From IMG/VR virus record IMGVR_UViG_3300048834_000244, positions 1 to 59,310 of that record: 59,310 nucleotides of DNA. The stretch is one strand, 5' to 3'. Below are positions 1-59,310 of the stretch, in pieces. The translations under genes and the position numbers were made by a program. Source of the stretch: a virus. The notes under the pieces were generated by a model, which was not told the DNA's origin, did no database searches, and was given only the letters and a program-made list of their open reading frames with translations. Within the stretch, counting starts at the first letter, position 1; each line of letters begins with the position of its first letter.

Positions 1-285
1 GATGGTGAGGGTGGTTTTGTCGGTGGCATCTATCGCATGGCGCGAGAGATCGAAAGCCTACGCGCGTCCTCCGCCGCGAAAGACGCAGAGATAGCAGCCC
101 TCAAGAAGGAAGCGGCTGATGTCGTGAGGCCGTTTGCGAAGGCAGGCGAGCTATTCCCCGAACCGCAGTTCGACTTCGAGCAATGCATCTACAATCCTGC
201 GGCCGGCCCGGAATACGCGCTTGGCAGTAGCCACCTCCGAGCTGCCCGTTCCTTCCTCGACAAGTGGGAGGGGCGAGATGGTTGA
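1..285 (+). CDS. Coiled-coil early protein, 5' end cut off
   Basis: The frame is open from base 1, so the N-terminus is missing. The visible part has a charged, coiled-coil-like segment (AREIESLRASSAAKDAEIAA) followed by an AARSFLDKWEG ending. It is a second version of the gene at 58124-58963: bases 1-147 match 58225-58371 with one mismatch at base 78, then the two diverge and rejoin at the SFLDKWEG part. No function is recognised. The stop overlaps the next start by eight bases, which suggests coupled translation. Confidence 0.7.
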   Translation, partial: DGEGGFVGGIYRMAREIESLRASSAAKDAEIAALKKEAADVVRPFAKAGELFPEPQFDFEQCIYNPAAGPEYALGSSHLRAARSFLDKWEGRDG

Positions 286-790
286 GCCGCGCCTCATCGA
301 AGCAAACTGGAACACGAGTGGCGTCCAGTATCACGAATACACCTGCGTCGAGTGCGGGAAGTTGGGTCGAAACACCTATTTCGAGCCGCACCGCACCGAC
401 ATGCTCAACCGACGCCTTTGCTGGCACTGCAACTATTGGCGCGACTTCGAGGCTCGTCTTGAGCGTGACCATACCAGCATGACGATAATTGACGGTCACG
501 TATACGGACCCGGCAGCCGAACTAGCGGCTCATTTCGAGGCATGGCGGGACGGCGGTTCGACATCGAGTACATCCCGCCGTCAATCTATGCTGGCAAGCG
601 CGTGACCACCTTCGATCTGTGGTCCGGCTCGACACTCCCGGAGTATCTTCAGAAGCGGTTCCCGGACACAGCAAAATTCCTTGGCGGTGCAGAGAAGTGT
701 TCGCTCGACGGGGAGATAACGACTTGCTGGAACTCATCAGACCATCGAACGGAGCCGTATCCGCTCCCTCGCACGATAGGAATCAAGTGA
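278..790 (+). CDS. Hypothetical protein with two CxxC pairs
   Basis: 170-residue protein that starts inside the end of the preceding gene and ends in a TGATG overlap with the next. Two cysteine pairs (CVECGK and CWHCNYW, about 35 residues apart) suggest a small zinc-binding knuckle. The rest is unfamiliar. The gene is absent from the parallel right-end version of this locus, so it looks like a variable cassette in the early operon. Confidence 0.7.
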   Translation: MVEPRLIEANWNTSGVQYHEYTCVECGKLGRNTYFEPHRTDMLNRRLCWHCNYWRDFEARLERDHTSMTIIDGHVYGPGSRTSGSFRGMAGRRFDIEYIPPSIYAGKRVTTFDLWSGSTLPEYLQKRFPDTAKFLGGAEKCSLDGEITTCWNSSDHRTEPYPLPRTIGIK

Positions 791-1137
791 TGATCGAGGT
801 CCGTCGCGTCGATAGCCTATTCGACGGCAGGCACCGCGCCGGGCGCTATCGCGTCTCGCCGCCTTCGGACCATCCGGCATCGGGTATGACCGTCACAGTT
901 GCCATGGGCGGAGGCGCGTACTCCACCCTCATCAACCCGCAGTCTTTCGAGAACGGCGGGCCAGAATGGGTCATGCGCTACGGCAACCCGGAATCCATCA
1001 GGTACACGGTCGCAGGTCTGCTTGAGGCTTACGACTACCTGCTTTCGGACAACATCAACATGAAAGAGGCAACGAGACGGCTACGCATTCTGCGTGCTGG
1101 CCGGCGCGATCTGGTGAAAGGAGGAGGGAATGGTTGA
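790..1137 (+). CDS. Hypothetical early-region protein
   Basis: 115 residues; the ATG overlaps the preceding stop (TGATG). The C-terminal half is helical and basic (KEATRRLRILRAGRRDLVKG). No family is recognised. Like its upstream neighbour it has no counterpart in the right-end version of the locus. Its 3' end contains GGAGGG, which is also a suitable ribosome binding site for the overlapping gene at 1130. Confidence 0.65.
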   Translation: MIEVRRVDSLFDGRHRAGRYRVSPPSDHPASGMTVTVAMGGGAYSTLINPQSFENGGPEWVMRYGNPESIRYTVAGLLEAYDYLLSDNINMKEATRRLRILRAGRRDLVKGGGNG

Positions 1138-1582
1138 GCGGTTTGGGCTATTCGAGAACATCGGAGGCATTGGTCTGCGACTTGAGAAAGACGGAGAATG
1201 GGTCCGCCACTCCGACCACCTAGCCATTATCGGACGGATTGAAGACGATCGCACTGACGAGCATGTCCAATGGATGGCCGAACTCTCCGCCCTCAAGAAG
1301 CAGGTAGAGGAACTGACGGCGGAGCGGGATGATGCGCGCCAATATGCCGTTGAGGCCCGCCTTCGAGAGAACCAGGCAGAAGACAGACGCATCTCGGAAT
1401 CCTTTGCCCGCACCAAGGCTGAAGCCGAAGCAGCAGCGCTGCGGAAGGCGCTGGAGTTCTACGCGGATGTCAGCAAATACCCCGCGCCTCTGACGGGCGG
1501 CATGGGCGACCTATGGGCAGACTGCGGCCGGATCGCCCGATCCGCCCTTGCCTCTACCAGGGAGACGAGCGATGCAGGTTGA
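1130..1582 (+). CDS. Coiled-coil early protein (paralogue of 58124-58963)
   Basis: 150 residues with a central coiled coil ([20 protein letters not shown]) and a tail [11 protein letters not shown]. The coiled-coil segment, the [11 protein letters not shown] segment and the tail all recur in the protein at 58124-58963, while the parts between them differ. The pair therefore looks assembled from exchanged modules. The N-terminus ([15 protein letters not shown]) is unique to this copy. Function unknown. Confidence 0.7.
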
Positions 1583-2054
1583 TGAGAAGGCGCTGAAGTA
1601 CGCCTATGACGCCGGCCGCGATTACGTCATGGACATGGACGACCGCACGAAGCAAATGATCCGCGTCTGCGTTCGCGCCTATCTCTCAGCCCTTGGCGAG
1701 CAGAAGCCGATCGCCTTCGTCTCGAAGCGAGTCATTGATGCTCTCGACGTCAACGGCACCGAGATAGTCGACGCTATGCTTTTCCCAAGAGGCACGCTTC
1801 GGCCAACCGAGGCACGCCCCCTCTACGCCTCTCCTCTCCCCGTCATGCCTATCACGGATGAGGACGTGGAGCGCCGGTTCAAACTCGACGACCGTGTCAC
1901 GAAAACCAAGGGCTCGTCATGGACAGGCCGTGTCGTCGGCTTCTACAGCACGACGCTGACGCCCATCGGCTACGCCGTCGAAAGCGAGAATGAACCCGGC
2001 AGCGTCCAGATTTATCCGGAAGCCGCGCTCGACGCCGCTGGCGGGAGGGGATAA
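1572..2054 (+). CDS. Early protein with C-terminal type II (R67/DfrB-like) dihydrofolate reductase domain
   Basis: 160 residues. Residues 1-95 are an unfamiliar phage early-protein region ending [11 protein letters not shown]. Residues 102-153 match the R67/DfrB SH3-barrel family closely: [33 protein letters not shown] and [12 protein letters not shown]. By alignment from memory, the R67 active-site residues K32, W38 and V66-Q67-I68-Y69 are kept as K111, W117 and V145-Q146-I147-Y148. R67 works as a homotetramer that reduces dihydrofolate with NADPH and is insensitive to trimethoprim. Whether this longer protein assembles and reduces folate is inference; the domain assignment is strong. The ATG overlaps the preceding gene. 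A second version starts at 58953. Confidence 0.8.
1815..1941 (+). repeat. 127-bp exact repeat, left copy
   Basis: Identical to 59184-59310, which is the extreme end of the window; the bases just before (A at 1814, C at 59183) differ. A perfect match of exactly 127 bases ending at the sequence end is what a de Bruijn assembler with k=127 leaves when a circular or terminally redundant genome closes onto a branch. It lies within the DfrB-type gene. Confidence 0.9.
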
Positions 2055-2233
2055 TGCGATCACTCTGCAACCCTAACCGCTTCCTCCGATCAATCCAGCA
2101 TTGGTATTGGGGAAACCCGCAACCGACACAGGCTTACAAGCGCAGGATAGCGGCTTCGTTCTTCACGAGTACGAACAAAGCACGCCGGAAGGTGCCCAAG
2201 CGGGTATTCACAATACTCAGGAGCCGCCCATGA
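2054..2233 (+). CDS. Small basic hypothetical protein
   Basis: 59 residues, starting at a TAATG overlap with the DfrB-type gene and ending at an ATGA overlap with the next gene. Very basic and aromatic in the middle (RSIQHWYWGNPQ, KARRKVPKRVF). No signal peptide or known domain. The overlaps on both sides are the main support for it being a real gene. Confidence 0.55.
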   Translation: MRSLCNPNRFLRSIQHWYWGNPQPTQAYKRRIAASFFTSTNKARRKVPKRVFTILRSRP

Positions 2234-2481
2234 CGCCGGCTGAGATCATAGCGCGGGCAACGTCTGAGGCATTCGAGCGCGTCGCGCAATGGCACGACAA
2301 GAACGCGCGCCTGTGTCTTGAAGTGTCGAGAGACGATCCGCGCCTCAATGCCGATGACAGGCGTAGGGCTTTCGAGGCTCACCGTCATCATGCAGCGAGC
2401 GCGGCGGCCATCCGGAACAAACTCTCGGACGAACGCCGGGCCGCCATCCGAGCCCTCGCCGATGGAGGCGGAAGTGAGTAG
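2230..2481 (+). CDS. Helical hypothetical protein
   Basis: 83 residues, helical and charged (PAEIIARATSEAFERVAQW, SAAAIRNKLSDERRAAIRAL). The start at 2230 follows a good AGGAG and overlaps the previous stop. Small helical proteins of this kind are common in early operons of rhizobial phages. No function can be assigned. Confidence 0.65.
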   Translation: MTPAEIIARATSEAFERVAQWHDKNARLCLEVSRDDPRLNADDRRRAFEAHRHHAASAAAIRNKLSDERRAAIRALADGGGSE

Positions 2482-2659
2482 GGCGCTGCCGCTCAAGCAG
2501 GGGCAAATCATCGCACTCTGCAAGGGCGCGAAGAAGGCCGGGCACGTCCCGGTCGTGGAAATCGACGGGGTTCGCGTGCTGCTTGTCCCCGCTAATCACG
2601 ATATCCTCAAGTCGGCCGAAATCAAACGAGTTGACGAGAAGGGTAAGGGCTACCTCTGA
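2474..2659 (+). CDS. Small basic protein upstream of the integrase
   Basis: 61 residues from a GTG at 2474, chosen because GGAGG lies five bases upstream; an in-frame ATG at 2462 has no comparable site. It is basic with a beta-rich centre (VPVVEIDGVRVLLVP). Its place directly before int, with overlapping stop and start, is where excisionases are often found, but no excisionase motif is visible, so that role is only a possibility. Confidence 0.55.
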   Translation: MSRALPLKQGQIIALCKGAKKAGHVPVVEIDGVRVLLVPANHDILKSAEIKRVDEKGKGYL

Positions 2660-3747
2660 TGGAGGACATGCCGCGCCCACGGAAGCCCTATATCCAGAAG
2701 GAGGTCACTCGCCACGGCAAGATCGTGTGGTACTTCCGGCGAGGCAAGGAGCCGCGTGTCCGCCTGCCCGGAGCGTTTGGGTCGAAGGACTTCAATGAGG
2801 CCTACGCTGCCGCATTTGCTGGTTTAGAGCCAAAGCCACGTGTTTTCGCGCCGCAGCCGTCTCTCCGCTGGCTGGTTGACCGATACTACGAAAGCCCGAG
2901 ATTCAACGCGCTCCGCCCGAATACCCAGCGGAACTACAGGCTGGAGCTGGAGCGCGTCTGCAAAACCGGCGGCTCGCTCAATTTTGCGAAGATCGATACT
3001 GACGATATCCGCGCCGGCATGATGCGGCGCGAGAATCGCCCTCATATGGTCGCCGAATACGTCAAGGCCATGCGCGCCCTGTTCCGTTTCGCCAAAGACA
3101 GCAAATGGATCGGCGCGAATCCGACCGAAGACATCACGTCGGTGCACGTGAAAACGGCGGGCTACCACACATGGACCGTCGAGGAAGTCGAGAGATATCA
3201 GGCGAAGCATCCTGTCGGCACGCAAGCCCGGCTTGCTCTCGACATCATGCTCTATACGGGTCTGAGACGTGGCGATGCGATCACTCTCGGCCGCCAGCAT
3301 GTTCGCGGCGGAACAATCAGCATTCGGGCCGGGAAGAACGGTGCGGAAATCGTGCTCCCCATCCTCCCGCCCCTTGCCGCATCCATTGAGGCCACGAAGA
3401 CAGGCGACATGGTGTTCCTGGTGAACACGCGAGGGCGCCCGTGGAAGAATATCAGCTTCGGTTACTGGTTCGCCGCACGGTGCGAGGAAGCCAAGGTTCC
3501 CGGACGCGCGCATGGGTTGCGGAAGGCCGGCGCAACCATCGCGGCGAACAACGGGGCGACGCCATTTGAGCTGACCGCGATGTACGGATGGTCCTCAACG
3601 AAGGTCGCCGAAATCTACACTCAGAAGGCCGACAAAGTGCGTCTGGCGGAACGCGCCGCGAACAAGCTATACCCGCACCCGGCCAAAGGTGCGGGGAATG
3701 CACCGCCGAAACCATTGAAAATAAAGGCCTCTCGGCAGCGGCATTAA
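2659..3747 (+). CDS. int: Tyrosine-family site-specific integrase
   Basis: Recombines phage and host attachment sites for lysogenic integration. 362 residues: a basic N-terminal arm-binding part, a SAM-like core-binding domain (about 65-160) and a catalytic domain. Visible catalytic residues are R203 (GLRRGDAITL), K226, H285 and R288 (AHGLRKAG), W311 in place of the second histidine, and nucleophile Y320 (VAEIYTQ). It is the last gene of the rightward operon and is followed by a terminator. The start overlaps the preceding stop; a second ATG at 2668 is possible. An attP site is expected nearby but no tRNA-like core was recognised. Confidence 0.93.
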   Translation: MEDMPRPRKPYIQKEVTRHGKIVWYFRRGKEPRVRLPGAFGSKDFNEAYAAAFAGLEPKPRVFAPQPSLRWLVDRYYESPRFNALRPNTQRNYRLELERVCKTGGSLNFAKIDTDDIRAGMMRRENRPHMVAEYVKAMRALFRFAKDSKWIGANPTEDITSVHVKTAGYHTWTVEEVERYQAKHPVGTQARLALDIMLYTGLRRGDAITLGRQHVRGGTISIRAGKNGAEIVLPILPPLAASIEATKTGDMVFLVNTRGRPWKNISFGYWFAARCEEAKVPGRAHGLRKAGATIAANNGATPFELTAMYGWSSTKVAEIYTQKADKVRLAERAANKLYPHPAKGAGNAPPKPLKIKASRQRH

Positions 3748-3824
3748 CCATCCGTTATTGTGAAAACCGATAGCCATATACCGTCACGATATCAATGCCA
3801 TAGCATTCATCTTTACCCGCACCG

Positions 3825-3850
3825 AAACGGCGAAAACATCCCGTTTTTTT
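3825..3850 (+). terminator. Intrinsic terminator after int
   Basis: Inverted repeat AAACGG / CCGTTT with a ten-base loop, followed by a run of Ts. It lies 78 bases after the integrase stop and would end the rightward early operon. Confidence 0.6.
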
Positions 3851-3920
3851 CGTTGAAGTCCTTGAAGAATTTCGCGCGATGCCCGCACTTTTCCGGCCTT
3901 ATGTATCAAAGGCACCAAGC

Positions 3921-4055
3921 TCACTTGTGGCAGTCAAGGTGCTTTGCGATGCACGCTCTGCCGCAGGGCTTTCCCTTCTTGCAGAACCAACTTGCATCGC
4001 ACGCTGCCAGCGGGAATGTGATGGCCAGCGCCATTATCACGCTTAATACCCGCAT
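3921..4055 (-). CDS. Small cysteine-rich lipoprotein-like peptide
   Basis: 44 residues. A hydrophobic signal ends in FPLAAC, which fits a lipobox, and the remaining 25 residues hold five more cysteines (WFCKKGKPCGRACIAKHLDC). This KPCGxxCI type of short secreted peptide recurs in alphaproteobacteria and their phages. Function unknown. It is the last gene of a two-gene leftward unit with 4062-4496. Confidence 0.7.
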   Translation of the reverse strand: MRVLSVIMALAITFPLAACDASWFCKKGKPCGRACIAKHLDCHK

Positions 4056-4061
4056 CTTGGT

Positions 4062-4496
4062 TTACCCCTGTTCGTCCTCAATGGCTTGGTGAACATTGAA
4101 CACAATGTAGCCGCGCGGCTCGTCGTTCACGATCTGGACGAAGGCATCCACCACAAACGTGCTCGTCATGGGGTTTACATCCTTCGTCATGTGTTCCTTC
4201 AAGTCTCTGTAGCCCTTCCTGAAATAGACCGGCAGCGCCTTATCGGAAACTTCCGGGATGACGCCTCTATCGCCCGTCCGGCCCTTCTCCTTACCGGGGC
4301 CGCGATTGGCTTGGTCCATGAAAAGCATCACTTCGTGAAGCGTTTTCGTCGTGGGGCTTTCCGGGGACGGGAGAAGCGGTGGCTCTGCCAATGCCGCGTC
4401 GATGTTGATCGCCGCACGATTCAATTCGGTCTCGTCAAAGGTATACTCGATCACGGTGAAGTCCGTCCGCTTCAGTGACTCCAAGAACGATCGCAT
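4062..4496 (-). CDS. Hypothetical protein
   Basis: 144 residues from the internal ATG at 4496. The C-terminal half has a mixed beta/alpha pattern (STFVVDAFVQIVNDEPRG, YIVFNVHQAIEDEQ) and an FRKGYRDLKEHM segment. No family is recognised. Its N-terminal coding region overlaps, on the other strand, a DUF3800-like remnant, so this is probably a recombination junction. Seven bases separate its stop from the next ATG. Confidence 0.6.
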   Translation of the reverse strand: MRSFLESLKRTDFTVIEYTFDETELNRAAINIDAALAEPPLLPSPESPTTKTLHEVMLFMDQANRGPGKEKGRTGDRGVIPEVSDKALPVYFRKGYRDLKEHMTKDVNPMTSTFVVDAFVQIVNDEPRGYIVFNVHQAIEDEQG

Positions 4497-4620
4497 GGTG
4501 CAGCTGGCGGATATGTGCGCGGGCGCTATCGCGCGTTCACAAAGACCGGACCGCACCGACGCTCGCCGCTGGCATCAGATGATAGGTCGTAAAATCGATG
4601 ATATCTGGAATTTCGGATAG
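4441..4620 (+). pseudogene. C-terminal remnant of a DUF3800-family protein
   Basis: The forward frame reads SDSKNDRMVQLADMCAGAIA and RRWHQMIGRKIDDIWNF, a close match to the C-terminal signature of DUF3800 (DSK...QLADMxAGAI...), a family with an RNase H-like fold linked to mobile and defence loci. The first two thirds of the domain are missing, no convincing start or ribosome binding site precedes it, and the 5' part is overlapped by an opposite-strand gene. I read it as a decayed fragment. Confidence 0.6.
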
Positions 4621-4637
4621 GGGTGCGCCCCACCTGC

Positions 4638-4830
4638 CTAGTCCAGCGATTGCTGAACACGCACGCCATCCGGCGACAATTCGGCGAGGCAGGGCGACTT
4701 TTCGATATCTAATATAGCGTACGGCGCTAAAATCGCAACGCCCTTGTCGGCATCGTGATTTGCGAGGTCGATGGGAAGCCTGGGGCAAATGGGTGAGCGG
4801 GTCCGCAAGCACATGCTTCTCCCATTGCAA
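4638..4830 (-). pseudogene. Short gene broken by a one-base shift at a C4 run
   Basis: From the ATG at 4830 one frame gives MQWEKHVLADPLTHLP. The neighbouring frame then gives LPIDLANHDADKGVAILAPY and ends SPDGVRVQQSLD. Removing one base from the CCCC run of the reverse strand near 4780 joins them into one smooth protein of about 63 residues. This may be a real frameshift, a sequence error or chance. Product unknown. Confidence 0.3.
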
Positions 4831-4962
4831 GAGGCTGCATTCTGGCGGACCAGACTACGATCCCTTCTCAATGACCGTAGCCGAGATTATCGAAGAATCG
4901 AAATTCTACCGGCATCCGAAGACCGGCGATCCTAAGGGATATGGTCGAATTTGGAGGCCGTA

Positions 4963-4990
4963 ATAAGAAGCGGCCCTTACGGGCCGCCCA
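4963..4990 (-). terminator. GC-rich hairpin terminator
   Basis: Perfect stem GCGGCCC / GGGCCGC with a four-base loop (4970-4987). On the minus strand it is followed by TTCTTATT, so it can end leftward transcription that escapes the terminator at 5435-5470. Confidence 0.6.
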
Positions 4991-5052
4991 AGCAATTCCG
5001 CTTGTCCCTCCAGCTTGGCGCTGGATTGACAGAAGTATAGGAAAAAAGACTC

Positions 5053-5382
5053 CTATTTGCAAGAGTTGTTCCGCTTCCGTAACGATCCTTTCCACAAAGG
5101 AAGCGTCAACTGAACCGGCTTTCGATGATACTCCTGTTTCGCGTCAAGCAGGTTGGCGATAAGTGAGGCGACGGCCTTTCGCGCCAAGCAACGCCGTAAC
5201 AGCGCGGGCCATGTCTTCGACGCCAAGCGCCGAACGGTTCGAATAATGGCTGGCGCGTCCGGGCCGAACCTGTCCCGCATGCGCTTCAGATTGAGCGTGG
5301 CGTTATGGTTGCATGCCGGGTTGTGACAGTACGCGGTGACCGTCATCCTGTCGTCGATGAGGCTCTGGAAGGTCCAAGCCAT
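5053..5382 (-). CDS. Phage protein with an N-terminal single-CxxxxC knuckle
   Basis: 109 residues from the ATG at 5382. The N-terminus (RMTVTAYCHNPACNHNATLN, then LKRMRDRFGPDAPA) matches a small protein common in rhizobial phages, which normally continues into a second cysteine pair. Here the remainder has no cysteine pair and is helical and basic (TVRRLASKTWPALLRRCLAR). The C-terminus may have been replaced or frame-shifted, so any zinc-binding ability is doubtful. It lies beyond the main late terminator. Confidence 0.55.
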   Translation of the reverse strand: MAWTFQSLIDDRMTVTAYCHNPACNHNATLNLKRMRDRFGPDAPAIIRTVRRLASKTWPALLRRCLARKAVASLIANLLDAKQEYHRKPVQLTLPLWKGSLRKRNNSCK

Positions 5383-5434
5383 TGCCCGACCTCTCGCTGG
5401 TTCCGACTGGAAGCTTAGCAGACGATCCTGAAAA

Positions 5435-5470
5435 CAAAAAGCCGCCGACCACCCACGGGCAGCCGGCGGC
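5435..5470 (-). terminator. Strong terminator of the leftward late operon
   Basis: Stem GCCGCCG (5441-5447) / CGGCGGC (5464-5470). On the minus strand it is followed directly by TTTTTG. It lies just downstream of the DUF1515 gene and is the best candidate for the end of the long leftward operon. Confidence 0.75.
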
Positions 5471-5534
5471 AAATGGTGGGGTAAGCCCTGTATCGCGACA
5501 GGTGGCGCATCCGCCCGGAATGGGCTGGATAGGG

Positions 5535-5912
5535 TCAGCCGCTTCGTAGCAAGCGCATGATGACGTCCCACCAATAGGCGAGAAACCCAACGACGGCGCT
5601 CGATATGGCGGCCGACGCTATGCCGACGACGAGCAGCGCGCCCTTCCCTTGCGCCTTCCAGAGCTTCACCTCGTCGGTGACAGCCTTGGTATCGGCGACC
5701 GTCACCTTCAGCGCGGTCATATCGGTTTTGACTTCGCCAACCTCGTCGGCGATTTCCTCGACGCGCTTGTGAATCGCAGAGCGATGTTCGGCGGCCTTGT
5801 CGCTCGTGTCGAGCGCATTCTGGTCGGCCCGGTCTATCTTCTGGCCAAGGTTCTTGACCTCGGCCCTGAGCTCCCCGATTGCCTCGGAGATGTCGTCAAG
5901 TTTCGTGGCCAT
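5535..5912 (-). CDS. DUF1515-family coiled-coil membrane protein
   Basis: 125 residues from the ATG at 5912. A long heptad region (IGELRAEVKNLGQKIDRADQ through VTVADTKAVTDEVKLWKAQG) is followed by one membrane segment (ALLVVGIASAAISSAVVGFL). The TDEVKLWKAQGKGAL sequence before the membrane segment is typical of DUF1515, a family found in rhizobial phages and prophages close to lysis genes. Exact function unknown; a holin-like or lysis-timing role is only suggested by context. Confidence 0.75.
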   Translation of the reverse strand: MATKLDDISEAIGELRAEVKNLGQKIDRADQNALDTSDKAAEHRSAIHKRVEEIADEVGEVKTDMTALKVTVADTKAVTDEVKLWKAQGKGALLVVGIASAAISSAVVGFLAYWWDVIMRLLRSG

Positions 5913-5935
5913 GCCCGCCCTTCCCGAATGCACTG

Positions 5936-6028
5936 TCAGATGAGAGAGAACATCGTCGCCGCGATGATGCCGATGGCGACGACGTAGACGGCGAAGATGA
6001 GCAGCCAGTCGCGGATCATGGCCGCCAT
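5936..6028 (-). CDS. 30-residue single-pass membrane peptide
   Basis: MAAMIRDWLLIFAVYVVAIG followed by IIAATMFSLI is nearly all one hydrophobic helix. It lies between the DUF1515 gene and the lysis genes, which fits a small holin, antiholin or accessory lysis peptide. The start is uncertain: ATG codons at 6028 and 6019 are both possible, and a longer reading frame continues upstream. Confidence 0.45.
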   Translation of the reverse strand: MAAMIRDWLLIFAVYVVAIGIIAATMFSLI

Positions 6029-6064
6029 CCGCAGAGGAAGAGGTCGATCATGGCGTTCGCCCCA

Positions 6065-6093
6065 TTGAGCCTGCATGATTTTGTGAGTACAAA
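6065..6093 (+). promoter_or_regulatory. Sigma-70-like promoter of HNH gene 1
   Basis: TTGAGC, 17 bases, TACAAA, about 69 bases before the ATG at 6162. The same spacing and position occur before the other two HNH genes of this cluster. Confidence 0.55.
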
Positions 6094-6161
6094 TAGCGAA
6101 CCCGCCGAGCGTTCCAGCGCTGCGACGGGTTCTAACCAAGCCAACCTGTAAGGAGGTCGAA

Positions 6162-6866
6162 ATGGCTACTTCCCGAATATGCTCGATTCCCGGTTGCAGC
6201 AAGGCTGCTAGGTCACGCGGATGGTGTCGTGCCCATTATGAGCGCTGGCGACGAAATGGTTCCCCTACAGCGCGGGGACGTGGCAACTCAAAAAGAAACA
6301 CTGCGGTACGCTTGCTTTGCGAGACGTGCGGCAGTGGCTACCATCCGTGGGCTGGTCGCGAGACCACATCGAGAACTTGCAGCCGCCAATGCAACGGACA
6401 GATATCCAAACAGGGAAACTCCTATCAATCATCTGACTTCGACCGGCTTATCGACCAGTCTGATGGTTGTTGGATTTGGAAGGGGCCATTACGCGAGGAT
6501 GGTTACGGCGAATTCTTTATCGCGGGCCGGCGCTTTCGCGCGCATCGATATTCTTTCGAGCGGCAGTATGGCCCTATACCGTTAGGGCTATTTGTCTGCC
6601 ATCGCTGCGACAATCCCTCCTGCGTGAATCCGGATCACCTGTTTGCCGGAACGCAACGCGAGAATATGCAGGATATGGCCGCGAAGGGGAGGCACGGCGG
6701 GCCAGATTTGCGGGGCGAAGCCCACCCAATGGCTCGGATCACCAGGGAAGTTGCCCAAGCCATCCGCGTTGACTTGAGACCTGCAAAGGATGTCTCCGCT
6801 CAGTACGGCGTCAGCAAATCCCTAGTTTGGGCGATCAGAAGTGGCAGGTTGTGGAACGGCACCTAG
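6162..6866 (+). CDS. HNH homing-type endonuclease 1
   Basis: 234 residues. The N-terminal zinc knuckle (CSIPGCSKAARSRGWCRAHY) is a plant-GATA-like motif shared with three other HNH proteins here. A second cysteine cluster (CETCGSGYHP...CSRQC) follows, then the HNH_3 nuclease core (GCWIWKGPLREDGYGEF, VCHRCDNPSCVNPDHLF) and a C-terminal helix-turn-helix (ARITREVAQAIRVDL). Such freestanding nucleases cut and home into related phage genomes. TAAGGAGG lies upstream of the ATG. The gene opposes the late operon, and its last four bases overlap the end of the outer spanin gene. Confidence 0.9.
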   Translation: MATSRICSIPGCSKAARSRGWCRAHYERWRRNGSPTARGRGNSKRNTAVRLLCETCGSGYHPWAGRETTSRTCSRQCNGQISKQGNSYQSSDFDRLIDQSDGCWIWKGPLREDGYGEFFIAGRRFRAHRYSFERQYGPIPLGLFVCHRCDNPSCVNPDHLFAGTQRENMQDMAAKGRHGGPDLRGEAHPMARITREVAQAIRVDLRPAKDVSAQYGVSKSLVWAIRSGRLWNGT

Positions 6867-7054
6867 GTCGACGGCCAGTGACATAATTTTTCCCCGGTCT
6901 TGAGATACGCGAGGTGCCGCGCGGCTTCTGCGTCGGTCATCGCGTCGTAGACAGGCTGGCTGTACTTCAACTGCGGCGCGATCTGGCAAAAGCTGCCGGA
7001 CGTTGTGGAGCAGCCGGCGAACATCAAAGCGGCGAGGATGACGGCGGCTTTCAT
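6863..7054 (-). CDS. Outer-membrane spanin lipoprotein (Rz1-like)
   Basis: 63 residues. A short signal with lipobox (ALMFAGCSTTS) is followed by a tail resembling rhizobial-phage o-spanins, ending DAEAARHLAYLKTGEKLCHW. It should be lipidated and pair across the periplasm with the i-spanin to disrupt the outer membrane at lysis. The ATG overlaps the stop of the i-spanin gene (ATGA), the usual coupling of the pair. Confidence 0.8.
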   Translation of the reverse strand: MKAAVILAALMFAGCSTTSGSFCQIAPQLKYSQPVYDAMTDAEAARHLAYLKTGEKLCHWPST

Positions 7055-7284
7055 TTCGCGGCCCTCTTGGAAAGCTCGTCACGCACCTTGTCGGGCGGGA
7101 GCATGGAGACGTCGTTGACGACCTGATCGCGGATATCCCGCGCTTCCAGTTCGGCTTCGGCCTGTTTCGCCTTCTCAGCCTTCTTCCCTGAGGCATAGGC
7201 CCGCCAGAGCATCAGCCCGGCGCCGCCCGCCGCCAGCAGATACGGCCACAGGTGTTCGATGAGGGAGAGGACGAGCGTGGTCAT
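7051..7284 (-). CDS. Inner-membrane spanin-like protein (Rz-like)
   Basis: 77 residues. One N-terminal membrane helix (LWPYLLAAGGAGLMLWRAYA) is followed by a charged periplasmic helix (KKAEKAKQAEAELEARDIRD). That topology and the overlapping downstream lipoprotein gene identify it as the i-spanin. Its start overlaps the end of the putative holin gene by four bases. Confidence 0.8.
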   Translation of the reverse strand: MTTLVLSLIEHLWPYLLAAGGAGLMLWRAYASGKKAEKAKQAEAELEARDIRDQVVNDVSMLPPDKVRDELSKRAAK

Positions 7285-7493
7285 GTCAGCACCGCCCACA
7301 CGAGCCACGCGATCACGGCAAGCAGCGCCGCAACCAGATATCCGCACAGTTCCATGAGAGCGCCGCCGGCATCTGGGAACATGCTGCCGCGATTTGGCTG
7401 CATCCTCACGCCGAAGAATCTCCAGCCTACGAGCAGTGCTATGGTTATCATGGCTGGAACAAGCCACCAGCCGAGAGAGAGCGTGAACGTCAT
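7281..7493 (-). CDS. Two-pass membrane protein, candidate holin
   Basis: 70 residues from the ATG at 7493, with two hydrophobic helices (LGWWLVPAMITIALLVGWRF and LCGYLVAALLAVIAWLVWAV) joined by a short polar loop. Position directly before the spanin pair fits a class II holin. The sequence does not identify the family, and the DUF1515 gene and 8282-8485 are competing holin candidates. Confidence 0.65.
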   Translation of the reverse strand: MTFTLSLGWWLVPAMITIALLVGWRFFGVRMQPNRGSMFPDAGGALMELCGYLVAALLAVIAWLVWAVLT

Positions 7494-7494
7494 G

Positions 7495-7557
7495 TCAGCG
7501 CTCCCATCCAAGCTTGCGCGCCAGCGCGTAGAATAGATGCGAAACAGCAGCCGCCAT
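7495..7557 (-). CDS. Possible 20-residue leader peptide
   Basis: MAAAVSHLFYALARKLGWER, ending one base before the ATG of the candidate holin. A GGAGGC lies just upstream. It could be a coupled leader or simply chance; the length is too short to decide. Confidence 0.3.
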   Translation of the reverse strand: MAAAVSHLFYALARKLGWER

Positions 7558-7568
7558 AAGCGCCTCCG

Positions 7569-7670
7569 TTTGATTTAATGTGTTGATTCAGCTACAAAAA
7601 GCGAACGCGCCGGATGCTGGACACATCGCGGCGCGCTCTAACCAGCGCAACCTGTAAGGAGGTCGAGATG
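7569..7670 (+). repeat. HNH-cassette 5' repeat, copy 1
   Basis: About 102 bases that are roughly 90% identical to 8499-8600 at an offset of 930. It contains the promoter, an inverted repeat (CGCGCC / GGCGCG), TCTAACCA and the TAAGGAGG ribosome binding site, and ends at the ATG of HNH gene 2. A shorter, more diverged version precedes HNH gene 1 (6088-6164). Confidence 0.85.
7570..7598 (+). promoter_or_regulatory. Sigma-70-like promoter of HNH gene 2
   Basis: TTGATT, 17 bases, TACAAA. It points away from the leftward late operon, so the HNH gene can be transcribed independently, for example in a lysogen. Confidence 0.6.
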
Positions 7671-8273
7671 GCTGCCGGATACAAACCATGCTCAATAACT
7701 GGCTGCAACGGGAACGCGAACTATTCCGCGAGTGGGAAGCGCGGCTGGTGCAACATGCATTACCGCCGCTGGCAGCGCTATGGTGACACCTCATTCCGCG
7801 TCCGTCCCCCAAACGGAGAAGTGAGGCTATACTTCAAAACAGTCGTAATTCCCTACTCGGGCGAAACGTGCCTGATATGGCCCTTCGCAAGGAACGAAGC
7901 AGGGTACGGGGTGATAAATCTGCCCGGGGCCTCATCGTCTCTCGTTTCCCGCATTGTCTGCGAGGCAACCCATGGGGAAGCCCCGTCAGATACCCACGAG
8001 GCCGCGCATTCATGCGGCAAGGGTCATGAAGGCTGCGTCAGTCCGAGGCACCTTTCATGGAAAACACCGTCGCAGAACAGCGCTGACAAGCACACCCACG
8101 GAACAACCTCAAAAGGAACTCTGTCTCCTCTTTCCAAGCTTGACGAAGCATCTGTTATTGCGATCCGGCGAATGGCTGGGTCAATGACGCAAGTCGAAAT
8201 AGCGGCTCATTTTGGGGTGGCGCGCACGACAGTCAGCAGCATACTGCACGGTCGAAATTGGTCTTGGCTATGA
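7668..8273 (+). CDS. HNH homing-type endonuclease 2
   Basis: 201 residues from the ATG at 7668, after TAAGGAGG. N-terminal knuckle CSITGCNGNANYSASGKRGW with CNMHYRRW, HNH core (CLIWPFARNEAGYGVINL, AHSCGKGHEGCVSPRHLSWK) and a C-terminal helix-turn-helix (TQVEIAAHFGVARTTVSSIL). It shares its upstream region and domain order with HNH gene 3. It lies tail-to-tail with the membrane protein at 8282-8485, leaving eight bases between the stops. Confidence 0.88.
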   Translation: MAAGYKPCSITGCNGNANYSASGKRGWCNMHYRRWQRYGDTSFRVRPPNGEVRLYFKTVVIPYSGETCLIWPFARNEAGYGVINLPGASSSLVSRIVCEATHGEAPSDTHEAAHSCGKGHEGCVSPRHLSWKTPSQNSADKHTHGTTSKGTLSPLSKLDEASVIAIRRMAGSMTQVEIAAHFGVARTTVSSILHGRNWSWL

Positions 8274-8281
8274 CGGCAGGA

Positions 8282-8485
8282 TCATGTCGTCCACCCGAAC
8301 CGCTTGGCAGCCCAATACCAAAGCTCGTTGGCGGCACCTATGACGAACGCCAGTCCCATTTCGATCAGCGAGGCGATTTCAGGATCGGAGGTGAGCGCGT
8401 TGCCGTCCTCTGCCGAGAACACGGCCTTGCCGACGAGAAAGCCGACAAGCAGGCGCAGAATGATGCGGGAGATCGGTCCAAGCAT
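8282..8485 (-). CDS. Membrane protein of the lysis region
   Basis: 67 residues from the ATG at 8485, chosen because GGAGG lies five bases upstream. An N-terminal membrane helix (RIILRLLVGFLVGKAVF) and a second hydrophobic stretch (SLIEMGLAFVIGAANELWYW) suggest a holin-like or antiholin-like protein. It sits between the endolysin gene and the first candidate holin, separated from each by an HNH gene on the other strand. Confidence 0.65.
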   Translation of the reverse strand: MLGPISRIILRLLVGFLVGKAVFSAEDGNALTSDPEIASLIEMGLAFVIGAANELWYWAAKRFGWTT

Positions 8486-8498
8486 GTCAGCCTCCACA

Positions 8499-8600
8499 TT
8501 TGATTTAATCAGTTGATTCTGCTATAAAAAACGAACGCGCCGGATGCTGGACACATCGCGGCGCGCTCTAACCAAGCCAACCTGTAAGGAGGTCGAAATG
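8499..8600 (+). repeat. HNH-cassette 5' repeat, copy 2
   Basis: Counterpart of 7569-7670, ending at the ATG of HNH gene 3. The inverted repeat CGCGCC / GGCGCG and the translation signals are kept, while the few differences fall mostly in the promoter spacer. Confidence 0.85.
8500..8528 (+). promoter_or_regulatory. Sigma-70-like promoter of HNH gene 3
   Basis: TTGATT, 17 bases, TATAAA: the best match of the three HNH promoters to the bacterial consensus. Confidence 0.65.
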
Positions 8601-9308
8601 GCTGAGAATCCGATATGCGCAATTCCAGACTGCGGCAAGCCCGTCAAATGCGCGGGCATGTGCTCCATGCACTATGCGCGGAAATGGCGGCACGGCGACG
8701 CGAGTATCGCCAGAGCGAGGCCGCGCGGCATCTGTTCGATGGATGGGTGCTTAAATCTTCATTCCGCTAGAGGACTTTGCAAAACGCACGCCACGCGCCT
8801 CAAAAAGCATGGCGATCCATCTGTGCGTCTTACAAACAAAAACAAGGGGAAGAGGATAAACTTCGTACTAGAAGTTGCGTCGCCTTTCACGGGGGACAAT
8901 TGCCTGCATTGGCCGTTCACGCCCGGCAAACGCGGGTGGGCTCCAAGCATATCCATTCACGGTAAACGACAGGTTGTGACAAGATACCTCTGCGAAGTCC
9001 GTCATGGGCCTGCTCCAACAACAGCGCACCAAGCGGCGCATGTGTGCGGTCAAGGGCATCGCGGATGCGTCAACCCCTCCCATTTACAGTGGAAAACCCC
9101 GAGCGAGAACCAACTGGACAAAATTGAACACAACACTCACATACGCGGCACGAGATCCCCTACAGCCAAGATTGACGAAGCGATGGTTATTCGTGTCAGA
9201 TCGCTTCTTGGAACGATGAATTGCAGAGAAATTGCCCGGCGATTGGGAATCAGCTGGAACATAGTCTATGCGATTAAGGATCGTAGGACATGGGGCTGGC
9301 TAGAATAG
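8598..9308 (+). CDS. HNH homing-type endonuclease 3
   Basis: 236 residues from the ATG at 8598. It has two tandem zinc knuckles (CAIPDCGKPVKCAGMCSMHY and CSMDGCLNLHSARGLCKTHA), then an HNH core (CLHWPFTPGKRGWAPSISIH, AHVCGQGHRGCVNPSHLQWK) and a helix-turn-helix (NCREIARRLGISWNIVYAI). The gene overlaps the end of the endolysin gene by nine bases in convergent orientation. The extra knuckle is the main difference from HNH 2. Confidence 0.88.
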   Translation: MAENPICAIPDCGKPVKCAGMCSMHYARKWRHGDASIARARPRGICSMDGCLNLHSARGLCKTHATRLKKHGDPSVRLTNKNKGKRINFVLEVASPFTGDNCLHWPFTPGKRGWAPSISIHGKRQVVTRYLCEVRHGPAPTTAHQAAHVCGQGHRGCVNPSHLQWKTPSENQLDKIEHNTHIRGTRSPTAKIDEAMVIRVRSLLGTMNCREIARRLGISWNIVYAIKDRRTWGWLE

Positions 9309-10085
9309 CCAAGCCCACGCATGATTCCAAACATCCGTCAGCCACAGCCATGCCCCAAGCAGCGCGGCGATGATGAGCGCCCAGATGCCCTTGGCGCGGC
9401 CTGCGGGCGGCGTAGGAGTGATCGTCGGCTCCGGCGGCACCGGAATGGGCGCGGCGGGCTTGGGCGGCTCCACGGGCTCGGCAGGGGCCTTGGGCGCGTC
9501 GGCCTTCGCCCATTTCGCGTAGGCGCGCGCCATCTTCGTGTCGTAGGCGTTCTGCTTGTAACCCGGCCCGTTGTAGGCTCGGGCGAACTTCGCCCAATCC
9601 TTCCTGCGCAGATGGCCGGCGAGGTCGTTCTTCTCGATGAAGCGCGCCATGACCTCGATCTGGCCCGCCACAGACGAGCGGCACTCGTTCACCAGTTCCG
9701 TCACGGACCCGTAGCCGAGCGCCTTCCAATGCGCGCCCATGACCTGCCCCAAGCCCCATGACACGCTTTCCAGAGCAGCGGTCGAGTTGATCGCGATGGC
9801 CCGGTTGAGCAGCTTCCAGCGGTCTTCCTGCTTGGAGGGGTTCTTCACCGCACCAGCAGTCGGGCTGGACAGGCCTTCGGCCCTTGCCTTCTTGCGCTGG
9901 GCCGCAGTCAGACGGCGGTCGAAGTAATGGCCCTCGAACCGGATCAACGGCTCGTTCTTGCTGTTCACACGAGCGAATGCCTTGCCCGCGCTCTCGACCT
10001 CCGCAACGGCCAGCAGAGCTGCTGGCTCGACGTTCAGGCGTGCAGCAACCTTTGCCGCTGCGCGCACGGTCGCATCGTCAAACAT
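9300..10085 (-). CDS. Endolysin: N-acetylmuramidase (DUF3380) with C-terminal membrane segment
   Basis: 261 residues. Residues 1-190 match the DUF3380 N-acetylmuramidase family: VAEVESAGKAF with the likely catalytic glutamate E31, PLIRFEGHYFDRR, SWGLGQVMGAHW and FARAYNGPGY. A proline-rich linker (about 195-225) leads to a C-terminal hydrophobic helix (GIWALIIAALLGAWLWLTDV). It cleaves peptidoglycan at lysis; the anchor may hold the enzyme at the membrane. No signal peptide is seen. First gene of the lysis region. Confidence 0.88.
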   Translation of the reverse strand: MFDDATVRAAAKVAARLNVEPAALLAVAEVESAGKAFARVNSKNEPLIRFEGHYFDRRLTAAQRKKARAEGLSSPTAGAVKNPSKQEDRWKLLNRAIAINSTAALESVSWGLGQVMGAHWKALGYGSVTELVNECRSSVAGQIEVMARFIEKNDLAGHLRRKDWAKFARAYNGPGYKQNAYDTKMARAYAKWAKADAPKAPAEPVEPPKPAAPIPVPPEPTITPTPPAGRAKGIWALIIAALLGAWLWLTDVWNHAWAWLF

Positions 10086-10245
10086 GACGGTTTCCTTTCA
10101 GGATTGTCGGAGAATTTCGGTCAGTGCAGAGTGAGAGCGCGGACCCACGCATGCCGGCCGCCGTCTTGTTCGCAGGATGGCGGCCAGCGCTTCACGCTTG
10201 CAACAATCCGCCCCGAGGCGCGTTAAGCCGCGAACCGGTGGAGGG

Positions 10246-10437
10246 TTAGATAGGCTCGTCCGGCACGAACATCAGGCCGACCGATGCCAGCACGTCAGAG
10301 CACCATTCCCAAGGCAGCTTGAAATCCTGCGCGGCGGAATAGAGGTTCATCTGCGCGCAGGCCGCAATGGCATCCACCGCCGAGATGATGCCTTCCTCTC
10401 CCCATGCGACACTATCCGGCAGGTTGCCTGCCTTCAT
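10246..10437 (-). CDS. Small hypothetical protein between virion and lysis genes
   Basis: 63 residues from the ATG at 10437; a GTG at 10455 is an alternative. Sequence includes AGNLPDSVAWGEEGIISAVD and ends VGLMFVPDEPI. No family recognised and no clear ribosome binding site. The 160 bases downstream, up to the endolysin gene, hold only a GGCCGCC / GGCGGCC inverted repeat. Confidence 0.5.
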   Translation of the reverse strand: MKAGNLPDSVAWGEEGIISAVDAIAACAQMNLYSAAQDFKLPWEWCSDVLASVGLMFVPDEPI

Positions 10438-10498
10438 GTCCGTCCATAGCAACACATCAGGTTGCGGGCGGTGCTCGTTCCGAGAGCCGTCTACCCTC

Positions 10499-10933
10499 TC
10501 ACGCCCACACCGCCACCCTGTGCTGCACGTCCTCCGCACGATAAATCTTGACGCCCGATGTCCCCGCCAGCGCGACAGGCTCGCCGCCCTCCGATGGCGT
10601 CTCCTGCATCAGCCCGAGCAGCGGCAGGATGCCCTCCCATGAGCCGAGAAGCGCGGCCACAGGGCCATAGGCGACGAGGTTGGCGTGATGGCCCGCCACC
10701 ATGACGGCAGGCGTCAGCTCGTTGCCCTCGTCGTCATAGGTCGCCGGCTCCTTGATGACGGGACCGATCTCGTGGTAGCGGATGCCGTCGATCCAGACCA
10801 GCGAGCCGCCGTCGCCGACATGCTCGTCATCCTCCGGCAGGCGACAGATCGGCTGGTCGCCGGGAAGGCGTTGGGCGAGCATCGTCGTGATGAACGTGTC
10901 GCGGTCGGGAGACCAGACCAGATATTCGATCAT
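10499..10933 (-). CDS. Hypothetical virion-region protein
   Basis: 144 residues. The start (ATGA) overlaps the end of the large fibre/spike gene. The central part (GDGGSLVWIDGIRYHEIGPV) and the A/G-rich C-terminus look structured, but no family is recognised. Adjacent small genes of this kind in podoviruses are often tail-spike accessory proteins; that is inference from place only. Confidence 0.6.
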   Translation of the reverse strand: MIEYLVWSPDRDTFITTMLAQRLPGDQPICRLPEDDEHVGDGGSLVWIDGIRYHEIGPVIKEPATYDDEGNELTPAVMVAGHHANLVAYGPVAALLGSWEGILPLLGLMQETPSEGGEPVALAGTSGVKIYRAEDVQHRVAVWA

Positions 10934-12285
10934 GACGGGGTGCTCCTCGTGACCAGCTCGGCGTTAGGGAGCCGGCGCGGAATGTAGATCAGCGATTTGA
11001 TATGGCCGTTGAGATGGTTGATACCGCTCACCCGACTCCCAATTTCGATACGATCCACCGCCGCTGGCAGAGCCCCGGAAACGTCTGATGGGTGAGAGGG
11101 GACGGCTCCGTCTATACGGGTGGCGAAATCGTTCAGAGCATAGGCAGTACCTATCTTGTAAAATCGATTCGCGACGAACGCTGCTGTGCTGCCGATGTTT
11201 GCCTGCAGAACTCCCCCCATATAATAATCACATCTAGCCGTCCCCGCTGTACCGCCCGGCGATGTCCCCAGTGCCATCTCCGGCACTCTGTCTTGATTGG
11301 CAGTTGCAGTGTTCCTCACAATGAACACAACGGAATGGGTGGCTGACGCATTGAGACGGGACGCCTCGACCAGCCACGTTCCCTCGGCGAGTTTGATCGG
11401 CGCGCTTGCGGACGGCATCCAGATATTGTCCGCAGCGCGGGTGACGGCGGAGCCGGAGGTCTGGATGTATGAGGTGGGGAAGGTGCCGACTTCCAACTGA
11501 GCACGCACCACCGTCCCTATGATAGTAAGGGTCAAGGCCCCGGCAGTTGGCGTGAATGTCAGCGATACACGGTCATCGTCACCCGTCCCTACCAGTGGAC
11601 CTGCGGTGGATGCGCCAGACAAAGCTATCGAACCCTCGCCCCAAAACGACAGGGTATAAGGTGTGGCGGTAGCGGTAATTATTTGCGTCGTTGGAGCATC
11701 TGAGCCGAGCAGCAAATTCGTCCGCTGCTCTTCCACCAACAGCCCGAGCGCGACGATGATCTTCCAGCTTGAGCAGGTAAAATACCCGCTCGCCGCCCGG
11801 AAATCGACCACGAGGGAGCCGCCCGCATAGGATACAACCCGACCGGCCATCCACTTCGCGATGTCGGAGGCGTCGGAGGCGACGATATCCTGTCCCGCAA
11901 CGTAGGTAACGGCACCTGATGTGGTCAGCGTCTTGCGCACCACGCCGCCATTGCCGACGCCGAGGCTGTTGTCCGAGGATGCCGACGTGTCCAGCGTCGA
12001 CGCATCGTGATCGCAGCGCAGCGTCGTGCCGCTCGCAAGCAGGCCATGCCGGTTCGTGATCCACTTCGTCGACGGCGCGGTATAGGTCAGTTTGCCGTTC
12101 GGATCGCCGCTATAGGGAGACGGGCCGCCCCGCGCGAGGCAGTCCATCGCCACGAAGTCGACGGCAAAGCCGGAAGGCTCGGAGCCGAGATGGTCCAACA
12201 AGTAGCCGGCAGGTGAACGAGCGCCGAAGCGTGTCCCACCCCTCCCCTGCATGGAGAGGGAGAGGCCGAAACGAAGGCCGCTCAT
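10930..12285 (-). CDS. Tail fibre/spike protein with carbohydrate-binding-like domain
   Basis: 451 residues. The middle section has the phage marker RAQLEVGTFPTSYIQTSGSA with VTRAADNIWMPS, seen in fibres that carry concanavalin/LamG-like beta-sandwich modules. The C-terminal part (INHLNGHIKSLIYIPRRLPN) is the usual end of such proteins. It probably binds a surface glycan of the host. Overlaps its neighbours by four bases on both sides. Confidence 0.7.
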   Translation of the reverse strand: MSGLRFGLSLSMQGRGGTRFGARSPAGYLLDHLGSEPSGFAVDFVAMDCLARGGPSPYSGDPNGKLTYTAPSTKWITNRHGLLASGTTLRCDHDASTLDTSASSDNSLGVGNGGVVRKTLTTSGAVTYVAGQDIVASDASDIAKWMAGRVVSYAGGSLVVDFRAASGYFTCSSWKIIVALGLLVEEQRTNLLLGSDAPTTQIITATATPYTLSFWGEGSIALSGASTAGPLVGTGDDDRVSLTFTPTAGALTLTIIGTVVRAQLEVGTFPTSYIQTSGSAVTRAADNIWMPSASAPIKLAEGTWLVEASRLNASATHSVVFIVRNTATANQDRVPEMALGTSPGGTAGTARCDYYMGGVLQANIGSTAAFVANRFYKIGTAYALNDFATRIDGAVPSHPSDVSGALPAAVDRIEIGSRVSGINHLNGHIKSLIYIPRRLPNAELVTRSTPS

Positions 12286-12599
12286 GCGTCAATCACCGCG
12301 AGTTTTTGGCTATTGGAGGAGACGGCGAGGTCCAGCCGGTCGCCGTCATGCAGATACCAGTGGAAGTCGCTGGCCCCAACAGTTGGGTTGTCCCCAAACT
12401 TGATCTTCACGTCCCCGCCGCTCACCCTCAGGCACCAGAATGCCCCGAATGAACCCTGCGCACCCGATATCGTCGCCTGCTGCGATGAGCCGCTTGTGGT
12501 TATCACCTCCGCGCCAAAGCTCTCAGCACTCGGGACAGGGCTCTTGTAACCCTGCTGAGGATTGTAAATTTGCGCGATGACTACACTGAGTGTTGCCAT
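12282..12599 (-). CDS. Small beta-rich virion protein
   Basis: 105 residues, with a beta-sandwich-like pattern (FGAFWCLRVSGGDVKIKFGD, DFHWYLHDGDRLDLAVSSNS). The pattern of a zero-point, normalised field protein (KFG...PTVGASDFH) recurs beside tail proteins of podoviruses. It is coupled to the downstream fibre gene by a four-base overlap. Probably a tail or fibre accessory protein. Confidence 0.6.
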   Translation of the reverse strand: MATLSVVIAQIYNPQQGYKSPVPSAESFGAEVITTSGSSQQATISGAQGSFGAFWCLRVSGGDVKIKFGDNPTVGASDFHWYLHDGDRLDLAVSSNSQKLAVIDA

Positions 12600-12689
12600 G
12601 GTTCATGCTCCGATTGTGATGTGAATGAGGCTCAGTTATTCCCGGCGTGATCCCTGTCCGCCCCGGCAGGCCCGCCGCGAGAACCGGAC

Positions 12690-13850
12690 TTAGCGACGGC
12701 GCACGATCTGCAGTTCGTCGGGAACGTCCTGCGTCTCCCAAGGCGGGGTGGCGCGGCGCTGGTCCGGGGTCATGTTCATGCGCTTCTGGACATTGCGAGC
12801 TTCAACTTCACCCGCAAGGTTGCGATACAGCTTGAATTGCGAGAAGTCGTCCTTTGCGCGGGCGATTGCCTCCTTAAGCTTCATCCCCTGCGCCATGTAC
12901 TCGGTAACTCGGTTGTTATACTCGTCCTGCAGATCGATGATTGACGGCATTGTGGCGGGATTGCCTCCAACGGCGAAGCCTTCCGCGCCCTGCACACCGT
13001 GCTGTAGCTCGTGAAGCATGATGCCGCGAACGCTTCGTGGCTCGCCTTCCAGTGAGTTGGATTGGATGCTGATGGCAGGGCGACCACCATTGCCAGCCGG
13101 GTGCGCGAATGCGCCACTTGGTGCGGTAAGCTCAACATTGTGTCGTGCGTCTACATCTACCAGCCGGAGGTCAGGATAGGCTTCATAGAGTGCGCTGTGC
13201 TGCAAGACGCCGGGCGCAGTTCTCTGGGTCGCCCCGTATGTGCCGCCACCGCTTGCCATAAGTTCATCGGTGGCCTTCGGCGTCAGTTTCGACCCGCTGT
13301 CATCGATCTCAAACCGCCACTTGTCGTCCGGTCCCTTGAACCAGCCCGTCTCGCTCCAAATAGCGCCCCGATCCGCGCCCTTGGCCGCCATGTCCTGCGC
13401 TCTTTCGAGAAGGAACTTGTCAGCGGTCTTTGCCCCCACTCCTCCGAATATGGCTTTCAGCACTCCGCCCGCTATATCTCCGCCAACCGGAAGCAATCCG
13501 GCTGCCGTAGCGCCGCCATTCACGGCTGCGTCGAGGTAGTTCCCTGCATTGAAGGCGCGCGAGGTATCATCCACGCCCACCGCCTCGCCAAGGCCCGGAA
13601 TGAAATCGAGCCCGATCATTGCCTCATCACGAATGCGGTTGCGGATACCGCCCAAGCCACCCAGTCCACCCGCTGCGTCATAGATGACGTTGCCGATCTG
13701 CTCGCGTAGCGACGGCTCATAGCCGCGCATCTGAGGCCCGGCATTGGCCGCAGCCAGCATCAACAGTTCCTCCCCGCCAAGAGGTGTCAGGACGGGATCG
13801 TAGCCGCCGAGGCTGCCCAGCCCGCCAACTTTTCGCGCTTGCTTGGCCAT
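12690..13850 (-). CDS. Virion-associated protein with HExxH motif (polyvalent-protein-like domain)
   Basis: 386 residues. GAIWSETGWFKGPDDKWRFE resembles a domain of large polyvalent phage proteins (LPD23-like). About 75 residues on is RGIMLHELQHGVQGAEGFAV, containing HELQH, a fit to the zinc-metalloprotease HExxH motif. The N-terminus has two glycine clusters (GGLGSLGG, GGLGGLGG) and a hydrophobic middle. It stands immediately after the M23 virion gene, so it is likely carried into the cell with the DNA. Protease activity is inferred from the motif only. Confidence 0.65.
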   Translation of the reverse strand: MAKQARKVGGLGSLGGYDPVLTPLGGEELLMLAAANAGPQMRGYEPSLREQIGNVIYDAAGGLGGLGGIRNRIRDEAMIGLDFIPGLGEAVGVDDTSRAFNAGNYLDAAVNGGATAAGLLPVGGDIAGGVLKAIFGGVGAKTADKFLLERAQDMAAKGADRGAIWSETGWFKGPDDKWRFEIDDSGSKLTPKATDELMASGGGTYGATQRTAPGVLQHSALYEAYPDLRLVDVDARHNVELTAPSGAFAHPAGNGGRPAISIQSNSLEGEPRSVRGIMLHELQHGVQGAEGFAVGGNPATMPSIIDLQDEYNNRVTEYMAQGMKLKEAIARAKDDFSQFKLYRNLAGEVEARNVQKRMNMTPDQRRATPPWETQDVPDELQIVRRR

Positions 13851-15605
13851 TTAGCGATTCCCTGCGTGATCTCGGTCGGCTCCGGGCGGGCCGCCGCGAG
13901 AACTTGAAGACCCGCCGCCACGGCTGCCGGACGAACCGCCACCGCCGTTGCTGCTATTACCGCCACCAAACAGGCCGGACAGGAAGCCGCCCAAACCGCC
14001 GAGCCCGCCTGATTTCTGCCCCGACTGCTGCCCGCCCATCTTGTTGCCGACCAGTCCGCCGACAATAGCGCCGGGCATACCTGCAATCGCCCCGCCGACG
14101 ACGCTGCCGATCATGCCGGGCGTCACATGGTCCATGGCTTTGTCGAAGGCGTTGCCTATGCCTTTCCCGAGCCCGCTGAGGTTGCCCATCTGGCGGCCGG
14201 AGGGATCAGTGACGGTCGTTGCGCCAAACTGGTTCGTCACGCTGATATTGCCCGTCACAGGATCGCGCGACACCGTTGCGCCATTGGAAGCAACGCCAGT
14301 GGTTGCGCGGCCGGCGTAGACGTCTGCTGCCGTCGCCATGGGCGGTTGAGACGGGCGCACCGAGGCAGTGGTCTGAGGGCTGACGGGCTGCTTCGCAACC
14401 GGCGTCACCATGGGCTGGACGGTCGGGGTCTTGACCGCCGGCGGCACGACCGATGGAATCGTGGGCATGGTCGGCATCGACAAAGGACGGGCCTTCATCG
14501 TGTTCTTCATGTCCGTCATAGCGTTGAAGTCGGTCGGCATCGCGGTGAACGACGAGAACGGGCCGGCGGGAGCCATGGATGTGCTCGGCAGCAAGCCCAT
14601 GGTGGAAGGAGCAACGGAAACCGTGCTCGTCCTGCTTGTCGGAATGCCAGCTTCCGCGAAGGCTTGAGACAGCGGGCTCGACAGCGCCTGCGTCTGCGCC
14701 GCAGCCATCGGCGTGGAGTTCGAGGCGTTGACCGTGGAGGACAACCGCCCTGTCGTCGGAGTGCTCGTCATCTGTGCCGGGCCGAACCGGTCTGGATCGA
14801 TGGCCGCCTTTGCCGCCATGCCGCCGAGACCTCCCAGGCTGCCGCTTTTGGCTTCAGGTGCATACCCGAACCGTTCCGCCGATGGCTGAGAAAAAGACGC
14901 GACCGACGCCGCAGGTGAGATGTCCACCGGGCCGAAGCGAGCGGGGTCGATATTCGGGCTCGGTCTCGAAATGGACGCCAGCGAAGCCGCCGGGGATATC
15001 TGCGTCGGCCCGAACCGCGAGGGGTCAGGCGCGGCAAATGAGGGCGCAACTGGTCCAGCGTCGAACGCCATCAGCGCGCCGATGTCATCCGAGGGGCGCG
15101 GCGTCGGCGTGACAGACAAGCTGCGATTGGCGAGATCGGTGACGGACTTCGGGTTGACCTTCTGACCGTTCTTGTCGATCACTTCGAAGTGCAGATGCGG
15201 GCCGGTCGATTTGCCTGTCGAACCAACTTTGCCGACTGGCGTTCCAGTCGCGACCTGATCGCCGACTTTGACGTTCAGGCTCTGGAGATGGCCATATCTG
15301 GTTTTGGAGCCATCTGCATGCGTCACCTCCACCATATTGCCATAGCCGCCAGCACGGCCAGCGAAGGTGACAGTGCCGCCTGCCGCTGCCTCAGCCGCAT
15401 ATCCACCGCCAGCTCCTCTGGCCGCGAGATCAATACCTCCATGGTTACGAGAGCCAATGCCCATAGGAGATGAGCGATGACCGAAACCGCTTGTCACCCC
15501 ACTCGGACCAATCGTGCTGACTGGATTCTGGAACGCCATGCCGCCTTTCGCGGCAGGCGCACCAAGACCCGTCAGAACGTCAAAGGGATTGGACAGTGAA
15601 GCCAT
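13851..15605 (-). CDS. Virion protein with N-terminal M23 peptidase domain
   Basis: 584 residues. Residues 40-155 are an M23/LytM peptidase: SGFGHRSSP, RNHGGIDL (H55, D59), TRYGHLQ (H106) and GPHLHFEV (H137, H139), i.e. the zinc ligands and catalytic histidine. The rest is a long low-complexity region rich in P, T, S and A, with repeated RFGP.. ISPAASVAS-type units and a glycine-rich C-terminus (GGLGGLGGFLSGLFGGG). It probably opens the peptidoglycan during DNA entry. Lies between two other candidate ejection proteins. Confidence 0.85.
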   Translation of the reverse strand: MASLSNPFDVLTGLGAPAAKGGMAFQNPVSTIGPSGVTSGFGHRSSPMGIGSRNHGGIDLAARGAGGGYAAEAAAGGTVTFAGRAGGYGNMVEVTHADGSKTRYGHLQSLNVKVGDQVATGTPVGKVGSTGKSTGPHLHFEVIDKNGQKVNPKSVTDLANRSLSVTPTPRPSDDIGALMAFDAGPVAPSFAAPDPSRFGPTQISPAASLASISRPSPNIDPARFGPVDISPAASVASFSQPSAERFGYAPEAKSGSLGGLGGMAAKAAIDPDRFGPAQMTSTPTTGRLSSTVNASNSTPMAAAQTQALSSPLSQAFAEAGIPTSRTSTVSVAPSTMGLLPSTSMAPAGPFSSFTAMPTDFNAMTDMKNTMKARPLSMPTMPTIPSVVPPAVKTPTVQPMVTPVAKQPVSPQTTASVRPSQPPMATAADVYAGRATTGVASNGATVSRDPVTGNISVTNQFGATTVTDPSGRQMGNLSGLGKGIGNAFDKAMDHVTPGMIGSVVGGAIAGMPGAIVGGLVGNKMGGQQSGQKSGGLGGLGGFLSGLFGGGNSSNGGGGSSGSRGGGSSSSRGGPPGADRDHAGNR

Positions 15606-15636
15606 GCGTCACTACCTTGAAGCCGGAGGATGCGAG

Positions 15637-16032
15637 ATGAAAACGTTGGTTCTGGCGGGCCTGCTGGCCCTATCCGTGAGCGCTGCTAATGCTGCGGAGT
15701 GCGCGAAATACGTTCACGAAAGCGATGCCGAACGCTGGCTTGTCACTAACGGAGATCGCTTTCGCTGGAATGGCGCGCCGTATGAGCCTGAGTGGTTTTG
15801 GGTACGAGACGACGAAAATCCGAAAATCGGCGAAGTCGTGAAGGAGATCGGACAGGAGAATGATGCCGATCGTTTCTTCGTTCGGTTCGGCAACCTAGAT
15901 GGCGTAGGCGGCTTGATTTACGATTCCGAGTTCTATCGAAAAACTGAGTGTTCCGCCGAGGATCGCGCGCCTAAAGTGGTACAGCCACTTCCTCAGAAGG
16001 GATTGTTCGATACCCTGCTTTCGGTTGAGTAG
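15637..16032 (+). CDS. Exported protein, opposite-strand cargo gene
   Basis: 131 residues from the ATG at 15637, preceded by GGAGG at good spacing. A classic signal peptide (MKTLVLAGLLALSVSAANAA) is followed by an acidic mature domain with two cysteines. It begins 32 bases from the start of the divergent M23 gene and opposes the late operon, so it is probably a moron expressed in the lysogen. Function unknown; envelope modification or superinfection exclusion are possibilities. Confidence 0.75.
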   Translation: MKTLVLAGLLALSVSAANAAECAKYVHESDAERWLVTNGDRFRWNGAPYEPEWFWVRDDENPKIGEVVKEIGQENDADRFFVRFGNLDGVGGLIYDSEFYRKTECSAEDRAPKVVQPLPQKGLFDTLLSVE

Positions 16033-16041
16033 AAGGCCGGT

Positions 16042-16194
16042 CTATGCCTCAATGACAACCTCGAATGGCAACCGTGCGCTTAGGCTGCCGGTGCACTGTT
16101 CATTATTTGAACCGGGGACATAGTGCGTCTCATCAATGCAGGGGTTATCGACCGTGCCGATAAAGGCGTAGAGTTCCCCTATGACCGCATTCAC
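16042..16194 (-). CDS. Possible small protein, unusual GTG start
   Basis: A minus-strand frame ending at 16042 reads NAVIGELYAFIGTVDNPCID and ends LSARLPFEVVIEA, which looks like real protein. The only usable start is GTG at 16194, without a ribosome binding site, and the frame stays open well upstream. It may be a fragment of a longer lost gene. Confidence 0.35.
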   Translation of the reverse strand: MNAVIGELYAFIGTVDNPCIDETHYVPGSNNEQCTGSLSARLPFEVVIEA

Positions 16195-16282
16195 TTCGAT
16201 TTTGATGTGCAGGCGGCGGCCTAAGCCCTGACTCGACTTCTGATCGCGCTTCTGTTCTTCTCCGCGTTGGGCGGAGGGAAAG

Positions 16283-16567
16283 ATGAAAAAGCAGATAGTC
16301 GAGCTTGAGCCTGCGGCGATAAACGAAACGCCTAGGCTATCGCACCTTCAAACGCTCTGGCCGGGCTCACGCGACGACGAAGCAGTAATGCTGCTGCGCG
16401 CAGCGCTGCCAGTTCATGGTTGTCCACCACGTCAATATGTTCGGGCAGAACAAGGGGCCACCATAGTGCAGTTCCCTTTGGGCGAGGAAGAAGTTCGTCA
16501 TCTGGCAGAGCTTCTGAACGAAGCGGTCCAGATACTCGATGCGGATCGGAAAGACCGCGCTCACTGA
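16283..16567 (+). CDS. Small cargo protein
   Basis: 94 residues after a good GGAGGG. Acidic and leucine-rich C-terminus (EEEVRHLAELLNEAVQILDA) suggests a helical pair. A minus-strand frame overlaps most of it, but the ribosome binding site and composition favour this one. It sits with 15637-16032 and 16608-16805 in a rightward island within the leftward virion operon. Confidence 0.6.
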   Translation: MKKQIVELEPAAINETPRLSHLQTLWPGSRDDEAVMLLRAALPVHGCPPRQYVRAEQGATIVQFPLGEEEVRHLAELLNEAVQILDADRKDRAH

Positions 16568-16570
16568 CTG

Positions 16571-16599
16571 CTGACATAAGCTTGCTCCTCGGCTATCCT
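16571..16599 (+). promoter_or_regulatory. Sigma-70-like promoter before 16608
   Basis: CTGACA, 17 bases, TATCCT. Only eight bases separate the -10 box from the ATG at 16608, so the transcript would be almost leaderless. The 13-mer GCTATCCTCGCCG covering the -10 box recurs exactly at 37118-37130, before the secreted nuclease gene. Confidence 0.55.
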
Positions 16600-16607
16600 C
16601 GCCGTGC

Positions 16608-16805
16608 ATGAAAGAAATCGACCCCGAACCACAAAAGCGCCAGCCCTTCTTTGGCTACAACGCCAAGGCGTTCGCGATCCAATTTGCCATTGGGATAGCA
16701 CTATTGATCTTCGTAGCACCGTACATCCGCTCAGGGTTAGAGGCGGCGTTGTGCTCTGGCATCAATTGGTGCGCATCGGAAGCTGCTGAGCCCCACCCCT
16801 CGTGA
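16608..16805 (+). CDS. Single-pass membrane protein, cargo gene
   Basis: 65 residues: a charged N-terminus, one membrane helix (KAFAIQFAIGIALLIFVAPY) and a short tail with two cysteines. No ribosome binding site is visible, but the promoter places the start near the RNA 5' end. Its last 44 bases overlap the 3' end of the large virion gene on the other strand. Function unknown. Confidence 0.6.
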   Translation: MKEIDPEPQKRQPFFGYNAKAFAIQFAIGIALLIFVAPYIRSGLEAALCSGINWCASEAAEPHPS

Positions 16806-18384
16806 GCGCACCGACAACACCTTGACGAATGGCAGATAGCTGCGGATTGATCGCCTGCCCGCCGTTGCGAATGATGGCGTCAAGCGCGGCCGTGTTCGAG
16901 TGCGTCAGACCATCCGCAATTGTCTTTGCCCCCATGCCGGCGAGAGACGCCGCGCCGATTGCCGGGTTGACCATCGTGCCGCCAATACCAAGCGCGGCCA
17001 TGAGGCCATTGCCGGATGGCGATAGCTTGCCAAGGAGACGTAGAGCGTTCTGAACAGGCGTTCCCTTGACGATAGCCTGAAGCGCGGCCTTTTCCTCCTT
17101 CGTCCAGCCGCGACCACTTTCCAGAAGACGGCGCGCGTTCTGGCGGATAGCATTGTCCTCATTGCCGCCGGAACCGGTTGAAGCCGCCCGAAGCTTCGCC
17201 TTTTCCACGGCATATTGAAGTCGCTCGGCCTTCGAGAGGCGGGACCACATATCTCGCGCTTTGCTTAGCGCGCTCCACGCCACCTTGGGATCGCCGGTCA
17301 GAACTTCAGAGGCCTGCGGCGATGACACGAGATTGTCGATCGATGAGATGATGTCGCCAATGGCCTTGTTGTTGGATTTGTTGCCCTGAACGTAGCCGTT
17401 GCTCGCGACCTTCCGCAGGCTATCGAGACCGGACAGAGTGACGTTCTTTCCCGCCAGATCGTCTATGCGACGGACAACCGCGGCGGCTCCGGGTTGGAGC
17501 GCCGGATCATAGCCCATATCGACAAGTTTCTTGCCGATATCCATTTTCAGGCGCTCGACGGCTTTTGGCGTGAAGATGACGCCAGCATCATCGGCCTGCT
17601 GGTAGGCGGCCTGCCCTGCCGCACGAAGGTCATCGAGGCCGGGGATGGCGGCTTTTGCGGCCTTCTGCGCACCAATACTACCGAGAGCGCCGGTTATCCC
17701 GCCAACTACGGCGCCGGTTCCCGCACCCGTGACAGCGTTCAAAGCTCGGTCAGACACGCCTCTACCCTCGCCCGCCCCGTATAGCCCGCCATAGATCGCA
17801 CCTTCGCCAGCCGCGCGGCCTGCCATGCTCGTAAGTGTCGGCTTGGCCCCGTTCATCAGGCTCAACCCGCCGGCAGACAGCGGGGCAGTCGCGCCAAGGC
17901 CTCCCGCGACCGCTCCAACCGTAGAGGCGACGGGCGAACGATCCTCACGACGACGCTGAAGTTCCGCCTCAACCTGCATATTGCGATCATAGGCGCGGGG
18001 AACGTCGAAGCCGTCACCCTGCATCCATTCCCTTGCGGCACGGAAGGGCGCGTTGAGGCCGGATACGATCTCGTCACCGAACGGAATAGCCTTGGCGATA
18101 CCGGAGCCGGTGGCGTCTGCAAAGGAACCTGTACCGGTAATCTTCTCCGAAAGATCGGCTTCAGCCTGCGGCGTCCATCCTCCGGGATTTGGACGATCCT
18201 CCTTTGCGGCAGCACCCTCTGTCGGCGGCGCGATAGACGGCTCATCCTGCTCCGACGATGCCTGAGGCATCGCGCCAATCGAGCCGGCGATTTCGTCTAC
18301 CGTGGCCTGCTGCTGATCGGGCGGGAGCGACAGGAAACTGTCGTCCACCTTCACGCGGCGGCCCCCGATGTTGAGCGTTGCCAT
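16762..18384 (-). CDS. Internal virion (ejection-type) protein
   Basis: 540 residues. A short acidic N-terminus (MATLNIGGRRVKVDDSFLSL, then LPPDQQQATVDEIAGS) is typical of phage proteins that begin with a GYD-like tag. Glycine/alanine-rich membrane-like stretches follow (about 150-230), then a charged helical part and another glycine/alanine-rich end. This mix resembles podovirus ejection proteins that form a channel during DNA entry. The first codon overlaps the stop of the upstream virion gene. Confidence 0.65.
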   Translation of the reverse strand: MATLNIGGRRVKVDDSFLSLPPDQQQATVDEIAGSIGAMPQASSEQDEPSIAPPTEGAAAKEDRPNPGGWTPQAEADLSEKITGTGSFADATGSGIAKAIPFGDEIVSGLNAPFRAAREWMQGDGFDVPRAYDRNMQVEAELQRRREDRSPVASTVGAVAGGLGATAPLSAGGLSLMNGAKPTLTSMAGRAAGEGAIYGGLYGAGEGRGVSDRALNAVTGAGTGAVVGGITGALGSIGAQKAAKAAIPGLDDLRAAGQAAYQQADDAGVIFTPKAVERLKMDIGKKLVDMGYDPALQPGAAAVVRRIDDLAGKNVTLSGLDSLRKVASNGYVQGNKSNNKAIGDIISSIDNLVSSPQASEVLTGDPKVAWSALSKARDMWSRLSKAERLQYAVEKAKLRAASTGSGGNEDNAIRQNARRLLESGRGWTKEEKAALQAIVKGTPVQNALRLLGKLSPSGNGLMAALGIGGTMVNPAIGAASLAGMGAKTIADGLTHSNTAALDAIIRNGGQAINPQLSAIRQGVVGALTRGGAQQLPMRTN

Positions 18385-19454
18385 CAGGGTTCAATGCTCC
18401 ACTGGACGCCGCCGGAAGTCGTTCCGCCGCCGGGTGCAGTCGTACTGCCCGCTCCTTGCGGACGGTAGTAGTCACCTCCGCGAAGTTGGGCCGCACGCTG
18501 GCGGTTGAACTCAAGCCGGCGCTTGGCAAGTTCCTTGGCTCGCTGGATGATCTGTTTGCGGACGGCTTTCGGCATTGAGGACGATCCCTGAAGGTCAAGC
18601 AGGATTTTCCGCTCGCCCTCTGTCGGGTTGCCGCCGAAAATCGCCTTCAACGAAGTAAGCGCCTGTCCAACAATGGCGTTGTCCATGTCAGTCGTTGCCT
18701 GAGAACTATCCGGGCTCGACACAACGTCAGGCACAAGCACGTCCGGCAGATTGTTGCCGATTGCCGCGCGGGCGCCTGCGAACCACCCCGAATTGGCGTC
18801 GTCCGAGAGCTTTTCGGCCTGATCCAGCGCGACGATAGCATTCTCATTCGCCGCAACCATGTCGTCGGCTTCAAGGATCGCCTTTTTATCCGTTGCAGTG
18901 AGCGGTTGCGCATCCTCGCGCGGCATTTTCCCTGTGAGGATGAAGGACTGGTAACCTGGATCGTCCGGTGTCAGACCGAACTGCGCAGCCGCTTGCGCCC
19001 GTTGCGCATAGTCGCTAGGATCGCCGCCTTGCCGTGATTTGATGTACTCACTCCATGCAGTCTGCACTGGCAGGCCGGCGTCGATCATCGCCGCGTATTC
19101 GGGCGCGTTTTGAGCGAAAAAGTCATAGGTCTGCCCACGCTGCTGCGCCTGCATTTCCATGTCGCGCTGACGTTCCATCATGTCGAGCCGGAGCTTTGCG
19201 GCCTGCGGATTGACGGCCATGACTTTGGCCTGCTCCGGCGAAAGACCGGCCGCGACAAGCGCCTCCTGCATGGCGGCTTGCTCGCCCATGAGCGCGCGCC
19301 GGTCCTGTGCCGCGTTGTAGGCCGGGCCGAAGTTCGCCAGCCAGTTGTTGCGCGGCGAGGAAATCATGCTGGTAAAGATGGCGTCCAGCGTATCCTGCAC
19401 CCCCGGCCGCTGGAAGAAGCCACCAAGTCCGCCAAGTCCTCCTGCCTGAGCCAT
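18384..19454 (-). CDS. Virion structural/ejection-type protein
   Basis: 356 residues. N-terminal MAQAGGLGGLGGFFQRP shares the GGLGGLGG motif with three other virion genes. The centre is helical and rich in Q, A and M (AALVAAGLSPEQAKVMAVNP). The C-terminus ends in a G/T-rich tail. One-base overlap with the downstream gene. Membership in the ejection cluster is inferred from composition and place. Confidence 0.6.
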   Translation of the reverse strand: MAQAGGLGGLGGFFQRPGVQDTLDAIFTSMISSPRNNWLANFGPAYNAAQDRRALMGEQAAMQEALVAAGLSPEQAKVMAVNPQAAKLRLDMMERQRDMEMQAQQRGQTYDFFAQNAPEYAAMIDAGLPVQTAWSEYIKSRQGGDPSDYAQRAQAAAQFGLTPDDPGYQSFILTGKMPREDAQPLTATDKKAILEADDMVAANENAIVALDQAEKLSDDANSGWFAGARAAIGNNLPDVLVPDVVSSPDSSQATTDMDNAIVGQALTSLKAIFGGNPTEGERKILLDLQGSSSMPKAVRKQIIQRAKELAKRRLEFNRQRAAQLRGGDYYRPQGAGSTTAPGGGTTSGGVQWSIEP

Positions 19455-19469
19455 ATCCGTCTCTCCTGA

Positions 19470-20399
19470 TTAGAGCGCCGGGGCGCCGAGGCCGCCGGTG
19501 AACAGCTTGCCACCCACGCCGATCAACTGCTGGAACAGGCTTGGACTGTTGTCCGGTGACGTGCCCGTCGTCGTGCTCTCGTACATCTGCGGCACGTACT
19601 GGAACAGCCGCGCCAGCGCATCGAACGGCGCGTTGAGCTGGTCTTGCATGTCGTTCTGCTGGAACGCGCCGGTAGAGAGCAGATCGCTGATGACGGAACG
19701 CCCACGACTGAAATCCGAGTTGAGCAGACTGTCCAGCATGCCAGCGCTGGAAATCATGGTATTCGCGCCCTGCATCGCATTGTTGGCGTTTTGCAGGCTC
19801 GTCTGCTGCTGGCGGTTCGTATTGCCCTCAGCCAGCGCCGTCGCCTTGTCGTAGGCCTGCGCCATCGTGTCGGCCACGAGCCGGGAGCCGGTTTCCTGAA
19901 GGCTGCGATCAAGCTGCGCTTCCTGCAACGCACCTCGCGATCCGCCATAGGCCCCGGCCGCTGCTGCCCGCGCCCCGAGCCCGGCGCGCGCATTCTCCGT
20001 CTGGCGCTGAAGCTCGTTGGTCGCCGGAACGAGCACGTCCTGAACGTAGGGGTTCATGAACTCGCGATAGGCATCCGGCGACAGTTGCGCGGCCGTGGCA
20101 TTGGAGCCCTTGCCGATAAAGTCGCCGACCTGCCCCAGCATGCCGCGTGCGCCGGCTGTCGTATCCGTTCCCGGCCCCCACTGGTTCAGCATGTTGCGAA
20201 CCGAGTCGAAACCCTTCTGCTGGTCCATGTTGAACCCGGCATGGCTGTACTGGCCCGAACGCATGAGGTCCGGCAGGTTCTGCGCCAAAGCCCATCCGAA
20301 CGCCCCCTGCTGGGCATTGGATATCCACGGATCGTAGCTGGTCTTCTGCGTCGTTTCCTGCGTGCCGCCGCCGCCAAAAAGGCTGTCAAACAAGCCCAT
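19470..20399 (-). CDS. Virion structural/ejection-type protein
   Basis: 309 residues with an N-terminal MGLFDSLFGGGGTQETTQKT and helical, Q/A/N-rich middle (GARAAAAGAYGGSRGALQEA). The GSRGALQEA-type segment and the FGGG start are common to internal virion or tail-associated proteins of podoviruses and siphoviruses. No enzymatic motif. Ends in GGLGAPAL, a variant of the glycine motif seen in neighbouring virion proteins. Confidence 0.6.
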   Translation of the reverse strand: MGLFDSLFGGGGTQETTQKTSYDPWISNAQQGAFGWALAQNLPDLMRSGQYSHAGFNMDQQKGFDSVRNMLNQWGPGTDTTAGARGMLGQVGDFIGKGSNATAAQLSPDAYREFMNPYVQDVLVPATNELQRQTENARAGLGARAAAAGAYGGSRGALQEAQLDRSLQETGSRLVADTMAQAYDKATALAEGNTNRQQQTSLQNANNAMQGANTMISSAGMLDSLLNSDFSRGRSVISDLLSTGAFQQNDMQDQLNAPFDALARLFQYVPQMYESTTTGTSPDNSPSLFQQLIGVGGKLFTGGLGAPAL

Positions 20400-20469
20400 C
20401 GCCTTGTTCCTTCCAAATCCGAATATGTCGGCTGTTCAATTCCGCGATGCGTCGCGCAATTTCGCTGGA

Positions 20470-22659
20470 TTACCGCAGCGCCCCGGTCTTCTGGATTTCC
20501 GCCCGAAGCGCCGAGAGCACCCAGAATGACGGCGCTTGCGACGAGTAGATTTTCAGCTTTGCCTGCCGCGCCATGATCCGGAACGGGATGCGCTGCTTGG
20601 TGGGCTGCGACGTATAGGGGCCGAAGGTGAGTTCCGAGCCGTTCGGAAAGGGCTTCGTCATCACCTGAAAGAACACGTTGCCCTGCTGCCCGTGGAAGTC
20701 GGGGACCAGCGCCAAGACCGCCAGCAGGTTATTGCCATCCTCGATGTCGAAATACGAGGTCATCAGATAGGCGGCGAGAGCACCGCCGTTCGCCGAATTG
20801 CCCCGCTCGTGGTAGAAAATCTCCCCTGAGGAAGACACCAGAATAGGGCTGGGGAAGATACCTCCCGAGACGCCGGCCGTCCGGTCGAACATATGCGTGA
20901 CGAAGTGATCTTCCAGCCAGTTGTAGACGACGACGCGTGAGCACTCGTTCCCGTCGCGCTGGTCCGGATAGTGCCACCACGCTTCGTTGAAGTCGGTATT
21001 GATCCAGCAATAGACCTTTTCTGACTGGTTCGCGGCGATGTTGCTCACGCAATCCCGGCGCACCCGGCAGGAGATGATGACCTGCGGGATAGCCCCCTGA
21101 AACGTGTAGAAGTTGCCCGAATTGGACAGCCAGAACACCTGTCCGTTGATTTCAGCCGCCGCATTGGTGCCGGCGAGGCCGCACCCTGTACCGAGCATCC
21201 GGTATGAATAGGACTCTCCGTTGAACTGCTGGGAAAAGACGGCATTGTCCGTCCAGATAAGCGTCTGCTGCCGCGTGGCGAGGCCTTTGACGATCCTGCC
21301 GCCCGCTCCGAGCGCGAACTCGTCAGCAAGGTTGGAGCCGTCCGGAACCCAGACGCGATAGTTCTCCTGAGCCGAGTTCCGAACCAACGTCGGGTTGTAA
21401 TCGCCGTCCGCCTCGTAGGTCCCGCCGATGCAGACGATGCGGGCGGAAGGGTCCACCCAGCACACGTCGATGAGGCGCGGCGCCTGATCGATGAAATATG
21501 CCTTGCTCTCCAGCTTCAGCGACACGTTGTCGATCTGGCCGGCGAACGAACCGTCCTTCTCGAATACGATGTCGCTCGGCTTGTCGGGCATCACAAAGAG
21601 CCGGGAATAGGTCCCGGTCTTGTTGATCGGCTTCGAGGCGCTGTCCCCGGCAGAATTGATGCCCACGTCGATAACGGTCGGCGTCTCGCCGGCATTGATG
21701 CGGAACTTCACCGTACCGGCCGAGCGCGTCACGTCGAAGGTGATGCGGTAGACCTGCCCTGCCCTGACAAGGCCCGTGATGTTCTGGTTCAGGTTCGACT
21801 GGACGCCTGCCGTAGCCGTGGCGTGGCCCGAACCGATGGACCATCCTGTGCCTGTCGCCCACCCTGTCGCCGAGGCGAAGTCGCCGTTGAGCAGGATTTC
21901 CAGATAGGCCGTAGCAGGCTGCCATGCGTAGAGCGGGCCGCCTCTACGACACGCAATCAGCGTCTCGCCGAAGTTGCCGAAGGTCCAGACGGAGGCAAGA
22001 AACTGGTTTGACGACGGTAGGCCATAGGTGCCGGCGCTATACACGCCAGTGCCGTAGCCGAGCCCTCCCGTACCGTCCGTCAGCCCTCCCGCGAACGTCC
22101 CGACGAAATCGACATAGCCGCCGACCGTCGTCTGGTTCGATGACGCATTGGAGCCATGTTCGATGGTGTAGGTATCGCGGGTCGGAGTGGTCTTGACCTC
22201 GTATTCCCCGTCGACGGTAATCCCGCCGCCCGCATCGGCATGGCTGAAGGTGACGAAATCACCCGGACGAAACCCATGCTCCGGATGATGCACCGTCACG
22301 ACATCGGAGCCATTCGTTGTGTCGAACGGATCGAACAACACCCCTTCGGAATGGTTTGGCGTAACGTCGATCAGATCGCCGCCCGTCAGCGCCCAAAGCT
22401 TGTTGGGGGTACCAATTGCAAGTTGATTCAGGCCGTTGAGGTCCGTCCAGTTGTGCGTGCCGCGAGCCGGGCCATCCACCGCACCCGCCCCGTTCTCGCC
22501 TCCGACGCCGACCGCCTTTTCCCATCCGAGGATCGTCTGCCACGAGCCCTGACTGTTGCGCATCTTGTCGCTATCGATGATCGCGCCTTCCGCGTTGAGC
22601 GGGCTGTCATCCTTGATGACGTTCGGCGCGAAGTGGATTTTGGTGAGGATCGCGGCCAC
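20470..22659 (-). CDS. Large tail hub / stabilisation-type protein
   Basis: 729 residues, almost all beta structure with repeating W/G-rich blades (TQQTLIWTDNAVFSQQFNG-like segments; GQVFWLSNSGNFYTFQGAIP) that suggest a beta-propeller as in podovirus tail stabilisation or hub proteins. A jelly-roll-like insert (LEILLNGDFASATGWATGTG, then QIDNVSLKLE) resembles carbohydrate-binding modules. It likely closes the neck or forms the tail hub beside the connector. Confidence 0.65.
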   Translation of the reverse strand: MAAILTKIHFAPNVIKDDSPLNAEGAIIDSDKMRNSQGSWQTILGWEKAVGVGGENGAGAVDGPARGTHNWTDLNGLNQLAIGTPNKLWALTGGDLIDVTPNHSEGVLFDPFDTTNGSDVVTVHHPEHGFRPGDFVTFSHADAGGGITVDGEYEVKTTPTRDTYTIEHGSNASSNQTTVGGYVDFVGTFAGGLTDGTGGLGYGTGVYSAGTYGLPSSNQFLASVWTFGNFGETLIACRRGGPLYAWQPATAYLEILLNGDFASATGWATGTGWSIGSGHATATAGVQSNLNQNITGLVRAGQVYRITFDVTRSAGTVKFRINAGETPTVIDVGINSAGDSASKPINKTGTYSRLFVMPDKPSDIVFEKDGSFAGQIDNVSLKLESKAYFIDQAPRLIDVCWVDPSARIVCIGGTYEADGDYNPTLVRNSAQENYRVWVPDGSNLADEFALGAGGRIVKGLATRQQTLIWTDNAVFSQQFNGESYSYRMLGTGCGLAGTNAAAEINGQVFWLSNSGNFYTFQGAIPQVIISCRVRRDCVSNIAANQSEKVYCWINTDFNEAWWHYPDQRDGNECSRVVVYNWLEDHFVTHMFDRTAGVSGGIFPSPILVSSSGEIFYHERGNSANGGALAAYLMTSYFDIEDGNNLLAVLALVPDFHGQQGNVFFQVMTKPFPNGSELTFGPYTSQPTKQRIPFRIMARQAKLKIYSSQAPSFWVLSALRAEIQKTGALR

Positions 22660-23958
22660 TTAAGCAGGGCTCCACGGGTTCTTGGCCCCGAACACGCCGC
22701 CCCACGGGCTTTGCCCGGTCTGCGCGCCACCAAGCCCGCCGAGACCCCCGACACGCCCATAGGAACCCATCGTGCCGCCGCCCGAGGGGCCGCCATAGCC
22801 GGGAGAAAGCAGCGACGACACGTCAAGCTGTTGCGAAGGTGTCGACCATGGATAGGGACCATGCTGCGACGTGGTGAACACGTTCTGCGGAGCCTCGCGG
22901 CCGGTGATCTGTCCGAAGAACTGGTTGGAATAATCGTCGTTCAGCAGTCCGCCGAAGAGACCGTTGCCGAGAAGCGAGGAATATCCCTGCTGGTTGCGAA
23001 GCTGGTTCTCGTTCCGCCCTGCCATGTTCGACGCGAAGTCGGCGTTCATGGCCTTTATGGGCTGAAGGTCCCTTGCGTAGTCCTCATACGCCTTCCACCA
23101 TGATTCACGCTGAAGCTGGCTCTGGTAGTCTGGCGAATCCTTGTAAGCGACTGACGTGCCGTCCGGGTTGTAAGTAACCCCGCCATCAGCGTCCCGAATG
23201 ATATAGCTGCCGCCCCACAGATCGGGGTTGCCCCTCCGGGTGTTGGTGTTCCCGATGAATGTGCCGCTTCCCCAGCCGCCGCTGCTCCACATGGCAGGGT
23301 CCTGGTTGACGTCCATATCCCAATTGAGGCTTGCCCAATCCTTCGCGCCATTGTTCCGCGCGAACTCGTCCAGCGCGCCTTGACCCAAGCCGAGGCCCAT
23401 AGCCTCCTCGTAGAGGCGGTCCTTGCCGAAGCCATATCCGAGAGACCCGACAGTCTTGCCGCTAGCATCGCGCAAAACCAGCCCGTTGGCATTCATTCCG
23501 GTCGGGAAGAGCCCTCCACCACTCCCATTGTCGTACACCTTGTACGACGGGAGGATTGAACCCGCCTGCTCCGGCTCGGACCATTTCCACTGGAACTCCG
23601 GCGCGACGCGGTTCGGATCGTTGAGGCTGCGCTGGATGCTGACAAGGTCCTGCTGGCCCCATCCGCCTTCCGGCGCGTAATTGTTCCAGTCCTGATAGCG
23701 GCGGATGTCGATCGCCTGCTGCGCCGTCGCGCCGGTCTGGTTCATGATCTCGGCGACGGAAGGCGCATTCCGATAGCGCTGCGCATACTCGTCATAGCCG
23801 GACGCCTGCCGCGCAGCCTTCATCTTGGCCTGTGCCGCCGCTCGTGCCTTCTCTTCCGCAGCACGACGCATCGCCTCGTATTCCGCATTCGTGCGGATAA
23901 CCTGGCTGTCCTGCCGAACAGGCGCGAACGAAGGCGCGCCCATGGTGTTGATCGCCAT
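22660..23958 (-). CDS. Virion structural protein
   Basis: 432 residues. Starts MAINTMGAPSFAPVRQDSQ, then a charged coiled-coil part (EAMRRAAEEKARAAAQAKMK), a tryptophan- and glycine-rich middle and a C-terminus carrying VGGLGGLGG. The stop lies next to the start of the tail hub gene. Role unknown; its place among hub, fibre and ejection genes supports a virion component. Confidence 0.6.
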   Translation of the reverse strand: MAINTMGAPSFAPVRQDSQVIRTNAEYEAMRRAAEEKARAAAQAKMKAARQASGYDEYAQRYRNAPSVAEIMNQTGATAQQAIDIRRYQDWNNYAPEGGWGQQDLVSIQRSLNDPNRVAPEFQWKWSEPEQAGSILPSYKVYDNGSGGGLFPTGMNANGLVLRDASGKTVGSLGYGFGKDRLYEEAMGLGLGQGALDEFARNNGAKDWASLNWDMDVNQDPAMWSSGGWGSGTFIGNTNTRRGNPDLWGGSYIIRDADGGVTYNPDGTSVAYKDSPDYQSQLQRESWWKAYEDYARDLQPIKAMNADFASNMAGRNENQLRNQQGYSSLLGNGLFGGLLNDDYSNQFFGQITGREAPQNVFTTSQHGPYPWSTPSQQLDVSSLLSPGYGGPSGGGTMGSYGRVGGLGGLGGAQTGQSPWGGVFGAKNPWSPA

Positions 23959-23985
23959 GAGAGACAGTCCTTTGGAGAAGGCCGG

Positions 23986-24420
23986 CTAGTTTGAAGAGCG
24001 AAGGTCTTTCGCCAGAAGCCAAGCGTCGATTAGGTCTTGCGTTGGCAACTGGATCGCCGCGCGAAGCTGTTCAACGAGCGGATCGCCATAGTGGTACGAT
24101 ATCGCCTTCTCGTAACGGGCGAGCGCGGCGGCCTTCATCATCGGATCCGGGATGGCCCCTATCACCTGCCGGATTGCCGGATCAATGCCGAGATAGTTTA
24201 CCATCGCCGTGAACTGCCACGGGAGAAGGTCATAGTCGGCGGGGTCTGTCGAAGGTTCCGGCAGAGACGGCGGGCTAAACGAACCGTCGCTATATACCCA
24301 ACCGATTGAGACGCCGATGTCATCCGGTATCGGCACCAGAATGCGTCCTTCAACCTCAAACCCTTGATCGGCCAGAATGATGTTCTCTACCGAAGTCCCA
24401 TTGACAATAGCCTGTCGCAT
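23986..24420 (-). CDS. Tail fibre accessory/assembly-type protein
   Basis: 144 residues from the ATG at 24420; an ATG at 24432 that overlaps the fibre stop is an alternative. The C-terminal segment DYDLLPWQFTAMVNYLGID followed by IRQVIGAIPD and a helical tail is typical of small proteins encoded directly after phage fibre genes. It probably assists fibre folding or caps the fibre. Confidence 0.6.
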   Translation of the reverse strand: MRQAIVNGTSVENIILADQGFEVEGRILVPIPDDIGVSIGWVYSDGSFSPPSLPEPSTDPADYDLLPWQFTAMVNYLGIDPAIRQVIGAIPDPMMKAAALARYEKAISYHYGDPLVEQLRAAIQLPTQDLIDAWLLAKDLRSSN

Positions 24421-24425
24421 AGCGC

Positions 24426-26225
24426 TCACCATGCCCACACGCGGACCCGACCTGCACCGCCAGCGCCGCTGGTTTGGGCGCCTGCACCGCCTTCGCATCC
24501 ACCACCGCCGCCGCCGGGCTGAGAACCCGCCACTCCGCTATTGCCGTTGCCCGTCACGCCAGCGCCACCAGCCCCGGCGTCAACGCTGGCTCCGCCGGTC
24601 GTTGCGCCGCCGCCACCTCCACCACCCTTGATGCTATTCCCGCCGGTATTTCCACGATAATTGCCTGACGCATCTGCGTAGGCAGAAACACCGGCGGTTG
24701 AACCGCCAGCGCTACCTGCACCGCCAGCGCCGGACGAAGTTGTTCCGACGCCGCCATTCCCCCCTTTTGCGGTTGCGTAAGAGCCAAAAGTGCTGTCGCC
24801 ACCATCGCCACCATTGGAAACGTTCGTAGCAGCAGACGCAGCCCCGCCCGCTCCCACCGTCACAGTGACCGACGAGCTTGCATCGGAAGCGCGCATCAAG
24901 CGGGAATTGAAGCCGCCGCCGCCGCCGCCATTGCCAAAAACAGAAGCGCTGCCGCGCGACCCGCCGCCGCCGCCGCCGACCAGCTCAACATATATCCAGC
25001 CAATGCCGGTCGGCTTGTTCCAAGTCCCGGAGGATAAGAATTCCTGATACTGACGCTTTACCGAATAGTCCCCATCGGCCAATTTCTTTGGCGTTACTGC
25101 CCGCGTGTCGTCAGTGCCTGTGTTCGTCTCGGCCTGCGTTGCAATCTCGATAACGCCCGCCGTGCTCTCCGATGCCGCATTGATCCCCGTCACCGTCTGC
25201 CAGACAGTATTCGTCGCATCACGGACCTTGAGCACGTTGCCTGACGTGTCGAACCACACCATGCCAGCAACGGGAGAACCCGGCTCGGAAGCGGATGTGA
25301 CCCAGATGTCATCAAACGCCTCTTTCGACGCTGCGGCGTCCTCCGCATAGCCCCGAGCGCCTTTGAACCCGCCGCTGACAACAGAGGTCGAAGTCGCCCA
25401 TGTGGAAGCCCCGACCTCGGAATTGTAGGCATTCGTGGCCGACGTTGCGGCGTTGCCGGCTGACGTGGACGCGGCAGATGCGGAACCAGAGGCATCGTTC
25501 GCGTAGCCGCGCGCGCCCTTCAGCCCGCCGTCGACCGCGCTGGTGGAAGTCGCCCACTCCTTCGCGGAACCGGCGGCGGGATCGCCGTCGCCTGTTCCAC
25601 CGACTGCCCATGACTTTGCGGAGTTCTCAGAGCCCTCAACGAAGCCGTTGGTTTTCTTAGCCCAATCTTCCGCAAGCTGGACGTCAGCGTCGGTTAGCGC
25701 CTCAACCTGAGCCTTGTTGACGGCATCGGCGGGGTCAGTAGCGTCGGCAACGTTCGTAAGGCGCTGGCTGTTCATGCTCACCGCGCCGTTCGGCGCGGCA
25801 AGTTCATTCAGGCGGGCTCGGAACGCGTAGCAATTGGTCCCGTTGGAAAAGACGATCGCATCAGCCCCGGCCGGAACGGATGCAGTCGAGCCGCCGCTAG
25901 GCGCGAGCGTAATGGCCTGAGATGCCGAGTTTCGGATGAAATACCATTTCTCGACACTCGGAATGGTGATCGCGGTGCCGGAGGCGTGAGCATTGGAAAA
26001 GATGAGGATGCGCTGGCGGCTCGTATCGCTCTCGCCGTTCTTGGTGTAGGTCGCGGACGACAGGTCGAAGGTAGCACCGCCGCCGAGATTGACGCTCTCC
26101 ACGCCGTCCAGCGCCTCGTCAAACAGGTCCGTCGTGCGCTGGTTTAAATTCTGTCCCCAGACATTTAAACCCTCCCCGGTCGCCTGCTTTTCGGCGCGGA
26201 TGCGCGACGTATAGGTGCTCGGCAT
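24426..26225 (-). CDS. Tail fibre with glycine-rich C-terminal adhesin-like domain
   Basis: 599 residues. The N-terminus (PSTYTSRIRAEKQATGEGLN) is a podovirus fibre attachment type. The middle has repeated 'KEWATSTSAVDGGLKGARGY'-like units, twice in near-identical form (about residues 210-295), consistent with a fibrous repeat. From about 400 on there are many glycine runs (GGGGGG) separated by short loops, resembling polyglycine-II receptor-binding tips. It likely determines host range. Confidence 0.8.
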   Translation of the reverse strand: MPSTYTSRIRAEKQATGEGLNVWGQNLNQRTTDLFDEALDGVESVNLGGGATFDLSSATYTKNGESDTSRQRILIFSNAHASGTAITIPSVEKWYFIRNSASQAITLAPSGGSTASVPAGADAIVFSNGTNCYAFRARLNELAAPNGAVSMNSQRLTNVADATDPADAVNKAQVEALTDADVQLAEDWAKKTNGFVEGSENSAKSWAVGGTGDGDPAAGSAKEWATSTSAVDGGLKGARGYANDASGSASAASTSAGNAATSATNAYNSEVGASTWATSTSVVSGGFKGARGYAEDAAASKEAFDDIWVTSASEPGSPVAGMVWFDTSGNVLKVRDATNTVWQTVTGINAASESTAGVIEIATQAETNTGTDDTRAVTPKKLADGDYSVKRQYQEFLSSGTWNKPTGIGWIYVELVGGGGGGSRGSASVFGNGGGGGGFNSRLMRASDASSSVTVTVGAGGAASAATNVSNGGDGGDSTFGSYATAKGGNGGVGTTSSGAGGAGSAGGSTAGVSAYADASGNYRGNTGGNSIKGGGGGGGATTGGASVDAGAGGAGVTGNGNSGVAGSQPGGGGGGCEGGAGAQTSGAGGAGRVRVWAW

Positions 26226-26232
26226 CGTTACC

Positions 26233-26514
26233 TCACGCCGTCGTGTTGTCTTCGATAAGGCCTATGCCGGCCAGTTCGGTGAGAAGGTCTTGCAGCGCCG
26301 CGCCGGTAAACCGGCTTCCCGTGACGGACGGGGCATTAGCGCCAATCCGCGCATCAAGACGCGCCTTCAGGCTGACGTTTTCCGCCTCCAGCGCGGCGAT
26401 ACGCCTGCGCAGGACTGCGGTCACGAGGTTCACCTGATTGACGACATCGCGCAGTACATGAGCGACGTCCGGCCCGCCATCGGCGATGACGCGATCAAGA
26501 TCGGAGGAGGCCAT
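26233..26514 (-). CDS. Short coiled-coil virion protein
   Basis: 93 residues from the ATG at 26514. A helical centre (LRRRIAALEAENVSLKARLD) predicts a coiled coil, and the C-terminus (GSRFTGAALQDLLTELAGIG) is also helical. It lies between the connector and the tail fibre genes and overlaps the connector stop. Probably a fibre-anchoring or neck component. Confidence 0.55.
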   Translation of the reverse strand: MASSDLDRVIADGGPDVAHVLRDVVNQVNLVTAVLRRRIAALEAENVSLKARLDARIGANAPSVTGSRFTGAALQDLLTELAGIGLIEDNTTA

Positions 26515-27122
26515 TACGGGGTCGGGCCTTTGACGCGCACGGATGCCCGCGCCCATTTGGAGCGAAGGTCCTCATCGAGCAGGCCGCGCTTCAGATTGTC
26601 GTAGAGTGCGCCCCATACCGGTATCCGCCCGTCGTCCATCATGAACGCTGCGGCCTCAATGAGCGAGCCATAGAGATAGAGGCCGGGGCATTTCGTCAGA
26701 AGCCAGTTCGTGCTCGCCGTCGCCAAATCCGGGATCGCCTCATAGTAGCGAAGCACAAGGTTTGATGACGAGGCGGGCCACGTCTTGATATCGGAACCCA
26801 TGACAGCAAAATACTTGGCAGTCCCCGCCGACGCGGATGCGAACTGTTCGTCCGCGAAACTTGGGTCGGCCGCCGCCAACACCCGTCCGCCGGCATCCTT
26901 CACCTCAATGAACTCAAGGTAGCCTGCCGGCAGAGGCCCCGAGCCGCTCGTAATCGTGACGGTTGCCTGATCTTCCATGTCGCGGCAACGCAATTCCCGG
27001 TTGAGGCGGGAGTGGGCCAGAGCAATCAGGTCCGGAACCGCAGCCGCAAAGCCCGTATCGCCGTCACGCATCGCGTGAGTGATGATCGCGGCCTGGAGTT
27101 CGGTGTAGTTGGACAGCGCCAT
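26514..27122 (-). CDS. Head-tail connector (adaptor) protein
   Basis: 202 residues. The pattern LIALAHSRLNRELRCRDMED, the beta segment (GPLPAGYLEFIEVKDAGGRV) and the C-terminal helices (LYLYGSLIEAAAFMMDDGRI) match the phage adaptor family (gp6/gp4-like) that joins the portal to the short tail. Starts with a one-base overlap with the upstream gene. Family assignment is good; the exact subfamily is not certain. Confidence 0.75.
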   Translation of the reverse strand: MALSNYTELQAAIITHAMRDGDTGFAAAVPDLIALAHSRLNRELRCRDMEDQATVTITSGSGPLPAGYLEFIEVKDAGGRVLAAADPSFADEQFASASAGTAKYFAVMGSDIKTWPASSSNLVLRYYEAIPDLATASTNWLLTKCPGLYLYGSLIEAAAFMMDDGRIPVWGALYDNLKRGLLDEDLRSKWARASVRVKGPTP

Positions 27123-27466
27123 CAGAGATTGCCCCGGAACGTGCGCAACTTCTGATTGTCGGAATCATTCAGAAAGCGATTGATCCAGCCTTCGTCACGA
27201 TCCCCAACAGCCTTGGCGAAGTCGCCGTGATAGTAGATGCCGTTCGGGATCGACGCGACGACGCGACCGTCACCCCATCGCTGCCCATAGGACGCGTTGT
27301 AGCGCTCACGGTTCGCCTCGATGACCGGATCGACGCGATAAACGTGGCACACATGCGTCACGCCATTGTCGTCGGTATAGACCCACGCGCGGACATCGAA
27401 CCGGCACGGGTCGGAGACGAGCTTGCCCTTGCCCTCGAAAGGGTCGGCGAGGAAATCCTCGTCCAT
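27122..27466 (-). CDS. Hypothetical head-neck region protein
   Basis: 114 residues, mixed alpha/beta (RFDVRAWVYTDDNGVTHVCH, ASIPNGIYYHGDFAKAVGDR). No family recognised. It is translationally coupled to the connector gene by a one-base overlap, which supports a neck or head-completion role. Confidence 0.55.
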   Translation of the reverse strand: MDEDFLADPFEGKGKLVSDPCRFDVRAWVYTDDNGVTHVCHVYRVDPVIEANRERYNASYGQRWGDGRVVASIPNGIYYHGDFAKAVGDRDEGWINRFLNDSDNQKLRTFRGNL

Positions 27467-27468
27467 GG

Positions 27469-27885
27469 TCAGGCAAGCGCCTTCGCGATCTGACGATGGG
27501 TGTTCGGCGTTGGCAGCGCGCGACCGTCTGCCAGAACGCGTTCCGCGTCGGTGACGTGCAGGATTGCAAGGCCCGCCGAAATGCGCTCATGCCCGCGAGA
27601 GCCGTCAGAAGACTGCTGATCGAAGAACTTCCCGTCTTCGCCTAGCAGATAGCGCGGGACGTAGTTGCGCTGAAGCAGCACTTCGACCGCCCCATCGCCT
27701 ACAGGCCTCGGCGCTGGTTCCGGCTGCGGAGCAGGCTCGACTTCCGCAAGAAGCTTCAATTCTTCGAGGATTTCGCCTTTGGTGTTCGGGATGTTCTCGC
27801 CGATCAATTCCTTGGCGCGCGCCTTCCATTGCATGAAGGGGGCCTTGTCGGCGGCTTCGATCAGTTCGCGGGCAGACAGAGACAT
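27469..27885 (-). CDS. Hypothetical virion-region protein
   Basis: 138 residues. A helical N-terminus (SARELIEAADKAPFMQWKAR), a proline-rich hinge (PAPQPEPAPRPVG) and a compact C-terminal part with RNYVPRYLLGEDGKFFDQQS. Small proteins with this order occur between capsid and connector genes in several podoviruses. Function unknown. Confidence 0.55.
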   Translation of the reverse strand: MSLSARELIEAADKAPFMQWKARAKELIGENIPNTKGEILEELKLLAEVEPAPQPEPAPRPVGDGAVEVLLQRNYVPRYLLGEDGKFFDQQSSDGSRGHERISAGLAILHVTDAERVLADGRALPTPNTHRQIAKALA

Positions 27886-27943
27886 GATTGCTCCTGTGAG
27901 AATGGAAAGGGCCGCTCACGCAGAACGGCCCGTCCGGGTGGTG

Positions 27944-28516
27944 TTAGTCGTCGGCGCCCATGAAGCCCCAGACGTAGAAGGAGCCGGTCACATCGATGGT
28001 GGAGTTCGCATCGATGGTCGCGGCGGAGCCCGACCAGTTGAGGTACAGGTCAACGGCAGTCGCCGTACCGTCCAGCGGCGTCTGCGCCGCAGTGACGGTC
28101 GTGGCGTTAAGCCCGGTGGACGGCAGGGTGATCGACTTCGTTGCCGCGAAGTTGACTTCCGTACTGGTCAATGCGCCATCGCCAGCGTCCGCCGCGGCGG
28201 AGCCGAACGCGATGACGAAGGCCGCGTCATTCGCCCCGCCCGTGAGCGCGGAGCCTTCCGTGAAGCCGCTCCAGGTGTGGGACGAGCCCAGCACCTGAAC
28301 GACGCCCTCGTTGAAGTCGAATATCTTCAGCGAGCCGGATGAACCGGAGGCGGCGGCGTCGGTGACGGTCACGCGCGCTGCCGTGAAGGTGAACTTCATC
28401 GAGAAGAAGCGGCCGTTGACGCGGGCTTCGGTGATCTTGACGGAGCCGGACGCCGGCTGCGCCGCAATCGTACCAATGGAGGCGAGCTTGTCGCCCCATG
28501 CGGAGTTGTGAGGCAT
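27944..28516 (-). CDS. Candidate capsid decoration/minor head protein
   Basis: 190 residues, beta-rich and rich in A, S, T and G with almost no charge in long stretches (TVTDAAASGSSGSLKIFDFN). It lies directly downstream of the major capsid gene. That position and composition fit a head decoration or stabilising protein, but no family was recognised. Confidence 0.5.
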   Translation of the reverse strand: MPHNSAWGDKLASIGTIAAQPASGSVKITEARVNGRFFSMKFTFTAARVTVTDAAASGSSGSLKIFDFNEGVVQVLGSSHTWSGFTEGSALTGGANDAAFVIAFGSAAADAGDGALTSTEVNFAATKSITLPSTGLNATTVTAAQTPLDGTATAVDLYLNWSGSAATIDANSTIDVTGSFYVWGFMGADD

Positions 28517-28579
28517 GGTGGTGATCCTTCAGATCAGGAAAGGGAGAAGAGAACGGGCGGCCGAAGCCGCCCGAAAGGC

Positions 28580-29596
28580 TTACGAGCTGGCGGTCATGCC
28601 GTAGAGGTCGGCTGCAACGCCGTGAGCCGCCTCATTATCACAAATGAGGGTTACCTCGGCCTTGAGGACGCCCGGAATGGCATCGCCGTCCTTCTTGACG
28701 TCCTTGTCCTCCTTGATGCGGCGGAGCCAGCCAAGGCGGGCCTTGCCGTCATCGATAAGGAAGGCGTTGCGGGCGAGCGACGCCCCGACGCGCGCCATCT
28801 GGCGGTTCGGGATGACGTCGATCCGGCCGAAATCGGACAGATAGACATCGGCCGCGCCGACGATGGTACCTTCCGACTTGCCGTCCAAGGGCATGCGAAA
28901 CGCAGCCACATTCGTGTCCGACATGAAGGTGGAGAAGACGCGCTTCACATAGGGGCTGACCATCAGCTTCTTCGGGCTGCCGCCCGACTTGTAGGTGGTC
29001 TCGATGACGCCATCGAGGATGGTCTTCGTGAAGGCGCGCTGATCGCCGTTGGTCGCCGCATCAACCACGCCCGTAGACGAGTTGAAGCCGCCGGACGAGC
29101 CGTTCGTGCCCATGGAATCGTTCGACGCGAGCCATGCGCGGAGACCCGCCATGCGCGGCGGGACCGAGCCGGAGCCCGCAACCGAGGCCTGGTTCATGAG
29201 AATGGCCGCCTCGATGTCGATGCGGATTTCCATGCCCTTCTTGGTCTTCTGGTAGGCGACCTCGGACTTTTTGCCGGCCTTGTCCACCGCCTCCTGAGTT
29301 TCGGCAATCAGCCAGGTCTTGTCGAAGATCTGGGTATAATTGCCGACCTTGGAGGGAGCATCGGTCGGGTCGAACGTATAGGTGAAGCCCTGCACATTGG
29401 CGTTCGACGTATCCGGCGTCGCCAGAGAGTCGAGAGGCCATTCGTGCTTGGTGGCTTTGACGGTGCGCGCGCCGCTGTTCAGCATCGAATATGCCGGGGT
29501 TTCGTCCGGCGTGATGAGGCTGATGAGGTCGTGCAGGTCTTCGCGGTTCGTCGCCGCGCCGTCGTAGGTATCGTAGGCGTTTACGAGCTGGGACAT
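28580..29596 (-). CDS. Major capsid protein (SU10/DUF5309-type)
   Basis: 338 residues from the ATG at 29596, chosen because GAAGGA lies just upstream; an in-frame start 33 bases earlier is less likely. The N-terminal region (DLISLITPDETPAYSMLNSG, then KATKHEWPLDSLATPD) is the marker of the SU10 major head protein family, which has the HK97 fold. The C-terminus includes LSDFGRIDVIPNRQMARVGA. It is preceded by a scaffold gene, as expected. Confidence 0.88.
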   Translation of the reverse strand: MSQLVNAYDTYDGAATNREDLHDLISLITPDETPAYSMLNSGARTVKATKHEWPLDSLATPDTSNANVQGFTYTFDPTDAPSKVGNYTQIFDKTWLIAETQEAVDKAGKKSEVAYQKTKKGMEIRIDIEAAILMNQASVAGSGSVPPRMAGLRAWLASNDSMGTNGSSGGFNSSTGVVDAATNGDQRAFTKTILDGVIETTYKSGGSPKKLMVSPYVKRVFSTFMSDTNVAAFRMPLDGKSEGTIVGAADVYLSDFGRIDVIPNRQMARVGASLARNAFLIDDGKARLGWLRRIKEDKDVKKDGDAIPGVLKAEVTLICDNEAAHGVAADLYGMTASS

Positions 29597-29609
29597 GATC
29601 CCGGTTCCT

Positions 29610-30680
29610 TCAATCGAGTTCTGCGACAAGGCGGGCGATGTCGGTCACCGACCCACCGGTTCTGCGCGCTCGGCTGATGAGTTCCTGCCGTTTGGCCGCT
29701 GCTGCCGCCTCCGCCGTCTGCCGTTTGCCGGGCTCCGCCACCGGAGGCGTTTGCGCCTGCGTGGCTGCCGGCTTCGGCTTTGGCGGATCGGCTTTAAGCT
29801 TGCGGTACTTGAGCCCATCCATGGCGAGATCGGCCATGCGCATGACGCGATGGTCGACCGCCTGACCGTATTCCTGCGGGGAGAAGCCCAAATCCTGAGC
29901 CAACTGCACATAGTCAGCATGGAACTTCTCCCGCTCACTCTTGTCACGCAGACGAGGAATGGCGGTGAAAAGGGCCTGCTGCTGTTCTGCGATGTAGGCC
30001 TTGGTCTGGACTGCCTGCTGCTGCTGGTTTGCCTGCGCCTGCTGCGCCTGCGCCCATTGCAGCTGCCGCAACTCGTCTATCTTGCGGTTCCGGTAGACAA
30101 CGGCCTTCTGATACTCGGCCTGCTGTTCGAGGAAACCAACAGGATTGGACGGGTCATAGACGGGTGGTTCAGGCTCCTGCGGGATCGCCGCCTGTGCGTT
30201 GGCGATGGCCAGCGGGAGAGCCTGGGCAAGGAACTGCTCTTTCTGAGCGTGCTGGGCCTGAGCATCGCGAAACTGCTGCACGCGGGCAGTCAGTTCCCGT
30301 TCGATCTCAGGCAGCTTCCGAATCTTGTCGATGTTCTCGTTGACGAACTTCTTGTCGAACTCGAAGCCGTCACGCAGACGCATCTTCTTGTCCGGAGAAA
30401 TCCGGTCCCAATCGATGAACTCGACCTCTTCGGGTTGAGTTTGCGCATCTTCCGCCTCTGGCCCTGTCGACACGGCCGCCTCAGCGGTCTCGGTCGCGGC
30501 CTGTGCGGCTTCCGCATTGACGGGGGCGCTCGCTTCAGCCGGGTTGGCCGCTTCGGCGTCCTCATTGTCCATCCATCGCTGAGCTGCGTCATCGATAGAC
30601 AGGATTGCCGGCATATCGCCCGCAGGCGTCGCCGTATTCTCCCCGCCCGCAGGCGCGGAAGTCGCATTTTCCGTTGTCAT
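29610..30680 (-). CDS. Scaffolding protein
   Basis: 356 residues, highly charged and low in hydrophobics: an acidic, alanine-rich N-terminus, a long coiled coil with glutamine runs (LQWAQAQQAQANQQQQAVQT) and a basic, proline-rich C-terminus. This composition and the place between portal and capsid genes identify a capsid assembly scaffold. FSPQEYGQAVDHRVMRMADL is typical of podovirus scaffolds. Confidence 0.78.
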   Translation of the reverse strand: MTTENATSAPAGGENTATPAGDMPAILSIDDAAQRWMDNEDAEAANPAEASAPVNAEAAQAATETAEAAVSTGPEAEDAQTQPEEVEFIDWDRISPDKKMRLRDGFEFDKKFVNENIDKIRKLPEIERELTARVQQFRDAQAQHAQKEQFLAQALPLAIANAQAAIPQEPEPPVYDPSNPVGFLEQQAEYQKAVVYRNRKIDELRQLQWAQAQQAQANQQQQAVQTKAYIAEQQQALFTAIPRLRDKSEREKFHADYVQLAQDLGFSPQEYGQAVDHRVMRMADLAMDGLKYRKLKADPPKPKPAATQAQTPPVAEPGKRQTAEAAAAAKRQELISRARRTGGSVTDIARLVAELD

Positions 30681-30795
30681 GAAAGATTCCCAAGTTCCAC
30701 GGCCGGAAATCAGACCCGGCAGTGAGCGGACGCACCGCGTTCATGGACTTGTTGCGCCGTGTCGTGGCGCCGACGATGCGAGGCCGGGCCTCGAA

Positions 30796-31056
30796 TTACG
30801 CAATCTTCGGCTGCTGCCGGGCTATTACCTCACCTTCGCTCACGAAGGCCTGCAATTGGGCCTTTACGGCCCGAATGGCGTTGATCTGGTTGACCTTGTC
30901 CCTGCGCTCAAGGTCCATTTCAGGGCCAAGCGCCAGCAGAATTTCAAGATTGGCGCGCTCAAGTCCTTCCAGCGCGTCCTTCATCACGTCGGAATCCAGA
31001 AATTCCTTCGCGCGGCGCGCCCGATCGGCAATAGCGAGGCGTTCGGATTCGGTCAT
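30796..31056 (-). CDS. Small helical head-region protein
   Basis: 86 residues, fully helical and charged (IADRARRAKEFLDSDVMKDA). It lies immediately after the portal gene with a one-base overlap. Comparable short helical proteins between portal and scaffold exist in related phages. Role unknown. Confidence 0.6.
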   Translation of the reverse strand: MTESERLAIADRARRAKEFLDSDVMKDALEGLERANLEILLALGPEMDLERRDKVNQINAIRAVKAQLQAFVSEGEVIARQQPKIA

Positions 31057-33353
31057 CAGACCCCCGGAGCCGTAATGTTGGTATCAGCCACGGGCGGGCG
31101 CTGGATCATCTGCATGGCGTTCGCCTCTCGCGTCAGTTGCGCCTCGAGAAGCATTTCTTCACGCTTCAGCGAGGCTTTCTGCACGGCAATTTCGCGGTCC
31201 AGTTCGATCTGGGCGGCCGCCTTCTCGCGCATGAGCTGGATTTCCTGCTGGCCGCGCTCGCGGTCGGCCTGCATCTGCATGGCAGAGCGCTCACGAGCCG
31301 CGTTGAGGTCGATGAGCGCCTTTTCCTGCGCAAGTCTGGCGTCGGAAGCGGCTTCCATGTTCTTGCGCTCGATGTCGGCCTTGAGTTCGGCTTGCTGGAG
31401 TTGCAACTTCGCCTGCATCTCCATCATTCTCGGATCGGGCGGCGGCGGCTTCTGCGCTGACTGCGCGCGCATCTCGGCTATTTTCTCCTGCGAGATGTTC
31501 GGGAAATAGCTGTCCGGGTTCGACAAGCCCGCAGCTTCCGCCATCTTGCGGTCGGTATCCGAGATATGGCCGATGTTGCAGAACTCGTTGAACGGGCCAA
31601 AGATGCCGACGTATTCCTTCTGCGCGTTCCGCACGCCCATGAGCATTGCGATGTCGCGGTCACGGGTTCCGGTTCCGAGACCGACGTTCACCGTCACGTC
31701 CATGTCCGCGTCCCAGCCGCGCGGGTCCATCGCAACCCACTCGCCGCGCAGACGTATCGTGCGCGGCCGGTCCTGATACTTGGTGATAAGCTTCAGGCAG
31801 CAGGAGAAGAAACGCTTCAGTCCGCCGAAATTCGCGATATTCCGGGCGTACTCCTCGGTCTTGGAATGCGCCTGATCGGCCGCCATCGCGCTGGCCGTCG
31901 CGGTCTGGTTCTGGAGCTTGTCCAGATCGAGCGCCATTGCGTCTTCGGAAATCCCGGTACGGCGGCGAAGCACCTTGTCGCTGTATTCCAGAATCGGGGC
32001 TATCTGCGGCGCGATATACTCCCGCTCGACGGGCTGCACGACAGGCGCGCCCGGCGCGACCGTGCTCTTTGCGAGAATGATCCCGCCAAAAGTCGGGTTG
32101 ACCACCTCGCCCATCGATGTCGGCTCAATCGAGCCCTGATACACGATCTGCTGAGGATTGATGATCTGGTACATGTTGTCGATGATGCCGCGAAGGCCCA
32201 TCGTCTTGATCTGCGACATGTCATAGGCATCGTCGTAGATGCAGCCGCCGCGCCAGGTGTGCGCACGCGGGTCAGGCACGACGTCCGAGAACGGGAGGTC
32301 GTCACCCCATTCCTCGTTCGACAGGATATGCTTTTTGCTGGTGCCGCCGGCAGCGATGATCCGGCGCCGTTCGGCAATTCCGTCCCCGTCATAGTCGATC
32401 AGCACATAGCATTCGTACCGCTGGACATATTCGGTCGAATGATCCGGCGGGTTGTCGTCCGCATCCATCAACTCGTCACGGTCGCGACGCGCCTGCGTCA
32501 TCTCGTCCGAGTCGAAGGCCGGGATTTCGTCCACCTTGGCCTTCGTAAAACCCTCCTTGACGAGGTCGGACCTTGTGACACGGGAAACATGAGCGCAGAA
32601 GCGCACCGTCTCATCGAGCGCCTTGGCTGTACTGTCGATCAGAAATTCCTCGTCCGGGACCGCCGCAGCCCGCAGACGGCCGGATGACTTGATGCGCTTG
32701 ATCTTCACATCGTGGAGCATCTCAGGCTGCGGGATCGGCAGGCCCATGGCGATGAGCTGTCCCGCCCCGCCAGCCTGATCGATCAGCGCCTGCGCTTCAG
32801 CGGGCATCTGGAATGCCGGGTCCGGATACTCGGTATGCTCCAGTTCTTCATGAAAGTCGTCGGCCGACAGAAGCATGTTGTATGCCGCCGCATCAAGGCC
32901 GGCAAACTCGTCCGTAGCGTACTCCGGCGTCTTGTCCCACCAGTGCTTCAGGATGCCATTGCCGATCAGGATTCCGTCCGAGAACGCGTCACGAAAGAGC
33001 CTGTAGCCGGCGCATTCCTTCATCACGACATAGTTGACGTAATCCGTCGCCTGATCGGCATACTGCTCATGCTCTTCCCGGGTCGGCTCGTATACCGCGA
33101 CACGATCAGACGAGAAAAACACACGCAACAGGCTGGGCAGAATGAGGCCGTGCAAGTCCGCAACGTCGCGGCTGACAATCTTCGACCGGCCTTCTACCGG
33201 CGGCAGCTCCGGTATCTTGCCGTTGAAATAGTCCAGCGCAGCTTCGCGATGCTTCGCGCGGTCGGTCTGGGTGTAGTTCAGGGCGTCCGCGATCTGCCCG
33301 TCTATGACGCGCGCAAGATCATCGTCCGACATCCTGCCGGTACGTCGAGCCAT
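31056..33353 (-). CDS. Portal protein
   Basis: 765 residues, length and pattern of a podovirus portal: an N-terminal wing region (PPVEGRSKIVSRDVADLHGL), a stem/crown with SDGILIGNGILKHWWDKTPE and YYQIINPQQIVYQGSIEPTS-like residues, and a long C-terminal coiled-coil barrel (from about 620) rich in E, Q, R and A. It forms the dodecameric ring through which DNA is packaged. It follows the terminase genes. Confidence 0.85.
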   Translation of the reverse strand: MARRTGRMSDDDLARVIDGQIADALNYTQTDRAKHREAALDYFNGKIPELPPVEGRSKIVSRDVADLHGLILPSLLRVFFSSDRVAVYEPTREEHEQYADQATDYVNYVVMKECAGYRLFRDAFSDGILIGNGILKHWWDKTPEYATDEFAGLDAAAYNMLLSADDFHEELEHTEYPDPAFQMPAEAQALIDQAGGAGQLIAMGLPIPQPEMLHDVKIKRIKSSGRLRAAAVPDEEFLIDSTAKALDETVRFCAHVSRVTRSDLVKEGFTKAKVDEIPAFDSDEMTQARRDRDELMDADDNPPDHSTEYVQRYECYVLIDYDGDGIAERRRIIAAGGTSKKHILSNEEWGDDLPFSDVVPDPRAHTWRGGCIYDDAYDMSQIKTMGLRGIIDNMYQIINPQQIVYQGSIEPTSMGEVVNPTFGGIILAKSTVAPGAPVVQPVEREYIAPQIAPILEYSDKVLRRRTGISEDAMALDLDKLQNQTATASAMAADQAHSKTEEYARNIANFGGLKRFFSCCLKLITKYQDRPRTIRLRGEWVAMDPRGWDADMDVTVNVGLGTGTRDRDIAMLMGVRNAQKEYVGIFGPFNEFCNIGHISDTDRKMAEAAGLSNPDSYFPNISQEKIAEMRAQSAQKPPPPDPRMMEMQAKLQLQQAELKADIERKNMEAASDARLAQEKALIDLNAARERSAMQMQADRERGQQEIQLMREKAAAQIELDREIAVQKASLKREEMLLEAQLTREANAMQMIQRPPVADTNITAPGV

Positions 33354-33369
33354 TCAGACTTCCTTGCAA

Positions 33370-34902
33370 TCAGACGATCGAGAGAGGCTTGCGGGAGGGG
33401 AGAACGATCTTCGAGCCGGCGGCACGTTCACGAAAGAACCACGCCATGATCAGCGCGTCGGCATCATCGGTGGATGACCCGAGGCGCTTCTTGATATCTT
33501 CCTTCGCCTCAACCTGAATCTTGACGCCGCGCAGTTTCCATTTCGGCGCGGTCAATTGCGCCTGCAAGCGCACATCCGGCGGTATCTCGATTACCGGATC
33601 ATTGGAGGGATCGAGGTCTTCACGCAGCCGCCACCAGCTTTCAGCGCGCAAATTCAGAAATTCGAGTTTCTGATCTCTTGTCTTGGCTGCGGTGCCTTCT
33701 GACGCCACAAACGGCTCAGCATCTATGCGATGATGCGTCTTCAGATGATCGCGCGCCGATCCTCCCCACCCACCAGTCAGATCGATCGCGATCAGACAAT
33801 CGTCACGCCGCGTGTTGAGCACCATCAGAGCGACGGAGGGACCGTCCGGCGTATTCTTTCCCTTTTCGCGCACAAGAGCCTCAAACCGGACGCCATGCAG
33901 GGGCGCGAGCACCGTAGCGTCGCCCCCGCCCTGCGCCACATCGACGCCAAGGCAAAGCATCTTCGGCCGTTCTCTGTCTTGGTTCCTGCGCCATCTGTCG
34001 TGAGCCAACAGCAGCCAGTCGGTCGGTATGACCTGATACGGGTCGTCCTCCCTCCCGGCCATGAAGTCGCCATGCAGGAGTTGAGACCGAAGCGGCTCAG
34101 GCATCGCATTGATCTGCGCGCGATAACCAGTGTCCCGAAGGTAGAGATTGTCATCAAGCTTGGACGGGATAAACGTGCGCGATAGTGCCTCGTACTCGAC
34201 GCCATCGATCACATGCTTACCAGGGCCGTCCACCCATACGGTGCGAATTTCGCTTCTGTCACCTACCGTGATCGCCCACCGCAGTTCACCGGGCTCCGCA
34301 GGGTTCGGGAATGCCGGATCAAGCCAAGGCGCGAACCATTCAACCAGCCATTGACCATCGCCGCCGATCGGCGGATTGGAGCCAATAACAGCCCTGCATC
34401 GCACCCCATCAGCCGACCGGAGCCAACCCAGGACGAAGTTTACCTTGTACGCGGTAAGCTGCGCCCCCTCGTCAAAGCCGATGAAATCGTGGGGCCTTCC
34501 TTGCCATGACAGTTCGGAGCCGGGGTTCTCCAGATGCCCGCACTCAATCAGCCGGTTGTCGTCTGTAACGAGGCGCTTCTTGTTGCTGTCCGACTTGGCG
34601 TTGCTCGGGCTGATTTCGAGCAGGCGGTCCCAGAAGCCCTCCAGATCGGTCGATTGCCGGCGGAAAATAACCGAACGACGATGCTGCGTCAGCGCAAGGC
34701 CGCACAGAAGGTCGGATTTGCCGCCGCCCGCCGCGCCGCCGTAGAGCAGGAGATCGGCATCGGAAAAGAAAGCCTCAGTCTGCGGCCCCGGTTGCGGCAG
34801 CCACTTTTGCGCCAGCTCCTTTTCAAGCGTCTTGTCGAGGTTCGCCTTATCCTCTGGCGACATCTCAGCCAGAAGCGCTTTCAGGTCAGCAAACCCGTCC
34901 AC
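33370..34902 (-). CDS. terL: Terminase large subunit
   Basis: 510 residues. Walker A GGAAGGGKS (residues 55-63), Walker B DFIGFDEG, the coupling motif GSNPP and the nuclease-domain start CLGVDVAQGGGDAT, with DALIMAWF near the C-terminus. This ATPase/nuclease drives DNA into the prohead and cuts the concatemer. The circular closure of the genome would fit headful packaging. It directly follows the small subunit. Confidence 0.93.
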   Translation of the reverse strand: MDGFADLKALLAEMSPEDKANLDKTLEKELAQKWLPQPGPQTEAFFSDADLLLYGGAAGGGKSDLLCGLALTQHRRSVIFRRQSTDLEGFWDRLLEISPSNAKSDSNKKRLVTDDNRLIECGHLENPGSELSWQGRPHDFIGFDEGAQLTAYKVNFVLGWLRSADGVRCRAVIGSNPPIGGDGQWLVEWFAPWLDPAFPNPAEPGELRWAITVGDRSEIRTVWVDGPGKHVIDGVEYEALSRTFIPSKLDDNLYLRDTGYRAQINAMPEPLRSQLLHGDFMAGREDDPYQVIPTDWLLLAHDRWRRNQDRERPKMLCLGVDVAQGGGDATVLAPLHGVRFEALVREKGKNTPDGPSVALMVLNTRRDDCLIAIDLTGGWGGSARDHLKTHHRIDAEPFVASEGTAAKTRDQKLEFLNLRAESWWRLREDLDPSNDPVIEIPPDVRLQAQLTAPKWKLRGVKIQVEAKEDIKKRLGSSTDDADALIMAWFFRERAAGSKIVLPSRKPLSIV

Positions 34903-34907
34903 AGGGC

Positions 34908-35549
34908 TCAGGCCTTACCGGATACTTCTCGCTTGGCCTTCGACGCGAGAAACGCCATGGCCTTGGCGCGGTCCAGATCGGAGACTTCGCGCATTTCGAT
35001 CGGCCCGCCGTCCTTGCCGGTGTGCTCAACCCTGTCCTTGAACATGCCGAGATGCCGGCCGATATCGACCAGCGCCGCCCGCTTGTCGTGCAGCTTGATC
35101 TTGACGCCGCCGGTCGCGTTCTGGCTGACCTCGGCGATGGCGGCGGCCGTCTCGTCGTCCAGTTCATCGCTGGCGACCATCTGGACCGTGTTCGTCACGA
35201 CGGTCTTGATCACCGCGATGTCGCCGCCGTCCGGGTTATCCTCTTCGGTGATCATAGCACTCTGCCATTTGACCGCCTTGCGGATGTCCGCAAACCCGAT
35301 CTTGGCAAGCTCCTTGAGAACGCGATCGGCCGTGATGTCTGTGCGTTCGGACCGCGACTTCATCGCGGCCTCAATGGCGGAGGCTATGTCAGGTTTTGTA
35401 AGGTTCTCTGCTCCGATTGCGCGCGCTGTGTCCTCGCTGTACCCGGCCCTGATTGCAGCCTGAGTAGCATTCAGGTCGATGAGGTATTCACGAACGAATG
35501 CGCGCTGCTTCGGCGTCAGTTCGTTTTCCCATTCTTCGGCATCACTCAT
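34908..35549 (-). CDS. terS: Terminase small subunit
   Basis: 213 residues. The N-terminal helix-turn-helix (TPKQRAFVREYLIDLNATQA, then AIRAGYS) is the signature of the Terminase_2 family, which recognises the packaging site. The C-terminus (TGKDGGPIEMREVSDLDRAK) would contact the large subunit. The 180 bases upstream contain no gene I can support. Confidence 0.9.
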   Translation of the reverse strand: MSDAEEWENELTPKQRAFVREYLIDLNATQAAIRAGYSEDTARAIGAENLTKPDIASAIEAAMKSRSERTDITADRVLKELAKIGFADIRKAVKWQSAMITEEDNPDGGDIAVIKTVVTNTVQMVASDELDDETAAAIAEVSQNATGGVKIKLHDKRAALVDIGRHLGMFKDRVEHTGKDGGPIEMREVSDLDRAKAMAFLASKAKREVSGKA

Positions 35550-35729
35550 ACATATTCACAGCGGACGCGCCGCTGCTCCAGTGTATTCGCCGTATTCCCC
35601 TGATTGACCGTGGTACACATGATCCGCCCGAAGGCGCCGGAAGCCGGCCCACGGTGATGTCTTCCATCTCGATCAGAGGCTAGTCCACTGACGGCTGGCA
35701 GCAGTGAGGAGAACGCCGGTCTCCGGTTT

Positions 35730-36362
35730 TCAATACCCGCGCACGCGCTCGAAGAAGGTTTCGCCTTCCGGGTTGGGCGCGAAGCGGTTTCCCTGAGGAC
35801 GGCCGCCGCCAGTGGCTGCCTTCTTGTCCTTGTCGTCCTTCGTTCCGAGCAGTTGCTTGAGCAGATCGGATTCGGGATCGGTGAAGGCGTCCATGAGCAT
35901 CTGGCTGATTGAGCCGTCCTTGAAGCCCATGATGTTCGCGGCTTCGGCGGGATTGCTCAACAGCGGATTGCTGTAGTCCCAGAAGCTGCCCGGCATCATG
36001 GCCTGATGCATCGTCCCCTGACGCGCCGCCTGCTGCCATGCCGGTACGTTCGTCTGGCCCGGATTGTTCAGCATGCGGTTGAGGTATTCGTCGGTGCCGG
36101 CGATGTTCTGCCGGACAGCCTGCATGCCCTGGTTCTGGAGGATCGGATCGAGGTGCTGCGCAACGCCGGCCTGCATGTCGCGGCCAAGAAGCTGCTGGAA
36201 CTGCGAATTGATCGCCGGGAGTGCGGTGGAGACGTTCTCCTGCGATACGCCCTGCTGCTGGCGGCCGTTCCAGTAGGACTCGTCATCCCCGTTCATAGGA
36301 ATGCCGAGCGCGGCGTAGATATCAGCGATGCTGAACGAAGTCGGGGCGAGTGCGTCTGCCAT
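35730..36362 (-). CDS. Hypothetical virion/packaging-region protein
   Basis: 210 residues, low in charge and rich in Q, N, G and M (YWNGRQQQGVSQENVSTALP; QNQGMQAVRQNIAGTDEYLN). Composition is similar to internal virion proteins. It sits upstream of the terminase genes, away from the other virion genes, a position shared with some podovirus packaging accessory genes. No family recognised. Confidence 0.55.
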   Translation of the reverse strand: MADALAPTSFSIADIYAALGIPMNGDDESYWNGRQQQGVSQENVSTALPAINSQFQQLLGRDMQAGVAQHLDPILQNQGMQAVRQNIAGTDEYLNRMLNNPGQTNVPAWQQAARQGTMHQAMMPGSFWDYSNPLLSNPAEAANIMGFKDGSISQMLMDAFTDPESDLLKQLLGTKDDKDKKAATGGGRPQGNRFAPNPEGETFFERVRGY

Positions 36363-36375
36363 GTCGTGCCTCTAC

Positions 36376-36564
36376 CTACTCGCGATGGCGGATGAAGCCG
36401 ATCGGGTCCATCTTGCGGCGCGCCATGATCTTGTTGCCGTCCGCATCGCGAACGCCGATTTCGACCAGTTCCTCAGTCTCGAATACGGTGCGGGAGAGAT
36501 AGTTCTCGCCGTCCGGTTCCGTCGTGACGTCTGCCGAACGCGGGCGGATCACGTATTCACGCAT
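36376..36564 (-). CDS. Small hypothetical protein
   Basis: 62 residues from the ATG at 36564. Beta-rich (DGENYLSRTVFETEELVEIG) and ends ARRKMDPIGFIRHRE. Located between the 45-residue cysteine protein and the 210-residue protein, with short spacing on both sides. Function unknown. Confidence 0.55.
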   Translation of the reverse strand: MREYVIRPRSADVTTEPDGENYLSRTVFETEELVEIGVRDADGNKIMARRKMDPIGFIRHRE

Positions 36565-36569
36565 ATCGC

Positions 36570-36707
36570 TCACTGCTTCCTGTTCGATGCGGCGCAATGC
36601 ACCGTGATTGGCGTCATGCAGTCATCGCGGGTGCAGAGAACGGCCTCAGTCGCCTTGATCCCGCAGATCGCGCAAATGAAGATCACTGGCTTCGGTTTGC
36701 GGGGCAT
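36570..36707 (-). CDS. 45-residue zinc-knuckle-like protein
   Basis: Starts MPRKPKPVIFICAICGIKAT and has cysteines spaced CxxC...C...C...C (CAICG, LCTRDDC, VHC), consistent with a small treble-clef-like zinc site. It ends five bases before the next ATG. Such short proteins are common in front of terminase genes; a DNA-binding role is possible but not shown. Confidence 0.55.
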   Translation of the reverse strand: MPRKPKPVIFICAICGIKATEAVLCTRDDCMTPITVHCAASNRKQ

Positions 36708-36710
36708 GGC

Positions 36711-37115
36711 TCAGCCTTCAAGCCAGCCTTCAATAACGCCGAGAAGGCTGCGTTCCTCCTGACGCTGGTAGAAGTCGTACTGTCGATCGCTGATCATCCG
36801 AGCGCGCATCCATGGCGCGACGGAGCGAAGAGTGCTGACCTCTTCGTAGATGCCCTGCGAATGTCGAGTTCGCTCGTGCTCTTTCTGAGCAGTCGACTTC
36901 CCGCGAAGCTTGTCGAGACGTTGCTTCGCGAATGCTACGGCATCAGCCGGGGCCTGGGCGCACCCAAGGCCATGCGCAAGCGCACCATGGTACCCCATCG
37001 GGGACGCCATCGGAGGCGCTGCCCGGTGGACAGCCATCGCAGCTTGGGCTGCAATCTTCGGCCCGGCAACGGCGGCTCCTGCGCTCGCTCCGAAGAATGC
37101 ACGTCGATTCAGCAT
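36711..37115 (-). CDS. Protein with Tat-like signal sequence
   Basis: 134 residues. The N-terminus LNRRAFFGASAGAAVAGPKI carries a twin-arginine RRxFF motif followed by a mild hydrophobic stretch, then ATTR-like charged helices (KQRLDKLRGKSTAQKEHERT) and RQYDFYQRQEERSLLGVIEG. A Tat-exported phage protein is unusual; it may instead be a virion component. Its start is 17 bases from the divergent nuclease gene. Confidence 0.55.
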   Translation of the reverse strand: MLNRRAFFGASAGAAVAGPKIAAQAAMAVHRAAPPMASPMGYHGALAHGLGCAQAPADAVAFAKQRLDKLRGKSTAQKEHERTRHSQGIYEEVSTLRSVAPWMRARMISDRQYDFYQRQEERSLLGVIEGWLEG

Positions 37116-37117
37116 GT

Positions 37118-37130
37118 GCTATCCTCGCCG
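37118..37130 (+). promoter_or_regulatory. Shared -10 element before the secreted nuclease gene
   Basis: GCTATCCTCGCCG, identical to 16592-16604. The TATCCT at 37120-37125 sits six bases before the GTG start, so translation would begin almost at the RNA 5' end. The expected -35 position holds only the weak ATGCAC. Confidence 0.45.
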
Positions 37131-37131
37131 G

Positions 37132-37611
37132 GTGAAACTCTTCCTCACCGCCCAGCTCCTGCTCACCGCGCCAGCCATGGCGGAAGACATCGTGGGCAGG
37201 GCCGATGTGGTGGACGGGGACACGATCTCCATCCACGGCGCGCGCATCCGTCTCGACGGCGTAGATGCTCCGGAGAGCTGGCAGACGTGCCATGATGCAG
37301 GCGGCAAGCTCTATCGTTGCGGCGCTCGCGCTGCCGAGGCGCTTGATGCCCTGCTGGCCGCGTCACGCCCTACGAGATGCCGGAAGGTCGATACGGACAG
37401 GTATGGCCGCGTCGTCGCGGTGTGTTTTCGCGGCGATGGGGTCGAAGTGAACGCCTGGCTCGTCCGCAACGGCTTTGCCATCGATTACCGCAAATACAGC
37501 CGGGGCAGGTATCTGTCCGAGCAAGCCGAAGCCAAGCGCCATAAGCGCGGCATCTGGTCCGGCGCCTTCACCCTGCCTTGGGAGGCCCGCCGCATGAAGC
37601 GGGGGAGTTAG
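37132..37611 (+). CDS. Secreted thermonuclease (SNase-like)
   Basis: 159 residues from GTG at 37132. A signal peptide (MKLFLTAQLLLTAPAMAEDI, GTG read as Met) precedes an SNase/TNase domain: VVDGDTISIHGARIRLDGVD (catalytic D and R), APESWQTC and DRYGRVVAVCF with a YRKYSRGRYL segment. It cuts DNA or RNA in the periplasm or outside the cell. It is transcribed against the late operon, so it is a cargo gene that could be made in the lysogen. The family is common in rhizobia, which suggests capture from a host. Confidence 0.88.
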   Translation: MKLFLTAQLLLTAPAMAEDIVGRADVVDGDTISIHGARIRLDGVDAPESWQTCHDAGGKLYRCGARAAEALDALLAASRPTRCRKVDTDRYGRVVAVCFRGDGVEVNAWLVRNGFAIDYRKYSRGRYLSEQAEAKRHKRGIWSGAFTLPWEARRMKRGS

Positions 37612-38031
37612 GTGGGCACCCGGTTATCACAGCCGCGCGTTTACGATCCGCAACGGTTCTATGCCGGAAGAAGCGCTGTTGAGGAGCGTTTGGCGATCAA
37701 CCCGGCGACCCCTCGGCTCTTGCCCGAACGCAATCTACCACAATGCCGCAGATTGGCAAAGTCAGGACGGCTGGACCGCTCGCTTCCCACCCCGGGTTGG
37801 TCAGCGGTTACAGGTGGTTCGCCTCAGCAGCATTCGCTGCCCACTGGCTCCCACTTCGCCGCACGACCTCACGGGCCTTAGCCTCGTCCGTCCGCCGTCC
37901 TGATTGCTGCGAGGCGGCGGCATCACGTCCGTCACTCCGCCTGTCGGGCATGGCGATCAGGCTTTCGCCCGTATCCCGATCAGCTGTAAGCGCCTCGCAT
38001 CTGTTGCCCGCCGTGGCGGGGAATCTGCTCG
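37612..38031 (-). other. Stretch without a well-supported gene
   Basis: About 420 bases between the nuclease gene and the HTH gene. Several frames stay open on both strands because of high GC. The best candidate is a minus frame of 37808-38191 (contains TADRDTGESLIAMPDRRSDG), but it has no start of its own outside the HTH gene and no ribosome binding site. It may be the decayed end of an older gene. Confidence 0.4.
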
Positions 38032-38250
38032 CTACCTCAGCGCAGCGTTCACATCCCTGAATGTGCAGCGGAGCAGCGCGGCTATCGTCGCGACGCCGAC
38101 GCCACGAGCGAATAGACGCCTGATCTCCGCGTAGAGCGGTTCGGGTCGCACGGGATGTCCTGATTTTTGGCAAAGCTTCGCAACAGGCCACTTGCGAAAG
38201 GTGGCATCAGGCCGGGCCTCTGGCCCCGTCGCCCGTATCGCAGCGGTCAA
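38032..38250 (-). CDS. Small helix-turn-helix protein, TTG start
   Basis: 72 residues from TTG at 38250, with AAGGGG at good spacing. The C-terminal half (AEIRRLFARGVGVATIAALL, then RCTFRDVNAALR) is a resolvase-like helix-turn-helix. Basic N-terminus. It follows the HNH gene on the same strand by 24 bases. It may be a DNA-binding regulator, or the C-terminal part of a gene split by the HNH insertion. Confidence 0.5.
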   Translation of the reverse strand: MTAAIRATGPEARPDATFRKWPVAKLCQKSGHPVRPEPLYAEIRRLFARGVGVATIAALLRCTFRDVNAALR

Positions 38251-38266
38251 ATTAACCCCTTCAAAG

Positions 38267-38276
38267 TTAATTGTCT
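38267..38276. repeat. 10-bp direct repeat TTAATTGTCT, left
   Basis: Overlaps the stop codon of HNH gene 4. The same ten bases occur at 38885-38894, just before that gene, so the HNH gene is bracketed by direct repeats. Confidence 0.6.
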
Positions 38277-38859
38277 AGGCCTGCGAACGCCTTTTCCCAG
38301 ATTGGATCAGAGATATGGTGCTTTCGTGCACACCGTACCTCGCCGCCGTCACCGCAATTCTTTCGTTCCCGCGCATCGATCTGATGGTCTGGATGTCATG
38401 GTTCGGGATTTTTGAAGTACGATACAAAGGCGCGACGCCACTCCCCCGCAACTTAGCGCCTTCCGCATGATTTTCGGCGCGAGATGCCCAATGCAGATGC
38501 CTTGGGTTGACACACCCCTGTCGCCCCTTCCCGCATATGTGCGCGGCCTCGTTTTTCCCTTTCGGCGGCTCACCGTGGGAAGCTATGCAGACGTACCTAT
38601 GGGCACCCATCACCTTGCCGTTGAATGAAACCTGCCCGTAACCATCCCGGGTTCTCGGCTTGAACTGCCAAAACACGCAATCATCGGTGCCAACTCGCTC
38701 AACCAACTCATCCAGCCAAGCGATGGCGGCGCCGGGCGAGCTATGCCCAGCAAGGGCGTCACCGTTGCGTTTCCATCGGAAATAATGGGATGTGCACCAC
38801 CCGCGGGCAAATACCGCCTTGCAGCACCCTAGAATCGAGCATGTCGGCTTGTCGGCCAT
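38275..38859 (-). CDS. HNH homing-type endonuclease 4
   Basis: 194 residues. N-terminal knuckle CSILGCCKAVFARGWCTSHY, HNH core (CVFWQFKPRTRDGYGQVSFN, AHICGKGRQGCVNPRHLHWA) and C-terminal helix-turn-helix (IQTIRSMRGNERIAVTAARY). Same architecture as HNH genes 1-3, but encoded in the direction of the late operon and without the shared 5' repeat. GGAGTGGAG precedes the ATG. It lies directly after the NusG-like gene. Confidence 0.88.
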   Translation of the reverse strand: MADKPTCSILGCCKAVFARGWCTSHYFRWKRNGDALAGHSSPGAAIAWLDELVERVGTDDCVFWQFKPRTRDGYGQVSFNGKVMGAHRYVCIASHGEPPKGKNEAAHICGKGRQGCVNPRHLHWASRAENHAEGAKLRGSGVAPLYRTSKIPNHDIQTIRSMRGNERIAVTAARYGVHESTISLIQSGKRRSQA

Positions 38860-38884
38860 TCTCCACTCCAGCCGTCTTCGTCAC

Positions 38885-38894
38885 TTAATTGTCT
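38885..38894. repeat. 10-bp direct repeat TTAATTGTCT, right
   Basis: Partner of 38267-38276; lies 26 bases upstream of the ATG of HNH gene 4 and 43 bases after the NusG-like stop. Confidence 0.6.
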
Positions 38895-38936
38895 GATTCT
38901 GATGATTTTTCGCCTATTCCGCAAGCTTCAATATCG

Positions 38937-39614
38937 TCAAGATGCGGCCTTCAAGAACTCATACGGGACCGTGATCGTCTCCGTAGCAGCGTCCAGCCCT
39001 TGAAGGATGACCTTGACATGATCCTGGTCTTCCCAAGCTGCCACGGTCGCGTCCCGTCCGACCTTATCACCCCAGATCAGCTTCACCTCTCGTCCCGCGA
39101 ATAGCTTCTTGCGCGCGTTCCTCGAAGCCAGTTTCACCTTTTCACGGGCGATGCGCTCCTCCGACTTGGACAGGCTGGCAGCCTTGGCCTGAGCCTCATC
39201 GCGACAGTTCGCCTCGAAAAGCCTGAGACGGAATAGGTCAACGGCGTTTACGGGGAATGGCCGGCCACCGAACGCCACTACGCCGCTCACACCACGAACA
39301 TCCATGAGACGCGGCCAATCTGCGTCCTCCAGATCGCCGACGAACATGTAGCCCTTGAGAAGCGGAAACCTGCGAAGCTCATACACTCCGCGCTTGTGCC
39401 TGTTGCGGACGACCGCGAATTCGGCCGGCATGTAGTAGGTAAACGCCGCGTCCTTCAGCGCCAGTTCCACGGCGGAATAGTCCGGGTTGATGCCTGAGGC
39501 TATCCGATAGCCCTTCCGACCGCCGACTGAATTCCCGTTCTCGTCTTCGCTCTCCGGCCAAAACTCCCGCTTCGGCTGCTGAGCGCCGGGCGTTGTGCGT
39601 ATCGCGTACCACAT
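38937..39614 (-). CDS. NusG-like transcription factor (candidate late antiterminator)
   Basis: 225 residues. The start MWYAIRTTPGAQQPKREFWP, the segment VELALKDAAFTYYMPAEFAV, and PLLKGYMFVGDLEDADWPRL match the NusG N-terminal domain (NGN), which binds RNA polymerase and makes it processive. The C-terminal part (GREVKLIWGDKVGRDATVAA...VKVILQGLDAATETITVPYE) fits a KOW domain. An insert of about 30 residues follows the start. It is encoded just upstream of the packaging and virion genes, so a role in allowing RNA polymerase through the long late operon is likely, but inferred. Confidence 0.8.
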   Translation of the reverse strand: MWYAIRTTPGAQQPKREFWPESEDENGNSVGGRKGYRIASGINPDYSAVELALKDAAFTYYMPAEFAVVRNRHKRGVYELRRFPLLKGYMFVGDLEDADWPRLMDVRGVSGVVAFGGRPFPVNAVDLFRLRLFEANCRDEAQAKAASLSKSEERIAREKVKLASRNARKKLFAGREVKLIWGDKVGRDATVAAWEDQDHVKVILQGLDAATETITVPYEFLKAAS

Positions 39615-39629
39615 CCACAGTCCCTTTTT

Positions 39630-39721
39630 TTGAGTTTCGCCGCCTGTTGTGCTATGTGCGGCATTGGATAGTTCGGGACTGATTTGGGCCGCTGCTGGCT
39701 TTAGCCGGTGGCGGTTTTTTC
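39630..39721 (+). ncRNA. Candidate short antisense RNA with strong terminator
   Basis: On the plus strand TTGAGT, 17 bases, TATGTG (39630-39658) could start an RNA of about 57 bases. It would end in an 11-pair stem (CCGCTGCTGGC / GCCGGTGGCGG) and TTTTTT at 39689-39720. No plus-strand gene needs this terminator. The transcript would be antisense to the leader of the NusG-like gene. The same hairpin in the minus transcript has no T run, so it would be a leader structure there. Confidence 0.45.
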
Positions 39722-39726
39722 TTTGC

Positions 39727-40002
39727 TCACATCAGCTTTGTGTACCCGGATGACTGGCGGCGGCCGGAGCCTATGGTGTGCGGGTCTGTCGCCTGCGTCG
39801 GCTTGACCATGCGTTTCGGTTTTGGCCCTGGCGGACGCGGCTTGGGGGCGACGATCTGGCGCGGCGCTACCCCGTTCCTCGCTGCAAGCTTGCGGACATA
39901 GCCAGGGTTGACCCCGTACTTGCGGCCTATGTCGGCCGAGTTTCCCCCGGCCCGGTAGGCTGCGATGATCTCGTTTCTTTCAGACTTGGTGAGGCGGGCC
40001 AT
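39727..40002 (-). CDS. Helix-turn-helix DNA-binding protein
   Basis: 91 residues. N-terminal HTH of resolvase/transposase type (TKSERNEIIAAYRAGGNSAD, IGRKYGVNPGYVRKLAARNG) followed by a basic, proline-rich tail (PKPRPPGPKPKRMVKP). It may regulate the late operon that begins just downstream or help at the packaging site. One-base overlap with the upstream DnaA-like gene. Confidence 0.65.
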   Translation of the reverse strand: MARLTKSERNEIIAAYRAGGNSADIGRKYGVNPGYVRKLAARNGVAPRQIVAPKPRPPGPKPKRMVKPTQATDPHTIGSGRRQSSGYTKLM

Positions 40003-40445
40003 CAGCGAAGCCCCCTCACCTTGAGCGCATGCAACAAAGTCGTATGGTCTCTCTTGAACAGCCGGCCCAGCATGGGGAGCGACATTCCCGGATAACTCGT
40101 CGCCACAGCTGCAACCGCATCAAACCTAGCCTGAATAAGAGGCCGAGCGCGTGAAGGGCCAAGCACATCATCGACCGTAAATCCATGCCATGCCGCGACC
40201 CGGCCAATGAGATTGCGCGCATCGAACGGCGTGACGGGACGCGGCTTTGGGATAGCTCGTTCCAGCCGCAGGGCTTCCATCTCACGACGCTGTTCTGCCC
40301 GCCTTCTCGCTTCCGCCGCTTCGGCCTGCCTTCTCTCCCACTCCCGCGACGCAGCTATCAGCGCATCGCGACGTGGAGTGGCGCGACGTTCGCTTGCGAT
40401 GCGCTTGGCTCCAGCTTCGGTAAATCGTGATGATACAGCGAACAT
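40002..40445 (-). CDS. DnaA domain IV-like DNA-binding protein
   Basis: 147 residues. The C-terminal half aligns with the DNA-binding domain of DnaA: FTVDDVLGPSRARPLIQARF, then YPGMSLPMLGRLFKRDHTTL, ending LHALKVRG. This includes the LF.RDHTT.LHA box that reads the DnaA-box. There is no AAA+ ATPase domain. The N-terminal half is a charged helix. It lies among replication genes and may mark the phage origin or bind host DnaA boxes. Confidence 0.8.
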   Translation of the reverse strand: MFAVSSRFTEAGAKRIASERRATPRRDALIAASREWERRQAEAAEARRRAEQRREMEALRLERAIPKPRPVTPFDARNLIGRVAAWHGFTVDDVLGPSRARPLIQARFDAVAAVATSYPGMSLPMLGRLFKRDHTTLLHALKVRGLR

Positions 40446-40457
40446 CGGGGCCGCCTG

Positions 40458-40679
40458 CTACTTGCTCGAAACACGGCGATACGCGGCGTCCGCGTCGATC
40501 ACGGCCTGAATGATCAGGATGGTCAGGCTCCTTCCGGCGTCTGCCTTCGCTTCCTCCCGCACCAATTCTTGAAGCGCGAAAATCTCATCATCACTCAATG
40601 CTTGGGTAATCTTGTCGGAGGCGACCAATGCCTCATGAGCCCAGTTGCAGATGTCCACGTAGTTATTCTGTAGTGACAT
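40458..40679 (-). CDS. Small acidic helical protein
   Basis: 73 residues, helical and acidic (SDKITQALSDDEIFALQELV). The ATG overlaps the stop of the primase-helicase gene by one base. No family recognised. Confidence 0.55.
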   Translation of the reverse strand: MSLQNNYVDICNWAHEALVASDKITQALSDDEIFALQELVREEAKADAGRSLTILIIQAVIDADAAYRRVSSK

Positions 40680-42364
40680 TATGCTGCCTCCGCGTTGCTA
40701 GTGATTTTCCATAGCGGGGTTATGCCGCCCATGCCGCGATAGCCTTCGACTTCAGGAAGATATTCGAGCGTGACGTCGCCCTTCCGGCCCGACCACGAAA
40801 ATCTCGCCTTCTTGACCCAAACGACCGTCTCGTTCTGGACCGGATTTGGGACATCGATCACCACGCCATGATCCGGCTTGTTGAACCACGCGGCAGAGCC
40901 CTCGCAATCGTACAGCGTCGGGACCCGGCTATTGCCGTCCTTGCCGACTTCCTTCGTGGGGTGCACGACGACGATGGCGAGGACGTCGTACCGGAGGGCA
41001 AACCGCCTGATGCTGCGGAGTGCGCGATTGACGTATTGCGTTTCGCTCTCACCCTTCGGCCTGGCATGCTCGACCTCATTCCACGGATCGATCACCAGGA
41101 CCTTGATCCCGTCACGCAGCACGGCATCTGCGGCGCGATCCAGCAGCCACTCCAGCGTCAAGTCTTCGTCGCCACCGCCAGTCGGGTCATCATCAATGAA
41201 AACGAAATGCTCCTGAATGAACCCGTCTGCCTCTTCGATCATCTGGCGGTGCCAGCGCTCCTTGCCGGCTCCTGTAACCGCCAGCCTCAGCTTGAAGCGC
41301 AGCGCCGGGACCGTGGGGATCTCGAATGAGGCCACCGCGCAAACCCAGCCATGCGCGCGAGCCAGATTGACACAGAGGTTCATCACCCAGGTTGACTTGC
41401 CGTGACCGGGTATGCCCGTCACCACCATCAGTTCACCCAGCCACGGTTTCAGACAATCATCGAGTTCTGGCCAGCCCGTGGAGTACGTCCGAGGCTCGCC
41501 CGTGTCCGGATAGTCGCTGAGGCGATAGAGACCTTTCACCGGGTAAGGACGGGCCTCATTCAGACACTTCGTCACAGCATCGCGCCCGTGCTTCATCAGC
41601 ACGTCGTTGAGGTCCTTGCAGCCCTCCGGATAGACCACGAACATGCATCGAGAAGCAGACAGGCGCCGCTTCAGTTCTGCGGCAAGCCGCCGGCCCGGAC
41701 CATCACTATCGACCGCCAGAATGAAGCGCTTGATGCGCTTGATGCGGTCGCGGTTGTTCCAGACGAACTCGAATTTCCCATCCCGTTCACGCTCAGGGTC
41801 TGCCTCGGCCAGCTCCTCCGGGTCTTCCCCATCGCGTACTGCCGGCGCACCATCCGGCACCGAGACGGTAAGCGGGAAACCGCAATCAATCGCCGTGATG
41901 GCATCGATCTCGCCCTCGGTGATAATCAGCGGGTAATGATCCAATGCCGGGTCATCGAGAACGTCTGCGTTCCAGAAGGTGCGGCGACCATCCTTTCGCT
42001 GCCAGAATTTCTTGCCTGCGGCTCGGTACTTCTCGGCTACAATCGAACCGCGTTCGATGAAGGGGAACACGACGATGTTGCCGTTCTCGTCCGGCACGAC
42101 GTGCGATTCCCCATCCTCTCCAGTCACCGATCTACCGGTATAGATGCTCAAGCGGACGACGGTTTCGGGGTCGATGCCTCGCGACTGGAGCGCCTTCAGT
42201 GCGAAATTCCCCACCCTCGTAGTATTCTCCACCGTGCCAGCCGCAATGGTGGCAGTTGAATCGAACCCCGAGCCGGCCGATCTCGACGGAAAGGCAAGGC
42301 TCTCGTTTATTGCGCCGGGTGTGCGAACATCTGGGGCAGGTTGATTTCTGGTTTCCGTCGACAT
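40679..42364 (-). CDS. Primase-helicase (TOPRIM + RecA-like), N-terminus in a different frame
   Basis: 561 residues as read, T7 gp4-like. TOPRIM domain: PLIITEGEIDAI (E150) and RFILAVDSDGPG (D219, D221). RecA-like helicase: Walker A GIPGHGKS (317-324), Walker B KVLVIDPWNEV, LAIVVVHPTKE and a final RFSWSGRKGDVTLEY. It primes and unwinds DNA for phage replication. The first 50 residues of this frame are unlike the family; the missing zinc-binding domain is in the overlapping frame at 42132-42416, and removing one base from the four-C run at 42209-42212 joins them. Confidence 0.87.
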   Translation of the reverse strand: MSTETRNQPAPDVRTPGAINESLAFPSRSAGSGFDSTATIAAGTVENTTRVGNFALKALQSRGIDPETVVRLSIYTGRSVTGEDGESHVVPDENGNIVVFPFIERGSIVAEKYRAAGKKFWQRKDGRRTFWNADVLDDPALDHYPLIITEGEIDAITAIDCGFPLTVSVPDGAPAVRDGEDPEELAEADPERERDGKFEFVWNNRDRIKRIKRFILAVDSDGPGRRLAAELKRRLSASRCMFVVYPEGCKDLNDVLMKHGRDAVTKCLNEARPYPVKGLYRLSDYPDTGEPRTYSTGWPELDDCLKPWLGELMVVTGIPGHGKSTWVMNLCVNLARAHGWVCAVASFEIPTVPALRFKLRLAVTGAGKERWHRQMIEEADGFIQEHFVFIDDDPTGGGDEDLTLEWLLDRAADAVLRDGIKVLVIDPWNEVEHARPKGESETQYVNRALRSIRRFALRYDVLAIVVVHPTKEVGKDGNSRVPTLYDCEGSAAWFNKPDHGVVIDVPNPVQNETVVWVKKARFSWSGRKGDVTLEYLPEVEGYRGMGGITPLWKITSNAEAA

Positions 42365-42416
42365 GGCGCTTGAGTATGATTCCGTTGGCGTTCAGGATTT
42401 CGGCGGCGGTTTTCAT
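42132..42416 (-). CDS. Primase zinc-binding domain, frame-shifted from the helicase
   Basis: The first 70 residues are a T7-type primase zinc finger: TCPRCSHTRRNKREPCLSVE and FNCHHCGWHGGEYYEGG (C27, C30, C55, C58). The frame then runs on to an unlike tail. Deleting one base at 42209-42212 gives EYYEGGNFALKALQSRGIDP, which continues smoothly into the primase-helicase. It is either a programmed frameshift, a real mutation or a base-count error. Confidence 0.75.
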   Translation of the reverse strand: MKTAAEILNANGIILKRHVDGNQKSTCPRCSHTRRNKREPCLSVEIGRLGVRFNCHHCGWHGGEYYEGGEFRTEGAPVARHRPRNRRPLEHLYR

Positions 42417-43129
42417 ATCCGTGGGTCCGGCGCCAACCGCCGATCCATCGCCTTCGGGATCGACGCCAAATGGATGCGGCTCACGATTTCGCGCTCTTTT
42501 TTCGCCAAGCTGTTCGAGACCGCCCGGAACCAGTTACCGCCCCCGGCCTTCACTTCGCCGGCCCACAGGTCGAGCGATAGCAATTCCGCCTCCAGCGACA
42601 GATGGGCGTAGGATGATCGCCACTGGTTCAAATCCTTGCCAGTCAGCTTGATCGTTTGCCCGCTGAATGCGTACCGATCATCCCCGACGAAGCCGGCGTC
42701 AGCCGGTTCTTGGTTGATGATATTCTCTGTCTTCTCAGAACTATCTTCTAATTCTGGTTCTGGTTCTGTATGGTCGAACCGTGGAGATTCTATCTCCTTG
42801 ATTTTGTTAGGCCTGCTTCTGTTTTCACGTTGTTTATCTTGAAGTTTCGTGAGAGTTTCGATCTCCGAAAGTGCGCGATAATTCGTCAGAAACTCTCCGA
42901 TCACCACAAGCTTACCGGCCTGGATCAGCGTTTCGCGAACAGCTTTCCACTTTCGGACCGAGCATCCAAGAAGCCCGGAAAGGTAGCGTGGATCGTCTGG
43001 AAGATTGCCCGCCTGCATGTAGATCAGGTCGAGAATTACGCGATACGCGCACTTCACCTCGAATGGCATCCCGATTGTGCCTTCGATGAAATCGCGAGGG
43101 TACGCTTTGTAGTAAGGGAGTCCGTTCAT
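42413..43129 (-). CDS. DUF1376-family replication-region protein
   Basis: 238 residues. YYKAYPRDFIEGTIGMPFEV, then GAYRVILDLIYM-like and NLPDDPRYLSGLLGCSVRKW match DUF1376, a winged-helix-like family common next to phage replication genes. The middle is charged and disordered (QRENRSRPNKIKEIESPRFD). The start of the primase zinc finger overlaps its stop. Likely helps load the replication apparatus. Confidence 0.8.
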   Translation of the reverse strand: MNGLPYYKAYPRDFIEGTIGMPFEVKCAYRVILDLIYMQAGNLPDDPRYLSGLLGCSVRKWKAVRETLIQAGKLVVIGEFLTNYRALSEIETLTKLQDKQRENRSRPNKIKEIESPRFDHTEPEPELEDSSEKTENIINQEPADAGFVGDDRYAFSGQTIKLTGKDLNQWRSSYAHLSLEAELLSLDLWAGEVKAGGGNWFRAVSNSLAKKEREIVSRIHLASIPKAMDRRLAPDPRI

Positions 43130-43317
43130 CTTACCTCGCTCCAGTAGCTTTCAGGCAGAGAGGCGACCGCCTTGCCTACCTCGTCCCAGTCAACTTCGTT
43201 GCACTCACAATCGAGCGGAGACACGCCATTCGTTCGCAAGATGAACAAATGGTCTCTCAGCGCCTGCCGCCCTTCTGGCGTCGTCGGCAATCTCATGATC
43301 GTAGGTCGCTGCGTCAT
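43126..43317 (-). CDS. Small hypothetical protein
   Basis: 63 residues with LPTTPEGRQALRDHLFILRT and a C-terminal ASLPESYWSEVR. It overlaps the start of the DUF1376 gene by four bases and the upstream gene by four, so it is clearly part of the replication operon. Function unknown. Confidence 0.65.
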   Translation of the reverse strand: MTQRPTIMRLPTTPEGRQALRDHLFILRTNGVSPLDCECNEVDWDEVGKAVASLPESYWSEVR

Positions 43318-43613
43318 GGCTTCGCTTGCTCCTTGCCAACTATCGCCAGCGGCCGATCAAGAGGGTCGCCAGATGAGAAATTGAGGAAGGTTCGCCATGC
43401 GCGACGAGCCTTGAGCCCGTCGTGAAAGTCGCCAGTGTGGTGTGCCCGCTCCTTCGCAACAAGGAACGCTTCCCACGCCTCGCGAGCCCGCTCGTTGATG
43501 TCGATGATGTCGGCGCTCAATGCCGTTCTCCACAGATTGCGGAAACGCGGCCTCTCACATACGACGCCATAGAATTCCTGGGGTGCAATTCGTGTCTTCC
43601 AGCCAGTTTCCAC
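43314..43613 (-). CDS. Small hypothetical protein
   Basis: 99 residues. A helical, tryptophan-containing region (ERAREAWEAFLVAKERAHHT, GDFHDGLKARRAWRTFLNFS) resembles the segment DAMHRARRAWRHY in the gene at 50524-50757, on the other operon. Both may derive from a common ancestor. Coupled to 43126-43317 by a four-base overlap. Confidence 0.6.
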   Translation of the reverse strand: METGWKTRIAPQEFYGVVCERPRFRNLWRTALSADIIDINERAREAWEAFLVAKERAHHTGDFHDGLKARRAWRTFLNFSSGDPLDRPLAIVGKEQAKP

Positions 43614-43638
43614 AGGCTGTGAACAACGCGGAGGATCA

Positions 43639-44013
43639 TCACCGAACTACCTCCACATCAATGCCCTTGAGCACGCGCATCATCTTGCGCTTGAGCTTGA
43701 AGGCCTCGGTTTCGGGCGCACCCTTTACGTCTATGACGCGCAAGCGGCCCTGCTCATGGTCGAAGAATGCAGCGTCCGCGACGTAGACGCAGATCACCTC
43801 CCCGGTGGGCCCCAGGAGCGGAAACCGCTTCTGCAATTCGAGGCCGCCTATCCTGCCGGCCTTCTCAAGCTGGATCAGTTCCTCGCAGTAGGCAGCCTCG
43901 CGCTTGGACGCGTACCGCCGTCCGTCCACCACAATGGGTTCGTTTCGGAATTTCTTCGGCTTCTCAGTCTTTGACTTGCCAGCCCGGTATTCGGCGGCGG
44001 ACATGCGGGTCAT
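43639..44013 (-). CDS. DUF1064-family endonuclease-like protein
   Basis: 124 residues from the ATG at 44013. RYASKREAAYCEELIQLEKA, then LELQKRFPLLGPTGEVICVY, VADAAFFDHEQGRLRVIDVK and GAPETEAFKLKRKMM match DUF1064, a family with a restriction-endonuclease-like fold (D..., ExK-type VIDVKG). It probably cleaves branched or damaged phage DNA. It overlaps the upstream gene by four bases. Confidence 0.75.
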   Translation of the reverse strand: MTRMSAAEYRAGKSKTEKPKKFRNEPIVVDGRRYASKREAAYCEELIQLEKAGRIGGLELQKRFPLLGPTGEVICVYVADAAFFDHEQGRLRVIDVKGAPETEAFKLKRKMMRVLKGIDVEVVR

Positions 44014-44225
44014 GCGAGTTGCGCCTCCCGCTTCGTCGTCTTCGTCGCGAGGGCCGACTTCGCCCCGCGACTGGTGTTCTTTCCGAGATTTGGAATCCAC
44101 CCCGGCGGGGCCATGGTGACGGCCCAATCGCCGGGCTTCAGAGGATAGCCGGGGACCATCGTCCAGCCGTCCGCAATGCGGGCGGAAAAGAGCTTGAGCG
44201 GAACGAGTTCTATCGAGAGCGTCAT
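44010..44225 (-). CDS. Small hypothetical protein
   Basis: 71 residues from the ATG at 44225 (SIELVPLKLFSARIADGWTM, VPGYPLKPGDWAVTMAPPGW). Its start shares one base with the stop of the upstream exported-protein gene. No family recognised. Confidence 0.6.
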   Translation of the reverse strand: MTLSIELVPLKLFSARIADGWTMVPGYPLKPGDWAVTMAPPGWIPNLGKNTSRGAKSALATKTTKREAQLA

Positions 44226-44533
44226 CAGTAGCCCCGATCTGGAACGTAGAGGCAAATGGAACGGATGGCGTCGATCACTCCGCCGGGTGTGCATTGATGA
44301 AAGAACTCGTCCTTGGAGAGCTTTATGCGCACGTCGCTGTACGGGATGATCTCGCCCGTCAGCTTGATGCGATACCCAACCGGGCCTTCCTCCACTTCGC
44401 TGCCGGCGAGTTGCCTACAGTCCTGATTGGAGCAGCACTCCCATCCATAGCGCCAGCCTGTCGGCGCTTCGTGGGCCATCACAGGCAGCACAACCGCCGC
44501 CGAAAGGGCTAAGGAGGTGAGCGCGCGGATCAT
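44225..44533 (-). CDS. Exported cysteine-rich protein
   Basis: 102 residues. A signal peptide (MIRALTSLALSAAVVLPVMA) is followed by HEAPTGWRYGWECCSNQDCR and a second region with two more cysteines. This HEAPTGWxYxxECCSxxDC family is frequent in rhizobia and their phages; function unknown. It is unusual in the middle of a replication operon. Overlaps the methyltransferase stop by four bases. Confidence 0.7.
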   Translation of the reverse strand: MIRALTSLALSAAVVLPVMAHEAPTGWRYGWECCSNQDCRQLAGSEVEEGPVGYRIKLTGEIIPYSDVRIKLSKDEFFHQCTPGGVIDAIRSICLYVPDRGY

Positions 44534-45312
44534 GCGGCACTCCCAAAGATGTCTGCTTGTTTGGCTTCGGGATTGCGCGACGCCTCAACGAACATGTCGG
44601 GCTGGGCATAGGCCTTTTCGATGCGCTTGCAGGCGATGTCGAAATAGCCCTCGTCGATCTCGATGCCGATGAATGAACAACCGGCGCGTACGGCAGCAAC
44701 GCCGGTCGTGCCGGAGCCCATGTAAGGATCAAGAACGACGCCGCTGCAGACGCCAGCCTGCGCGAGCGTCCAATTCATGACCATCTCGGGCTTTTGTGTC
44801 GGATGAAGTCTTTGTTGGCCCGCCGTCACCTCGTGACGCGCACCGACTCCGACGCAGAGACCATCCCACAGAAGACGTAAAATACGCAGTGGCCGTGGGT
44901 CAGCGTCATTGATCCATGCTGCTTCGCCGTCGCCCTGATCCCGGACTTTTCCGGTCGGCACCTTGTCCCAAACCAGCCATGACCCTGCCGGTAACCGGTC
45001 AGCAAATTTGTGAGCTCCCCACATTACGATGCGCGGAGCCACCTGCAGCCATGGCTTAGGGTCAAAGGGCTTATCGTCGCCATGCACGGGCCGATGCACT
45101 TTAGGGCGCACGACCAGCGTCTTTCCGTTTCGCTGGACAACGGCATTGTTGCGTTTTCCGCCCGAGTGGAACGTATTGACCTTGTAGTTCTGCCCATACG
45201 GCGGGTCCGTCACCACCGCATCGACCTCGCCGAGCAGCGGCAGCACCTGAAGGCAATCGCCGAGATACAATTCGCAGGAGCCGATCACTTCCTTTCTACT
45301 CCACGCCGTCAT
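44530..45312 (-). CDS. DNA methyltransferase, beta class
   Basis: 260 residues from the ATG at 45312. Motif IV DPPYGQNY (residues 36-43) near the N-terminus and motif I DPYMGSGTTGVAAVRAG near the C-terminus, with HPTQKPEMV between, give the beta-class order (N6-adenine or N4-cytosine). It may protect phage DNA from restriction or regulate expression. The ATG overlaps the stop of the GIY-YIG gene. Confidence 0.85.
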   Translation of the reverse strand: MTAWSRKEVIGSCELYLGDCLQVLPLLGEVDAVVTDPPYGQNYKVNTFHSGGKRNNAVVQRNGKTLVVRPKVHRPVHGDDKPFDPKPWLQVAPRIVMWGAHKFADRLPAGSWLVWDKVPTGKVRDQGDGEAAWINDADPRPLRILRLLWDGLCVGVGARHEVTAGQQRLHPTQKPEMVMNWTLAQAGVCSGVVLDPYMGSGTTGVAAVRAGCSFIGIEIDEGYFDIACKRIEKAYAQPDMFVEASRNPEAKQADIFGSAA

Positions 45313-46034
45313 GATGCGACCCCTGACAGCGGACGCTTGTGCAAACGTTCGCAAGTACGGCAGACACGAGAGCCCGTCTTGTTCACCCGCAAATTGTCCC
45401 CGGAAAGGGGGTGCCCTCTAAGGCAATGCGTCAATTCTTTCCGGCGCTTAGCCGCTGCGACTATGCCTCGCTCTCTGACGTGCTCGGGAACGGGTCTTGA
45501 CTTTCCGCGGATCGATGCCTGGTAACAGGCGCGAGAGCAGAACCTGTTGTGTCCCTTGATGATATCGCGGCGCTTTCGCCAGAATTGATCTCCGCACTGT
45601 TGGCAAGAGAAGGTGTCCCCCGAGCGGATCGCCTCTGCCACTCTCCGACGACGCTCCTCCGTCCACTCTGTGCCGGAGCCCCCCAGACCTCCATCGGTGA
45701 CGTTCAGCAGATCATCGTATTGAGAGACCCAGTAACGTTCGCGCTCAGCCCTAGTCGCAGGAATATCTGCGCACTTCTCCAGCACGATTACGCTGAAACC
45801 ACTGCCCCTTTCGGAGATCCAGCGATGCACCGGAAGCGGGCTTCCCGCACGCGCGTCTAGGATATGGCCGCGCATTCGAAGCCGAAGGGACTGACTAGTG
45901 CTCCCAATATAAACCGGAGAGCCGCCATCAAAGGGCGCAATGGCGTATATGACGGCAGTACGCTCATCCCCGACGAACCTGATGCGGACGCCGGAGCAGT
46001 CGCCGATGGTGACGTCTTTGCGGATCGGGCTCAT
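45309..46034 (-). CDS. GIY-YIG endonuclease with C-terminal zinc modules
   Basis: 241 residues. GIY-YIG core: VIYAIAPFDGGSPVYIGSTS (motif as IYA/YIG), SLRLRMRGH with the conserved arginine, and a catalytic glutamate region (RAERERYWVSQYDDLLNVTD). The C-terminal half has zinc-type cysteine clusters (CQQCGDQFW...FCSRACYQ) and HCLRGHPLSGDNLRVNK...CRTCERLHKRP, the latter like the HNH-associated CxxGH...C..C module. A homing-type nuclease inserted before the methyltransferase gene, to which it is translationally coupled. Confidence 0.85.
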   Translation of the reverse strand: MSPIRKDVTIGDCSGVRIRFVGDERTAVIYAIAPFDGGSPVYIGSTSQSLRLRMRGHILDARAGSPLPVHRWISERGSGFSVIVLEKCADIPATRAERERYWVSQYDDLLNVTDGGLGGSGTEWTEERRRRVAEAIRSGDTFSCQQCGDQFWRKRRDIIKGHNRFCSRACYQASIRGKSRPVPEHVRERGIVAAAKRRKELTHCLRGHPLSGDNLRVNKTGSRVCRTCERLHKRPLSGVAS

Positions 46035-46039
46035 CGAAG

Positions 46040-46396
46040 CTACTCAGCCGCCTCCTTGAGTTTCTCGGGTTCGGCTTCGACCGCATCCTGATCGCCAGAG
46101 GCTGCTAGGTTGCGCTCAAGTTCCGCACCGATATCGACCGCCGACTTTTCAATGAGTTCGATTGACGGCCGCTCCAGCGCGTCGATCTGGGCCTTTCTGC
46201 CTTCAATCGAGAGCAGAAGCCGACGCTTCTGGTCCTCCAGCCGGAGGATGCTGCCCTCGGTCATGGTGAGTTCTTCATTCAGGCTGCTGAGCGCCGTGAT
46301 GGCCTGATCGCGCTCGCGCTGATCGACGGGCTTCGGCGGTACGGTCCTGATAGCCGCCGGCTGCGGCGCTGGCTTCTTTCGGAAGAATGAGAGCAT
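46040..46396 (-). CDS. Coiled-coil hypothetical protein
   Basis: 118 residues from the ATG at 46396. A basic, proline-rich start (MLSFFRKKPAPQPAA) is followed by a long heptad region (LNEELTMTEGSILRLEDQKR) and an acidic tail. No family recognised. Its stop is five bases from the GIY-YIG start. Confidence 0.6.
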   Translation of the reverse strand: MLSFFRKKPAPQPAAIRTVPPKPVDQRERDQAITALSSLNEELTMTEGSILRLEDQKRRLLLSIEGRKAQIDALERPSIELIEKSAVDIGAELERNLAASGDQDAVEAEPEKLKEAAE

Positions 46397-46407
46397 GGGT
46401 GTCGCCC

Positions 46408-46806
46408 TCAATTCGTCAGTTCAGTTGCATCACCTCGGAAATCGATGTCCGGGATGATGGTCTGAGGTTTGAAGATCACGCGGTAATGGTATGTGCTGGC
46501 CCTGTTCGGCTCCAACTGCTCTACGAAGTACGTCACGTTGTCGGAGAGCCCCAGGAAGTGCTTCTTGAAGGCGTTCGGCCCGACTTTGCAGGTGATCGTG
46601 AGTTGGCCGGCGCTGTCGCTGTTGCCAAGCGAGCAAAGCCCCTCGACGGTAAGTATGTAGGCGCCGGTAATGCCGTTGTAGAAAACGACGCGGCGGTTCA
46701 CCTCGAACATGCCAGCGGCCTTGGATAGATTACGCGACGCCACATCCGCATCAGTACAGCCGGCAAGGATGGATAAGCCCATCAAGGCGAAAACTGCTTT
46801 CTTCAT
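46408..46806 (-). CDS. Beta-sandwich-type lipoprotein
   Basis: 132 residues from the ATG at 46806. A lipoprotein signal (MKKAVFALMGLSILAGCTDA, lipobox LAGC) is followed by SRNLSKAAGMFEVNRRVVFY, NGITGAYILTVEGLCSLGN and a beta-rich body. This NGITG-type lipoprotein is common in rhizobial prophages. It may act at the cell surface, for instance in exclusion of other phages, but that is inference. Confidence 0.75.
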   Translation of the reverse strand: MKKAVFALMGLSILAGCTDADVASRNLSKAAGMFEVNRRVVFYNGITGAYILTVEGLCSLGNSDSAGQLTITCKVGPNAFKKHFLGLSDNVTYFVEQLEPNRASTYHYRVIFKPQTIIPDIDFRGDATELTN

Positions 46807-47216
46807 CTCATCTCTCTCGCTTCCTTTTTCGCCGCAATGCGCGCAGCCAAAGCCGGGCGGCCATGGTTTTCGTGGTAGCCATGGTCCATCTGGAATTTTC
46901 TGCGCGCTCGTGCCGCTTCCTCGAACGAGCCGAAAAATCCAAGGTGACGGTTCTTCCCACCATGGCAGCATTGCGCGTACCAGCGGCCTGTTCTGCTATG
47001 TCTGTAGACGCCAGGAGCCCCTGAGCTATTGTCTGCGCGGAGCGCCCGGTTTATCTGCTCAAGCGCCGGGCCATTTCCGCCCAGCACTCTGACGGCCGAA
47101 GCCATTTCGGAAACAATCAACTCGCTACGCATTTCCGTCTCGCGCCGTGAGATTTCCCGGTCGCGCCCCTGATTTGGTCTCATCTGGAATCCGTTCTCTC
47201 GTAGGTTCATCGGCAT
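46803..47216 (-). CDS. AP2-domain DNA-binding protein
   Basis: 137 residues as read from 47216; an ATG at 47132 is a possible start. The C-terminal half (GAPGVYRHSRTGRWYAQCCH, GGKNRHLGFFGSFEEAARAR, KFQMDHGYHENHG) is an AP2-type DNA-binding domain as found in HNH homing endonucleases, here without a nuclease. Could be a regulator or a decayed homing gene. Overlaps the lipoprotein start by four bases. Confidence 0.7.
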   Translation of the reverse strand: MPMNLRENGFQMRPNQGRDREISRRETEMRSELIVSEMASAVRVLGGNGPALEQINRALRADNSSGAPGVYRHSRTGRWYAQCCHGGKNRHLGFFGSFEEAARARRKFQMDHGYHENHGRPALAARIAAKKEAREMR

Positions 47217-47424
47217 GACGAACCGCAGAGCGAAAGGACCGGAACAGCTTGGAAAGATCGCGCGTCGCGTCGTGGCAGACTTGAGACACGCGGGAAGACC
47301 AGCGGTTGAGAGAACCGCTCAAATTGCAGATGCGCCCAAATCCGCAGGGGCGCGCGGGCCGGTCGATGATGTCCCTACCGTAGGCCGGCCCGCAATTGTT
47401 GCGAAGGATGCAGAACGAGAATGA
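47215..47424 (+). CDS. Possible small opposite-strand protein
   Basis: 69 residues, basic and alanine-rich (PEQLGKIARRVVADLRHAGR). Supported by composition and an ATGA overlap with another plus-strand frame at 47421. Opposed by lack of a clear ribosome binding site and by its position against a leftward operon. The minus strand of this interval holds no better gene. Confidence 0.35.
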   Translation: MTNRRAKGPEQLGKIARRVVADLRHAGRPAVERTAQIADAPKSAGARGPVDDVPTVGRPAIVAKDAERE

Positions 47425-47591
47425 GCCCGCACGGACGCGGATGGCTGATTGCCGCGAATGACAATGCTCCATCGTCACACCCCCGCGTTTCTGGCGATCT
47501 GCTCAAGCCAGTTCGGCTGAGCCGGGATGAGGTCGAGCGCGTCGACGTGCTCATGCGACTGATCGATGAGAGGACGGCGAAACAGGGATAG
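47421..47591 (+). CDS. Possible small opposite-strand protein
   Basis: 56 residues, MSPHGRGWLIAANDNAPSSH at the start, a sequence style (ANDNAP) common in small rhizobial proteins, and a helical acidic end. It overlaps the minus-strand frame 47475-47612 almost completely, so at most one of the two is likely to be real. Confidence 0.35.
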   Translation: MSPHGRGWLIAANDNAPSSHPRVSGDLLKPVRLSRDEVERVDVLMRLIDERTAKQG

Positions 47592-47612
47592 GAGGCGCGC
47601 GAGGAATGGCAT
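47475..47612 (-). CDS. 45-residue protein coupled to the leftward operon
   Basis: MPFLARLLSLFRRPLIDQSH at the start and LIPAQPNWLEQIARNAGV at the end. The ATG shares one base with the stop of the upstream gene (TGATG), the coupling style of this operon. It competes with the plus-strand frame 47421-47591; operon context favours this one. Confidence 0.45.
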   Translation of the reverse strand: MPFLARLLSLFRRPLIDQSHEHVDALDLIPAQPNWLEQIARNAGV

Positions 47613-47980
47613 CAGGCGGCGCCCCTCTTGGCAAAGGCTACGACATTCCCGGATCGCTTCGGCTGAGGCTTAGACTTGCGCGGTTTTGGCGGCGTGCTGC
47701 CAAAATCTCTGGCGTAGCCAAGCTTCGGAAGGGGTCCGCCAACGAGCCAGATTTTGACTTGTGCAATTCGATCCGTGGCGAACGGAGAGTTAGTTTCTTG
47801 CCCAATGGCCTCAGCCTTGCGTTTCCCAGCCGTCTCCGTGAGAATCCAGTACTGGTCCCAATATGTTTCTTCGCCGGTCTCGTTGTTCACTCTATTCGAA
47901 TAGGCATGAACAAAGCCGATGTACTTCTGACGCGGCTTTGGCAGACGCGGCGGAAACATTCGACGGAGGAACCACCTCAT
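47612..47980 (-). CDS. Small basic hypothetical protein
   Basis: 122 residues from the ATG at 47980. Very basic N- and C-termini (MRWFLRRMFPPRLPKPRQKY; PPKPRKSKPQPKRSGNVVAF) around a compact centre (GEETYWDQYWILTETAGKRK). Suggests nucleic-acid binding. Coupled by ATGA overlap to the upstream gene. Confidence 0.6.
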   Translation of the reverse strand: MRWFLRRMFPPRLPKPRQKYIGFVHAYSNRVNNETGEETYWDQYWILTETAGKRKAEAIGQETNSPFATDRIAQVKIWLVGGPLPKLGYARDFGSTPPKPRKSKPQPKRSGNVVAFAKRGAA

Positions 47981-48750
47981 GCCATTGCCCTCGCGCGCTT
48001 GTCGGCACACTCCGCACACAGCGCCTCGGTCGCAAAGCCGATCTTGCAATGACCGTCACGAAGCTTGAGGCAGCCGGGCTTGTCCTTCATGAACGCCGGC
48101 ACGACTTCTTCATCGGAAAGGATCGCCGGGGAGGACGGAGGGACGCCCTCCCCGGCTTTGATCGGCTCAGCCTGCTTGGGAGGAGATGGCTGAGCCGGGT
48201 CCGCGATTTCATCGATCTCGCTCGCGGACGGCGAGGACCCGCCGGCGGGGAGTACGCCGGTCGATTGGTGATTGGTTGCTGTATAGGGCTCCTGCGGAAG
48301 CGCCGCGCGTTTCTGACCGGTCCCTACTTCTGCCAAGTCCCTCTCACCCAGTGTTGGACTTGGATCACCCTGATGGCCCTCGCGGGTTGTAACTGGGGGG
48401 TGAAATTCCGTTGCCGTCTCCGGCTGGTCTTCGATGACCTCTCCGGTTTCGGCGTCAAATTCGTCAGCAGAAAAATTTTTCTCGTTCATATTCGCCAAGC
48501 CAAGCATGTCGGCGTAGGCGGATGCGTGCTCGGCCTTGTCGATGATCTTCCGGACCCGCTTTCTGCCGCCGGTCTCGTCGCGCTCGTCCTGTATCTGGGC
48601 TTTGAGCAGCGCCTTGATTTGGGACCAATCGAGCCCGATGGCCGTCGCCTTTTCCCGCAGGCCGGCGATCAGATCAGCAAGATCAAGCTGCTGCTCGATC
48701 AGGGGATACGCCTCGGTATAGATCGCCTTGAGATCGGAGGAGGAAGCCAT
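47977..48750 (-). CDS. Hypothetical protein with helical N-terminus and C-terminal cysteines
   Basis: 257 residues. The N-terminal 95 residues are helical (LIAGLREKATAIGLDWSQIK, ALLKAQIQDERDETGGRKRV) and somewhat like small GapR/DUF2312-type proteins, though not clearly homologous. A disordered P/S/E-rich middle follows, and the C-terminus has CLKLRDGHCKIGFATEALCA with CADK, a possible zinc site. Second gene region of the leftward early operon. Confidence 0.55.
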   Translation of the reverse strand: MASSSDLKAIYTEAYPLIEQQLDLADLIAGLREKATAIGLDWSQIKALLKAQIQDERDETGGRKRVRKIIDKAEHASAYADMLGLANMNEKNFSADEFDAETGEVIEDQPETATEFHPPVTTREGHQGDPSPTLGERDLAEVGTGQKRAALPQEPYTATNHQSTGVLPAGGSSPSASEIDEIADPAQPSPPKQAEPIKAGEGVPPSSPAILSDEEVVPAFMKDKPGCLKLRDGHCKIGFATEALCAECADKRARAMA

Positions 48751-48900
48751 CTACGCCGCCTCCCGCACAGCCTTCCGGCGGCGCAATTCAGCGTCGACCT
48801 CGGCTTTCGTCCGCCTGACGATCAGGCCATGCTCGGGGTCGAGAAGATGATAGGTGCCCTCTTCGGTCCAGACCGCTCCGCAGCGCAGGTGCTTGCTCAT
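48751..48900 (-). CDS. 49-residue hypothetical protein
   Basis: MSKHLRCGAVWTEEGTYHLL, then DPEHGLIVRRTKAEVDAELR. Its ATG overlaps the Cro stop by four bases and its stop abuts the next ATG (TAGATG), so it is well supported by coupling. A beta-hairpin followed by a charged helix; function unknown. Confidence 0.65.
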   Translation of the reverse strand: MSKHLRCGAVWTEEGTYHLLDPEHGLIVRRTKAEVDAELRRRKAVREAA

Positions 48901-49112
48901 TGCGCCACCCCTTCTGGTTGAGGGGTGAACATTGTCGCCAGATCAGGGCGCAGATCACGAGGTGGAATGCCAGTGAAGTCTGCCACGGCCGCAACGCGGT
49001 CAGTAGGAACTTGGTCCCACATCGAAATTGCGGAGGGGGAGATGTTAAGGCGAGCCGCCAACGCGGATTTTCGCCCCCTCTCTCGGTTCAGGTATTCGAG
49101 CAACTTCTCCAT
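48897..49112 (-). CDS. Cro/YdaS-like repressor
   Basis: 71 residues. LLEYLNRERGRKSALAARLN, ISPSAISMWDQVPTDRVAAV and EDF-like TGIPPRDLRPDLA match the YdaS/Cro family of one-domain helix-turn-helix repressors. First gene of the leftward operon, divergent from the repressor gene at 49208. The -10 box is only seven bases from the ATG, so the mRNA is probably leaderless. It likely opposes the lysogenic repressor at the shared operators. Confidence 0.85.
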   Translation of the reverse strand: MEKLLEYLNRERGRKSALAARLNISPSAISMWDQVPTDRVAAVADFTGIPPRDLRPDLATMFTPQPEGVAQ

Positions 49113-49117
49113 ACAGC

Positions 49118-49170
49118 GTAATTTAAGTCACGCTGAATTTTCAGTCAAGCTTGATTTTTCAGTGGAGCTT
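49118..49170 (-). promoter_or_regulatory. Left promoter/operator module (PL/OL-like)
   Basis: On the minus strand TTGACT (49143-49148), 17 bases, TAAATT (49120-49125). Boxes of the type TCAGC.TGACT lie in the spacer and over the -35, with a palindrome TCAAGCTTGA; a weaker third box (CTCCACTGAA) is further upstream. The plus strand between here and 49208 must also hold the repressor promoter, for which no strong match is visible. Confidence 0.75.
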
Positions 49171-49207
49171 TATCGTATCGGCAGTCTGTTTGCCCGATGA
49201 TCCGTGC

Positions 49208-49624
49208 ATGGAAGACGAGACGTTAAAACTGGCGACCCCGACCTCTGTGCGCGAACGCCGTAAGGCGCGCGGCTGGACTCAGCCGGAACTAGCCGAGAAG
49301 GCCGGCATCAGCACGACGGCTGTGCATAATTTGGAAGCAGGCAAGAACGGCTTCACCGACAAGACGCTCGCCTCGTTGGCAACGGCTCTCGGCTGCCGTC
49401 CCGCCGATCTGCTTCTTCCGATGAATGAAAAACCGCAAGAAATTACCAGCGAACCGGAAATCCTGTCCTTCCTCGCCAGGATCAAGGGGTTCACAAAAAC
49501 GGACATAGATGCCGCATTCGGCGTGATAATGTTGGCGCTGCGGGCTAAGCAGGGCGGATCACAATCAGCCGAAAGTCGTGATCAATCTGGGCAGACCACT
49601 CCCCGCCGTGTATCAGTGCCATAG
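49208..49624 (+). CDS. Lysogenic repressor (XRE/CI-like)
   Basis: 138 residues from the ATG at 49208. N-terminal XRE helix-turn-helix (TSVRERRKARGWTQPELAEK, AGISTTAVHNLEAGKNGFTD, KTLASLATALGCRPADLLLP). The short C-terminus lacks an S24/LexA-type self-cleavage domain, so induction must work differently from lambda CI. It lies between two matching operator modules and probably keeps both early operons off. The final 80 bases overlap an opposite-strand gene. Confidence 0.85.
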   Translation: MEDETLKLATPTSVRERRKARGWTQPELAEKAGISTTAVHNLEAGKNGFTDKTLASLATALGCRPADLLLPMNEKPQEITSEPEILSFLARIKGFTKTDIDAAFGVIMLALRAKQGGSQSAESRDQSGQTTPRRVSVP

Positions 49625-49799
49625 CGGTTGAGAGTTCTGCGGCTTTACGCTTTACGAGCATCATCGGATCGACCGGCGGCCCGGCTCCCGCCGCCTCGCG
49701 CAGCCCGGCGACGATTTCCTCGTTTCGCGTTGCGTATCGTCGCGTGATCTGATGACGGATTGCCAATTCCCTCTCCCGAGCCAAAGGAGATAGGAACAA
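49545..49799 (-). CDS. Small protein convergent with the repressor
   Basis: 84 residues from TTG at 49799, with AAGGA just upstream. Contains DPMMLVKRKAAELSTAMALI and ends GGEWSAQIDHDFRLIVIRPA. Similar short proteins accompany repressors in rhizobial prophages, but the function is unknown. Its 3' end is antisense to the repressor gene over 80 bases. Confidence 0.5.
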   Translation of the reverse strand: MFLSPLARERELAIRHQITRRYATRNEEIVAGLREAAGAGPPVDPMMLVKRKAAELSTAMALIHGGEWSAQIDHDFRLIVIRPA

Positions 49800-49910
49800 T
49801 TTCCTTTTGAGAGAGTCAACCCCCTGCTCTGCCCCTCTCCCGGCCCGCCATGTGCGGGCTTCTTCATGTGCCGATTCGCGCAGGCCGGAGAGCCGGGCAA
49901 GAAAAATTCA

Positions 49911-49958
49911 GTGGCACTGGTTTTTCAGCTTGACTGATATTTCAGCCTGACTTAAATT
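49911..49958 (+). promoter_or_regulatory. Right promoter/operator module (PR/OR-like)
   Basis: TTGACT (49930-49935), 17 bases, TAAATT (49953-49958). TCAGCTTGACTGA overlaps the -35 and TCAGCCTGACTTA sits in the spacer; a CAGTGGCACTGG palindrome is upstream. Same order and spacing as the left module, but inverted. It drives the operon starting at 50005. Confidence 0.78.
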
Positions 49959-50004
49959 CTCCCCATCACCACCGGCAACCGCCGCACCGAAGGGGAGAAC
50001 CAAC

Positions 50005-50334
50005 GTGGCAGACCTTTCCAGCACACGAGATGGCATCATCGAGGCGCTGACGTTTGCGCCGACCGCTCCGACCTTCCTGCGCGATGTCCTGAAGATGAAG
50101 CGCGAGCGCGGTGACAACGACTGCGACGCATTCCGCCGCGTCGCCAAGGAATTCGGCGTCGGTCTCAACGCCACTGTCAGCGGCGCTTCCAATGCGATGC
50201 GCCAGTGGATCGCGAAGCAGGAAGCCGGGAAGAAGCTTTTCTTCAGCTACTCCACCAAGGACGAGCGCAAGGCCTTCCTCGCTGATCTCGATGCCGTTCG
50301 CAACGGCACGTTCGGCGAGCGCCGCGCTGCCTGA
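50005..50334 (+). CDS. First gene of the rightward early operon
   Basis: 109 residues from GTG at 50005 after AAGGGGAG. Helical and charged (STRDGIIEALTFAPTAPTFL, RDVLKMKRERGDNDCDAFRR). The pattern of an N-terminal helix bundle followed by a basic part fits a small regulator, but no family is recognised. As the first gene of the operon it could be a CII-like or antitermination-like factor. Confidence 0.65.
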   Translation: MADLSSTRDGIIEALTFAPTAPTFLRDVLKMKRERGDNDCDAFRRVAKEFGVGLNATVSGASNAMRQWIAKQEAGKKLFFSYSTKDERKAFLADLDAVRNGTFGERRAA

Positions 50335-50362
50335 TCACTTCACCGATTTCTGGGAACCCACA

Positions 50363-50527
50363 ATGGCGAAGCTTCTCACCAAACTCACTCCGGAACAGGA
50401 AACGCGCTCTGCCGATCTTTTTCTCAACGCCGCCTGCGAATGGGCTGCCTCCAATCCATGGCGCATTGCTCAGGTGATTGTCCTGTGCGTCACGGCTCCG
50501 TGCTGGGTGGAGAGGTTGTTGCCATGA
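50363..50527 (+). CDS. 54-residue early protein
   Basis: MAKLLTKLTPEQETRSADLF at the start, an amphipathic middle and a hydrophobic end (WRIAQVIVLCVTAPCWVERL). The stop overlaps the next start (ATGA). Function unknown; possibly membrane-associated. Confidence 0.6.
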   Translation: MAKLLTKLTPEQETRSADLFLNAACEWAASNPWRIAQVIVLCVTAPCWVERLLP

Positions 50528-50757
50528 GCGCGCTTAGCATCACACGCGACGAGGACGCTCTGCTTCAACTCCCATGGGAACAGCGCGTGCAGGCCTCGAT
50601 CGATTTCGATCGCGCCATTTCCGAGTGGAGCATCGCCCGTCATGGCCGCAAGCGCGGCACTTGGGACTGGCGCTTTGATATGCACCGCGCCCGTCGCGCT
50701 TGGCGTCACTACAAAATGGCCGTCCGCAAGGCGAGGGCCGGGAGGATCGCGGCATGA
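50524..50757 (+). CDS. Small basic early protein
   Basis: 77 residues, rich in R and W in the second half (GTWDWRFDMHRARRAWRHYK). The RARRAWRHY segment resembles KARRAWRTF in the gene at 43314-43613. Coupled on both sides by ATGA overlaps. Possibly nucleic-acid binding. Confidence 0.6.
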   Translation: MSALSITRDEDALLQLPWEQRVQASIDFDRAISEWSIARHGRKRGTWDWRFDMHRARRAWRHYKMAVRKARAGRIAA

Positions 50758-51425
50758 CGCAGTACCTGTATCTCGATATCGAGACGATTCCGACGACGAA
50801 TGAGCAGCACATCGCTGAAATCGCCGCGTCGATCACTTGCCCCGGCAATATCACCAAGCCTGAAAGCATCGCAGCTTGGGAGGTTGAGAAGAAGCCAAAG
50901 CTGGTCGAGGAAGCTGTTGCGAAAACCTCCTTCTCCGGCGCCTACGGCAAGGTGTGCTGCGTCGGCTGGGCTTGGGACAACTTCGAAGCGCGATCTACGA
51001 TAGGGAATGACGAGCGTGATGTGATCCAGTCGTCGTTCGACAGGATGAGCCAGAATACCGCGCGCGTCCCCATCGTGACGATTGTCGGCCATTACGTCGC
51101 AAACTTCGACCTTCGCTTCCTGATGCAACGCGCGATCGTTCTCGGCGTCACTCTCCCTGCGTGGTTTCCCCGCGATCCGAAGCCATGGAGCCGTGAGGTC
51201 TTCGACACAATGACGGCATGGGCTGGCGCGAAGGACAGCATCAGTCTCGACAATCTCTGCAAGGTTCTGGGCATCCCCGGCAAAGATGGCGTGGACGGCT
51301 CGATGATCGCTGGCATGTGGCAGCGCGGCGAGATGGACGAGATCGCCGCCTACTGTCGGAGCGACGTGGATCGCGTTCGGAACGTGCATCGCAAGATGCA
51401 GGTGGCTTTTGGAGAAGCGGCATGA
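50754..51425 (+). CDS. 3'-5' exonuclease (PolB-type, RNase H-like)
   Basis: 223 residues. Exo motifs: YLYLDIETIPT (D8, E10), a GHYVANFDLRFLMQRA motif II and YCRSDVDRVRNVHRKM motif III, in the order of DnaQ-like exonucleases related to polymerase B. It probably trims 3' ends in recombination or replication together with the next genes. Coupled by ATGA overlap to its neighbours. Confidence 0.82.
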   Translation: MTQYLYLDIETIPTTNEQHIAEIAASITCPGNITKPESIAAWEVEKKPKLVEEAVAKTSFSGAYGKVCCVGWAWDNFEARSTIGNDERDVIQSSFDRMSQNTARVPIVTIVGHYVANFDLRFLMQRAIVLGVTLPAWFPRDPKPWSREVFDTMTAWAGAKDSISLDNLCKVLGIPGKDGVDGSMIAGMWQRGEMDEIAAYCRSDVDRVRNVHRKMQVAFGEAA

Positions 51426-51976
51426 ACGGCAACCTTGATCTATGGAGCTCGGTTGAGCAAACGCCCCCGGCCCAAACGAAGGCGATCACGGCGGAGCGGC
51501 TCAAAGAACTTCTCGAATATAACCCGATCTCCGGATTGTTTGCATGGCGGAAAAGAAGTGGGCGCGGATCGCATGCAGTCATTGGGAGTGTTGCAGGCAA
51601 CACGAACTCAAAAGGATACGTTCAAATCAAGATAGACGGCACCCTTTATAAGGCTCACAGGCTCGCATGGCTCTATATGACGGGAGAGTGGCCAGTATCA
51701 AACATCGATCACATAAATATGGTGAAAGATGACAATGCATGGTTGAACCTTAGAGAGGCTAACAATTCTCAGAACGGCGCGAACAGACGTGCATACAATT
51801 GCAATACTACAGGAATGAAGGGGGTAACGCGGCGGGGCAATGGTCTCTACCGCGCTCAGATCAAAAAGAACGGCGTCGTAAAGTATCTTGGCGATTACGC
51901 GACCCCAGAGGATGCGGGCGCGGCTTATCAAAAGGCGGCGCTTCTGGTTCACGGTGAATTCGCGAGGGCGTCATGA
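51422..51976 (+). CDS. HNH endonuclease with AP2 domain
   Basis: 184 residues from the ATG at 51422. Nuclease core: NPISGLFAWRKRSGRGSHAV, YKAHRLAWLYMTGEWPVSNI, DHINMVKDDNAWLNLREANN. Then an AP2 DNA-binding domain: TGMKGVTRRGNGLYRAQIKK, VKYLGDYATPEDAGAAYQKA. A typical homing-type nuclease; it is placed between the exonuclease and annealing-type genes with four-base overlaps, so its insertion kept coupling intact. Lower GC in its middle than its neighbours suggests recent arrival. Confidence 0.88.
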   Translation: MNGNLDLWSSVEQTPPAQTKAITAERLKELLEYNPISGLFAWRKRSGRGSHAVIGSVAGNTNSKGYVQIKIDGTLYKAHRLAWLYMTGEWPVSNIDHINMVKDDNAWLNLREANNSQNGANRRAYNCNTTGMKGVTRRGNGLYRAQIKKNGVVKYLGDYATPEDAGAAYQKAALLVHGEFARAS

Positions 51977-52656
51977 GCAATCTTGACCCGCGAATTGAAG
52001 CCGTCCGCGAGATGTATGGCCTTGCGCAATCTGATTTCTGGCAAATCCCGCAGAACAGGCAATGGGTATGCAAGCACGCCGCGCTGGAGATTGTTGCGAC
52101 GAAAGCGAACGTCGAATGGTCGCTTCCGCAGATCATCCAGGCTGACACAGCTGCCGGCATTGCCGTTCTCGCCGTAAGCGGGAAGCTTGGCGATCGGATG
52201 GAATGGGCAACAGGCGAAGCCAGCCCGAAGAACAACAAGAATAGCTATCCGTGGGCGATGGCAGAGAAACGCGCCAAGGATCGCGTGGTTCTCAAGCTGG
52301 TTGGTATCCATGGTCTCGTCTACTCGGAAGACGAGATGTCGAGCGACGAGCCGCGCACCACGGATCAACGGAGCGAACAAGGTCGCCGCGAGGTCACCAA
52401 TTCCAAGAAAGACGCGAGGCCGATCTACACCAAGCTTGTCGAGGACATGCGCCAGCAGACGTCGAAGGACGATCTCCGCCGTTGGATAGCCGACCCGGAC
52501 GTTAAGGCGCTGCGGGCTCAGTTGCCGGCAGACTGGGATGCAAAGCTGAAGCAGGAAGCGGCCGAACACGGCAACTCGCTCGATGCGTCCAGCGATTTCC
52601 CCGGCGATCCGAACTACGCCGACAACCCGCTCACCAAGCTCAGAATGGCGGGGTGA
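51973..52656 (+). CDS. Conserved phage recombination-type protein (candidate annealing protein)
   Basis: 227 residues. FWQIPQNRQWVCKHAALEIV, GKLGDRMEWATGEASPKNNK and NSYPWAMAEKRAKDRVVLKL, then GIHGLVYSEDEM, form a conserved block seen in many phages, recalling the AMAEKRA.DR signature of Rad52/ERF-type annealing proteins. The C-terminus is helical and charged. Its place after a 3'-5' exonuclease and before a NinB-like gene supports recombination, but the fold is not proved by sequence alone. Confidence 0.65.
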   Translation: MSNLDPRIEAVREMYGLAQSDFWQIPQNRQWVCKHAALEIVATKANVEWSLPQIIQADTAAGIAVLAVSGKLGDRMEWATGEASPKNNKNSYPWAMAEKRAKDRVVLKLVGIHGLVYSEDEMSSDEPRTTDQRSEQGRREVTNSKKDARPIYTKLVEDMRQQTSKDDLRRWIADPDVKALRAQLPADWDAKLKQEAAEHGNSLDASSDFPGDPNYADNPLTKLRMAG

Positions 52657-52659
52657 ACC

Positions 52660-53079
52660 ATGGCCCGCAAACCAGAAAAGCCAGTCTATTCGTTTGTCCG
52701 TCGAGGCGACGCCCTCGTACCGGAGATGGAATACGATGTCCGCGCATTGGATGGCGTGAAGCACGGCCAGCGCGTCCGCGTAGACATCAAGGAATGGCGC
52801 AATCTCGACAGGCTCAAAGCCTATTGGGCAATGCTCCATGAGGTCGTGGCCGCGACCGGTGCAAATGGCCTGTCTGCCGAGCGCCTGCACGAAGTGGCGA
52901 AACTTCAGAACGGCTGCGTGGATGTGATCCTGCTCCCGACTGGAATGCCTGTCGCCATCCCTGCGTCGATAGCGCTCGACAAGATGTCCGAGCCGGAATT
53001 CATCGCGTTCTTCCAGAAGGTCGAGGCGTGGCTTGCGCAAACCTACGGCTATGTGCCGGAAGCGCGGAGGGCGGCATGA
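52660..53079 (+). CDS. NinB/DUF1367-like recombination protein
   Basis: 139 residues. RVRVDIKEWRNLDRLKAYWA, then MLHEVVAATGA, LHEVAKLQNG and SIALDKMSEPEFIAFFQKVE with AWLAQTYGYVP match the YdfU/NinB-like family that supports phage recombination by binding DNA ends or single strands. Follows the candidate annealing gene by three bases. Confidence 0.65.
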   Translation: MARKPEKPVYSFVRRGDALVPEMEYDVRALDGVKHGQRVRVDIKEWRNLDRLKAYWAMLHEVVAATGANGLSAERLHEVAKLQNGCVDVILLPTGMPVAIPASIALDKMSEPEFIAFFQKVEAWLAQTYGYVPEARRAA

Positions 53080-53354
53080 GCACCGAAACCATGCTGATGC
53101 TCAAGAGCAAAGTCGCACGTCTGGAAGCGAAGATCACACGTTTACAGGCAGAGGCTGAACTTTACGAGATGATGGCGCACGACCTCGAGTCCGAGCCCCT
53201 GATCGCGGCCATTTGCAAGAAGTTTCCTGAAATCGCGGCTCAATGGGCCGCTTACCCCAATTCGCTCGTGGTGAGCGAACCCGGCGGCAGTCATTCCCCC
53301 TCCCCCGAAACCCCGGCTGCCGCCGGTCCCCATTCTCTCAAAGGTGCAGCATGA
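53076..53354 (+). CDS. Coiled-coil early protein
   Basis: 92 residues. A strong N-terminal coiled coil (LKSKVARLEAKITRLQAEAE) followed by a proline/serine-rich tail. Coupled to its neighbours by ATGA overlaps. No family recognised. Confidence 0.6.
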   Translation: MSTETMLMLKSKVARLEAKITRLQAEAELYEMMAHDLESEPLIAAICKKFPEIAAQWAAYPNSLVVSEPGGSHSPSPETPAAAGPHSLKGAA

Positions 53355-53512
53355 CCCGAGCCTGCAAGGTGAAGGCCCATGTCCGCAAGTTGCCGGATCG
53401 CCTCGATACCGAGAAGCACCGCAAACTGGCTGCCGAGATAGGCTTTGTCCCGCGCAAGTGGGTGAAGCCGATCGTTCGCATCCCGGCTCGTTCTCGCACG
53501 GTGGAGGGGTAG
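53351..53512 (+). CDS. 53-residue basic protein
   Basis: Basic throughout (ACKVKAHVRKLPDRLDTEKH, GFVPRKWVKPIVRIPARSRT). Probably nucleic-acid binding. The start overlaps the preceding stop and its stop is followed directly by the next ATG. Confidence 0.55.
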   Translation: MTRACKVKAHVRKLPDRLDTEKHRKLAAEIGFVPRKWVKPIVRIPARSRTVEG

Positions 53513-53875
53513 ATGGCCATCTCATCGATCCATGTCGACTTCTTCGAACCTGTCGAAATAACCAGAGACGAGGAAATCAAGCTTCAGGAGATCGTGACCG
53601 CAATCTGCGACCGGTACAAAGCCAAGAACCCTGGCAGGACCATGTGGCTGTTCGGCTACGGCTCGCGGCCTCTCACCAACCCATTTCTGGTCGATGACGA
53701 TCACCCCATGGAGTTCGACGATAGCGAACTCTATCTCGAATGCTTCGCGAGAGAGGACTTCTCGTGGCCCTGCGCAAAGTGTGGCCATGAGCAGGGAGAT
53801 CACAAGGGCCTGATCCTCGAACCACCAGCCGGCGATTGTGATTTTGAGCCGGTTCGTGAGCGGGGGGAGTCCTGA
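53513..53875 (+). CDS. Hypothetical protein with C-terminal CxxC
   Basis: 120 residues, mixed alpha/beta (IHVDFFEPVEITRDEEIKLQ, MWLFGYGSRPLTNPFLVDDD) with CAKCGHEQGDH and a further cysteine near the end, which may bind zinc. One-base overlap with the next gene. Function unknown. Confidence 0.6.
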   Translation: MAISSIHVDFFEPVEITRDEEIKLQEIVTAICDRYKAKNPGRTMWLFGYGSRPLTNPFLVDDDHPMEFDDSELYLECFAREDFSWPCAKCGHEQGDHKGLILEPPAGDCDFEPVRERGES

Positions 53876-54303
53876 TGGCCCGCCGCGAGTTCACCCGACC
53901 CCAACGCGAGGCAATCCGCCTTCGCGCCACGAATGCGGCCGGCGAGATATGCTGCGAAGGTTGCGGCGCGGTCCTCACTGGCAAGCGCCGCGAGATCGAT
54001 CACATCATCCCTGAAGCGCTTCGCCCTGAGGCTGACAAGAAGAAGCCACTCACGATAGCTGAGGGCCAACTTCTCGGTGAATGCTGCCATCGTGGCCCGG
54101 ATGGTAAGACCCGGCACGATGTAGCCCAGATCGCCAAAGGCAAGCGCCAGAACGCCAAGCAGTTCGATCGCCGCATCGTCCCGGACGGCCCGAAGATGCA
54201 GGGCCATCCGTTCCCCGTCACCAAATCACGCGCCGAGAAGAAGCAGCGGGCTCCGAAGCTCGACTTCACACAGCGCAAGCAACTGTTCGAGGCCCGTCAA
54301 TGA
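53875..54303 (+). CDS. HNH nuclease-like protein
   Basis: 142 residues. EICCEGCGAVLTGKRREIDH with HIIPEALRPEADKK, then GQLLGECCHRGPDGKTRHDV and AQIAKGKRQNAKQFDRR, form an HNH core with two zinc-binding cysteine pairs. This small form is common in rhizobial phages, and differs from the four knuckle-type HNH proteins, lacking the N-terminal knuckle. Might act in DNA processing rather than homing. Confidence 0.75.
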   Translation: MARREFTRPQREAIRLRATNAAGEICCEGCGAVLTGKRREIDHIIPEALRPEADKKKPLTIAEGQLLGECCHRGPDGKTRHDVAQIAKGKRQNAKQFDRRIVPDGPKMQGHPFPVTKSRAEKKQRAPKLDFTQRKQLFEARQ

Positions 54304-55028
54304 CCCCCTCCCTTCCCTGCGCCACGCAAACCGGCTCCCGGCAGGCGGCGGAGACGCTACGCGTCCTGGTCGGCGGAGAATACAGCGGCACGATCCGCGA
54401 CGCGTTCATTGCGCGCGGGCATTATGCGATGTCCTGCGATTTCTCGCCCACGACAGTTCCCGGCCCGCATTACCAGGGCGACTGGGCAGACATTGAAGGC
54501 GATGGATGGGATCTGGCCATCTTTCATCGAACCTGCACGTTCATGGCCAATTCCGGTGCCAAGCACATCTACGCCGGCATGAACAAGGACAACGGCCTCA
54601 ATGAGGACCGCTGGCTGGAGATGGGCCGGCACGCCTGGGCCTTCTGGAAGCACCGCAAGACCTGTCCTGTCCGGTACGCCGCATGGGAAAACCCGGTCAT
54701 GCTCGGCTACGCCCAGCTGATGATCGGCAAACCGGATCAGATCGTGCAGCCCTGGTGGTTCGCGACTGATCCTGACGGCCCGGACAACGTCAAGAAGGCG
54801 ACGTGCTGGTGGGTAAACGGCGGCCTGCCGAAGCTTCGTCGCACGGGGACGCTCGACGGTTCCACGGCCCGCGAGGAGGTGTTTCTCATGGCCCCGACGG
54901 CCGATCCAGAAGAGCGCCGCATGGCGCGGTCGAAATTCACGCCGGGGCACGCCGCAGCCATTGCCGAGCAGTGGGGAGACTACGTCGTCGCGCAGAAGCA
55001 GGCCGATGAGCGGAGGTTTGCCGCATGA
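54300..55028 (+). CDS. C5-methyltransferase-like phage protein, catalytic motif altered
   Basis: 242 residues. The N-terminal part (LRVLVGGEYSGTIRDAFIAR, GHYAMSCDFSPT) is the SAM-binding region of a phage cytosine-methyltransferase-like family, and AWENPVMLGYAQLMIGKPDQ with IVQPWWFATD is typical too. The usual HPPCTYL loop reads HRTCTFMANSG: both prolines are lost and the cysteine remains. Possibly an active enzyme of a divergent type or a DNA-binding relic. Follows the HNH gene with a four-base overlap. Confidence 0.65.
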   Translation: MTPSLPCATQTGSRQAAETLRVLVGGEYSGTIRDAFIARGHYAMSCDFSPTTVPGPHYQGDWADIEGDGWDLAIFHRTCTFMANSGAKHIYAGMNKDNGLNEDRWLEMGRHAWAFWKHRKTCPVRYAAWENPVMLGYAQLMIGKPDQIVQPWWFATDPDGPDNVKKATCWWVNGGLPKLRRTGTLDGSTAREEVFLMAPTADPEERRMARSKFTPGHAAAIAEQWGDYVVAQKQADERRFAA

Positions 55029-55423
55029 GCACCGAACACGCCCGCATCTACATCCAGTTCGCCGACAACGGCAACATCCGCAAATGGCAGCGTGAGCCTT
55101 TTGACGGCGGCACGGAGTATGTTGCTGCTGACTGCCAGTCCAAGCCGCAGGCCTTGCCGGATGGGTACGGCGACTACTGGCATTCAATCGATACAGCGCC
55201 CGAAGACCAACATGTCATCCTCGCCACGAGCGGCGATCACGTCGGCGAAGCTCTCATGCTGATCGATGAAGATACCGGTCAGCAAAAATGGACATGGGCT
55301 GGCGGTCCCGTTTCCAAGTTCCATGCGCCGCTTGGTTGGCGGCCAATGCCGTCTCCCATTCGCGCACCTGTTCTAAGCGACAACCGACCGGGTGGCTTCG
55401 ATGGCCCAACAGGAGCTGAATAG
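55025..55423 (+). CDS. DUF551-like hypothetical protein
   Basis: 132 residues. The middle (YWHSIDTAPEDQHVILATSG and, later, SKFHAPLGWRPMPSP) follows the pattern of DUF551, small phage proteins ending in a W.P.P motif. Function unknown. Coupled by ATGA overlap to the preceding gene. Confidence 0.6.
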   Translation: MSTEHARIYIQFADNGNIRKWQREPFDGGTEYVAADCQSKPQALPDGYGDYWHSIDTAPEDQHVILATSGDHVGEALMLIDEDTGQQKWTWAGGPVSKFHAPLGWRPMPSPIRAPVLSDNRPGGFDGPTGAE

Positions 55424-55424
55424 T

Positions 55425-55901
55425 ATGAGCATCGTCCAAATCAGTCGAGCCGCCAGCGTTGATGAAATCGTTGCCGAGATGGATCGACGCGGCAAGGTCA
55501 TCGAGCGGCTTGAGGCACGGCTTGCGCATATTGATGGCATCTATCCCGGAGCGATCGACAATCTGCTCCACCACCAGCGCCAGTTGGATATGGACGGCAT
55601 CGAGGTCGCAGTCTCCCGGCAGGCGCTTTGTGAGGTCTTAGCGGGCATAGACGCAGTCCTCGCCGCCGCTCCATCCCCATCCAGCGAGGCGGTGGGGTGG
55701 CGGCCGATTGAATTGCACATCGTCTTCAAGGATGAAGGCGGGCTGGGCAATCTTCGTTTCGTTGAGGTTGAGACAATCGACCGGAGGTCTGTGCGCGCAG
55801 GCACATGGATGAAGCGAGACGACGGCTACGACGTGCTCGCGCTGTCAGTCCATCCTTCCGACCTCCCCTCCGCTCCCGTCTCTCATGGAGAGGCGGAATG
55901 A
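55425..55901 (+). CDS. Hypothetical early protein
   Basis: 158 residues from the ATG at 55425, which follows AGGAG and the preceding stop. The N-terminal coiled coil (VDEIVAEMDRRGKVIERLEA) and VGWRPIELHIVFKDEGG in the second half place it among fast-evolving phage early proteins. Function unknown. Confidence 0.6.
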   Translation: MSIVQISRAASVDEIVAEMDRRGKVIERLEARLAHIDGIYPGAIDNLLHHQRQLDMDGIEVAVSRQALCEVLAGIDAVLAAAPSPSSEAVGWRPIELHIVFKDEGGLGNLRFVEVETIDRRSVRAGTWMKRDDGYDVLALSVHPSDLPSAPVSHGEAE

Positions 55902-56197
55902 ATACGGCCGCATCGATTGCACTAGAGACAATGCGGGCGGCGCTGCCGGCGGGAAGCCCGCTGCCCGGGGCAATAACCGAGGCACGTTTTGTAAGTCGCA
56001 ACATCGTGCTTGCCGACATAGTTTTGTTTGACGGGCAGATTGGCGTTGCTCGCTTTTCGCGATGGGCGCACGGCTGGTCATACGGATGGGACAGTCTGCC
56101 GGGCGGTGACATCTCGCTCGAAAACGGCCTTTGGACACGCGTTCACCCCGAAGGAGCTTGCTTCTCTGTCTCTCATGGAGGCGGCCGTGGCGAATAA
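55898..56197 (+). CDS. Hypothetical early protein
   Basis: 99 residues from the ATG at 55898, overlapping the preceding stop. Beta-rich (NIVLADIVLFDGQIGVARFS, HGWSYGWDSLPGGDISLENG). Ends in an overlap of 23 bases with the next gene. No family recognised. Confidence 0.55.
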   Translation: MNTAASIALETMRAALPAGSPLPGAITEARFVSRNIVLADIVLFDGQIGVARFSRWAHGWSYGWDSLPGGDISLENGLWTRVHPEGACFSVSHGGGRGE

Positions 56198-56414
56198 GCT
56201 GACAGAGGCGGAGATCACGGGTCGGGCAGCGCAAATCATCACGATTGCGATGGGTACCCGAACCACGGGGCGCGGACGCGGAACCGTCCGTATCGGAAAC
56301 GCCGACGATGACCCACTCGCCTACTGGCTCGGCGTTGAGGCCATCCTCGAACTTGTCGAAGATACCTACGAAGCCGGCCGCGCCGCGCTCAACCAGACAG
56401 ACGGAGGGGCGTGA
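56175..56414 (+). CDS. Small helical early protein
   Basis: 79 residues from the ATG at 56175. Helical (KLTEAEITGRAAQIITIAMG; LAYWLGVEAILELVEDTYEA). It ends one base before the start of the radical SAM gene, so both are likely co-translated. No family recognised. Confidence 0.6.
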   Translation: MEAAVANKLTEAEITGRAAQIITIAMGTRTTGRGRGTVRIGNADDDPLAYWLGVEAILELVEDTYEAGRAALNQTDGGA

Positions 56415-56415
56415 G

Positions 56416-57381
56416 ATGTTGTTCCGCGACGTGAAAATCATCCCGAGCGCTGAAGGAAATGTCAGCAAATACGTCTTTACGGCCGAAACGGGCGTCGCCG
56501 AAGCCGTCCTATACCGGTATCCCGATTATCAGACGCGCACTGTCATATGTTGCTCTACCATGAGCGGATGCCCTGTCGGATGCCGCTTCTGCGGCGCGGG
56601 CGACTACTTTGTCCGCTCTATGTCGGCCGAAGAAATCGTTGCGCAGGCAGACCGCTGCATCGCCGACACAGGCATTGACGCCGCCGAGATGAAGCGGCTC
56701 CAGATCATGTTCATGAGCATGGGTGAACCACTGTTGAACCCGAAGGGGATGCAGGGCGCGCTGCGGGAACTCTATGCGAAGTATCCGAACGCCGCGTTAC
56801 TCATCTCCACCATCGGCCCGGACATCGACTACGATTGGGTGCGCGACATAAGCGTCGAGATACCGACAGTCGGTCTTCAGTTTTCGGTCCACAAGTCGAG
56901 CGACGCTGAACGTGATGTTCTGATCCCGTTCAAGAAGAAGTTGCCGCTGAATTTCATCGCCTATGAGGGCGAACGGTGGTTTCGCGAGACGGGGAGAAAG
57001 CCGTTCTTCAACTACTGCGCGGGCGACGACAACTCGTTGCCGCACGACGCGGATCGGCTGCGGGAACGCTTCGATCCGACCGTCTGGAATGCGACCGTAA
57101 GCGTCATCTGCGAGCGTAACGAGGGTATGCCGGCGAAGAACGATCACCAGATCGAACTAGCGGCCAACTTCGCCTCACTACTTGTCGAACGCGGCTACGA
57201 CGTTCGCGTGTTCGATCCCGCTGGCCAGGACGATATAGGCGGCGGTTGCGGCCAGCTTTGGTTCGTCCAGCAGTGGATGCGTGATCACCCCGAACTAGCG
57301 CGACCGAGCATCGGCCACGGACTGCCCTCCGTTCATACGCCCGCCGGCCGCTCCACCCTCGCAGGAGGTAGCGATGCGTAG
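56416..57381 (+). CDS. Radical SAM enzyme, RlmN/Cfr-like
   Basis: 321 residues. The 4Fe-4S motif is GCPVGCRFCG (C52, C56, C59). A cysteine before it (TVICCSTMSG, C45/C46) and C278 in DIGGGCGQLW sit where RlmN and Cfr have the two cysteines that carry out methyl transfer. FMSMGEPLLN and LQFSVHKSSDAERDVLIPFK are also typical of that family, which methylates A2503 of 23S rRNA (and, for RlmN, tRNA). The usual N-terminal accessory domain is shortened to about 40 residues. The phage target is unknown. The ATG follows the preceding stop directly. Confidence 0.82.
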   Translation: MLFRDVKIIPSAEGNVSKYVFTAETGVAEAVLYRYPDYQTRTVICCSTMSGCPVGCRFCGAGDYFVRSMSAEEIVAQADRCIADTGIDAAEMKRLQIMFMSMGEPLLNPKGMQGALRELYAKYPNAALLISTIGPDIDYDWVRDISVEIPTVGLQFSVHKSSDAERDVLIPFKKKLPLNFIAYEGERWFRETGRKPFFNYCAGDDNSLPHDADRLRERFDPTVWNATVSVICERNEGMPAKNDHQIELAANFASLLVERGYDVRVFDPAGQDDIGGGCGQLWFVQQWMRDHPELARPSIGHGLPSVHTPAGRSTLAGGSDA

Positions 57382-57604
57382 GCTGACGGAGGCTGAACTC
57401 AACGAACTCGCGATGCAAGCTCTCCGAGAGCGCTGCCGTGAGGTCTACCAGGCGCTCGGCCGCAACGCGATGTTGCGTCAAGGCGACCCGGTTGAAACAA
57501 TCTTCGCGTTTGCCAAAGAACTCATTTCTGAGCGCGAATATGTAATCGGCTTCAATGACGGGTGGGACGAAGGCCGCGCCAAGCTGGCGGAGGAGCGGGG
57601 ATGA
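57374..57604 (+). CDS. Small helical early protein
   Basis: 76 residues, fully helical (LTEAELNELAMQALRERCRE; YVIGFNDGWDEGRAKLAEER). Overlaps the radical SAM stop by eight bases. The style is common in rhizobial phage early regions. Function unknown. Confidence 0.6.
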   Translation: MRRLTEAELNELAMQALRERCREVYQALGRNAMLRQGDPVETIFAFAKELISEREYVIGFNDGWDEGRAKLAEERG

Positions 57605-57798
57605 TCCGGCTTGTTGTCAGAATAGACGACGCGGCAATGGCTGCTCATGTCGGCGGATCGCCGCAAACGACATACCGCACATTCGACATCGAACATGCCG
57701 AGATCGAAGCCCTGCTTCGCGGCGGCGGCAGCAACGACAGAAACGACTTCAGCTACCGCACTCTGGTCGGCGCTGAGATTATTTCGGAGGCATCATGA
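57601..57798 (+). CDS. Small early protein
   Basis: 65 residues from the ATG at 57601, coupled to both neighbours by ATGA overlaps. MIRLVVRIDDAAMAAHVGG, then TFDIEHAEIEALLRGGG. A short beta/alpha protein; the YRTFDIEHAEIEALL pattern recurs in small phage proteins of unknown function. Confidence 0.6.
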   Translation: MIRLVVRIDDAAMAAHVGGSPQTTYRTFDIEHAEIEALLRGGGSNDRNDFSYRTLVGAEIISEAS

Positions 57799-58127
57799 CC
57801 ATCTCCCCCGAAGCATTGGAGAAGGCGCGGGCGATAGCGCAGTCCATTTGCAACAACACCCGAACGCTCATCGGCGAAAATGATATCATCCTCATCGCCG
57901 CCGCCCTACAGGCAGAACGTGACGCGAACATCGCTCTTCACGCCGCCCTCGAATCGCTGGTGGCGCGCATTGCCGAGCTTGAGGCGGGGTTGAAAGATAC
58001 AGCGGAAGCGCTCCGTAGTCGCCTTACAGCGGACGAACTGAACGCCCCGCACCATAAACCCTACGAGCACCCGCTGTCCGCTTATGACCGCGCCGCCCGT
58101 CTCTTGAGCAAGGATCGCCAGCCATGA
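57795..58127 (+). CDS. Coiled-coil early protein
   Basis: 110 residues. A helix with LESLVARIAELEAGLKDTAE forms a coiled coil; the C-terminus ends YDRAARLLSKDRQP. Coupled to the next gene by ATGA. Same general type as the two following genes. Confidence 0.6.
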   Translation: MTISPEALEKARAIAQSICNNTRTLIGENDIILIAAALQAERDANIALHAALESLVARIAELEAGLKDTAEALRSRLTADELNAPHHKPYEHPLSAYDRAARLLSKDRQP

Positions 58128-58963
58128 CCACCGCACAGACAGAAGCGCGGGCGATTGGCGACCCGTATATGCGAATTGTTGATTTTTTCGACCGGGATGA
58201 AACGGCAGGAAGTTTCCTGCGTGAAGATGGTGAGGGTGGTTTTGTCGGTGGCATCTATCGCATGGCGCGAGAGATCGAAAGCCTACGCGCGTCCTCCGCC
58301 GCCAAAGACGCAGAGATAGCAGCCCTCAAGAAGGAAGCGGCTGATGTCGTGAGGCCGTTTGCAAAAATCGCTGACGGTGAACCAGACAACGCCGTTTTCC
58401 ATACAGGCCACAAAGTATTTAAGGCCGCCCGTTCCTTCCTCGACAAGTGGGAGGGCGAGATGTCTGACCTTATCGAAAAACTGCGACTCGCCTGCGATGA
58501 TCCTATGTGGGCCGATCATGTCGAAATGCCGAAGAAGCTTTTGCGGCATGCTGTTGATTATCTCGATGCCCTCAAGAAGCAGGTAGAGGAACTGACGGCG
58601 GAGATGGATGCGGCAACAATTTCCGGATGGAAGGCTGCCATCGACTGCGTGTCATATGCAGCAGCCAATACCTACGGGCCGAGAGTTGATCCTGCCGCCG
58701 TAGCTAAGGCGCGCGATGATCTTGTGCAGGAATTGCTTACGGCTTCTCCTGCCGATTATCTCGATTGCTGTTGGAAAGACGCGCAGGATGCAATCCGGGC
58801 CGAAGCCGAAGCAGCAGCGCTGCGGAAGGCGCTGATAGAGGCGCGCGACGTCGTTGACGCCGTTACCGGACATAATCAACCCGACCGCCCGTGGTCTCGG
58901 CAAGTGCGAGACCGCATAGACGCCGCCCTTGCCTCTACCAAGGAGACGAGCGATGCAGGTTGA
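58124..58963 (+). CDS. Mosaic coiled-coil early protein (right-end version)
   Basis: 279 residues. It combines a segment shared with the truncated gene at 1-285, and two coiled-coil blocks plus the tail shared with the gene at 1130-1582 ([35 protein letters not shown]). In the left version the shared blocks lie in two genes separated by two extra genes. Function unknown; the layout shows exchange by short homologous patches. Confidence 0.7.
   Translation: MTTAQTEARAIGDPYMRIVDFFDRDETAGSFLREDGEGGFVGGIYRMAREIESLRASSAAKDAEIAALKKEAADVVRPFAKIADGEPDNAVFHTGHKVFKAARSFLDKWEGEMSDLIEKLRLACDDPMWADHVEMPKKLLRHAVDYLDALKKQVEELTAEMDAATISGWKAAIDCVSYAAANTYGPRVDPAAVAKARDDLVQELLTASPADYLDCCWKDAQDAIRAEAEAAALRKALIEARDVVDAVTGHNQPDRPWSRQVRDRIDAALASTKETSDAG
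58225..58371 (+). repeat. Repeat of the window start
   Basis: Matches bases 1-147 with one mismatch (base 78 G, 58302 C). The first 77 bases are identical. Marks the left boundary of the duplicated, mosaic locus. Confidence 0.85.
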
Positions 58964-59310
58964 TGAGAAGGCGCTGGCGGCTGCGGTAGATGCAGCAGAA
59001 GCGCACCACGAAAAGCCTCTGCGTGAGTGGGAAGTGACAGCGATCCGCGCCGCCATCGCCGCCTATCTCGCCGCCCTTGGCGAGCGGGAGCCGGTGGTGT
59101 GGCAACGCCTGCATCCCGTTGCAGGCTGGCAGAATGTAGACGAAGCCGACATAGAGCATTATCGCAGCTACGGGCAAGAAATCCGCCCCCTCTACGCCTC
59201 TCCTCTCCCCGTCATGCCTATCACGGATGAGGACGTGGAGCGCCGGTTCAAACTCGACGACCGTGTCACGAAAACCAAGGGCTCGTCATGGACAGGCCGT
59301 GTCGTCGGCT
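58953..59310 (+). CDS. DfrB-domain early protein, second version, 3' end cut off
   Basis: Starts [20 protein letters not shown] at 58953, overlapping the preceding gene as in the left copy. The first eight residues are identical to the gene at 1572; residues 9-80 differ, and from [11 protein letters not shown] on it is identical. The window ends after TGRVVG, within the R67-type domain. Continuing at base 1942 would restore the complete domain. Confidence 0.75.
   Translation, partial: MQVDEKALAAAVDAAEAHHEKPLREWEVTAIRAAIAAYLAALGEREPVVWQRLHPVAGWQNVDEADIEHYRSYGQEIRPLYASPLPVMPITDEDVERRFKLDDRVTKTKGSSWTGRVVG
59184..59310 (+). repeat. 127-bp exact repeat, right copy
   Basis: Identical to 1815-1941; see that entry. 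It ends the window and closes the genome onto base 1942. Confidence 0.9.

What the first reader, a model, noticed from the sequence alone, without database searches (positions are those of the whole stretch)
1572..2054. Phage early gene carrying an R67/DfrB-type dihydrofolate reductase domain
Residues 102-153 keep nearly all signature positions of the type II, trimethoprim-insensitive reductase, including the K32, W38 and V66-Q67-I68-Y69 equivalents, but fused to about 95 extra N-terminal residues. The origin of the plasmid-borne DfrB genes is unclear, and a phage early operon is a plausible reservoir or source. The domain might also serve a non-enzymatic SH3-like role.
Basis: partly seen in the sequence, partly recalled or inferred. 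Interest (0 to 1): 0.85.

Follow-up and report, generated by a model that had tools for sequence, protein, structure and literature searches.

The report
Phage gene with R67-like reductase domain
An integrase-side gene of an uncultivated, probably temperate phage ends in a small domain closely related to the plasmid trimethoprim-resistance enzyme R67/DfrB; such phage proteins were already known, and this survey shows that the domain is one exchangeable building block in many phages.

Summary
The 160-aa ORF 1572-2054(+) carries a true R67/DfrB domain at residues 102-154: Pfam DHFR_2, 77.5 bits, E 7e-22. AlphaFold2 and Foldseek match R67 at 0.8-0.9 A. K32, W38, Y46 and V66-Q67-I68-Y69 are kept; W45 is F and H62 is E.

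It is not new in kind. Phage and bacterial R67-domain fusions (DfrB-H3 to H6) were published in 2023, and three of those four gave trimethoprim resistance in E. coli. The window core is 71-74% identical to two of the active ones.

What is added here: (1) 131 non-redundant relatives, 59 stand-alone and the rest fused to changing modules, including Lar-type restriction alleviation and MazG-like pyrophosphatase. (2) The gene sits upstream of a tyrosine integrase, a recurrent slot; five phages with related integrases lack the domain nearby. (3) The contig is a lasso with two alleles: the first half of the gene is replaced by a diverged homologous module while the R67 half is identical. (4) Integron-type DfrB forms one cluster whose nearest neighbours are phage proteins, but not this window's.

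Reductase competence is likely. Whether dihydrofolate reduction is the phage's use stays open: no thymidylate synthase or FolA was found in this record.

The parts
1572..2054 (+). Gene for the 160-aa R67-domain protein (allele A, as assembled)
   Evidence: ATG with GGGAG upstream; overlaps the upstream ORF by 11 nt (translational coupling likely, inferred).
1875..2033 (+). R67/DfrB (Pfam DHFR_2) SH3-like domain, residues 102-154
   Evidence: Pfam 77.5 bits; PDB 1vie/6ny0 E about 1e-16; AlphaFold2 pLDDT 93-97 over residues 101-150; Foldseek 2gqv E 2.7e-7, rmsd 0.9 A.
1572..1814 (+). Variable N-terminal module of allele A (residues 1-81): helical part plus a 'P-x-A-F ... PLYASP' part
   Evidence: Differs from allele B between MQVDEKAL and RPLYASP yet is homologous to it (local alignment z = 10.3 against shuffles). 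Helices 5-20 and 24-41 modelled with pLDDT about 66-80; residues 65-88 mostly below 50.
1815..1941 (+). 127-nt stretch repeated exactly at the end of the contig (59184-59310); assembly overlap inside the gene
   Evidence: exact suffix overlap of 127 nt, read as a k = 127 assembly overlap.
58953..59310 (+). 5' part of allele B of the same gene, with another N-terminal module, running into the R67 domain and cut by the contig end
   Evidence: joined to 1942-2054 it gives one open frame with the same R67 domain.
1130..1582 (+). Upstream ORF (150 aa) with a coiled-coil-like stretch, no family
   Evidence: allele B has a related ORF at 58124-58963.
2462..2659 (+). Small ORF next to the integrase, kept upstream of related integrases (ends ...DEKGKGYL); start codon chosen by eye
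   Evidence: Similar C-termini in L147-L151.
2659..3747 (+). Tyrosine integrase
   Evidence: PF00589 7.6e-14; phrog_1 2.9e-43.

Best explanation
The gene is an accessory gene on the integrase side of a probably temperate phage, encoding a two-part protein. Its C-terminal part is a genuine R67/DfrB-type SH3-like domain that most likely self-assembles, as in R67 and the assayed DfrB-H proteins, into a homotetramer with one central pore lined by K111 (K32) and V145-Q146-I147-Y148. That pore should bind NADPH and dihydrofolate and reduce dihydrofolate slowly, insensitive to trimethoprim. The N-terminal part is an exchangeable module of the phage's mosaic gene repertoire and is carried as four copies on the outside of the tetramer. 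In the phage the conserved part of the job is done by the pore: reduction of dihydrofolate, or binding/reduction of a similar anionic ligand. The changing partner modules adapt or target it. Shown here: homology, fold, pore-residue conservation, modularity, genomic slot. Inferred: tetramer, catalysis, and the use to the phage.
For: Family match far above cut-off and the R67 fold at 0.8-0.9 A rmsd with pLDDT 93-97. The core is 36/51 identical to DfrB-H5 of Methylobacterium (L125, 365 aa as published) and 39/53 identical to the Vibrio phage 1.030.O protein (probably DfrB-H4). Both published homologues gave trimethoprim resistance, and H5 was shown tetrameric and active in lysate (PMC9835603). 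H5 and the Vibrio protein also carry E at position 62 and Y at position 45, so the window's two departures from R67 sit where active homologues also depart. K32 and Q67 are 100% conserved in 82 viral sequences; T48, T51, G54, E58 and S59 are 96-100% conserved and lie outside the search patterns. In the pattern-free tblastn set the pore motif holds apart from rare changes. dN/dS of the core in viral pairs has median 0.34. 59 of 131 non-redundant members are stand-alone domains, so the domain has a function of its own. Modularity: two alleles in this contig; fusions with Lar (L101 E 6.8e-7 over cut-off; L023 2.4e-5, below cut-off) and MazG-like pyrophosphatase in both orders (L064 2e-55; L099 1e-6). 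Slot: 22 of 24 viral loci with a tyrosine integrase within 4.5 kb have it downstream on the same strand.
Against: No thymidylate synthase (ThyA, ThyX) or FolA DHFR in this record; among 54 records with the domain, ThyX 0, FolA 0, ThyA 7, so a link to dTMP supply is not general. DfrB-H3 of phage PS-1, whose N-terminal module resembles allele B's (z = 7.7), gave no resistance, blamed by its authors on lack of soluble expression. Tetramer and activity were not tested for this protein. VQIY conservation is partly built into the search patterns.
Confidence: 0.66

Rival explanations
1. The domain is mainly a tetramerisation and scaffold module that displays interchangeable N-terminal modules, comparable in genome position to the mosaic exo-xis genes of lambda such as ea22; any reductase activity is adventitious.
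For: Partner modules change freely, even between two alleles of this phage. The gene lies between a variable gene cluster and the integrase, a position like the lambda exo-xis region (PMC10834534 abstract). The published authors call the activity of DfrB-H proteins adventitious (PMC9835603).
Against: 45% of the non-redundant members have no sizeable partner to display. K32, which lines the pore mouth, is invariant in 82 viral sequences.
Confidence: 0.22
2. A true auxiliary dihydrofolate reductase that raises tetrahydrofolate/dTMP supply during phage replication, like T4 frd but by non-homologous replacement of FolA.
For: FolA is absent from all 54 records. Five large phages carry the R67 domain together with a full-length ThyA match: phiM9, ZX86, RHph_I1_6, RHph_N38 and the record of L073. 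MazG-like fusions point to nucleotide pools.
Against: 47 of 54 records, this window included, have no ThyA. DfrB turnover (0.2-0.4 per second) is at least 100-fold below FolA (PMC9774602). In the smaller, integrase-bearing phages the gene does not lie among nucleotide-metabolism genes.
Confidence: 0.25
3. A non-catalytic small-molecule or nucleic-acid binder using the same pore, for example an anti-defence or host-takeover factor.
For: Fusion to Lar-type restriction alleviation modules; accessory, variable location.
Against: Only 2 of 66 fused proteins match Lar at E <= 0.001, so this may be module mixing without shared purpose; pore residues match those needed for DHF/NADPH.
Confidence: 0.2
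4. Assembly artefact: the gene is a chimera of two strains made at the 127-nt overlap.
For: The contig end repeats 1815-1941 exactly, inside the gene.
Against: Both paths give full open frames of the same length class with homologous N-terminal modules, and the R67 domain (1875-2033) continues uniquely to 2054 whichever path is right. Fused architectures are common in other records.
Confidence: 0.08

Closest known systems
DfrB-H3 to DfrB-H6 (Lemay-St-Denis et al. 2023, PMC9835603), R67 domains embedded in phage and bacterial proteins
   Same: R67 SH3-like domain with K32, W38 and VQIY kept; additional domains; near-phage contexts; W45 not conserved. Core identity 71% to DfrB-H5 (L125) and 74% to the Vibrio phage protein (L008, probably DfrB-H4).
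   Different: Different N-terminal module from H4-H6; the module is related to that of PS-1 (DfrB-H3), a shared partner not reported in the main text I read. This protein has not been assayed.
R67 DHFR / DfrB1-DfrB21 trimethoprim-resistance enzymes
   Same: Same domain and pore residues; about 62% identity over the core (59-62%).
   Different: DfrB are 78 aa with a short disordered N-terminus, integron or Burkholderiales context, W45 and H62. This one is 160 aa, phage context, F and E at those positions, and below the NCBIfam DfrB cut-off.
PHROG 31682 (unknown function) and GenBank phage proteins named 'dihydrofolate reductase protein' (e.g. Rhizobium phages RHph_TM3_3_3, RHph_N3_2)
   Same: Same phage family, E 2.8e-23 (hits); integrase-side position in TM3_3_3 and N3_2.
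   Different: Other fused modules; the GenBank names rest on the domain only.
lambda Ea22 and the exo-xis region
   Same: Position between recombination genes and integrase; fast-changing proteins with modular build (PMC10834534, PMC7093339 abstracts).
   Different: No sequence relation to Ea22 was tested or claimed; resemblance in position only.

Membership tests
Pfam PF06442 DHFR_2 (R67 family, wide sense) | Profile match over the gathering score | tested here: met
   77.5 bits against 25, residues 102-154
Pfam PF06442 DHFR_2 (R67 family, wide sense) | SH3-like barrel superposable on R67 | tested here: met
   pLDDT 93-97; 2gqv/1vie at 0.8-0.9 A over 54-57 columns
Pfam PF06442 DHFR_2 (R67 family, wide sense) | K32, W38 and VQIY pore/interface residues | tested here: met
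   K111, W117, V145-Y148
DfrB trimethoprim-resistance enzymes (narrow sense) | Score above the NCBIfam NF000331 cut-off; 78-aa stand-alone protein | tested here: not met
   83.9 against 137 bits; 160 aa with a 101-residue extension
DfrB trimethoprim-resistance enzymes (narrow sense) | Integron, plasmid or Burkholderiales chromosomal context | tested here: not met
   Virus record with integrase, portal and terminases
DfrB / R67 as enzyme | Homotetramer with one central active-site pore | not testable with these tools
   Only single-chain prediction available
DfrB / R67 as enzyme | NADPH-dependent, trimethoprim-insensitive dihydrofolate reduction | not testable with these tools
   Known for homologues only (PMC9835603)
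DfrB-H class (R67 domain embedded in a larger protein) | R67 domain plus additional sequence of at least 40 aa | tested here: met
   101-residue N-terminal extension; 60 of 131 relatives have N-extensions of 40 aa or more
Temperate phage gene | Phage structural genes plus integrase and repressor-like HTH in the same record | tested here: met
   Portal, terminases, major head, integrase, HTH_3 at 49151-49624; lysogeny itself not shown

The most novel reading that the evidence does not exclude
R67/DfrB is at heart a phage domain. It belongs to an exchangeable set of phage accessory-gene modules, occurs alone or fused to anti-restriction and nucleotide-pool modules, and its pore is kept under selection in phages. 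The resistance genes descend from a stand-alone phage version, of which the phage protein in L060 (69 aa, 85% core identity to 78-aa DfrB) is the nearest neighbour found.
Probability: 0.33. Interest if true: 0.72.

Novelty: new member of a known kind. Interest (0 to 1): 0.45.

Why it matters
The native function and origin of the DfrB resistance enzymes is an open question: the 2023 paper found 12 distant homologues and named metagenomic data as the way forward, and the 2024 paper still asks what the original function is. The family-wide view gathered here makes that question testable. At least 277 places in IMG/VR encode the domain. It keeps its pore while its partners change, it has a preferred slot next to phage integrases, and it is fused to recognisable Lar and MazG-like modules. 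A resistance enzyme whose nearest found neighbours are phage proteins would be a clear case of a phage module entering the resistome, though direction is not shown here.

Tried and rejected
(1) Chance similarity: rejected (E 7e-22). (2) A second full gene copy at the contig end: the 59244-59309 match is the same 127-nt sequence as 1815-1941 and is read as an assembly overlap with two alleles, not as a proven paralogue; a tandem duplication cannot be excluded without reads. (3) Dihydrofolate pathway island: no ThyX or FolA in 54 records, ThyA in 7. (4) Proximity to DNA methyltransferases, noted for DfrB-H3 to H5 in the literature: in my set only a few loci have a detected methyltransferase within 4.5 kb (one seed cluster only, so incomplete), and the window's lies at 44530-45354, far from the gene. 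(5) Searches for the two N-terminal modules alone in IMG/VR found no relatives; the modules are too diverged for that tool. (6) The first tree had three misplaced rows (L009, L081, L091) because a weak second domain hit was taken as the core; rebuilt with the same conclusion. The same three rows were also misread in the residue table, which does not change the percentages quoted for K32 or Q67 materially. (7) One search was a script error, redone. (8) Relatives by kinship are not available for a virus record.

Full report
WHAT IS THERE. The ORF at 1572-2054(+) encodes 160 aa. It overlaps the end of the upstream ORF (1130-1582) by 11 nt and has a GGGAG motif in front of its ATG. Residues 102-154 match Pfam PF06442 DHFR_2 at 77.5 bits, E 7.1e-22, PHROG 31682 (unknown function) at 2.8e-23 and R67 chains of the PDB at about 1e-16. 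The NCBIfam model for DfrB resistance enzymes also matches, but at 83.9 bits against a cut-off of 137. K32, W38, Y46, T51, S59, S65 and V66-Q67-I68-Y69 are all kept; W45 is F and H62 is E. AlphaFold2 gives pLDDT 93-97 for the domain, with a medium-confidence helical region at residues 5-41. Foldseek's best seven hits are all R67 structures, with rmsd 0.8-0.9 A.

THE RECORD. The window is a virus record of IMG/VR with portal (SU10 type), terminases, major head protein, primase/helicase, muramidase, a C1-type HTH and a tyrosine integrase. The R67-domain gene lies about 0.6 kb upstream of the integrase on the same strand; the primase/helicase is on the other strand. So 'integrase-side accessory gene' is what the sequence shows, and 'early' is an inference.

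THE CONTIG IS A LASSO. The last 127 nt (59184-59310) equal 1815-1941 exactly, and 1-140 equals 58226-58365 with two mismatches. An exact 127-nt overlap is what an assembler with k = 127 leaves where two paths meet. The simplest reading is a circular or circularly permuted genome of about 57.4 or 58.2 kb with two alleles of the stretch upstream of, and into, this gene. Allele A is 1-1814 and allele B is 58226-59183. Both give a complete open frame. The first eight residues (MQVDEKAL) and everything from RPLYASP on are identical, while the roughly 70 residues between are diverged but homologous (z = 10.3 against shuffles). The R67 half is thus constant and the N-terminal half exchanged. A tandem duplication cannot be excluded without reads.

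RELATIVES. Scans with a core profile found 277 places in IMG/VR (80 kept) and 52 in 84,980 species genomes; tblastn found 25 phage records. After removing redundancy there are 131 proteins: 59 are little more than the domain (extensions under 40 aa on both sides), 60 have N-terminal extensions of 40 aa or more, and 27 have C-terminal ones (start codons were chosen by a simple rule, so lengths are approximate). The extensions form a shifting repertoire. They include restriction-alleviation Lar (L101 6.8e-7, over Pfam's cut-off; L023 2.4e-5, just below), MazG-like pyrophosphatase at the C-terminus (L064, phrog_5658 2e-55) and at the N-terminus (L099, phrog_229 1e-6), and a 'PVAW...PLYAP' stretch. 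A strict pattern for that stretch, written after seeing the sequences, occurs in 6 of 55 N-extensions against 0.025 expected in shuffles, and by eye also in L009 and L081. Allele B's module is related to the N-terminus of the PS-1 protein (DfrB-H3; z = 7.7) and of L098 (z = 5.9). The main text of the 2023 paper says the additional domains of its homologues share no similarity with each other; this partner module does recur.

PORE CONSERVATION. In 82 viral sequences K32 and Q67 are 100%, W38 98%, Y46 100%, T51 97%, V66 98%, I68 96%, Y69 97%. The search patterns contained GSVQIYP and WxG..VGxY, so those positions are partly biased. K32, T48, T51, G54, E58 and S59 are not. The unbiased phage tblastn set keeps the motif apart from single changes such as M66 in AsC4_1. 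H62, which makes R67 dissociate at low pH according to PMC9835603, is E in 75% of the viral sequences, as here. The proven homologue DfrB-H5 also has E62 and Y45. dN/dS for the core in viral pairs has median 0.34 (a rough NG86 estimate with short sequences).

GENOMIC SLOT. Among 81 viral loci, 24 have a tyrosine integrase within 4.5 kb, and 22 of those have it downstream on the same strand; among 29 non-canonical loci in bacterial genomes 8 do, 7 of them in that orientation, consistent with prophages. ERF and YqaJ-type recombination genes lie upstream in 9 and 8 loci (identified by eye from the seed proteins). Five phages with related integrases (51-76% identical) have other small ORFs in the slot and no R67 domain in the DNA examined. 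This resembles the lambda exo-xis region in position only. Of 54 records with the domain, none has FolA or ThyX, and 7 match ThyA, including phiM9, ZX86, the Schitoviridae and the record of L073.

TREE. On 53 columns most forks are unresolved. The 16 integron/Burkholderiales-type sequences (78-aa DfrB plus L126) are compatible with one clade (AU p 0.64), and their nearest neighbours are phage proteins, first L060 (85% core identity), then L041 and L081. A single viral clade is rejected (p 0.00014). The window sits elsewhere, with Rhizobiaceae and sphingomonad phages and prophages. Without a root this does not prove a phage origin.

WHAT IS KNOWN. Phage and bacterial proteins with embedded R67 domains were described and assayed in PMC9835603: H4, H5 and H6 gave trimethoprim resistance, H3 did not express, and H5 was tetrameric. 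DfrB2-like ORFs at 67% identity were listed in freshwater viral contigs in PMC7265639. Over 3,000 dfrB homologues in JGI metagenomes are reported in PMC9774602. PMC11662351 names Burkholderiales as the environmental hosts of dfrB and leaves the original function open. GenBank already names several phage relatives 'dihydrofolate reductase'. So this gene is a new member of a known kind.

MECHANISM AND ODDS. That the domain would form the R67 tetramer and reduce dihydrofolate is likely (about 0.65-0.75, from identity to active homologues). That this is what the phage uses it for is uncertain. Invariant K32/Q67 and the many stand-alone versions speak for a pore-based function; the lack of thymidylate synthase in most carriers, the slow chemistry and the promiscuous fusions speak against a simple metabolic role. 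I commit to a pore-based oxidoreductase or ligand-binding tetramer with exchangeable outer modules. The confidences of the rivals overlap with it, because the rivals about native use do not exclude a competent pore.

Noticed in passing
window 1-1941 and 58226-59310: Lasso-shaped contig: 127-nt exact end overlap and two alleles of the variable region; true genome length probably about 57.4 or 58.2 kb, circular or permuted.
   Followed up: partly
L060:4968-5174: 69-aa stand-alone R67-domain protein in a phage contig with a serine integrase about 2 kb downstream; 85% core identity to 78-aa DfrB, nearest phage neighbour of the resistance enzymes found here.
   Followed up: partly
L134, L135, L138-L143 (Bradyrhizobium, Ensifer, Sphingomonas, Novosphingobium, Mesorhizobium, a Hyphomicrobiales MAG): A distinct group of mostly 70-74-aa bacterial R67-domain proteins with the motif GR(A/S)SWRG(K/R)IVGWYRTD; only L140 had a tyrosine integrase detected within 4.5 kb. 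Looks like a bacterial branch with its own function.
   Followed up: no
L101:4761-5204, L023:2045-2725: R67 domain fused to Lar-type restriction alleviation module in Rhizobium and a viral contig.
   Followed up: partly
L064:4986-5594, L048:4180-4788, L099:4404-5192: R67 domain fused to MazG-like pyrophosphatase modules, at the C-terminus (L064, and by sequence similarity L048) and at the N-terminus (L099).
   Followed up: partly
L105 and L128 (same contig JALRHB010000011.1, Polynucleobacter MAG): Two different R67-domain genes on one 21-kb contig.
   Followed up: no
window 56245-57381 (+): Radical SAM protein with a cysteine motif CPVGCRFC, weakly similar to Fe-S-cluster redox families; RlmN-like by eye, in the same operon region.
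   Followed up: no
window 6122-6167, 7628-7673, 8558-8603: Three copies of a 46-nt repeat (CAACCTGTAAGGAGGTCGAAATGGCT...) that includes a ribosome-binding site and start codon, in front of HNH-type and other genes.
   Followed up: no
L015:9-140 (Aeromonas phage AsC4_1): Unannotated R67 domain, cut by the start of the linear record, with GSMQIYP instead of GSVQIYP.
   Followed up: no

What the first reader, a model, noticed from the sequence alone, without database searches (positions are those of the whole stretch)
38937..39614. Phage-encoded NusG-like factor at the head of the packaging and virion genes
NusG paralogues such as RfaH and LoaP allow RNA polymerase to read through long operons. 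This one lies just before a run of about 30 kb of late genes that also contains opposite-strand promoters and terminators. Phage NusG-like antiterminators are little described; it could replace the Q-type or N-type systems of lambdoid phages.
Basis: partly seen in the sequence, partly recalled or inferred. Interest (0 to 1): 0.7.

Follow-up and report, generated by a model that had tools for sequence, protein, structure and literature searches.

The report
Phage NusG antiterminator with leader RNA
This phage carries its own version of the bacterial transcription factor NusG, and directly behind the gene, in it and in dozens of related phages, lies a conserved promoter-like site followed by a folded-RNA signature at the start of the virion genes, which looks like a NusG-based replacement for lambda's Q switch.

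Summary
The ORF at 38937-39614 (minus strand) is real: a 225-aa NusG paralogue with an NGN domain, a long helix and a KOW barrel; its closest structural matches are RfaH and NusG bound to RNA polymerase. It sits between the replication genes and the terminase. In 39 of 39 related records with a detectable terminase, that gene lies 0.7-7.4 kb downstream on the same strand.

Directly behind the nusG-like gene (in this window behind an inserted HNH gene, at 38277-38159, minus strand) lies a sigma70-like promoter followed by a ~80-nt leader whose stems, and a 5'-end/loop pseudoknot, show compensatory changes. DNA-only pattern scans of 2.9 million viral contigs found 57 copies; all 57 have a gene of this NusG family upstream. 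Rfam has no such family.

Best reading: a Q-position, LoaP-like antiterminator that is recruited through this leader and drives the late operon. The fold, the position, the element's association with the gene and its covariation were measured. Recruitment and antitermination are inferred; there are no expression data. Leader terminators were found in only 18 of 56 relatives and not in this window, where the promoter match is weak.

The parts
38937..39614 (-). NusG paralogue, 225 aa: NGN domain (about residues 1-120), 45-residue helix, KOW-like beta-barrel (about 175-223)
38275..38859 (-). HNH endonuclease gene inserted between the nusG-like gene and the late promoter; its stop codon TAG (38277-38275) is the first half of the putative -35
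   Evidence: the element follows nusG directly in 7 relatives
38272..38277 (-). putative -35 hexamer of the late promoter, TAGACA
   Evidence: in this window the match is weak (8 of 12, shuffle p 0.053), in relatives strong (TTGACA etc.)
38249..38254 (-). putative -10 hexamer, TAATTT, 17 nt after the -35
38250..38272 (-). inverted repeat AATTAAC...GTTAATT filling the promoter spacer (possible operator or factor site)
   Evidence: unrelated inverted repeats at the same place in L011, L003, L014
38159..38241 (-). conserved leader-RNA element of the late transcript
38208..38235 (-). outer stem CGGGC/GCCTG enclosing hairpin 1 GGGCC-AGA-GGCCC (38214-38226)
38187..38205 (-). hairpin 2, GCCAC-ctttcgcaa-GTGGC, with compensatory changes among relatives
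38238..38241 (-). 5' GCGA that pairs with the hairpin-2 loop TCGC (38197-38194): pseudoknot; GAGA with TCTC in L011
38159..38183 (-). hairpin 3 / 3' box TTGCGAAGCTTTGCCAAAAATCAGG; the box TTGCC(A)AAATTC recurs in other groups
40002..40445 (-). DnaA C-terminal-domain protein, conserved neighbour upstream
   Evidence: same order in phiLM21
34908..35549 (-). terminase small subunit, start of the packaging genes
33370..34902 (-). terminase large subunit

Best explanation
The protein is a specialised NusG paralogue made at the end of the early (replication) operon. It acts as the phage's late-gene processivity factor. Host RNA polymerase starts at a sigma70-type late promoter directly behind the nusG-like gene (in this window behind an inserted HNH gene) and makes a short leader RNA that folds into hairpins and a 5'-end/loop pseudoknot. 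This leader (or the pause it causes) recruits the phage NusG, whose NGN domain clamps RNA polymerase as RfaH and LoaP do. The modified polymerase then ignores terminators through the packaging and virion genes. Shown: fold, gene position, existence and covariation of the element, its exclusive association with this NusG family in the scans made. Inferred: promoter use, RNA rather than DNA recognition, recruitment by the leader, antitermination.
For: NGN/KOW fold with RNAP-bound RfaH/NusG as top matches. The gene lies before TerL on the same strand in 39/39 records with a detected TerL, behind DUF1376/DnaA-like replication genes. The leader is more conserved between relatives (mean 71%) than the nusG gene (64%) or the DNA after it (38%). 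Covariation in group A: 9 of 26 pairs with two-sided changes (shuffles 3.2 +/- 1.3, 0/500 reach it), 94.7% of cells paired versus 31-44% when slid; hairpin 2 better than shuffles (combined p 2e-5 in A, 1e-10 in C). Loop complementary to the 5' end in 8/8 A, 18/20 C, 10/18 B (expected 1.4, 2.6, 3.5). DNA-only scans gave 57 copies, 57/57 with a gene of this family upstream. Promoter score above shuffles in every group (combined p 7e-7 to 3e-13). Exact GTGATTTG just behind nusG in 25/51 distinct loci, 0.2 expected. Terminators in +40..+340 are 3.4 times denser than background, often at +96..+125.
Against: No transcription or binding data. In this window no leader terminator was found, and only 18/56 relatives have one. 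The window's own promoter match is weak (p 0.053) and was not reported by the stricter scan. Whole-leader folding energies are no lower than for shuffles. Group E lacks the loop/5'-end match (0/10), group B is only marginal for hairpin 2 (p 0.07), and several distant members (L017, L023, L027) showed no recognisable element.
Confidence: 0.68

Rival explanations
1. The protein is a general take-over factor: it replaces or competes with host NusG on all polymerases (blocking Rho-dependent silencing of phage DNA), and does not read a specific late leader. The conserved element is simply the late promoter with a leader of another function.
For: NGN proteins compete for one site on RNA polymerase (PMC7819879). 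The KOW domain is lost or helical in many family members, which could mean loss of Rho or S10 contacts.
Against: All 57 DNA-scanned copies of the element are coupled to this protein family; a general factor would not need a linked, structured site.
Confidence: 0.13
2. The element is a stand-alone small RNA, or a put-like RNA that itself modifies the polymerase, and the NusG-like protein is only a neighbour or modulator.
For: Strong RNA covariation and pseudoknot; terminators about 100-125 nt after the start in some groups, which would release a short RNA.
Against: Gene and element stay linked across groups with different terminases and in spite of insertions between them; most leaders have no detected terminator.
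Confidence: 0.1
3. The conserved DNA is a packaging (cos/pac) or replication site near the terminase genes, not a transcribed leader.
For: It lies upstream of the terminase genes.
Against: It follows nusG (usually within 10-150 nt), while TerL is 0.7-7 kb away; a promoter-like sequence precedes it; loop and 5'-end sequences covary as in RNA; phages with different packaging genes share the architecture.
Confidence: 0.05

Closest known systems
LoaP (Bacillota NusG paralogue)
   Same: NusG paralogue; processive antitermination of a long operon; small RNA hairpin in the 5' leader required, plus a leader terminator (PMC12691694)
   Different: Phage-encoded, encoded next to its presumed target and before virion genes; leader is larger, multi-hairpin with a predicted pseudoknot, no UNCG hairpin noted; no experiment yet
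RfaH (and plasmid PrfaH)
   Same: Closest sequence and structural matches of the NGN domain; a specialised NusG that works on long foreign operons
   Different: Far below the RfaH equivalog cut-off (30.7 vs 144.5 bits); no ops-like site above chance in the window; extra insertion after the first strand and a long linker helix
Lambda Q / pR' / tR' late switch
   Same: Last gene of the early operon, late promoter directly behind it, leader terminator in some members, then terminase and virion genes
   Different: Protein fold is NusG, not Q; conserved element is a structured leader rather than a described Q-binding DNA site
Sinorhizobium phage phiLM21 gp34 and PHROG 25909 'transcription antiterminator'
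   Same: Same protein family and gene position; phiLM21 has the same kind of promoter/leader element
   Different: Only the annotation of the protein was found in the papers read (PMC12429752); no leader element or mechanism; phiLM21's C-terminal domain is predicted helical
HK022 put RNA
   Same: Structured leader RNA that modifies the elongation complex of a phage operon (PMC9378689, abstract)
   Different: put acts as RNA alone on early genes; here the RNA is tied to a NusG-family gene and late genes

Membership tests
NusG/Spt5 superfamily (NGN + KOW) | NGN domain | tested here: met
   Pfam 8e-8 above cut-off; model matches RfaH Z 12.5 and NusG Z about 10
NusG/Spt5 superfamily (NGN + KOW) | C-terminal KOW barrel | tested here: met
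   Model strands 176-223 after a long helix; profile aligns to the NusG C-terminal region. Not true of all relatives: helical in L073
RfaH equivalog | NCBIfam TIGR01955 cut-off | tested here: not met
   30.7 bits vs 144.5
RfaH equivalog | ops site in the target operon | tested here: not met
   Two one-mismatch hits to GGCGGTAGCNTG, none near the leader, 1.3 expected
LoaP | RNA hairpin in the leader required for action | not testable with these tools
   A structured leader exists; requirement and binding need experiments
LoaP | Intrinsic terminator in the leader | tested here: inconclusive
   18 of 56 relatives, not found in this window
Lambda Q-type late antiterminator (by function) | Gene directly before late promoter and late genes | tested here: met
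   (promoter by sequence only)
Lambda Q-type late antiterminator (by function) | Q protein family (PF06530, PF03589, PF06323) | tested here: not met
   Pfam scan gives only NusG (plus a sub-cut-off PhnJ match) at E up to 10
Lambda Q-type late antiterminator (by function) | Late-gene expression depends on it | not tested
   No expression data available

The most novel reading that the evidence does not exclude
A widespread family of phages of rhizobia and their relatives controls its late genes with a NusG paralogue recruited by a pseudoknotted leader RNA at the start of the late transcript: a self-contained gene-promoter-RNA module that does the job of lambda Q with an unrelated protein and an undescribed RNA family.
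Probability: 0.6. Interest if true: 0.85.

Novelty: new variant of a known kind. Interest (0 to 1): 0.76.

Why it matters
NusG is the only universally conserved transcription factor, and its specialised paralogues (RfaH, LoaP, UpxY) were described from cellular and plasmid operons. A phage NusG coupled to its own conserved promoter and folded leader would be a third, independent solution to phage antitermination beside the N and Q systems, with a compact cis/trans pair that can be tested in one tube. The leader has no Rfam family, and the coupling gives a specific prediction (the protein binds or needs this RNA). The family also varies its C-terminal domain between a beta barrel and a predicted helical form, relevant to the question of how RfaH-type fold changes evolve.

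Tried and rejected
RfaH-type ops site: not above chance. Rfam: no relevant match. Whole-leader folding energy: z about 0, so the structure claim rests on covariation only. A general leader terminator: only 18/56, none in this window. Host identification: the window is a lone virus record; relatives cannot be drawn for it. The genome scan with the alignment gave only 3 prophage loci, Rhizobium and Sinorhizobium. RNAalifold on groups B and C+E found few pairs because MAFFT does not register the variable stems, so hairpin 2 was tested per sequence instead. The arm-swap comparison used arms chosen as each sequence's best stem, so its 100% is by construction and is not used as evidence. Literature searches for a phage NusG mechanism found none in the open library; subscription papers were not searchable.

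Full report
Observation. The ORF at 38937-39614 is on the minus strand and encodes 225 residues. Sequence families place it in the NusG superfamily (Pfam NusG 8e-8, PHROG 25909 'transcription antiterminator' 8e-24); it is far below the cut-offs for RfaH, NusG and UpxY models. An AlphaFold2 model from a 21-sequence family alignment (A3; mean pLDDT 84) shows an NGN domain with a low-confidence insertion (about residues 20-40), a 45-residue helix and a five-stranded C-terminal barrel. Foldseek and VIA-align rank RfaH and NusG in complex with RNA polymerase first.

Place in the genome. The window is a single virus record of 59,310 bp. On the minus strand it runs from replication genes (DUF1376 protein, primase/helicase, DnaA C-terminal-domain protein, small HTH protein) to the NusG-like gene, an HNH endonuclease, then small proteins, TerS, TerL, portal and the rest of the virion genes. 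An SNase-family gene on the opposite strand lies in the late region (36910-37611). Deposited relatives phiLM21 and RHph_N28_2 have the same order (DnaA-like, NusG-like, terminase) with different head and tail genes, and are already annotated NusG-like antiterminators. An alignment-based scan of IMG/VR found 156 relatives and returned 80 loci. In 39 of 39 records with a detected TerL it lies 0.7-7.4 kb downstream on the same strand; one record (L046) also has far TerL fragments. A DUF1376-like ORF precedes the gene in 65 loci, median 1.8 kb upstream.

The cis element. Comparing DNA around the gene showed a non-coding stretch directly behind it that is conserved in relatives, and that in this window sits behind the HNH gene. 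In eight group-A loci the 80-nt element is 71% identical on average, the gene 64%, the following 80 nt 38%. Other subfamilies carry their own version at the same place: B GTGATTTGGGCGACGGGGATnCGTCCCGGC, C and E GTGATTTG...CGGACC...GGGAAtACTCG(A/C)CGG. Exact GTGATTTG occurs between -10 and +300 of the gene end in 25 of 51 distinct loci, 0.2 expected. Group A has GCGATACG or similar there.

Independent test of linkage. Four DNA patterns scanned over the whole viral collection gave 57 stretches; every one has a gene of this family upstream on the same strand (distance from the profile match 15-479 nt, one at 1.7 kb). By comparison of contig names, 25 of these contigs were not among the 80 loci kept from the protein scan. 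The patterns came from nusG-linked loci, so diverged copies without the gene could be missed.

Promoter. A sigma70-like pair of hexamers precedes the element with 16-18 nt spacing and scores above dinucleotide shuffles in every group (A 9.0 vs 5.7, B 8.7 vs 6.1, C 7.7 vs 6.0, E 8.8 vs 5.6 of 12). The -35 often overlaps the nusG stop codon (TTGACA in L011, L003, L014), and in group E the whole promoter (TTGCCG-17-TATATT) lies inside the 3' end of the gene. In some group-C loci a second candidate -10 lies about 14 nt before GTGATTTG, so the start site is not fixed. In this window the match is TAGACA-17-TAATTT (p 0.053), where TAG is the stop codon of the inserted HNH gene.

RNA structure. For group A a structure with an outer stem, hairpins 1-3 and a pseudoknot between the 5' GCGA and the hairpin-2 loop TCGC has 94.7% standard pairs and 9 of 26 pairs with changes on both sides; column shuffles give 3.2 and sliding the partners gives at most 2. 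The structure was partly derived from the same alignment, so the slid control flatters it; the shuffle control and the compensatory types (GAGA with TCTC in L011; hairpin 2 AU to GC in four sequences) do not depend on that alone. In group C hairpin 2 has 13 distinct left arms, with a combined p of 1e-10 against shuffles (related sequences are not independent, so this p is too small); B is marginal (0.07) and E weak (0.03). The loop contains the complement of the 5' GTGA in 18/20 C and 10/18 B but 0/10 E. Stability alone is unremarkable. No Rfam family matches.

Terminators. Terminator-like hairpins within +40..+340 of the element are 1.20 per kb against 0.35 per kb elsewhere in the loci, often tightly at +96..+125, but present in only 18 of 56 elements and not found in this window.

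Mechanism. The arrangement (early-operon terminal gene, promoter, structured leader, sometimes terminator, late genes) is that of lambda Q-pR'-tR', while the protein is a NusG paralogue and the leader resembles the LoaP requirement for a leader RNA hairpin (PMC12691694; Q background PMC7171158, and own knowledge of pR'/tR'). I therefore infer recruitment of the phage NusG by the leader and processive antitermination of the late genes. The RNA-rather-than-DNA step, promoter use and antitermination are not shown.

Novelty. The protein family was already named in databases and papers (PHROG 25909; PMC12429752 lists the phiLM21 antiterminator without a mechanism). I found no description of the linked promoter/leader element. 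It is a new variant of a known kind (leader-recruited NusG paralogues) in a Q-like role.

A side finding is that the C-terminal domain differs within one family: a KOW barrel here, all-helical in the phiLM21 type (model m1bdcd34fe4d9), shortened in others, with profile alignment continuing through the domain. Whether these are fold switchers like RfaH (PMC9247905) cannot be told from these models.

Noticed in passing
L073 4971-5651 and relatives (L005, L006, L048-L084) versus window 38937-39614: The C-terminal domain of one phage NusG family is a KOW beta-barrel in some members, predicted all-helical in others and shortened in L025-L046; L015 looks intermediate. Possible evolutionary fold change like RfaH's switch.
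   Followed up: partly
L048, L050, L059, L073, L076 at the nusG 3' end: In group E the putative late promoter (TTGCCG-17-TATATT) is encoded within the last codons of the nusG-like gene, and the conserved GTGATTTG overlaps its stop codon.
   Followed up: yes
window 38275-38859; L021, L083, L020, L036, L038; tRNA genes in L014, L017, L047, L059, L060, L073: HNH genes or other DNA are inserted between the nusG-like gene and the leader in several phages while the leader is kept; tRNA genes (often tRNA-Met) lie a little further downstream.
   Followed up: partly
window 38250-38272; L011, L003, L014 just behind nusG: The promoter spacer is filled by an inverted repeat of different sequence in each phage (AATTAAC/GTTAATT, TTAGACGC/GCGTCTAA, TAAACGC/GCGTTTA), as an operator would be.
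   Followed up: no
window 56245-57381 (+): Radical SAM protein with similarity to RlmN/Cfr rRNA methyltransferases, well below their equivalog cut-offs (TIGR00048 85 vs 290 bits); unusual phage cargo.
   Followed up: partly
window 36910-37611 (+): SNase-family nuclease gene, opposite to the late transcript, between the leader and TerS.
   Followed up: no
L048, L051, L052, L057, L063 about +100..+950 behind nusG: A second conserved non-coding block (AAGGGGAAGCCGACGCGCCCCGA ... CCGTCGGCCAAGCCGGGAGGGTAGCCCGGC) of unknown role in these phages.
   Followed up: no
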